Shown here one piece after another: positions 1-20,890 of a DNA stretch of 20,890 bases; position 1 is the first letter of the stretch, and each line of letters opens with the position of its first letter. The DNA is taken from positions 1 to 20,890 of IMG/VR virus record IMGVR_UViG_3300010412_000099; one strand, written 5' to 3'. Under the pieces are notes generated by a model. The model made no database searches. It saw only the letters and a list, made by a program, of their open reading frames with translations, and was not told the origin of the DNA. Source of the stretch: a virus. Made by a program: the position numbers and the translations under genes.

Positions 1-73
1 GTGAAACGGAGTGATTCTGACTCTCGTTCTCCTTCCCCTGTTGCTCTGCAACAACCGCTGTTGGATCAATCAC
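1..73 (-). CDS. Possible N-terminus of a phage protein, cut by the window edge
   Basis: On the minus strand a GTG at 73 lies just inside the end of the preceding gene, whose stop is at 68-66, and opens a frame that runs uncut to the window edge. The 24 visible codons encode an E/Q/N-rich start (VIDPTAVVAEQQGKENE...), which reads more like protein than the alternative TTG frame at 69, which is rich in Q and R. No family can be named from so few residues. It would continue the leftward chain of overlapping genes. Only a weak purine-rich ribosome site is seen, so the start is a guess. Confidence 0.35.
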   Translation of the reverse strand, partial: MIDPTAVVAEQQGKENESQNHSVS

Positions 74-257
74 TTGCGCGTTCCATTGTGCGGATGACTG
101 CTGGGCCGAAGAAGTTGGTGATTTGTTCGACCTGTCCGATTCCATTCTTGCGAATGTCCTCTGCTAAGTCTGGGTGGATGAACTTGACCCATCCTGACGG
201 ACGATGGTCGCTGCCAAGGGCGGAAACTGTCCTGCGCTTAATCACGCGTAGCTTCAT
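66..257 (-). CDS. Small hypothetical phage protein (63 aa)
   Basis: A 63-residue protein beginning MKLRVIKRRTV, with a basic N-terminus and no membrane segment or motif that I recognise. Its ATG at 257 overlaps the last 20 nt of the upstream frame that ends at 238, and its stop precedes the next candidate gene at the window edge. This tight coupling within a run of co-directional small genes is the main support. The function is unknown. Confidence 0.6.
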   Translation of the reverse strand: MKLRVIKRRTVSALGSDHRPSGWVKFIHPDLAEDIRKNGIGQVEQITNFFGPAVIRTMERASD

Positions 258-360
258 TGAGCCTCTCAGCGAGCATTGCCAGTCCTAAAGGGACTGCGAT
301 TCCGATGAATCCAAAAGCGATGACGCTCAGCCACAGGAATCGGAGGGCAAGGAAAGGCAG
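238..360 (-). CDS. Hydrophobic reading frame: CTG-start peptide or frameshifted tail of the upstream gene
   Basis: A 40-codon frame starts at CTG 360 and encodes one clear transmembrane segment (FLWLSVIAFGFIGIAVPLGL) followed by a short charged tail. No ATG, GTG or TTG opens this frame after the region where the upstream gene is convincing. The sequence AGGAGG at 374-369 lies 8 nt before the CTG. Two readings fit. It may be a separate single-pass membrane peptide with a rare CTG start. Or it may be the true C-terminus of the 266-565 gene, reached by a +1 shift at GGA-AAA. Its end overlaps the next gene, as expected for real coding sequence. Confidence 0.45.
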   Translation of the reverse strand: MPFLALRFLWLSVIAFGFIGIAVPLGLAMLAERLNEATRD

Positions 361-565
361 CGAGTTTTCCTCCTGCGAATGCGAGGGCTGCGCGTTCTGC
401 TTCCTCGTCTTCGACGAGCTTGACCATGAAGAAATAGGCGAGATCACGTTCCGCCTTGGAAAGGCGCCGCCAGTGACGAAACTCCTGCTCGGTGAGAAAC
501 GCCAGTCCTGCGTGCGTGACATACACGTAATCCTCGTCTGGCTGCCGGAAGAAACCGCCCATCAT
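266..565 (-). CDS. Small hypothetical phage protein (99 aa as read), possibly frameshifted
   Basis: The ATG at 565 overlaps the stop of the upstream gene (ATGA). The first roughly 65 residues (MMGGFFRQPDEDYVYVTHAGL...) have normal protein composition. After the GGAGGAAAACTC site near 373-362 the frame turns proline- and arginine-rich and looks like out-of-frame sequence, while the +1 frame becomes a clean membrane segment. The functional product is therefore probably a roughly 107-residue protein with a C-terminal membrane anchor, made by frameshifting or hidden by an indel, or else two overlapping genes. No family is recognised. Confidence 0.6.
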   Translation of the reverse strand: MMGGFFRQPDEDYVYVTHAGLAFLTEQEFRHWRRLSKAERDLAYFFMVKLVEDEEAERAALAFAGGKLAAFPCPPIPVAERHRFWIHRNRSPFRTGNAR

Positions 566-750
566 CTGACCCTCAGTCTGATGACTGAATCCGTCCGTTC
601 GATGACCTTGCCGAAGTTCTTCAGGTTGACCTCGTCATCCCATGAGGGATGAAGGTTGACGATGAAGGGGGGAGTGACCCCTCTTGCGAGCAGTTGCTCC
701 CTCGCCTTTGACAGGCAGTCCGCCAGGGCGCGTGCGGCTGAGTCGTCCAT
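562..750 (-). CDS. Small hypothetical phage protein (62 aa)
   Basis: A soluble 62-residue protein (MDDSAARALADCLSKAREQLL...). It is joined to its neighbours by a TGATG overlap at its start (750) and an ATGA overlap at its end (562-565). It contains an amphipathic N-terminal helix and no recognisable motif. Its position in a chain of tightly overlapped leftward genes suggests translational coupling. The role is unknown. Confidence 0.7.
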   Translation of the reverse strand: MDDSAARALADCLSKAREQLLARGVTPPFIVNLHPSWDDEVNLKNFGKVIERTDSVIRLRVR

Positions 751-884
751 CAGAGCAACCTGTTCTTCCGTGGCGGCAATCCACTGTGGATGAGCGTCAC
801 GATGACCACCATCACACCGGCAAAGATGAACCCGGCGGCGAAGCCGAACTGGAATCCGACGATCATGTTGGCGTCAATGGTCAT
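750..884 (-). CDS. Small single-pass membrane protein (44 aa)
   Basis: The ATG at 884 overlaps the upstream stop (TGATG) and the stop at 750 overlaps the next start in the same way, giving a 44-residue product. Residues 8-33 form a strong transmembrane segment (IVGFQFGFAAGFIFAGVMVV...) and the C-terminus ends in a basic PPRKNRLL tail. The longer frame upstream of 884 is arginine-rich shadow sequence. Short single-pass proteins like this are common near phage structural genes. No specific role can be assigned. Confidence 0.7.
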   Translation of the reverse strand: MTIDANMIVGFQFGFAAGFIFAGVMVVIVTLIHSGLPPRKNRLL

Positions 885-1084
885 CAGAACCACCATCCCT
901 CGTATCCGCGCTGCACCATTGCATTTGCAACCATCTCGACGTTGAGGCCGGTTTCCGGCGCTTCGAGGGTGATGAACACAATGCCGTCGATGCACCCGCT
1001 CAGCCACGAAAGGCGGATGAACCGGGGATCCTGCATCGCAGCATAGAACCTCTCGACACCGACGACCAAAGCACCGTTGACCAT
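884..1084 (-). CDS. Small hypothetical phage protein (66 aa)
   Basis: The ATG at 1084 overlaps the stop of the virion-protein gene upstream, with GAGG placed 5 nt before it. A GTG at 1087 is an alternative start one codon earlier. The protein is soluble (MVNGALVVGVERFYAAMQDP...), without a known motif, and ends in GWWF. It is the first of the small genes that follow the probable structural gene. Confidence 0.7.
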   Translation of the reverse strand: MVNGALVVGVERFYAAMQDPRFIRLSWLSGCIDGIVFITLEAPETGLNVEMVANAMVQRGYEGWWF

Positions 1085-1779
1085 CACGACCTCAGCCAGA
1101 AGTCAGGCGACCTGTTCCTAGTCCCGATATTAGTCGAGGCGTAATGCAGGTCAACATGCAGGATGAACGGTTCCGCGCGTGATCCGCCCGTGATCGTGGG
1201 AATCGTGTCGACCTCTAGGTCGACCATCAACAGGCCGTCAACCGTGATGTCGGCAATGTCGTACAGGCCGGTGCCGCCGCCCCATCGGGCAATCTCGACC
1301 TCCTCGATGCCGTGCACATACTGCGGGATGGTCGCGATGTTCGGTGTGGACTTGCTGAAAGCAAACGTCTTTTCGGCACCGAAGGTGCCAAGATAGTGCC
1401 CGGTCCCGTACGTTGACGACGCGGTGGCCTCCAACGCCCCGCTGATTGCCGTGCCATTGTGCGTCCAGTGGAAGTGCAGGTAAAGCGGGGGAGCGTTTTC
1501 GCACAAGACCATATCGTGAGGGATATGGAACTCGCAGTCGATCTTGTCGGTGGCACTGAATGCGTACGCCCGGCAGGCGCCGCCACGGAACGCTGCCAGG
1601 GTCGGGGCGTTCAGCCCGCTCGGGTCCGGCCGCAGGACTCCGGTAATGTCTCTCCATGTCCATGTGGGCAGGCCATGGTCGACCATGATCCCGTTCCCAT
1701 TCTCATGGGGGAACACCAAACGGCTGACTCTAGTCAGCCCATCGAAGATCGACTGTCCGCTACGCGGAAACAGCCTCAC
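1084..1779 (-). CDS. Probable virion structural protein (231 aa)
   Basis: The GTG at 1779 overlaps the upstream stop (GTGA), with AAGGA 7 nt ahead. The protein is beta-rich and carries blocks that I associate with a widespread phage virion-associated family: DIDCEFHIPHD-like text (here KIDCEFHIPHDMVL), then PPLYLHFHWTHNGT, a glycine/threonine-rich middle, QYVHGIEEVEIA, and a VDGLLMVDLEVDT-like strand near the C-terminus, ending in LHYASTN. No signal peptide or membrane segment is visible. The family assignment is from memory of the pattern and the exact virion role (capsid decoration, tail or fibre) is not known. It is translationally coupled to genes on both sides. Confidence 0.8.
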   Translation of the reverse strand: MRLFPRSGQSIFDGLTRVSRLVFPHENGNGIMVDHGLPTWTWRDITGVLRPDPSGLNAPTLAAFRGGACRAYAFSATDKIDCEFHIPHDMVLCENAPPLYLHFHWTHNGTAISGALEATASSTYGTGHYLGTFGAEKTFAFSKSTPNIATIPQYVHGIEEVEIARWGGGTGLYDIADITVDGLLMVDLEVDTIPTITGGSRAEPFILHVDLHYASTNIGTRNRSPDFWLRS

Positions 1780-2267
1780 TCATCATCCTTCATCTGGAAT
1801 GCGCCACGCTTCAGCCCGTCAACCATCCGGCTTAGCGCCCGCTCGGCATTGCTCCGGCTGACGTAACCCTCCGATGAGTCGGCAATGATCCTGCCACCGC
1901 GCCGCATACGCCAACGCCACTCACCGGCACTGTCGAAGTAAACGTCGCCGACAATCATTCCGCCCTTTGACTTCGCCATGTCACCTCCCTCGACAACCTC
2001 GGGCAAGCCCATCCGCCATTTGACTATGGCATCCCGTACGTCGGGATCCACCTGCCGATAGTTCAGTTCTGACTCGAACGCTTGCCGACAATGGTCAGGC
2101 TGCCAGAAGAAGATGCCGTTGATGATCTTCTCGGCAATCGCCCACGATGGCTTGTGATGCTGCCGGTACGCGCGACTCGACGTTGACTCATCGGGGAACC
2201 CGCCCAGGATCGCGTTGCCCAGTTGCGTGAGGCCCGTGAGAACGTGCCAAACCCACCTCATGCTCAT
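1776..2267 (-). CDS. Phage protein with N-terminal conserved domain and C-terminal DUF1508/YegP-like repeat (163 aa)
   Basis: The start at 2267 has AGGTGG 7 nt upstream and overlaps the previous stop (ATGA). Residues 1-80 contain a small hydrophobic N-terminus and the block LGGFPDESTSSRAYRQ...FFWQPDHCRQAFESE, a pattern known in small phage proteins of unknown function. The C-terminal 67 residues match the DUF1508 (YegP) signature: GEWRWRM, an IIADSSEGY core and a SRSNAERAL helix. A strong internal ribosome site and ATG at 1979 could also produce the DUF1508 part alone. The combination looks like a fusion of two phage genes. Confidence 0.8.
   Translation of the reverse strand: MSMRWVWHVLTGLTQLGNAILGGFPDESTSSRAYRQHHKPSWAIAEKIINGIFFWQPDHCRQAFESELNYRQVDPDVRDAIVKWRMGLPEVVEGGDMAKSKGGMIVGDVYFDSAGEWRWRMRRGGRIIADSSEGYVSRSNAERALSRMVDGLKRGAFQMKDDE
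1976..1990 (-). promoter_or_regulatory. Strong in-frame internal ribosome-binding site and start codon
   Basis: On the minus strand AGGGAGGTGAC is directly followed by ATG at 1979-1977. GGAGGTGA matches eight bases of the 16S anti-Shine-Dalgarno complement, better than the site of the full-length gene. The ATG is in frame with the surrounding gene and would give a 67-residue DUF1508 protein (MAKSKGGMIVGDVYF...). It may be a relic of gene fusion or a functional internal start. Confidence 0.6.
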
Positions 2268-2530
2268 TGATTGACCACCTCGAAGCTCGCAATGAAACAA
2301 GGGGTCGAGTCGCCGAGCCACGCGCCCACCTGATTGAACCCGAAGAACTCCTCAGCTTCTTCGTACGTCATCCCGTCGCCCATCAGCTTGCCGATGACCT
2401 TTCCCCGGTCATAAGCGACGACTGGCGGCTGGCCTGCACGCTCACAAATGCCGACGATGCAATCGTCGTACCCGTCCATGAATAGGAGATCCTCGCCGTA
2501 GGACTCGGTGAGACGCTCGCGCACGCTCAA
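2264..2530 (-). CDS. Conserved hypothetical phage protein (88 aa)
   Basis: The likely start is TTG 2530, overlapping the upstream stop (TTGA) with GGGAGG 8 nt ahead. A GTG at 2524 is the alternative. The core DLLFMDGYDDCIVGICERAG...VAYDRGKVIGKLM, then MTYEEAEEFFGFNQVGAWLGD, follows a pattern found in many phage small proteins of unknown function. It is an acidic soluble protein. Sequence upstream of 2530 in this frame is arginine- and tryptophan-rich shadow. The stop overlaps the next start (ATGA). Confidence 0.8.
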   Translation of the reverse strand: MSVRERLTESYGEDLLFMDGYDDCIVGICERAGQPPVVAYDRGKVIGKLMGDGMTYEEAEEFFGFNQVGAWLGDSTPCFIASFEVVNQ

Positions 2531-2733
2531 TGCTCGACCCTCCCAACGGTGCCGGAGGCAATCTCGGCACCCACTATCGCGAGCAGCGCGACGCCACGAC
2601 TGCCGTCGCCGCCATCGAAGGTGCATACGTGCGCCGTGCCGCGAACCTCGACGACACAGGCCGCTGCCCCTCCATCCCATACGCCGGATTCGATCTTGTC
2701 CGCCATGGCACGAAGTGCCTGCGGAACCGTCAT
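2527..2733 (-). CDS. Small hypothetical phage protein (68 aa)
   Basis: The protein begins MTVPQALRAMADKIES, a helix typical of short phage proteins, followed by a glycine-rich beta part (GAAACVVEVRGTAHVC...). The ATG at 2733 fits the protein pattern but has a poor ribosome site. A TTG at 2751 would add six residues and has GAGGGG 8 nt upstream, so either start is possible. It overlaps the next gene by 4 nt. The function is unknown. Confidence 0.65.
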   Translation of the reverse strand: MTVPQALRAMADKIESGVWDGGAAACVVEVRGTAHVCTFDGGDGSRGVALLAIVGAEIASGTVGRVEH

Positions 2734-2752
2734 CTGCGCTTCGGCAGACAAC

Positions 2753-2794
2753 TTAGCCGCCCCTCTTGCCCTTCTTCTTGCCCTTGCAACCCAT
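2753..2794 (-). CDS. Possible 13-residue Gly/Lys-rich mini-protein
   Basis: ATG at 2794, with AGGA just upstream (AGGACTCGCA-ATG), reads MGCKGKKKGKRGG and then TAA. It directly precedes the gene starting at 2751 or 2733. It is far below normal gene-calling limits and could be chance, but the ribosome site, the operon position and the biased composition make it worth recording. Confidence 0.3.
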   Translation of the reverse strand: MGCKGKKKGKRGG

Positions 2795-2815
2795 TGCGAG
2801 TCCTGAATAAGAAGC

Positions 2816-2835
2816 GCCCCCTCTTGAGAGGGGGC
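2816..2835. other. Perfect 8-bp GC-rich hairpin
   Basis: GCCCCCTC, loop TTGA, GAGGGGGC. The palindrome is strong on both strands but is not followed by a T-tract on the plus strand, and only by a mildly T-rich stretch on the minus strand. It sits just upstream of the first leftward small gene, so it may be a leader hairpin or a Rho-independent-like barrier. Confidence 0.6.
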
Positions 2836-2868
2836 CAAACCGAAAGCGATTCGGTGCGAGGAGATCAC

Positions 2869-2892
2869 ATGATGGAGACCATGCGCCGGTAG
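2869..2892 (+). other. Seven-codon open frame behind a canonical phage start cassette
   Basis: AGGAGATCAC followed by ATGATG is identical over 16 nt to the start of the gene at 4055, but here the frame stops after MMETMRR. It could be a minigene, a leader peptide, or a remnant left when a gene was lost. No promoter was seen immediately upstream on the plus strand. Confidence 0.25.
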
Positions 2893-2992
2893 CCCAGAAG
2901 GTCGCGCGTCTCGACCAACCGGACCACGGATGAATCGAGTCTAGCCACCGCACATGCCAACCGCAACCGTAACCCGCGTCGTGTAGCGCCCG

Positions 2993-3070
2993 CATGACAC
3001 GCGCCCCGGCCCGCTCACATGACACACGCGCCGCCCCGGCGCATGACGCTCGCGCATAACACGCCCCGGC
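2993..3070. repeat. Three imperfect GC-rich direct repeats (iteron- or operator-like)
   Basis: CATGACACGCGCCCCGGC at 2993-3010, CATGACACACGCG...GCCCCGGC at 3018-3040 and CATAACACGCCCCGGC at 3055-3070, plus a partial CATGAC at 3042-3047. The shared core is CATRACAC followed by GCCCCGGC. They lie about 110-180 bp upstream of the promoter at 3177, in a region without genes, so regulator binding or a replication role is possible. Confidence 0.5.
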
Positions 3071-3149
3071 GCGTTGCGCTGTGCATCACATGCTTGACCT
3101 GGCACTTGCATCGCATTATGCGGCGCCCACACGCACTCCACCTTCGGTG

Positions 3150-3168
3150 GCAAGTGTCCGGCACTTGC
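3150..3168. promoter_or_regulatory. Inverted repeat next to the rightward promoter (operator candidate)
   Basis: GCAAGTG, 5-nt spacer, CACTTGC, ending 8 bp before the -35 box. A further GGCACTTGC half-site occurs at 3101-3109. The placement suits binding by a dimeric regulator. Confidence 0.5.
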
Positions 3169-3176
3169 TAGGGAAC

Positions 3177-3206
3177 TTGACAAGTCGATTACCGCTGTGG
3201 TAACTT
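3177..3206 (+). promoter_or_regulatory. Sigma70-type promoter for the plus-strand island
   Basis: TTGACA (3177-3182), 18-bp spacer, TAACTT (3201-3206). A start near 3213 would place the first transcribed bases at the outermost helix of the structured region that follows. The next gene begins only at 3748, so the transcript would carry an untranslated stretch of more than 500 nt. Confidence 0.7.
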
Positions 3207-3212
3207 GGAATT

Positions 3213-3725
3213 AGATCGCGAGGTCAGCCGGCATCAGCTAAGAGGCGAAACCGGCTCAAATCCTCAGCGATCACGGACGAAGCAACGAAGTTGCTAAAGC
3301 CGGTCGGAGCAAAGCTCCGTAGGGCGATAGGCCACGGTCCCCATGCAAGAGGGATTTCCGCAGACCCTACGGGTAAGAGGTTCCGGTTGGCGACGTCCCG
3401 GTGCCGTGGCTGATCCCACGGTAAGCGAACGGCCCGCTTTGAACGGTCGGACTCCAGAGGCCACTTCGGTGGTGCCCAAAAGGCCGCAAGCGACGGGTAG
3501 CACGCCACACGGTCCGCTGGCAACGGACACGGTGACACGGCGAGAGGAGAACCCATGGATGTGGGAAGCAACGCGGCCTATTCGAGGCGCCGTCGAACAA
3601 CAAAAGCACATAAGCCTCAGCGAAATCGCATCGGACCTCGGTCCGGCGCGTAGTGCTACGGACAACCCGTAGCGCAGATCAATGCGCATGGCTCCGCCGT
3701 GTGCATTGACCTGCAACCGCAGGAA
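3213..3725 (+). ncRNA. Candidate large structured noncoding RNA
   Basis: About 510 nt without a credible gene, packed with short perfect or near-perfect hairpins: 3214-3223/3262-3272 (one bulge) enclosing 3226-3231/3251-3256; 3281-3286/3290-3295; 3305-3310/3314-3319; 3320-3324/3365-3369; 3404-3409/3416-3421; CCAC-TTCG-GTGG at 3461-3472; 3512-3516/3524-3528; 3552-3556/3561-3565; 3576-3579/3585-3588; 3632-3636/3641-3645; 3655-3661/3667-3673; 3679-3688/3700-3709; 3710-3714/3719-3723. The first helix starts where the promoter should initiate. Linkers are A-rich. Size, hairpin density and phage context resemble the ornate large RNAs ROOL and GOLLD, but I cannot match a known consensus, so it may be a new class or a long structured 5' UTR. 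Confidence 0.6.
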
Positions 3726-3747
3726 CACAACCCTTTGGAGAACAGTC

Positions 3748-3975
3748 ATGCGTGAACGTACCCGTCAAGAACTCAGCGAACTCATCCTTGCTTACGTCGA
3801 GGAAGGCACCGACGAAAACTTCCAAGCGGTGTTCGACCGTGCGCCGGTAGGCAACTACTACGTCTACACGGACGACGGCAACCGCTACATCGTCGACCGC
3901 ACCGAGGACGCGCTCGGCCTCGAACTCGACACCGAGTACGAACCCGAGGAAGTCGAGGAAGAAGAAGCCGCCTAA
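3748..3975 (+). CDS. Small acidic hypothetical protein (75 aa)
   Basis: ATG 3748 has GGAG 8 nt upstream. The frame open farther upstream runs through the structured RNA and is not coding-like. The protein starts MRERTRQELSELILAYVEEG, has an aromatic beta segment (GNYYVYTDDGNRYIVDRTED) and a highly acidic tail (EPEEVEEEEAA). No family is recognised. As the first gene after the putative RNA, it may share its transcript. The bases after its stop (TAACGAACGAAC) recur after the amidoligase gene. Confidence 0.75.
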   Translation: MRERTRQELSELILAYVEEGTDENFQAVFDRAPVGNYYVYTDDGNRYIVDRTEDALGLELDTEYEPEEVEEEEAA

Positions 3976-4004
3976 CGAACGAACGCGGCTGAGTCGCTCG
4001 GCCC

Positions 4005-4024
4005 CTGCCCTCGCAGGAGGGCAG
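4005..4024 (+). other. Perfect 8-bp hairpin between genes
   Basis: CTGCCCTC, loop GCAG, GAGGGCAG, flanked by GCCCC and GGGGC that could extend the stem. There is no U-tract, so it is not a normal intrinsic terminator. An mRNA-processing or stability element is possible. Confidence 0.5.
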
Positions 4025-4054
4025 CAACGGGGCGATTCCCGATCAGGAGATCAC

Positions 4055-4165
4055 ATGATGAGCGTTGTGTCATTCATCGTCATGGTGGCGATGCCGGTCA
4101 TGCTGCCAGTGGCAGTCGCCGTACTTCTCATTCTCACGGAGGGCAAATGCAGCACATCAAGGTGA
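4055..4165 (+). CDS. Very small hydrophobic membrane protein (36 aa)
   Basis: ATGATG at 4055 follows the cassette AGGAGATCAC and opens 36 codons. Residues 4-27 are almost entirely hydrophobic (VVSFIVMVAMPVMLPVAVAV...), a single transmembrane helix, followed by a short tail. The 3' end overlaps the next gene by 19 nt, and the next gene's ribosome site (GGAGG) lies within it, suggesting coupling. The function is unknown. Small hydrophobic early phage proteins sometimes act on the host membrane, but nothing here proves that. Confidence 0.6.
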   Translation: MMSVVSFIVMVAMPVMLPVAVAVLLILTEGKCSTSR

Positions 4166-4380
4166 ACGGCACCTCGTGGTGCAACTACACCGGAGAGTCG
4201 GCCGGGACCATGTTCGACGTATTGAACGAGGCCCGACGGCAGAAGGTTTACCCGGTCTGCCAGCACAACAAGCCGGGCGAAGCAGAGCGGTTCGCTGCCA
4301 TCTTGGCTGCCAAGGGCATACCCGCCCAGGTGGTCGATGGTCCGTGTGATCAACGATCAGACCCATACGAGGAAAACTGA
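4147..4380 (+). CDS. Small hypothetical protein (77 aa)
   Basis: ATG 4147 follows GGAGGGCAA. The soluble protein has a pattern MQHIKVNGTSWCNYTGESAG, then CQHNKPGEAERFAAILAAKG and VDGP, suggesting a small alpha/beta fold. Three cysteines are spread out with no zinc motif. Its stop overlaps the next start (TGATG at 4378-4382). No known family was recognised. Confidence 0.75.
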   Translation: MQHIKVNGTSWCNYTGESAGTMFDVLNEARRQKVYPVCQHNKPGEAERFAAILAAKGIPAQVVDGPCDQRSDPYEEN

Positions 4381-4574
4381 TGACCCCCGCAGAACTGAGA
4401 CAGACCATCAAGCAACTTGCCGAAGCCGAGACGCTCGTGACCGAGTGCTTGGTCGACTTGATGCCGGTGGACGGCACATTCGACGACGTCCCGCTTCTGG
4501 ACGACGCGCGTGAAAACATCCTCGCCATGATCGAGGAACTGACGGCCAAAGTGGCAAACATGGAGGGCAAATGA
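4380..4574 (+). CDS. Small helical acidic protein (64 aa)
   Basis: Starts at ATG 4380, coupled to the upstream stop, with GAGG 7 nt ahead. The protein is nearly all helix (MTPAELRQTIKQLAEAETLV..., ...DDARENILAMIEELTAKVAN), acidic, and likely a short coiled coil or helical hairpin. It overlaps the next gene by 4 nt (ATGA). The function is unknown. Confidence 0.75.
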   Translation: MTPAELRQTIKQLAEAETLVTECLVDLMPVDGTFDDVPLLDDARENILAMIEELTAKVANMEGK

Positions 4575-4888
4575 ACATAACCTGCGGACTTCTCCGCAAA
4601 GCATTCGACGGCTACGAGATCGCGCCGTGCGCGTTTTACGCGCATCCCAACGGCGAGGACATTGCCGAGTCTTTCGAGACAGCCAAGGAAGCGTTTGAGT
4701 GCGCCGAGGAAACCGGCGGCTTCGTCAAGTGGACGCTGTACGGACACAGGGACGGAGAGGGAGTCGAGGCAATCGCCGACTTCATAACTCCGTACTGCGC
4801 AGGGGTGACGCTCTCGTCGATCCTCGGCAGGCCAATCGACATTAGCACCACCGGCAGATCAATCATCCCGGTCGAGGTTCCGCGATGA
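4571..4888 (+). CDS. Hypothetical protein (105 aa)
   Basis: ATG 4571 overlaps the upstream stop, with GGAGGGCAA ahead of it. Residues 1-60 form a mixed segment with FYAHPNGEDIAESFETAKEA and EETGGFVKWTLYGHRDGEGV, resembling small phage proteins that end a helix-strand unit in WTLYG. The C-terminal part is loosely hydrophobic. No catalytic motif is evident. It overlaps the following gene by 4 nt. Confidence 0.75.
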   Translation: MNITCGLLRKAFDGYEIAPCAFYAHPNGEDIAESFETAKEAFECAEETGGFVKWTLYGHRDGEGVEAIADFITPYCAGVTLSSILGRPIDISTTGRSIIPVEVPR

Positions 4889-5142
4889 CGATTGCGCATA
4901 GCAGCAGCGGCACCGTCGAGTTCGACGAAGTCGGCACGGTGGTCAATATCTCCGAGGACGATGACTGCAAGGGAGAACTCGATTTCATCGTCAGGATTGA
5001 CGTCGAGAAATTGCAAGTCGTGTACCCCGACGGCATCCCGTCGGATGTGGACATTCTTGAGTGCGGGTACTGGACGCGCGAGGGAATGTACGAACCGCCC
5101 CTTCATTGGGACGGAAGCGACTTTGTCGAATACGACGGCTAG
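4885..5142 (+). CDS. Acidic hypothetical protein (85 aa)
   Basis: ATG 4885 overlaps the previous stop (ATGA). The product is acidic and beta-rich (TVEFDEVGTVVNISEDDDC, then DVEKLQVVYPDGIPSDVDIL) and ends with aromatic residues (YEPPLHWDGSDFVEYDG). No family is recognised. The acidity is shared with several neighbours in this operon. A 42-nt gap with the ACAACGGAGATCACA cassette separates it from the amidoligase gene. Confidence 0.75.
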   Translation: MTIAHSSSGTVEFDEVGTVVNISEDDDCKGELDFIVRIDVEKLQVVYPDGIPSDVDILECGYWTREGMYEPPLHWDGSDFVEYDG

Positions 5143-5184
5143 GTTCGCCTGCCGATCATCAACAACACACAACGGAGATCACAA

Positions 5185-6801
5185 ATGAACTATTTGACCA
5201 CGCCTTTTTTGCAGACGGTGTTCTCTCGGATCACGCGGGGATACACGATGCGCGACGCCGTCAAGAACACGGTGAGCAACAACCTGTCGTGCCAACTGGC
5301 GGACAGGTGGGGACAGATGCGCCTCAATAGAGAGCCTACGTTTCGGCGCCTGTTCGGCCAGGCTGAAAGCAATGCCGAGTTCATGGCCGTCAAGGCAAAG
5401 TTTGAACGCCTTGGGCGCCTGATTACGCAGGCAATCAACGAGGGCGACGGCGAGTTACTTCTCGACACGCTGAGTGAAGCTCCAGCGTTCATCAAGCGTT
5501 ACCTGATCATCGATAACTGGACAGGCCGCAACGGCGAGCTTGAGTATTTCACCTGCCACTGCTGCGCCCATGAAGTGTTCGGCGAAGCCCACGGGTCAGA
5601 CGAGTGCGACAACCTTTTGTGCGAATCGTGCGTTGAGCGCGACTACCTCTACTCATCGGTCATGGGCGCCTATGTCCACAGCGGTGTCGCGTGGCCGGTC
5701 TACGACTGCCTTGGCGCATACGAACGTCAGGACGCTGACGATTGGGTTACGAGCGACTTCGGGCGACACCGCCGCGATCTGCTGCGGCCCGACAACGGCG
5801 ACCACTGCTTTTTCAGCAGCGAGGAAGCGTACGAGGACTGGTACGCAAGCTACTACGACAACGACTACGACGAAGATGACGACGACAGTCGATCTTCGAG
5901 GCTGATTCAGGACTATCACTCGGGCGACGAGGTCGGCCACATTCCGTCTGCATACGACAAGCGCAAGCCCGGCGTGTGGATGGGACTCGAACTTGAGATC
6001 GAGTGCGGATCCAATATCCGAGACGAAATCGCCGAGTCGATCAACAACCATGTCAACACGGACCGGCGCTACGTCATGTTCGAGGAGGACGGATCCCTCA
6101 GCCATGGGTTCGAGGTCATTTCCGGATACACCGGACTCGACACGCACGAGGCATGGCTCAAGCGGTTCGCCAATGCCAACCTGAAAGGCTGCAAGTCCCA
6201 CGACACGAATACGTGCGGGCTGCATGTTCACATCACGAAGGCGGACCTCTCGCCGTTTGAGGCTGCCAGGCTGATGCTGTTCATCCATAACCCGTCGAAC
6301 GAAAAGCTGATCCGCGCCGTCGCCCGTCGGTACGGCAAGTCAGCCGGGTACGCGAAGTTCGTCGACAAGACAGCGTCTATCGGCGACAGCGACCGCGCCA
6401 TTCATGCGGCGGTTCTGGCGAAAAACAACCTGACCTGCATGAACTACGACCGCTATGAAGCGCTGAATTTCCAGCCCCGCAAAACGGTCGAGTTCCGCCT
6501 GTATCGGGGAACGCTCAAGGTCGAAACCATCATGGCCTGCCTTGAGTTCACTTGGCTGAGCTACTTCTTTGCCAAGCAAACCAGCATCACTCATCTCGGA
6601 ACGGAGGACTTCATCAAGTGGATTAGCTTGCCTCAGAACAAGAGGGAGTCGCGCTACCTGCGCCGACTCCTGCGGGCCAAGGGAATCATCCCTGCGGCCA
6701 GCACACCCGTCGCGCTCGAAGCAGAGACGTCCGACGGCACAAACGCGGAGCCGCCTGAACCCAGGCTTCGCCGCTGCGAACGTGAAGCGCTCGCCGCCTA
6801 A
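5185..6801 (+). CDS. Amidoligase-family enzyme with N-terminal zinc cluster (538 aa)
   Basis: Residues 264-500 fit the putative amidoligase family (COOH-NH2 ligases with a glutamine-synthetase-like fold): GLELEIE (267-273), EEDGS followed by GFEVIS (300-313), CGLHVHI (344-350) and TVEFRLYRGT (434-443), containing the acidic, His and Arg residues expected for ATP/metal binding. Such enzymes join amines to carboxyl groups, often on peptides or proteins. The N-terminal 260 residues are an extra region with a cysteine cluster (C124-x2-C127, C141, C146-x2-C149) likely to bind zinc, then a very acidic linker (about 225-236). The start at 5185 follows CGGAGATCAC. The next gene is a class II amidotransferase, a known partner type. 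The substrate is unknown. The family call is confident; activity is inferred. Confidence 0.85.
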   Translation: MNYLTTPFLQTVFSRITRGYTMRDAVKNTVSNNLSCQLADRWGQMRLNREPTFRRLFGQAESNAEFMAVKAKFERLGRLITQAINEGDGELLLDTLSEAPAFIKRYLIIDNWTGRNGELEYFTCHCCAHEVFGEAHGSDECDNLLCESCVERDYLYSSVMGAYVHSGVAWPVYDCLGAYERQDADDWVTSDFGRHRRDLLRPDNGDHCFFSSEEAYEDWYASYYDNDYDEDDDDSRSSRLIQDYHSGDEVGHIPSAYDKRKPGVWMGLELEIECGSNIRDEIAESINNHVNTDRRYVMFEEDGSLSHGFEVISGYTGLDTHEAWLKRFANANLKGCKSHDTNTCGLHVHITKADLSPFEAARLMLFIHNPSNEKLIRAVARRYGKSAGYAKFVDKTASIGDSDRAIHAAVLAKNNLTCMNYDRYEALNFQPRKTVEFRLYRGTLKVETIMACLEFTWLSYFFAKQTSITHLGTEDFIKWISLPQNKRESRYLRRLLRAKGIIPAASTPVALEAETSDGTNAEPPEPRLRRCEREALAA

Positions 6802-6831
6802 CGAACGAACACACACAACGGAGATCACATC

Positions 6832-7788
6832 ATGTGTCTACTCATTACGCAAAAAGCTACTTCCCCGTTGCTCGACGACGAACAGATCGCCGACTTCTAC
6901 TGGTACAACTCAGACGGAATCGGCGTCATGTATTCAGACGGCGAGAAGTTGCACATCAAAAAAGCCCTGCCGAAAGACAGTGCGCAAGCCATCGACTTCT
7001 GGCGCGAGAACGTGGACGGCAAGGACTGCGCCATCCATCTCAGGATGCGCACCCATGGCGACGTCAGCCTTGAGAACTGCCACCCGTACGAGGTGCTGCC
7101 CGGCCTGTGGCTGATGCACAACGGGGTTCTCCAGATCGGCAACGAGGGCGACAAGACCAAGTCGGACACCTGGCACTACATCGAGCGCTACCTGCGCCCG
7201 CTGCTCAATGGCAGCGTCGACCTCGCGTTCGACCCCGCGTTCATCGAGATCATCTCCGATCACATCGGGATCTCGAACAAGTTCGTGATGATGGACTGGT
7301 CGGGGCGCGTTGCCCACTTCAACTACGAACTCGGCGTCGAGTGGAACGAACGGTGGATGTCGAACAGATACGCATGGACGCAGCCAGGCGAGAAACGCTT
7401 TGCCCGTCACCAGTATCGCTCGTCGTATCTGGACAAGTTCGACTACGGATGGGAAGGCGGATACATGACGCCGTCCCTTGCCGAGGAGAAGGTCAGAAGC
7501 GTCAACGTGCAGTTCACCGCCGACGCTTGGGACGAGGACGACGGCGAGGCGCCTGCAATTCCGGTCGACTTCGACGTTGACGAGGTGCTTGACTACCTCG
7601 ATCACGCCGGACTCTACAAGGCAGCGTCCGTGTCGAAGAACCAGGCCATTGCATTCGCCAAGCGCTTCGGCACGAACGAGCTTTGGGATCTCGCGTCAAT
7701 GCTGGACGAGGGTGACATTGATGAGCACCAGTTCATCAGGTTCATCTCGGACTTCCGCGCTTACCGTGAAACAGCCTGCGGCTGCTAG
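6832..7788 (+). CDS. Class II glutamine amidotransferase-like protein (318 aa)
   Basis: The N-terminal half shows the Ntn-hydrolase glutaminase signature: Cys2 directly after the initiator Met (MCLLITQ), NSDGIGV at 26-32, RMRTHG at 71-76 and LMHNGVL at 94-100 with SDT at 111-113. In this family Cys2, freed by Met removal, hydrolyses glutamine to release ammonia. The C-terminal roughly 150 residues are acidic and carry no synthetase domain, so ammonia would go to another protein. The amidoligase 30 nt upstream is the obvious candidate. A roughly 70-residue helical tail (DVDEVLDYLDHAGLY...) may mediate interaction. The start is fixed by CGGAGATCAC and the Cys2 requirement. Protein hydrolysis rather than transfer cannot be excluded. 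Confidence 0.85.
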   Translation: MCLLITQKATSPLLDDEQIADFYWYNSDGIGVMYSDGEKLHIKKALPKDSAQAIDFWRENVDGKDCAIHLRMRTHGDVSLENCHPYEVLPGLWLMHNGVLQIGNEGDKTKSDTWHYIERYLRPLLNGSVDLAFDPAFIEIISDHIGISNKFVMMDWSGRVAHFNYELGVEWNERWMSNRYAWTQPGEKRFARHQYRSSYLDKFDYGWEGGYMTPSLAEEKVRSVNVQFTADAWDEDDGEAPAIPVDFDVDEVLDYLDHAGLYKAASVSKNQAIAFAKRFGTNELWDLASMLDEGDIDEHQFIRFISDFRAYRETACGC

Positions 7789-7797
7789 GAGAATCAC

Positions 7798-8049
7798 ATG
7801 ACACACAAGAACACGTACGTCCTGCTGTTCAGGGTCAGGAATCTGGATGCGTTCGCGACCCACCCGCCATTCGCCATCAACGCTCACGCCGAGTCGGCAG
7901 ATATGGCTGAGAAAAGTTTTCTCCACTCCCACCCGAGTTGCGAGATCGTCTGGGTGTACGAAGGGGACGACTTCAACGACGCGTACGACGAATACTGGTC
8001 GGCGCTATCCAACGCTGACGATTACACCGACTTCGACGCACGGAGGTAA
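7798..8049 (+). CDS. Small hypothetical protein (83 aa)
   Basis: ATG 7798 directly follows AGGAGAATCAC. The sequence MTHKNTYVLLFRVRNLDAFAT..., ...AEKSFLHSHPSCEIVWVYEGDDF suggests a compact alpha/beta protein, with an acidic aromatic C-terminus. No family is recognised. It lies 9 nt after the amidotransferase gene and 3 nt before the next, so it belongs to the same operon. Confidence 0.75.
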   Translation: MTHKNTYVLLFRVRNLDAFATHPPFAINAHAESADMAEKSFLHSHPSCEIVWVYEGDDFNDAYDEYWSALSNADDYTDFDARR

Positions 8050-8052
8050 ACG

Positions 8053-8334
8053 ATGAACGCACCAGCAGTGCCGATTCACCCTGTATTCAGGGACATCCTC
8101 GACCAGATCGAGGCATTGCCAAACGTGAAGTCGCCTGACTTCATCATCAGCGGGGGCGGGTCAAGTTTCCTGCTCACTCCGCAAACCAAATCTGCATACG
8201 ATTGGATCGAGGAGCATCTCGACCCGAACGTGCAGTACGGGCAGCAAGGATCGTACTCGATCAGGCAGAGCGAGATCGGTCAACTGGCCGTCAACTTGTC
8301 CATCGACGGGCTGTCCGTCCGGTGGATCTACTAG
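8053..8334 (+). CDS. Small hypothetical protein (93 aa)
   Basis: ATG 8053 has GGAGG 6 nt upstream, at the end of the previous gene. The protein (MNAPAVPIHPVFRDILDQIEAL...) has a glycine-rich turn ISGGGSSFLL and a C-terminal beta part ending RWIY. It resembles small phage proteins of unknown role. It is followed at 9 nt by the DUF932 gene and its AGGAGATCA cassette. Confidence 0.75.
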   Translation: MNAPAVPIHPVFRDILDQIEALPNVKSPDFIISGGGSSFLLTPQTKSAYDWIEEHLDPNVQYGQQGSYSIRQSEIGQLAVNLSIDGLSVRWIY

Positions 8335-8343
8335 GAGATCAAT

Positions 8344-9429
8344 ATGAACGACAACTGGACATACCGTGCATCCCAGCAGTGGCGTACCCGTCCCGATGAC
8401 GAGCGCTTCCTGTCCCTCGACGAAATGCTCGAACACTTCGAGGCAGTCCGCGCGAACTCAGCCGCCAGGGTGGTTGCGAATCGACGCATCGTTGCCATGC
8501 CGGAGGACGACAATCAAGGCATGGTGATCGAGGTGGACGACGAGCGCATGGCGCCGACCCACTTCTCGTTTGGTCAGTTGGCGAATCTCGCCGACGCACC
8601 GGCCGGGTACTTGCGCAAGCTGCCGTCCCCGATTGCCGCCGACTGCGTCAACTACGGACTGCAGTTCAGGCGCGACATCGAGGAGGTTGGCCTGCTTTCG
8701 TACAAGAACGGCGGCCCTCCGACGCTCCGCGCTGCGACCGGGCCGCGATACGGACGCATCTGGAACGCCCCCATTGTCGAAGCGCTGATCCGCCAGTTCG
8801 GCGACGGCGTATCCGGCGACGGGTTCCGCGTGCCTGGGGAGTTCGGCATGGAAGTTCCGATCACCCGTCAGAACACCACCTTGTACGCATCGGACCGGGA
8901 TATGTTCGTGTTCCTGGCTGACGAACGGAATCGCATCGAGGTTCCGAACCGTCGGGACGGAAAGACAGGATCGCTGGCCCGTGGATTCTTCGTGTGGAAC
9001 AGCGAGGTGGGCGACAAGACGTTCGGCCTTGCGAAGTTCCTCATGGACTTTGCCTGCATGAACCGGATCATCTGGGGCGGGCAGGACTACGAGGAAATCA
9101 CGATCAGGCACACGGCCTCTGCTCCCCAGCGCTTCATCGAGGAGATCGCCCCGGCCCTGGAAAGCTACGCCAAGTCCAGCACCATGACCGTGACGCAGGC
9201 CATCGAGGACGCAAGGTCGAAGCGCCTCGACGACGTCGACTCGTTCCTCAAGAACAGGTTCGGCGCCCGCCTCGTGGACACGATCAAGGCGACGCACCAA
9301 CTCGAAGAAGGCAGGCCCATCGAGACGGTGTGGGACGCGGTCACTGGCATCACCGCCTACGCCAAGAGCATCCAGCATCAGGATGCACGCATTGCCGTTG
9401 AGCGTGAGGCCGGGAAGCTACTGGTCTAA
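8344..9429 (+). CDS. DUF932 domain protein (361 aa)
   Basis: The full length matches the phage/plasmid DUF932 family. Recognisable blocks are the N-terminal THFSFGQLANLADAPAGYLRK, the LSYKNGGPPTLRAATGPRYG segment, the DRDMFVFLADE strand, ARGFFVWNSEVGDKTFGLAKF and the helical C-terminus. Members are common on phages and plasmids, often near recombination or modification genes, and their biochemical role is not settled. The start is supported by AGGAGATCA. No nuclease motif or membrane segment is visible. It is followed by TAACGAACAAACGC, a variant of a motif that recurs after other genes here. Confidence 0.85.
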   Translation: MNDNWTYRASQQWRTRPDDERFLSLDEMLEHFEAVRANSAARVVANRRIVAMPEDDNQGMVIEVDDERMAPTHFSFGQLANLADAPAGYLRKLPSPIAADCVNYGLQFRRDIEEVGLLSYKNGGPPTLRAATGPRYGRIWNAPIVEALIRQFGDGVSGDGFRVPGEFGMEVPITRQNTTLYASDRDMFVFLADERNRIEVPNRRDGKTGSLARGFFVWNSEVGDKTFGLAKFLMDFACMNRIIWGGQDYEEITIRHTASAPQRFIEEIAPALESYAKSSTMTVTQAIEDARSKRLDDVDSFLKNRFGARLVDTIKATHQLEEGRPIETVWDAVTGITAYAKSIQHQDARIAVEREAGKLLV

Positions 9430-9463
9430 CGAACAAACGCGCTGATCGAGCCTCACGCGGAGG

Positions 9464-9500
9464 CGCCCCGATAGAAATGAACCGACCATCGGACGGGGCG
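9464..9500 (+). other. Imperfect hairpin in the gap after the DUF932 gene
   Basis: CGCCCC (9464-9469) pairs with GGGGCG (9495-9500). An alternative inner pairing is CCGAT (9468-9472) with ATCGG (9488-9492). No T-tract follows. It is probably a leader element or partial terminator within the operon. The rest of 9430-9551 holds only the start cassette at 9541. Confidence 0.4.
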
Positions 9501-9551
9501 GATGACGGCCAGGACAATCTGGCATCAGCGCATCACTTACAGGAGATCACC

Positions 9552-9794
9552 ATGCGTTTCTACAAGGTTCTGTGCACGAACCTCGTCATGTTCAAGCCAA
9601 CTCGTGCCGCTGCACACAGGTACGCCAAGACCTTGCACGACAGGTTCAACGTCGAGGTTCAGGAAATCGAGGTTCCGAACGACCGCAACACGGTGTTTCA
9701 ACTCATGGTCAACGACCCGGCAGAAATGGATCTGAAGGTTCTGAAGCGGTACGAACTGACCAACCGTGGCGCATTGCAGGAGGTCAAGGAATGA
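9552..9794 (+). CDS. Small hypothetical protein (80 aa)
   Basis: The ATG at 9552 lies right after AGGAGATCAC. A longer frame from 9477 has no ribosome site and a low-complexity extension. The protein (MRFYKVLCTNLVMFKPTRAA...) is a basic alpha/beta protein with VEVQEIEVPNDRNTVFQLMV, suggesting a ferredoxin-like strand-helix pattern. No family is assigned. It overlaps the next gene by 4 nt (ATGA). Confidence 0.75.
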   Translation: MRFYKVLCTNLVMFKPTRAAAHRYAKTLHDRFNVEVQEIEVPNDRNTVFQLMVNDPAEMDLKVLKRYELTNRGALQEVKE

Positions 9795-10111
9795 CACACG
9801 CACACACACCAGGGCCATGGGAATTGGACAGCGCGGCCTGGCCGCTTATTGTCAATGGCCCAATGAACGACGACGACGAGAATGGCACCGTCGTCTGCAC
9901 CATTGAGTGCCTTGAAAGCGCTAACAACGGCTACCACTACAACGAGGAGGAGGCTGCGGCCAATGCGAGGCTTATTGCCTCCGCGCCATCGTTGCTCACC
10001 GCGCTCCAAAACATCGCGGCAGAGACGACATGCGAAGGCACGGAAATAGAGTCCCTCATTGCGTCGATACAGGGCATCTGTCGGAAAGCCATTGCGGAGA
10101 CCGCCAAATGA
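9791..10111 (+). CDS. Phage protein with ANARLIASAP motif (106 aa)
   Basis: ATG 9791 overlaps the previous stop, with AAGGA ahead. The pattern HTPGPWELDSAAWPLIVNGP, then NNGYHYNEEEAAANARLIASAPSLLTALQ, is a very common phage small-protein signature of unknown function. The C-terminal helix with IQGICRKAIAETAK fits the same group. It is translationally coupled to the KorA-like gene downstream (ATGA at 10108). Sequence upstream of 9791 in this frame is shadow. Confidence 0.8.
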   Translation: MTHAHTPGPWELDSAAWPLIVNGPMNDDDENGTVVCTIECLESANNGYHYNEEEAAANARLIASAPSLLTALQNIAAETTCEGTEIESLIASIQGICRKAIAETAK

Positions 10112-10434
10112 CCCCTGAACAATTCTCCGCCGCCACTGACGGCAAGCGCCTGACCGCAAAGGTTCGCCGTGCCTTGCGCATGGTGATGGTCGAGGGCAAG
10201 ACCTGGCGCGAAGCCGCACACAAGACTGGCGTCCACGAGTCCTCGATCATGAGGGCCAAGGCAAAGCTGAACAACATCGGACAGTTGCCGATCATCGAGG
10301 TGCCGAAAGGATCTCGATGGTTCGACGCCACCTCATACACGCCGATGCATCCAACAGAACTGGGGGCTGTGGCCCATCTCGTAGACGACGAGTGGATCCC
10401 GGTCTATCGGTTCATCACAAAGGAATCAACATGA
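10108..10434 (+). CDS. KorA/TrfB-type DNA-binding protein (108 aa)
   Basis: Residues 1-54 fit the TrfB/KorA regulator pattern: MTPEQFSAATDGKRL, AKVRRALRMVMVEGKTWREA, and a helix-turn-helix AHKTGVHESSIMRAKAKL. Plasmid KorA proteins of this type repress replication and transfer promoters. Here it may regulate the phage operon. The remaining residues (about 55-108) form an unrelated short tail ending VPVYRFITKEST-like. The start overlaps the preceding stop and the stop overlaps the deacetylase start (both ATGA), so its dosage is tied to these neighbours. Target sites are unknown; the inverted repeat at 3150-3168 is one candidate. Confidence 0.75.
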   Translation: MTPEQFSAATDGKRLTAKVRRALRMVMVEGKTWREAAHKTGVHESSIMRAKAKLNNIGQLPIIEVPKGSRWFDATSYTPMHPTELGAVAHLVDDEWIPVYRFITKEST

Positions 10435-11336
10435 CAAAAGTTTTCTACCGACCAGAGATGTCGGTCAACACGCGCAGCTTTTCCCCGTCCGCCGACAAGC
10501 CACGACTGGCCGTCGAGGACTGGCTCACGCACCCAGACCTGGCGCACTGTCGCCCCACCATCATGAGCTTCAGTCCGCTCGACAGGTACGCATTGGAGGA
10601 TGCCCACTCGCCCGAATACATCGAGGACGTTTTCTCGGGGGAGCGGTCGAACGGATTCGGCAACCGCGATCCTGCGGTGGCCGAGGCGTGCCTGTATACG
10701 ACGGCGTCGATGCTGGCAGCGGCGAGGTGGGCATGGGAGAACAAGACCAACACCTGCTCCCCGACCTCTGGGTTCCACCACGCTGGCCGCAACTTCGGCG
10801 GCGGGTTCTGCACGTTCAACGGACTGGCAATCGCAACCCTGCGCCTGCTGATCGGGCCGGAGAACTGCAGGCGGCGCATCCTCATCCTCGACCTGGATCA
10901 GCACGCCGGTAACGGGACCAGCGACATCCTGCTTTGCGTAAAGACTCAGTGCCACGGGAAGTACAACACCGTCCGGCATTTCTCTGCCGGCGAGCATCGC
11001 TTGCGCGACTGGCTGGACGTTCGCCAGTTCATCTACGACGCCTTCGACTCCGACTACCACGAGATCATTCTCTTTCAGGCGGGAGCGGACATGCACATCA
11101 ACGATCCGCTCGGCGGCCTGCTCGATACGGAGGAGATGAAGGCGAGGGACGAACTCGTGTTCAGGCTCGCCGCCAAGAGGCGAATCCCCGTGGCGTGGAA
11201 CCTGGCCGGGGGCTACCAAACGGACGAGGACGGATCAATAGCTCCGGTCCTCGCCATCCACCGCAACACTTACCTGGCGTGCGTCAATGAATCCAAACTT
11301 GAAGAACCTAGCGGCTCAGATAGCGCAACTGCTTGA
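10431..11336 (+). CDS. Histone-deacetylase-family amidohydrolase (301 aa)
   Basis: The sequence follows the arginase/deacetylase-fold HDAC superfamily: HH at 116-117 within SGFHHAGRNFGGGFCTFNGLAIA, DLDQHAGNGT (154-163) with likely zinc ligands D156 and H158, AGAD-x-H-x-x-DPLGGL with zinc ligand D220, and GGY at 260-262 supplying the transition-state tyrosine. All catalytic positions appear kept. Family members remove acyl groups from lysine, polyamines or other amides. At 301 residues it is a bare catalytic domain. It starts at ATG 10431, overlapping the KorA-like gene. Deacetylases are uncommon in phages, and the target (host protein, polyamine, modified phage product) is unknown. Confidence 0.85.
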   Translation: MTKVFYRPEMSVNTRSFSPSADKPRLAVEDWLTHPDLAHCRPTIMSFSPLDRYALEDAHSPEYIEDVFSGERSNGFGNRDPAVAEACLYTTASMLAAARWAWENKTNTCSPTSGFHHAGRNFGGGFCTFNGLAIATLRLLIGPENCRRRILILDLDQHAGNGTSDILLCVKTQCHGKYNTVRHFSAGEHRLRDWLDVRQFIYDAFDSDYHEIILFQAGADMHINDPLGGLLDTEEMKARDELVFRLAAKRRIPVAWNLAGGYQTDEDGSIAPVLAIHRNTYLACVNESKLEEPSGSDSATA

Positions 11337-11562
11337 CTGCGATGAGTACGAGATCGAGCGGAGGCTCATCGCTTCCGCACCCTCAGACGGCGACCTTGCC
11401 GCTTGGCTGTCGATACAGAAAGAGGGGGCTTTGAAAACTGCTGATAGTCGTAGTCGACTGACTCGGGAGTTCCTCCTGTCGGTCCATACATTTGACGGCG
11501 AGCGGCAGCACGATCCGCCCTCAGTTTTTTTGCGGCATCAAGAATCGACTGGAAGCGGTTAG
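11287..11562 (+). CDS. Hypothetical protein at the end of the plus-strand operon (91 aa)
   Basis: Starts at ATG 11287 inside the last 50 nt of the deacetylase gene, with only a weak ribosome site. The first roughly 55 residues (MNPNLKNLAAQIAQLLDCDEY, EIERRLIASAP, DLAAWLSIQK) look like a genuine helical acidic protein. The tail runs antisense to the minus-strand gene 11366-11578 and is less convincing. No family is recognised. A weak stem GCGG/CCGC with T7 at 11524-11531 lies near its end and might terminate the operon. Confidence 0.5.
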   Translation: MNPNLKNLAAQIAQLLDCDEYEIERRLIASAPSDGDLAAWLSIQKEGALKTADSRSRLTREFLLSVHTFDGERQHDPPSVFLRHQESTGSG

Positions 11563-11578
11563 TCGGCGGCAACTTCAC
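11366..11578 (-). CDS. Small basic hypothetical protein after the spanin gene (70 aa)
   Basis: A GTG at 11578 overlaps the i-spanin stop (GTGA) with AAGG upstream, a good coupling signal. The protein is MKLPPTNRFQSILDAAKKLR..., with YGPTGGTPESVDYDYQQFSK and a strongly basic tail ending RRLRVRKR. No family is recognised. The 3' two thirds overlap the convergent plus-strand frame 11287-11562, so one of the two may be shorter than drawn. It contains a run of seven adenines within the coding sequence. Confidence 0.55.
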   Translation of the reverse strand: MKLPPTNRFQSILDAAKKLRADRAAARRQMYGPTGGTPESVDYDYQQFSKPPLSVSTAKRQGRRLRVRKR

Positions 11579-12165
11579 TTGCGCAGCCCTTCGTACCACT
11601 TAACCCACGAGTTCACCTGGGCTGCGCAGGTGGAGTATCTCTCTCTTGCGTCGCTGATCCATTCGGCAACGTCCCGATCAGAGGCGGCAGTTCCTCCGGT
11701 AGGAGTTCCAGTGGCGCCGGAGCCGGAGGCAGGGGGAACTCCGGACACGCTGCTGGTATCTGCCTGTCTATCGTTGAGCACCCGAACAGCATCAGGAGAA
11801 AGGCAGCGCTGATTGCCAGTGACGTACTTCTGAATGGCCTCATCTCGTTCCCTTCTGAGTTTTGTCACCTGCTTTTTCGTCACGGCCAGCGTTTTCTGCA
11901 GCGCAGTCGAACGCTCCACCTCGGCAACGTACTTGACCGTGGCTGCGGCAATGTGGGCAGCCGCCTTCTTGTTCTCCTTTGCCTGCTCGACAAGCCATAT
12001 CTCGCGCTCCTCTTCGGTGCCGCGCGTATGGCCTTCGCTGAACCCGACTTCCTCGCCGAGATAGAAGCCGACCCTGTAACCCGCGTAACCTACGGACACG
12101 GCGGTGATGCCTACGGCAATCCACCCGCGCACAGGTAGAAGCGCAGCAACAAAAGCCAGGCTCAT
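11575..12165 (-). CDS. Rz: i-spanin, Rz-like (196 aa)
   Basis: ATG 12165 overlaps the endolysin stop (ATGA). The N-terminus is a membrane anchor (residues about 8-35, WIAVGITAVSVGYAGYRVGF), followed by a long charged, alanine-rich coiled coil (about 45-115) and a C-terminal CLSPDAVRVLNDRQ region typical of i-spanins. It would sit in the inner membrane and bind the lipoprotein partner to fuse the membranes after peptidoglycan is degraded. The partner gene (11613-11843) is wholly embedded in another frame, as in many Rz/Rz1 pairs. The extra 91 codons of open frame upstream are arginine-rich shadow. Confidence 0.85.
   Translation of the reverse strand: MSLAFVAALLPVRGWIAVGITAVSVGYAGYRVGFYLGEEVGFSEGHTRGTEEEREIWLVEQAKENKKAAAHIAAATVKYVAEVERSTALQKTLAVTKKQVTKLRRERDEAIQKYVTGNQRCLSPDAVRVLNDRQADTSSVSGVPPASGSGATGTPTGGTAASDRDVAEWISDARERYSTCAAQVNSWVKWYEGLRK
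11613..11843 (-). CDS. Rz1: o-spanin lipoprotein, Rz1-like, nested in Rz (76 aa)
   Basis: This frame lies entirely within the i-spanin gene in a different register. It encodes a lipoprotein signal peptide MRPFRSTSLAISAAFLLMLF followed by GCS, a lipobox with the acylated cysteine at residue 22. The mature part is rich in proline (FPLPPAPAPLELLPEELPP), as expected for o-spanins. It would be anchored in the outer membrane and span the periplasm to the i-spanin. This is direct evidence for a Gram-negative host. Confidence 0.85.
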   Translation of the reverse strand: MRPFRSTSLAISAAFLLMLFGCSTIDRQIPAACPEFPLPPAPAPLELLPEELPPLIGTLPNGSATQERDTPPAQPR

Positions 12166-12809
12166 GCCAGTACGGACAGCGCCATGTCGAACAGGCGACG
12201 CCTGTCCGTGATGCCCGTCTTGCCGCCGCTGATCAGCGCACTTAGCCGGTCGAAGTCGTCGACCATGCGGTTGCCGGAGATCATGTTCCAGAACCAGCCC
12301 GCGCTGTCTGCCGCGTACTTCGCATACATCAGCAGCCAGGGGCGTTGATCGACGCCCATCCTGATGGTGTCTTCGTATAGCTCGTAGTTGCGCCTGCCGG
12401 TGAGTTGCTTGAGGCCGCGACCACGGTACTTCCATCCGTCGCCCGAACCTTCCGGCCCATTGCCGAGGCGCCCGCCGTATACGAACTCGGCCAGCTTGGA
12501 TGGCTGCCTGACGTAGAAGCTGGGGTTGCGCAGCCCGTCCGAATACTGCATGTCTTCGCGCTCGCCATGTTCAGGCAAACGAAAGCGGCTGGGCCATACG
12601 GCGATCAGCCTGGCCTCGGTCGTGTACCAGAGGTTTTCTTCAAGCTGGGTGAACAGCCTGCTTTCATGCGCCATCTGAGCAACGAAGGCGGCGACGCACT
12701 TCGGCTCGACGATGTCGTACTTCTCACATGCTGCCGAGATGTGAGGTGCGTAATCCTGTGCGACGTCTGCACGGCACCCCGTCATCCCGACCAGCATGTC
12801 AGGGGTCAT
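12162..12809 (-). CDS. Endolysin, GH19 chitinase-like (215 aa)
   Basis: The protein has the glycoside hydrolase family 19 layout used by many phage lysins: AAFVAQMAHESRLFTQLEENLWYT with catalytic acid E49 and a second glutamate near E58, then KYRGRGLKQLTGRRNY (127-142), followed by WLLMYAKYAADSAGWFW. It probably cleaves the peptidoglycan glycan chain. There is no N-terminal signal or anchor, so release would depend on the holin. ATG 12809 overlaps the holin gene by 11 nt and its stop overlaps the spanin start. Length is normal for the single-domain type. Confidence 0.9.
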   Translation of the reverse strand: MTPDMLVGMTGCRADVAQDYAPHISAACEKYDIVEPKCVAAFVAQMAHESRLFTQLEENLWYTTEARLIAVWPSRFRLPEHGEREDMQYSDGLRNPSFYVRQPSKLAEFVYGGRLGNGPEGSGDGWKYRGRGLKQLTGRRNYELYEDTIRMGVDQRPWLLMYAKYAADSAGWFWNMISGNRMVDDFDRLSALISGGKTGITDRRRLFDMALSVLA

Positions 12810-13050
12810 GACGCTTTTCTCTCCACGTTTCTATGCCACCTATCGTGGCAAGCGTCACGGTTCCGGCCGTCAACTGTTCCCATGGAACAATGGGCGGGGC
12901 GGGGAACTGCCAGCCGTTGATGGATGTGATGATCGTCGTCACCCAGAACACGATGGGCCACGCGACAAGTTGATACGCGTACGCCCACAAAATGACGAAC
13001 GCGATCATACGCTTCCAGTCGCCCTGGGTTAGCCGCTCAAGGAATGGCAC
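12799..13050 (-). CDS. Holin-like membrane protein (83 aa)
   Basis: Starts at GTG 13050 with GGGAG upstream. It has a long hydrophobic region at about residues 14-42 and another at 58-74, with a charged C-terminus (ETWREKRHDP), in the style of short phage holins. Position directly before the endolysin gene supports the role of forming the lesion that lets the endolysin escape. It overlaps the upstream membrane protein by 14 nt. Two further membrane proteins lie upstream, so one of these could act as antiholin or as the true holin. Confidence 0.75.
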   Translation of the reverse strand: MPFLERLTQGDWKRMIAFVILWAYAYQLVAWPIVFWVTTIITSINGWQFPAPPIVPWEQLTAGTVTLATIGGIETWREKRHDP

Positions 13051-13408
13051 GATGCTCCCGAGCCGCCTTCTTCAACCTGTCTTCGCGGAAGCACGGGTAA
13101 AGAGGATTCTGAAGGCACCGAACGTCGATGAGCATTGATCTCATCTGGTGAACGGCAGTGATCGTGGCGCCAATGCAAATCATGCACAGCGGGGCAATGG
13201 ATATTGCTGCGATGTGAGGGTCTTGCCCCTGGGCCACTGTCCAAAGGATCCTCATGGCAAGACCTGTAAACCCTATCGCCTGCAGCCAGCGTCCTATCGA
13301 GTGTCCGTGGAATGCAAGCCACACGTACTGCGTGCCGGCCGCCACGGCAAGGATGATTGCAAGTGCGATGTCCACATACACGGGGGCGTCGATCATCGAG
13401 TCCGTCAT
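13037..13408 (-). CDS. Three-pass membrane protein, possible holin or antiholin (123 aa)
   Basis: ATG 13408 overlaps the upstream stop (ATGA). Hydrophobic segments are at about residues 10-33, 40-58 and 65-87, followed by a basic soluble tail (FREDRLKKAAREHRAIP). It stands at the head of the holin/endolysin/spanin run, which suggests a part in lysis timing, but it could also be an accessory membrane protein. No specific family signature was recognised. Confidence 0.65.
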   Translation of the reverse strand: MTDSMIDAPVYVDIALAIILAVAAGTQYVWLAFHGHSIGRWLQAIGFTGLAMRILWTVAQGQDPHIAAISIAPLCMICIGATITAVHQMRSMLIDVRCLQNPLYPCFREDRLKKAAREHRAIP

Positions 13409-13668
13409 TGCCCCTTGACCTTAATGAATGCCTTGACGCCCTCCCACAAGGCAAGAAGTCCGGCAGAAATCATGATGCCGAACATGGACAGCAGCCCTCC
13501 CTTTTTCAGGCTGGACACGAACTCCCTGTGATGCTCGACCCAATGGACAGCGTCGATGATCTGGCTGGGTTTAACGCCGTAGCGCTCGGCCATGACCGTG
13601 ATCATTGCGTCTACCTGCAAGCCAATCCTGACTCGCTCTTCGTCTGAAAGATGATGCTTTTCCAACAC
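13405..13668 (-). CDS. Membrane-anchored small phage protein (87 aa)
   Basis: Likely starts at GTG 13668 (or TTG 13665), with GGAG close upstream. The frame extended to 13716 overlaps the previous gene and has no ribosome site. The N-terminal part is helical and charged (EKHHLSDEERVRIGLQVDAM, YGVKPSQIIDAVHWVEHHRE), and the C-terminus is a transmembrane helix (GLLSMFGIMISAGLLALWEG) with a short cytoplasmic end. Its place next to the lysis cassette suggests a lysis-linked role, unproven. Confidence 0.65.
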   Translation of the reverse strand: MLEKHHLSDEERVRIGLQVDAMITVMAERYGVKPSQIIDAVHWVEHHREFVSSLKKGGLLSMFGIMISAGLLALWEGVKAFIKVKGQ

Positions 13669-13705
13669 ATAACTCCGCCGCCAAGTTTCCTCGAAGGGTA
13701 TACAA

Positions 13706-13975
13706 CTAGCCTGCAAAAAGCGACAGTCGGCGCAGGGTTATGTCGAGCGCATCAAGTTCGTCCATCTTTCGTATCGCCCATGACCTTTTCTGCCCGTGCC
13801 ACCCCATCAGCGGGCCACGGTGACACTCCGGACACAGGGCCACGGTAAGGAAGTGCTTACCCTGCTTGATGTGGTGAGCATCGCTGGGTCCGGCGACGTT
13901 ACATACCGAACACGGCAGCGATTTGACCGCCGCCATGTGGGCACGTTCGTCGTCCTTGATGTTCTTGCTGTGCAC
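13706..13975 (-). CDS. Ref-like HNH nuclease (89 aa)
   Basis: The GTG at 13975 has GAGG 7 nt upstream. The sequence has the zinc/HNH pattern of the Ref (RecA-dependent nuclease) group: PCSVCNVAGPSDAHHIKQGK with C22, C25, H34 and H35, then ALCPECHRGP with C48, C51 and H52, and GWHGQKRSWAIRKMDELDAL. P1 Ref cuts DNA in RecA-made displacement loops. Phage homologues sit in replication/recombination clusters, as here. Activity is inferred from the family. Confidence 0.8.
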   Translation of the reverse strand: MHSKNIKDDERAHMAAVKSLPCSVCNVAGPSDAHHIKQGKHFLTVALCPECHRGPLMGWHGQKRSWAIRKMDELDALDITLRRLSLFAG

Positions 13976-13984
13976 CCTCGTTCC

Positions 13985-14551
13985 TCAAGCCGCTTCCAGA
14001 AAACGGTGATGCTCAAGGAACTTGTGGAACGGCAGGCGGATCAGGCGCTCGAACGATTCCCTGGCGGCCGGGATGTGGTCGAGACTCTTGCGCGAGTCCA
14101 CTTTGCACATCGCCAGCACGGCGTGCCTGGCCCATAACTCGGGCGTCTGGAAGTCCTCGACGCTTACGTCGCCTGATCCGACCCCGGTGCCGCCCATGTA
14201 TTTGTCGTACACCGGCTGCAGCCAGCCCTGGAAGTCAGGCCGCTTGCACCACATGACCGCCAGCCTGCACAGCGGGCCGACTTCTCCGCCAGGCTGGGGT
14301 TCCGGCATCGTGCGGACCATCATCCCCGGCCCTACCAGCGCACGCTGCAGCGCCGCCAGGGTGTCCTCGCCGTCCTGCATCTCCACCAGCAGGCAGGCCA
14401 GCACTTGACCGGCCTGCTTGCCCTTGCGGACGGTCATGGTGCGGAACGCTTTCAGGTCGCTCGGGTCTGGCAGGGCCAGCGTCAGCTTTGCTCCGGCGTT
14501 GTGGGACTCCGACCAGCCCAGCAGTTGAGCCTCTCCAAGATACGCAGACAT
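13985..14551 (-). CDS. Conserved phage protein of the replication cluster (188 aa)
   Basis: ATG 14551 has GGAGGGTGG directly upstream. The N-terminal block GEAQLLGWSESHNAGAKLTL, then FRTMTVRKGKQAGQVLACLL, is a pattern seen in phage replication neighbourhoods. The C-terminal half (LCRLAVMWCKRPDFQGWL, ESFERLIRLPFHKFLEHHR) is helical. I do not know a biochemical function. It lies between the VRR-NUC-like and Ref-like nuclease genes, which suggests a role in DNA handling. Confidence 0.75.
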   Translation of the reverse strand: MSAYLGEAQLLGWSESHNAGAKLTLALPDPSDLKAFRTMTVRKGKQAGQVLACLLVEMQDGEDTLAALQRALVGPGMMVRTMPEPQPGGEVGPLCRLAVMWCKRPDFQGWLQPVYDKYMGGTGVGSGDVSVEDFQTPELWARHAVLAMCKVDSRKSLDHIPAARESFERLIRLPFHKFLEHHRFLEAA

Positions 14552-14564
14552 CCACCCTCCATGA

Positions 14565-14858
14565 CTATCTGGACATGAACTCCATCACGGCAAGCGCATC
14601 GTCAATGTTCCTGACCACGCAAACCTGCCCCTTCCACGCCGCGTGCCAATCCTTCTGCACCTCGTTGAGTTGTGCGTTGCCGTCCTTGATTTCCAGAAGG
14701 GCGTTGAACGGACGGCCCGTGCTTCTGGATTTGCCGCCGACGATGATGTCGGGGCAGCCCTTCCCTACTGGGGCCAAAGACTGAACCGAGTACCCGATCA
14801 TGCGCATCGCGCCGACAATCGTGGCGTGGTTGGCGTCAACCTTTGACCTTGTTCTCAT
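14565..14858 (-). CDS. VRR-NUC-like nuclease (97 aa)
   Basis: ATG 14858 overlaps the primase stop (ATGA). The protein fits a stand-alone PD-(D/E)XK nuclease of the VRR-NUC type: MRTRSKVDANHATIVGAMRM, GCPDIIVGG with D37, ALLEIKDG with E56 and K58, and QKDWHAAWKGQVCVVRN. Related phage proteins act as structure-specific or Holliday-junction nucleases. All three catalytic positions are present. The extra upstream frame is shadow of the primase gene. Confidence 0.8.
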   Translation of the reverse strand: MRTRSKVDANHATIVGAMRMIGYSVQSLAPVGKGCPDIIVGGKSRSTGRPFNALLEIKDGNAQLNEVQKDWHAAWKGQVCVVRNIDDALAVMEFMSR

Positions 14859-15745
14859 GATGCCTGCTTGTATTGATCTGCCCAATCCGTACCGATTTTG
14901 TCGGGAACCTTGACCTCGACCTCGATGCTGTTCATGTAGAGGCGGCGCATGAGGTTGAAGGCGGCGCACTGCCCGACCCCGTTTGCATCGTGATCGGCGA
15001 ACACGATCACCCGCTTGGCCTGCGGCGGCGCCTGCCAGCCCTCCAGGCCGGCCGCAGAGATCGCCGACCACACCGGCATACCGAACATGACGCTCGCCGC
15101 CAAGGCAGTCTCTATGCCCTCGGCAACGCCCATGGTTTCGGCCGCGTCGCCAAGCTGAACCGACCCCCCAATAACACCAAGCCCCGGCATCAGCTTCTTG
15201 GGGTTGGATACCGGGGCTTTTTGGCCTTGGCTGAGATACGTCCTGTGCAGGCTGACGCAGCGTCCTTCTCGAATGATCCTGGCAATCATCGCTGGGTAGC
15301 TTGACTGTGTGTCGTACCGCAGGTTGTCATGCTCGCGAATGTGACTGCACACCTTGCTGATCCCGAGACGATTACTCAGGTATGTCAGGACTGGTCCGCC
15401 CGTGGCTGGGGCATGTGACTGTGTCCATAGCTGGCGCAGATTATTGCGTTTCTGCTCATCGGACAGCCGACTTTTTTGCGGCATCCGTATCGCGGAGTCG
15501 ACAATCTTGGCGACCTCCTTTCGGCAGCCATCGAAGTCCAGTCCGGTGAGGCGCTTTGCCAGACCCCACCCGTCACCGGCCCCGCAGTTGCCGCAGTACC
15601 AAGTGCCTCGCCCTTCCTTGTCGTCGAACCTGAACCGATCCTTGCCGCCGCACGTAGGGCACGGGGCGTGCTTGCCGGACAGTTGTTTTTCTTCAAGCCC
15701 AAACCGGCGCAGTATGTCCGGCCAGCGTCCGACGACATCAAGCAT
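14855..15745 (-). CDS. Phage primase with zinc finger and Toprim domain (296 aa)
   Basis: ATG 15745 has GGGAGG 7 nt upstream. TTG 15751 would add two residues. Residues 26-54 hold the P4-type primase zinc finger (C29-x2-C32, KDRFRF, C51-x2-C54). The C-terminal Toprim-like domain has GVAEGIETALAA (E209, E212) and VIVFADHDANG (D251, D253). It makes RNA primers for phage replication and presumably works with the helicase encoded just upstream, with which it overlaps by 8 nt. It lacks a fused helicase domain, unlike P4 alpha. Confidence 0.9.
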   Translation of the reverse strand: MLDVVGRWPDILRRFGLEEKQLSGKHAPCPTCGGKDRFRFDDKEGRGTWYCGNCGAGDGWGLAKRLTGLDFDGCRKEVAKIVDSAIRMPQKSRLSDEQKRNNLRQLWTQSHAPATGGPVLTYLSNRLGISKVCSHIREHDNLRYDTQSSYPAMIARIIREGRCVSLHRTYLSQGQKAPVSNPKKLMPGLGVIGGSVQLGDAAETMGVAEGIETALAASVMFGMPVWSAISAAGLEGWQAPPQAKRVIVFADHDANGVGQCAAFNLMRRLYMNSIEVEVKVPDKIGTDWADQYKQAS

Positions 15746-17240
15746 GTTCAACCTCCCTTTGTTTGCTTCTGGCGTAAGCGATGTTGAGATGGTGGATGTA
15801 TCCGAGCGTCTGCTGCGATGCCGGAAGGGCGATCTCGTTCATCCCCCTCGGCCAGACGCCGAACTTCTTGCGATAGGTGTGCGCCACCCACCCCGACTTC
15901 TTGCCTCTTGCCCTTGCGTACCCGAGAACCTCCGAATAGAACCGCTGCTTGTCGATCATCGACACCTTGCCGCGCTTGACCTGTTCTAGCTCTCCCTCCT
16001 GCGCCTGGATGTGGCGGGAAGACACGAGTCTTTCGTGACCGCAGTTTGGACAGGGGTTCGGCATCTGAGGCTCAAGCCAGCCGCACTTGATGCAGGGCTT
16101 GTCCTTCAGCGGCTTCGGCTGTTCCTTCTTGGGCTTCGGCGTGAACCCGTCAAGGGTGTAGTCCCTGTCCTCGGTGGGGAACCCCAGCGAATGAACCGTG
16201 CCGCTGTGGTCGAGGAGCATCGCCCTGTCCTTGCCTGGGAACGGACGCAGGATCCGGCCGACCATCTGGACATACCTGATCTGGCTCTTCGTCGGCCGGG
16301 CCAGGATCATGGTGCGGATGCTTGGCTGATCCCATCCCTCGGCCAGCAGCGCAGCGCATGAGATGACCGTGGTCTCGCCGCTGTCGACGCGGCCAAGGAT
16401 CTGCTGCCGCTCATCGTCGTCGCAATAGCAGTCGATGTGTTCGGCCGCCACGCCTGCCCGCTGGAACGCCTCGACGATTGCCATCGAGTGCTTGATGTCG
16501 CACCCGAACACGACCGTCGGCGTGCCCTGCGCAAGGCGCATCCAGTGGGACACGATGTCGCCGATCAGCTTCGGCTTGTTCATGGCCTTGCCCACATCCG
16601 TGTCGGCGTAGTCCTGCTCGCCAAACTGGTTGCGAACGATCTTCACCCCCTTCATGTCCGGCAGGCCGGGGGCGTAAACGTCACAGTCGACAAGGTGGTT
16701 TTCGGCAATCAACTCGCTGTACGTGGCGGCCACGACGGCGTTCTGGAACAGGTGATCGCCCAGGTCTGGGTCCACAAGCCCCATGCCCTTTGCCCACGGG
16801 GTAGCGGTCAGCCCGATGACGGCAGCCTTCGGGTTGTCCTTGAGCAACTTCCGGTAGTCCTTGCTGCCAGGGACAGCATGTGCCTCGTCGACGACGATGG
16901 TGTCCAGCGTGTCGACCAGTCCGCGACGGGCGATAGTCTGGATCGAGCCGACGATGGTGTTGTGCCACTCCATGCGGGAGTCCTCGCCACGCACGATGCC
17001 GTGTTCGATCCCAGCCTCGGCAAGACGGCGGGAGAACTGCTTGACCAACTGGATTCGATTGACGATGAACCCGATCCGCTTGCCCTTGGCCGATGCGCCA
17101 TGAACAAGCTCGTGGGCAATCACTGACTTGCCGCTGCCAGTGGGGGCAACTAGCACCTGGCGACGGTGGCCGGATGCGAACCCCTGTTTCAGATTGGAGA
17201 TGGCCTGCTGCTGGTACTCACGAAGAACGGGACGGTTCAT
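15738..17240 (-). CDS. Superfamily 2 DEAH-type helicase with zinc ribbon (500 aa)
   Basis: Helicase motifs in order: QQQAISNLKQG (about 10-20), Walker A APTGSGKS (32-39), DEAH (118-121), TATP (145-148), a second RecA domain with ISCAALLAEGWDQP (293-306) and QMVGRILRP (325-333). A zinc ribbon follows (C383-x2-C386, C397-x2-C400), then a tail that may bind DNA or primase. It is a phage DEAD/DEAH ATPase related to type III restriction/RecQ-like enzymes, likely unwinding or remodelling at replication. It is the first gene after the structured leader, so leader termination would control it and the genes downstream. It starts at ATG 17240. Confidence 0.9.
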   Translation of the reverse strand: MNRPVLREYQQQAISNLKQGFASGHRRQVLVAPTGSGKSVIAHELVHGASAKGKRIGFIVNRIQLVKQFSRRLAEAGIEHGIVRGEDSRMEWHNTIVGSIQTIARRGLVDTLDTIVVDEAHAVPGSKDYRKLLKDNPKAAVIGLTATPWAKGMGLVDPDLGDHLFQNAVVAATYSELIAENHLVDCDVYAPGLPDMKGVKIVRNQFGEQDYADTDVGKAMNKPKLIGDIVSHWMRLAQGTPTVVFGCDIKHSMAIVEAFQRAGVAAEHIDCYCDDDERQQILGRVDSGETTVISCAALLAEGWDQPSIRTMILARPTKSQIRYVQMVGRILRPFPGKDRAMLLDHSGTVHSLGFPTEDRDYTLDGFTPKPKKEQPKPLKDKPCIKCGWLEPQMPNPCPNCGHERLVSSRHIQAQEGELEQVKRGKVSMIDKQRFYSEVLGYARARGKKSGWVAHTYRKKFGVWPRGMNEIALPASQQTLGYIHHLNIAYARSKQREVEHA

Positions 17241-17710
17241 TTTCGACCCCGCAACGCCGGTAAGAGACGTACTACATGAAAGAAGGCAAGTTCGCTGGGA
17301 CAGTCACCCCCTACCCCACAGCGCGGAGTTGAGAATGGTTCGCATTTACGTCTCACCGTGTATCCCGCAGCGCCTCTGCGGTTCCCGTCCAGCACGGTAT
17401 ACAGCCTAGACCCCGGTCGTAAGGGAGTTGCACCCCGCCGAGTGTGGTGTCACGAGGAGTTGGCGCCCCGGTGTACTCGTCCCTGCCAGCCCATTCAGGC
17501 CCAGACCTACGCGGGGACAGCGGCCGTTGCAGCCGCGCACCAGGAAAAAATTAGCCCCGAGAATGCTTTACCGGGCTGGCGCTTGGCGGCGCGGACATCA
17601 GCGAGTGGGAGGTTGTGGGGTAGACCTGTCTCGCTAACACCCTTGCAGCCCGGTAAAACACACTTCGGGGCTACCCCACAACTCCCAAAACGCCGAATGC
17701 CACATCGGCA
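17241..17710 (-). ncRNA. Long structured leader of the helicase operon with interlocking complementary segments
   Basis: About 470 nt with no credible gene lie between a leftward promoter and the helicase. In transcript order: GGGAGTTGTGGGGTAG (17686-17671), a long stem-loop whose loop contains its complement CTACCCCACAACCTCCC (17623-17607, one extra base), a T-tract terminator, then three CAACTCC segments and another TGTGGGGTAG (17320-17311) that can pair with the same middle segment over 10 bases. One segment complementary to both an upstream and a downstream element mirrors the seqA-seqB-seqC arrangement of the P4 immunity RNA. Other hairpins include 17692-17696/17705-17709 and 17365-17370/17376-17381. 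Function is inferred. Confidence 0.6.
17545..17672 (-). terminator. Long stem-loop followed by a T-tract in the helicase leader
   Basis: Minus-strand arms are AGCCCCGA (17672-17665) plus TTTACCGGGCTG (17657-17646), pairing with CAGCCCGGTAAA (17578-17567) plus TCGGGGCT (17560-17553), 20 bp in total around internal loops. Then come AA and six T at 17550-17545. The 67-nt apical loop has its own stem AGCGAG/CTCGCT (17600-17605/17630-17635) and the segment complementary to the transcript's 5' end, so the hairpin could form a pseudoknot or compete with another fold. It would release an RNA of about 165 nt. Confidence 0.75.
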
Positions 17711-17716
17711 GAATGC

Positions 17717-17745
17717 AATTTACTCGTGCAAAAATCTTCTGTCAA
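17717..17745 (-). promoter_or_regulatory. Strong sigma70-type promoter for the leftward replication/lysis operon
   Basis: Minus-strand TTGACA (17745-17740), 17-bp spacer, TAAATT (17722-17717). Transcription would begin near 17710. The -35 box overlaps the TGA stop of the regulator gene. The sequence AATGCAAT at 17712-17719, a 7-of-8 match to the ACTGCAAT operator unit, overlaps the -10 box, hinting at repression by the regulator. Confidence 0.8.
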
Positions 17746-17975
17746 GCCCTCCTGCGAATTTTTTCCCGCTCCTTCTTGGCAGCGATGACGAGTTCCACCG
17801 ATAGCTCGGGGTGGACCCGCTTCATTTCTGCGAAGAAGTCTAGCGAAGGAAGGCTGTAAGCGCCAGCCAGTTTTTCAACATAGCCTGGCGTGGTCCCCAT
17901 TCGCGCCGCCCTTTTGGCGCGTTCGTCCTGCGTCCCTTTGAGCAGGATGCGTCGTAGCTCTGTGATGTGTTTCAT
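17742..17975 (-). CDS. Small Cro/CI-like helix-turn-helix regulator (77 aa)
   Basis: The product (MKHITELRRILLKGTQDERAK..., then RAARMGTTPGYVEKLAGAYS) fits a small phage repressor or Cro protein, with a helix-turn-helix near residues 18-42 and a basic tail (KKEREKIRRRA). It sits between divergent promoters, the classic position of a phage switch. Its own promoter (17982-18011) would start transcription at or next to the ATG, giving a leaderless mRNA like the lambda cI message from PRM. It likely binds the 10-bp-spaced repeats upstream. Whether it acts as repressor, Cro or antitoxin-like factor is not certain. Confidence 0.75.
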   Translation of the reverse strand: MKHITELRRILLKGTQDERAKRAARMGTTPGYVEKLAGAYSLPSLDFFAEMKRVHPELSVELVIAAKKEREKIRRRA

Positions 17976-17981
17976 GCAACA

Positions 17982-18011
17982 AGTCTACCGTAGCGGTGTC
18001 ATTGCAGTCAA
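17982..18011 (-). promoter_or_regulatory. Promoter of the regulator gene, probably giving a leaderless transcript
   Basis: Minus-strand TTGACT (18011-18006), 18-bp spacer, TAGACT (17987-17982). The expected start is about 17975, the A of the ATG. An inverted copy of the repeat unit (ATTGCAGT on plus, 18001-18008) overlaps the -35 box, suggesting autoregulation. Confidence 0.65.
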
Positions 18012-18093
18012 GACGGCCTGAGACAACCTGAGACAACCTGAGACAGTATGAGACTGCAATGCACTGCAATGCACTGCAATGCACTGCAATGCA
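18011..18093. repeat. Continuous 10-bp-periodic repeat array (operator candidate)
   Basis: Units follow with exact 10-bp spacing: AGACGGCCTG, AGACAACCTG twice, AGACAGTATG, AGACTGCAAT, then GCACTGCAAT three times (18061-18090) and a trailing GCA. The first series shares AGAC and the second shares ACTGCAAT, with the fifth unit bridging the two. Ten-base spacing places every copy on one face of the helix, as for cooperative regulator binding. It fills the gap between the regulator promoter and the rightward promoter. An origin role is the alternative. Confidence 0.75.
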
Positions 18094-18108
18094 AGAACAC
18101 CGTTCCGG

Positions 18109-18137
18109 TTGACGTCTCACTACCGTTCAAGTAACAT
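18109..18137 (+). promoter_or_regulatory. Rightward promoter for the recombination operon
   Basis: TTGACG (18109-18114), 17-bp spacer, TAACAT (18132-18137), expected start near 18144. It lies 16 bp downstream of the repeat array and divergent from the regulator promoter, so a protein bound to the array could control both directions. Confidence 0.7.
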
Positions 18138-18157
18138 GAACTTTTGAAGGAAAGCCA

Positions 18158-18301
18158 ATGAGCAATCAGAAAAAACCAGTCATCATCGACCCTGCCGTTC
18201 GCGCTGCGCAGTTCATATTGACGCTGCGCCAGCACGGAATGCACTCGCTCTACCAGGCGAAGATGAAACAGCCAGTCGTCGTGAAACGGGGGATCCAGTG
18301 A
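18158..18301 (+). CDS. Small early protein (47 aa)
   Basis: ATG 18158 has GAAGGAAAG 5 nt upstream and is the first gene after the rightward promoter. The product MSNQKKPVIIDPAVRAAQFI, then LTLRQHGMHSLYQAKMKQPV, is basic and helical. Its stop overlaps the next start (GTGA at 18298-18301), supporting a real gene. No family is recognised. Confidence 0.6.
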   Translation: MSNQKKPVIIDPAVRAAQFILTLRQHGMHSLYQAKMKQPVVVKRGIQ

Positions 18302-18480
18302 GCGACGACCGGCAAAGAGAGCTTGATGCAACTGTCGCCCCGGTACGACTGCTCATCGAAATCAGGGCGGATGTTCTCGACGCGCACATCAAGAACCAGT
18401 TCGAGCATTTGCGTCGTTCCATAGGCCAGCAGTTCCGCTGGCTGCGTTACCAACTAAAACGGAGATCACACAATGGATGA
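18298..18480 (+). CDS. Small early protein (60 aa)
   Basis: Starts at GTG 18298, coupled to the previous stop. The protein is helical and ends strongly basic (HIKNQFEHLRRSIGQQFRWL, then RYQLKRRSHNG). The 3' end overlaps the annealase start by 8 nt and contains its CGGAGATCAC ribosome site. The basic C-terminus could bind nucleic acid. No family is assigned. Confidence 0.6.
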   Translation: MSDDRQRELDATVAPVRLLIEIRADVLDAHIKNQFEHLRRSIGQQFRWLRYQLKRRSHNG

Positions 18481-19132
18481 CACGAACAACCCAATGGCAG
18501 CCCTGTACGAAGCGCTCGCCAAGGCTCAGGGAGAGTTCCCCGAGATTCCGAAGAACCGCACCGTCAACATCCGCACCAAGACGGGCGGGTCGTTCGAGTT
18601 CAAGTACGCCGACCTTCAGGAGATCATCAGCAAGACCAAGCCAGCGCTGTCCAAATACGGCCTCTCGTTCAGCCAACTGCTGAACACCATCTCGCGGCCA
18701 GCCGGAGAAGGCGAGGTCATGCTGGTCAATCAACTGACCACCAAGCTGCATCACAACAAGGGCGCCTATTTGATGTCGACTGTCGACCTTCCTCAGTCGT
18801 CCGACCCCGACCCGAAAACGCTGGGTGGGAACATCACCTACTACCGCAGGTATGCCTTCGCTGCAATCATCGGCGTGGCTGCGGACGACGATCTGGATGC
18901 CCGTGACACGGGCAACAAAGACACGGGTGGTGTTGACGAAAAGGCCATCGAGGAGATGACCGGATTCGCCCAGCAAGGGACGGCCGTCTACAAGAAATAC
19001 TGGGTCTCCCTGACTGACGCTCAACGGTCTGAACGCAAGGCGCTGCACCCCGGCATGAAGCGGGTCGCGGCAAAGGCTGATGCAGCCGCCAAGGAAGAAA
19101 GCGACAAGAAGGCGGCAGAGGAGCAGCCATGA
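18473..19132 (+). CDS. erf: ERF-family single-strand annealing protein (219 aa)
   Basis: The N-terminal 145 residues match the ERF/Sak recombinase pattern: LYEALAKAQGEFPEIPKNRT, FKYADLQEIISKTKPALSKY, GLSFSQ, and the signature LGGNITYYRRYAFAAIIGVA with DDDLDA (about 117-143). The C-terminus is a lysine/alanine-rich helical tail (AAAKEESDKKAAEEQP). It anneals complementary single strands in phage recombination, probably with the exonuclease encoded next (ATGA overlap) and SSB downstream. The start is set by CGGAGATCAC at 18460-18469. The symbol is given for the family. Confidence 0.9.
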   Translation: MDDTNNPMAALYEALAKAQGEFPEIPKNRTVNIRTKTGGSFEFKYADLQEIISKTKPALSKYGLSFSQLLNTISRPAGEGEVMLVNQLTTKLHHNKGAYLMSTVDLPQSSDPDPKTLGGNITYYRRYAFAAIIGVAADDDLDARDTGNKDTGGVDEKAIEEMTGFAQQGTAVYKKYWVSLTDAQRSERKALHPGMKRVAAKADAAAKEESDKKAAEEQP

Positions 19133-19767
19133 TCGTCGTCAACTGCGAACAGGGATCGCCCGAATGGCTGAGCGCACGCGTTGGCATTGCCACTGCGTCA
19201 CGCTTCGCCGACGTTCTCGCCCGCCTGAAAGGCGGGGAAGAAGCGGCCACGAGAAAAGGCTATCGAACCGAGCTAGTGGTCGAGCGTCTGACGGGGTCGC
19301 CAGCCCCGTCGTTTACGTCGTTCGACATGAAGCTCGGGACTGAGCGCGAACCACTGGGCAGGGCCGAGTACGAGGCCAGGTTCGGGGCGTTCGTAACCGA
19401 GGTCGGGTTCTGCCGTCACGACTCGCTGCCTGCCGGGTCAAGCCCCGACGGGCTGATTGAGGAAGACGGCGGCATCGAGATCAAGTGCCCGAACAGATCA
19501 ACGCACTTCGGCTACCTGAAGCTGGACACTTTTCAGGCGCCGTCGAATTACGTTGCCCAGATACAGGGGAACCTGTGGATTACCGGGCGTCAATGGTGGG
19601 ATTTCGTGAGCTACAACCCTGACTTCCCGCCGAACCTTCAACTCATCCGTCGTCGGATAGCTAGGGACAACGCGTTCATCGCGATGCTTGAAAACGAGGT
19701 CGCCTTATTCCTGGAGGAGGTTGACCTCGATGAGCAATTCGCCAGGAACTACAAGGAGAGCACATGA
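19129..19767 (+). CDS. YqaJ-like recombination exonuclease (212 aa)
   Basis: The protein follows the lambda-exonuclease/YqaJ nuclease family: GSPEWLSARVGIATASRFAD at 9-28, SSPDGLI with D107, GIEIKCP with E117 and K119 (the catalytic D...ExK), and YVAQIQGNLWITG with Q144 and Q146. It resects DNA ends to create single strands for the ERF annealase encoded immediately before it, a standard two-component phage recombination system. It starts at ATG 19129 within the annealase stop. Length is normal. Confidence 0.9.
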   Translation: MIVVNCEQGSPEWLSARVGIATASRFADVLARLKGGEEAATRKGYRTELVVERLTGSPAPSFTSFDMKLGTEREPLGRAEYEARFGAFVTEVGFCRHDSLPAGSSPDGLIEEDGGIEIKCPNRSTHFGYLKLDTFQAPSNYVAQIQGNLWITGRQWWDFVSYNPDFPPNLQLIRRRIARDNAFIAMLENEVALFLEEVDLDEQFARNYKEST

Positions 19768-20660
19768 GCGCAGTCATGAAGATGAAGCCCAAGGTAGCGA
19801 CGGAAGCATGGATCGAACAGATCACTCCAGCCAAAGCAAAACACTACCTTCTATTCAACACAACGAACCGTAGTCAATCGCAGCCCAAAATCATCGAGTA
19901 CGCGATGGCAATGGTTGATGGCCGCTGGGTCTTGAACGGGGAGACCATCAAGTTCGACAACGAAGGAACCCTGATCGACGGGCAGAACAGGCTTCAGGCT
20001 TGCATACTGGCCGACGTTCCGTTCACGACCTATGTGATTCGCGGGCTGGAGGACAAACGGGCGTTCGCTACTGTTGATGTGGGCAAGTCCAGGTCGCACA
20101 CGGACATGATGTCCATTGTCGGAATCGACAACAGGTACAACCTCGCGTCAGCGGCAACGCTGATCATTCACTACGACAACGGCACCGTTACATGGCGCGG
20201 CGCCTCGGCGCGTCGGTTCACGCGGTCAGAGCTTGGCAAGCTGGCGGACAAGATTAATTCGATGCCGACGCGAACAGTGCAGATCCAGAAGGATCAGCTT
20301 ATTGAGTGGGTTGGGAAACATCACGATGAGATTCAGCCCATTGTCCGCAAGGCCCAGACGCACAAGAAGAAAAACCTAGTCTCCCCAGGCGTCCTCGCAG
20401 CAGCGTGCTACATCGCCGCCAGGGACACCAATCTTGACGTTGACCGTTTCATTGAAGACCTGTGCGAAGGCGTCAACCTTGACCGAAATGATCCTGTGCA
20501 TGTCCTTCGGGAAAGGCTGATCGCCAACGCGACAGCGAAGATGCGGTACAACAGATACACGATCTTCGGCATGATCCTGAAGATGATGAAGAAGCGTGTA
20601 AGAGGGGAGAAATGCAGCGTCTTTCGCTTCAGCGAGGACGAGCCGTTCCCTAGCCTTTGA
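19764..20660 (+). CDS. ParB-like phage DNA-binding protein (298 aa)
   Basis: The ATG at 19764 overlaps the exonuclease stop (ATGA), with AAGGAG close upstream. Residues 35-110 follow a ParB/Srx-like phage pattern: MVDGRWVLNGETIKFDNEGT, LIDGQNRLQACILADVPF, TYVIRGL and DVGKSRSH. The C-terminal part is helical and basic (MILKMMKKRVRGEK). Proteins of this group occur with phage replication and recombination genes. Whether this one binds specific DNA, hydrolyses a nucleotide or cuts DNA is not known. There is no partner ParA. Confidence 0.75.
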   Translation: MSAVMKMKPKVATEAWIEQITPAKAKHYLLFNTTNRSQSQPKIIEYAMAMVDGRWVLNGETIKFDNEGTLIDGQNRLQACILADVPFTTYVIRGLEDKRAFATVDVGKSRSHTDMMSIVGIDNRYNLASAATLIIHYDNGTVTWRGASARRFTRSELGKLADKINSMPTRTVQIQKDQLIEWVGKHHDEIQPIVRKAQTHKKKNLVSPGVLAAACYIAARDTNLDVDRFIEDLCEGVNLDRNDPVHVLRERLIANATAKMRYNRYTIFGMILKMMKKRVRGEKCSVFRFSEDEPFPSL

Positions 20661-20669
20661 TCGTGGTAG

Positions 20670-20684
20670 CCCATGGCAGATGGG
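20670..20684 (+). other. Small hairpin upstream of ssb
   Basis: CCCAT, loop GGCAG, ATGGG, in the 112-nt gap before ssb. No T-tract follows, and no clear promoter was seen. It could be a leader hairpin for ssb. Confidence 0.4.
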
Positions 20685-20772
20685 TGGCGTACTCCAACGC
20701 CGTTCATAGCGAGGCAAGCCGCCGGTCCCTCGACAAATCTGCCTAACCGGCACTCAACCACAAGGACACAAT

Positions 20773-20890
20773 ATGCCAACGCTAAACAAAGTCATGCTCA
20801 TGGGGCACCTGGGCAGAGATCCAGAGATACGGTACATGCCGAACGGCGACGCCGCCTGCAACTTCTCGATAGCCACAAGCCGCAAGTGGA
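20773..20890 (+). CDS. ssb: Single-stranded DNA-binding protein, partial
   Basis: ATG 20773 has AAGGA 7 nt upstream. The visible 39 residues ([20 protein letters not shown], then [19 protein letters not shown]) are the N-terminal OB-fold start typical of bacterial and phage SSB. The gene is cut by the window edge. SSB would coat single strands made by the exonuclease and during replication, completing the ERF/YqaJ/SSB module. Confidence 0.95.

Follow-up and report, generated by a model that had tools for sequence, protein, structure and literature searches.

The window analysed here, at 20,890 bases, is an entire IMG/VR virus record, and its source is an uncultured bacteriophage. Its replication genes show short matches to phages of Burkholderia and Pseudomonas, and Polynucleobacter genomes contain relatives of its amidoligase, so that a Burkholderiales host is likely as judged from these matches. 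A leftward block of genes is followed by a rightward operon starting at 3748, which contains small orphan genes in addition to those listed below, and between the two lies the region for which an ornate RNA of about 510 nt had been proposed (hereafter the original prediction).

up to 2868, minus strand: leftward block of ORFs
2987..3055, no strand assigned: imperfect GC-rich tandem repeat of period 25 with 2.8 copies of a ATGACACGCGCCCCGG-like unit (Tandem Repeats Finder score 75)
3177..3206, plus strand: plausible predicted sigma-70 promoter
3748..3975, plus strand: first gene of the rightward operon, encoding an acidic protein of 75 aa, with GGAG just 5′ (codon score +0.71)
5185..6801, plus strand: amidoligase-family gene of the rightward operon (PF12224 above cut-off; phrog_16683, E 3.7e-27)
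6832-7788, rightward operon: glutamine-amidotransferase-like gene
8344-9429, rightward operon: DUF932 gene
up to 17240, leftward: lysis/primase/helicase block
right end of the window: Erf-like and exonuclease genes

The amidoligase gene served as synteny anchor for comparing phages, while the first gene of the operon had no relatives in viral contigs and no match in Pfam or PHROG. The gene at 10434-11336, also lacking a PHROG match, contains the motifs HHAG and DLDQHAGNG, from which we assume that it resembles the histone-deacetylase/acetylpolyamine-amidohydrolase family.

The promoter was read by eye and consists of a consensus -35 element (TTGACA, 3177-3182), an 18-nt spacer, and an extended TGG preceding the -10 element TAACTT (TGG-TAACTT at 3198-3206, with the hexamer at 3201-3206). 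The -10 element matches the consensus at 3 of 6 bases, and a consensus promoter scan did not pick up the site, so that what was originally described as a good promoter is good in its -35 element and extended TGG but not in its -10 element. Transcription is predicted to start at approximately 3213, one base 5′ of the first helix at 3214, and the outermost helix at the 5′ end (3214-3219/3267-3272), with a pair probability of 1.0, is indeed positioned at the expected start. No intrinsic terminator was found on the plus strand between 3213 and the ATG at 3748, and this ATG follows a Shine-Dalgarno sequence (GGAG) directly downstream, confirming that the next gene has its own ribosome site. In the absence of a terminator before the ATG, the simplest reading is that of a long structured 5′ leader joined to the rightward operon, with the arrangement of an operon leader: a promoter upstream (albeit with a weak -10), no terminator, and a ribosome site and gene directly downstream.

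Codon usage, scored with a model trained on this phage, identifies 3213-3747 as noncoding, subject to one small reservation. The longer ORFs of the stretch scored -0.11 to -0.51 and the best short frame -0.06, compared with +0.16 to +0.71 for the 18 real genes of the phage, and none of the ORFs had a Pfam family or a convincing PHROG match. This agrees with the original view that there is no credible gene here, and no signal of protein-level conservation was detected in any frame. The reservation concerns two overlapping ORFs behind an AGGAG sequence:

3555-3653, plus strand: ORF of 32 aa, arginine-rich (codon score -0.35)
3559-3672, plus strand: ORF of 37 aa (codon score -0.06)

Were one of these translated, a small gene would divide the region into a short leader and an intergenic cluster of hairpins; the AGGAG is placed at the usual spacing, much as for other genes of this phage, and the middle of the region lacks excess RNA structure. 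However, both codon scores are negative, -0.35 is below the score of every 31-codon stretch from the real genes of this phage, and neither ORF had a family match or a tblastn match, which makes a small gene at this position very unlikely.

The predicted fold of 3213-3725 has a free energy of -228.4 kcal/mol, with a z-score of -5.07 on the plus strand and -3.55 on the minus strand. It contains 9 hairpins with a perfect Watson-Crick stem of ≥5 bp, versus 3.3 ± 1.5 in dinucleotide shuffles (0/200 shuffles reached 9); the proposed excess of hairpins thus withstood the shuffle comparison that had been named beforehand, although only 9 such hairpins were counted rather than the at least 13 stems claimed. 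In a structure scan of the window using 200-nt pieces, 3601-3800 and 3151-3350 on the plus strand were among the most structured, and 3301-3500 and 3451-3650 were ordinary. The features of the fold are as follows:

3214..3398, plus strand: 5′ structured domain (z -5.28; 0/200 shuffles equally stable; helix pair probabilities 0.94-1.0)
3214-3272, plus strand: P1/P1b/P2 hairpin within the 5′ domain
3275-3279/3394-3398, plus strand: closing helix of the 5′ domain, enclosing a hairpin and the inner helices
3281-3295, plus strand: hairpin inside the closing helix
3299-3310/3380-3391, plus strand: 12-bp helix inside the closing helix
3317-3324/3365-3372, plus strand: 8-bp helix inside the closing helix
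3336-3356, plus strand: hairpin inside the closing helix
3399..3652, plus strand: middle stretch of 254 nt without excess structure (z -0.55 versus shuffles)
3653..3723, plus strand: three abutting hairpins (z -8.1 on the plus strand, -4.96 on the minus strand; pair probabilities 0.96-0.99)
3653-3675, plus strand: hairpin of 9 bp
3679-3709, plus strand: hairpin of 14 bp, two of them G-U
3710-3723, plus strand: hairpin of 5 bp

Neither structured block was matched in stability by any of 200 shuffles. Given the z-scores of -5.3, -0.55 and -8.1 along the region, the notion of one continuous ornate RNA over 510 nt had to be abandoned: the structure is confined to 3214-3398 and 3653-3723, two blocks around an ordinary middle (3399-3652). 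Pairing in this middle stretch is mostly uncertain, with the exception of 3465-3476/3586-3597, 3481-3487/3573-3579 and two short hairpins. In the best fold, several hairpins give way to longer-range pairings, among them the C(UUCG)G hairpin of the original prediction, which lies at about 3460-3475. Repeated CACGG motifs (6 copies) were within the range of shuffled sequences, and a CsrA-type GGA sponge was rejected, as the GGA count was close to that expected from composition (hand estimate).

A functionless, GC-rich intergenic sequence carrying a few hairpins could show structure of this strength by chance, as approximately one-fifth of ORF-free gaps of at least 220 nt in the fetched phage loci reached z ≤ -5 on one strand (27/142, a rough count with only 12 shuffles per gap and with near-duplicate loci included). 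Against this, there are two separate blocks, each with 0/200 shuffles as stable, and 500 nt of noncoding sequence is costly for a phage genome; we consider chance highly improbable, and the least likely of the explanations discussed here.

The plus strand folds better than the minus strand at both blocks (z -5.3 versus -4.3 for the 5′ domain), partly by G-U pairs that only the plus-strand RNA gains, but the minus strand also exceeds its shuffles. The region furthermore lies between divergent operons, near the tandem repeat at 2987-3055, a possible operator or iteron array, and these properties would suit a control region functioning at the DNA level (a replication origin, operator or similar), in which hairpins and repeats act as DNA and RNA structure is secondary. 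Related phages have AT-rich repeats at the same place. In five of them a mostly noncoding region of 1.2-1.4 kb, ~65-92% identical among the five, is located directly upstream of a rightward amidoligase gene:

L105:6126-7463, noncoding region
L107:6131-7451, noncoding region
L104:1232-2539, noncoding region
L098:1036-2351, noncoding region
L101:1295-2677, noncoding region

As in the window, the far side of this region is flanked by a leftward block in L105 and L107. AT-rich repeats (TTAACTTAATC / ACATAATC) are numerous in it, and a TTGACA resembling a promoter element is found towards its right side; the whole has the look of a control region or replication origin. The leader of the window has no sequence match in it and is not alignable with it, and the consensus fold of the leader part in the five relatives was weak, with few helices (-23.9 kcal/mol; two of the five sequences shortened there); the relatives therefore provide positional support rather than homology, in that several phages of this group have a noncoding control region at the site ahead of the amidoligase. 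A DNA-level role for the window region itself is unlikely, since the plus strand is consistently the better folded, the repeat at 2987-3055 sits between the leftward genes and the rightward promoter and hence outside 3213-3725, and the stretch is GC-rich with no melting region. A different noncoding element, 350-400 nt in length and with 73-91% identity from phage to phage, was observed at L094:5484-5860, L106:5691-6101 and L097:4805-5122; in L094 and L106 it is bounded by matching GGACAGGTTTCTGTCC-like palindromes whose core is TATATATAAATA, and it is possibly an origin or a mobile element.

Searches for homologues of the leader were negative throughout. None of 4227 Rfam models, including those for ROOL, GOLLD, OLE and HEARO as suggested with the original prediction, matched at the gathering score or up to E 10, and membership of OLE, HEARO or any other Rfam family was thus rejected. 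The suggested nucleotide search likewise found no phage homologue, as blastn against phage and plasmid records returned nothing or chance pieces of 23-44 nt, and single-protein queries for relatives found none. Of 80 loci with DUF932 relatives, none had the amidoligase or the RNA, and the RNA was absent by blastn, nhmmer and covariance models from 80 viral and 38 genome loci with amidoligase-domain relatives. Samples of ~400 Burkholderiales and ~400 Pseudomonadota genomes gave scattered hits of 20-40 nt only, with the covariance models returning nothing, and three DNA patterns searched in viral contigs gave hits that fail to extend, the best of which (in L349) was rejected as it lies inside a large protein-coding frame, terminase-like in appearance. 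The element thus appears to be a singleton in the data searched; as the two covariance models were each made from a single block of this one sequence and have limited reach, and as the collections may lack records close to the window, this absence of matches is not proof of uniqueness. Without a homologue there is no support from covariation, and the claim of a new class of large RNA stays unproven.

ROOL RNAs are similar in length to this region of ~510 nt and are frequently, but not obligatorily, located near tRNA genes in phages and prophages. The region resembles them in being phage-borne, noncoding and multi-helix and of similar length, but differs in having no covariance-model match up to E 10, no tRNA nearby (no tRNA genes were found in the 20.9-kb window) and a middle without excess structure. 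Both ROOL and GOLLD have been found in phages, and many GOLLD members are >800 nt, with a conserved 3′ half and often a location near tRNA islands (PMC12286853). The likeness to GOLLD is that of a phage-borne large structured RNA, again with no Rfam match and no tRNA nearby, and with the failed family test and the missing tRNA setting the comparison with ROOL and GOLLD fails. A free-standing RNA in the style of these families, transcribed with the operon and then cut out or accumulating alone to act in trans, would fit a noncoding phage region of ~510 nt with significant structure, but we doubt it, as there is no Rfam match, no tRNA and no terminator, the middle 254 nt show no excess structure, and the sequence is absent from every other genome searched. 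That the region represents a novel phage RNA class, in which a transcript of ~500 nt with a 185-nt compact 5′ domain and a 3′ block of three hairpins functions as an independent RNA or as a polymerase-modifying leader without known parallel, is distinctly unlikely. A new ROOL/GOLLD-like class of large structured RNA is neither supported nor refuted, as one sequence cannot carry such a claim, which is light in weight until a second sequence turns up.

The region is real, noncoding and partly structured, and is most likely an orphan operon leader. We consider it moderately probable that 3213-3747 serves the rightward operon as a 5′ untranslated leader and acts in cis on expression of this operon, with transcription start, co-transcription and cis-regulatory role being predicted from the sequence. 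The alternative offered in the original prediction, an unusually elaborate 5′ UTR, fits best: a promoter leads into a structured domain at the start, a terminator is lacking, and the ribosome site with its gene follows at once. Its noncoding nature, the structure at both ends, the better folding of the transcribed strand, the helix at the start and the lack of a terminator favour the leader; the lack of a homologue, the weak -10 element unreported by the scan and the unmatched region of the relatives count against it. RNA polymerase would start at about 3213, the first 185 nt would fold into the compact multi-helix domain, and after the ordinary middle the three abutting hairpins would form just 5′ of the ribosome site of the first gene. 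The leader could then act in cis on the elongating polymerase, via pausing, attenuation or antitermination, or expose or hide the ribosome site preceding the first gene (ATG 3748). In the best fold, positions 3405-3412 pair with 3743-3750 across the start codon (probability 0.62), but such sequestration is at chance level (11/100 shuffled leaders cover the site equally) and is a mere lead. Action on polymerase is slightly preferred here over control of translation, given that folding sets in right at the transcript start and that pairing of the start codon does not exceed chance.

A second leader-like element precedes the leftward helicase/primase operon:

17745-17545, minus strand: second leader-like element
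17745-17717, minus strand: strong promoter TTGACA-17-TAAATT
17682-17671/17623-17612, minus strand: 12-bp helix crossing the other helices
17673-17665/17560-17552, minus strand: 9-bp helix with a T run at the end of the element
17661-17646/17578-17563, minus strand: 16-bp helix
17642-17630/17605-17593, minus strand: 13-bp helix

The stretch 17710-17545 on the minus strand has a z-score of -4.6, and the element ends in a terminator-like T run; candidate interpretations are a terminated small RNA containing a pseudoknot and an attenuator able to adopt two alternative folds. There is no convincing sequence likeness between the leader at 3213 and this element at 17.5 kb, yet its presence supports operon control as a theme common to both operons. 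RNAs of the HK022 putRNA type act on RNA polymerase via the beta′ zinc-binding domain. The HK022 put RNAs are ~70 nt long, with two stem-loops and sequence common to both RNAs, and work on polymerase (PMC9378689). Shared with putL and putR are a noncoding RNA behind an early promoter, abutting stem-loops, an operon-level position, and a structured element behind a promoter at two operons of the phage; in contrast, the leader here is ~535 nt. Membership of the putRNA type was rejected, as adjacent stem-loops are present but the 3213 leader and the 17710 element share no convincing sequence. To our knowledge, no such leader element has been described in the amidoligase phage lineage. Should RNA polymerase or the ribosome site be the target of the leader, this would be a further case of phage operon control by RNA alone, and two operons apparently headed by structured elements make this phage a tidy test case. 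Finally, tandem decamer repeats at 18017-18094 (ACTGCAATGC, 4.1 copies, and CCTGAGACAA, 2.9 copies) are located upstream of a small leftward gene (17742-17975), and are operator- or iteron-like.
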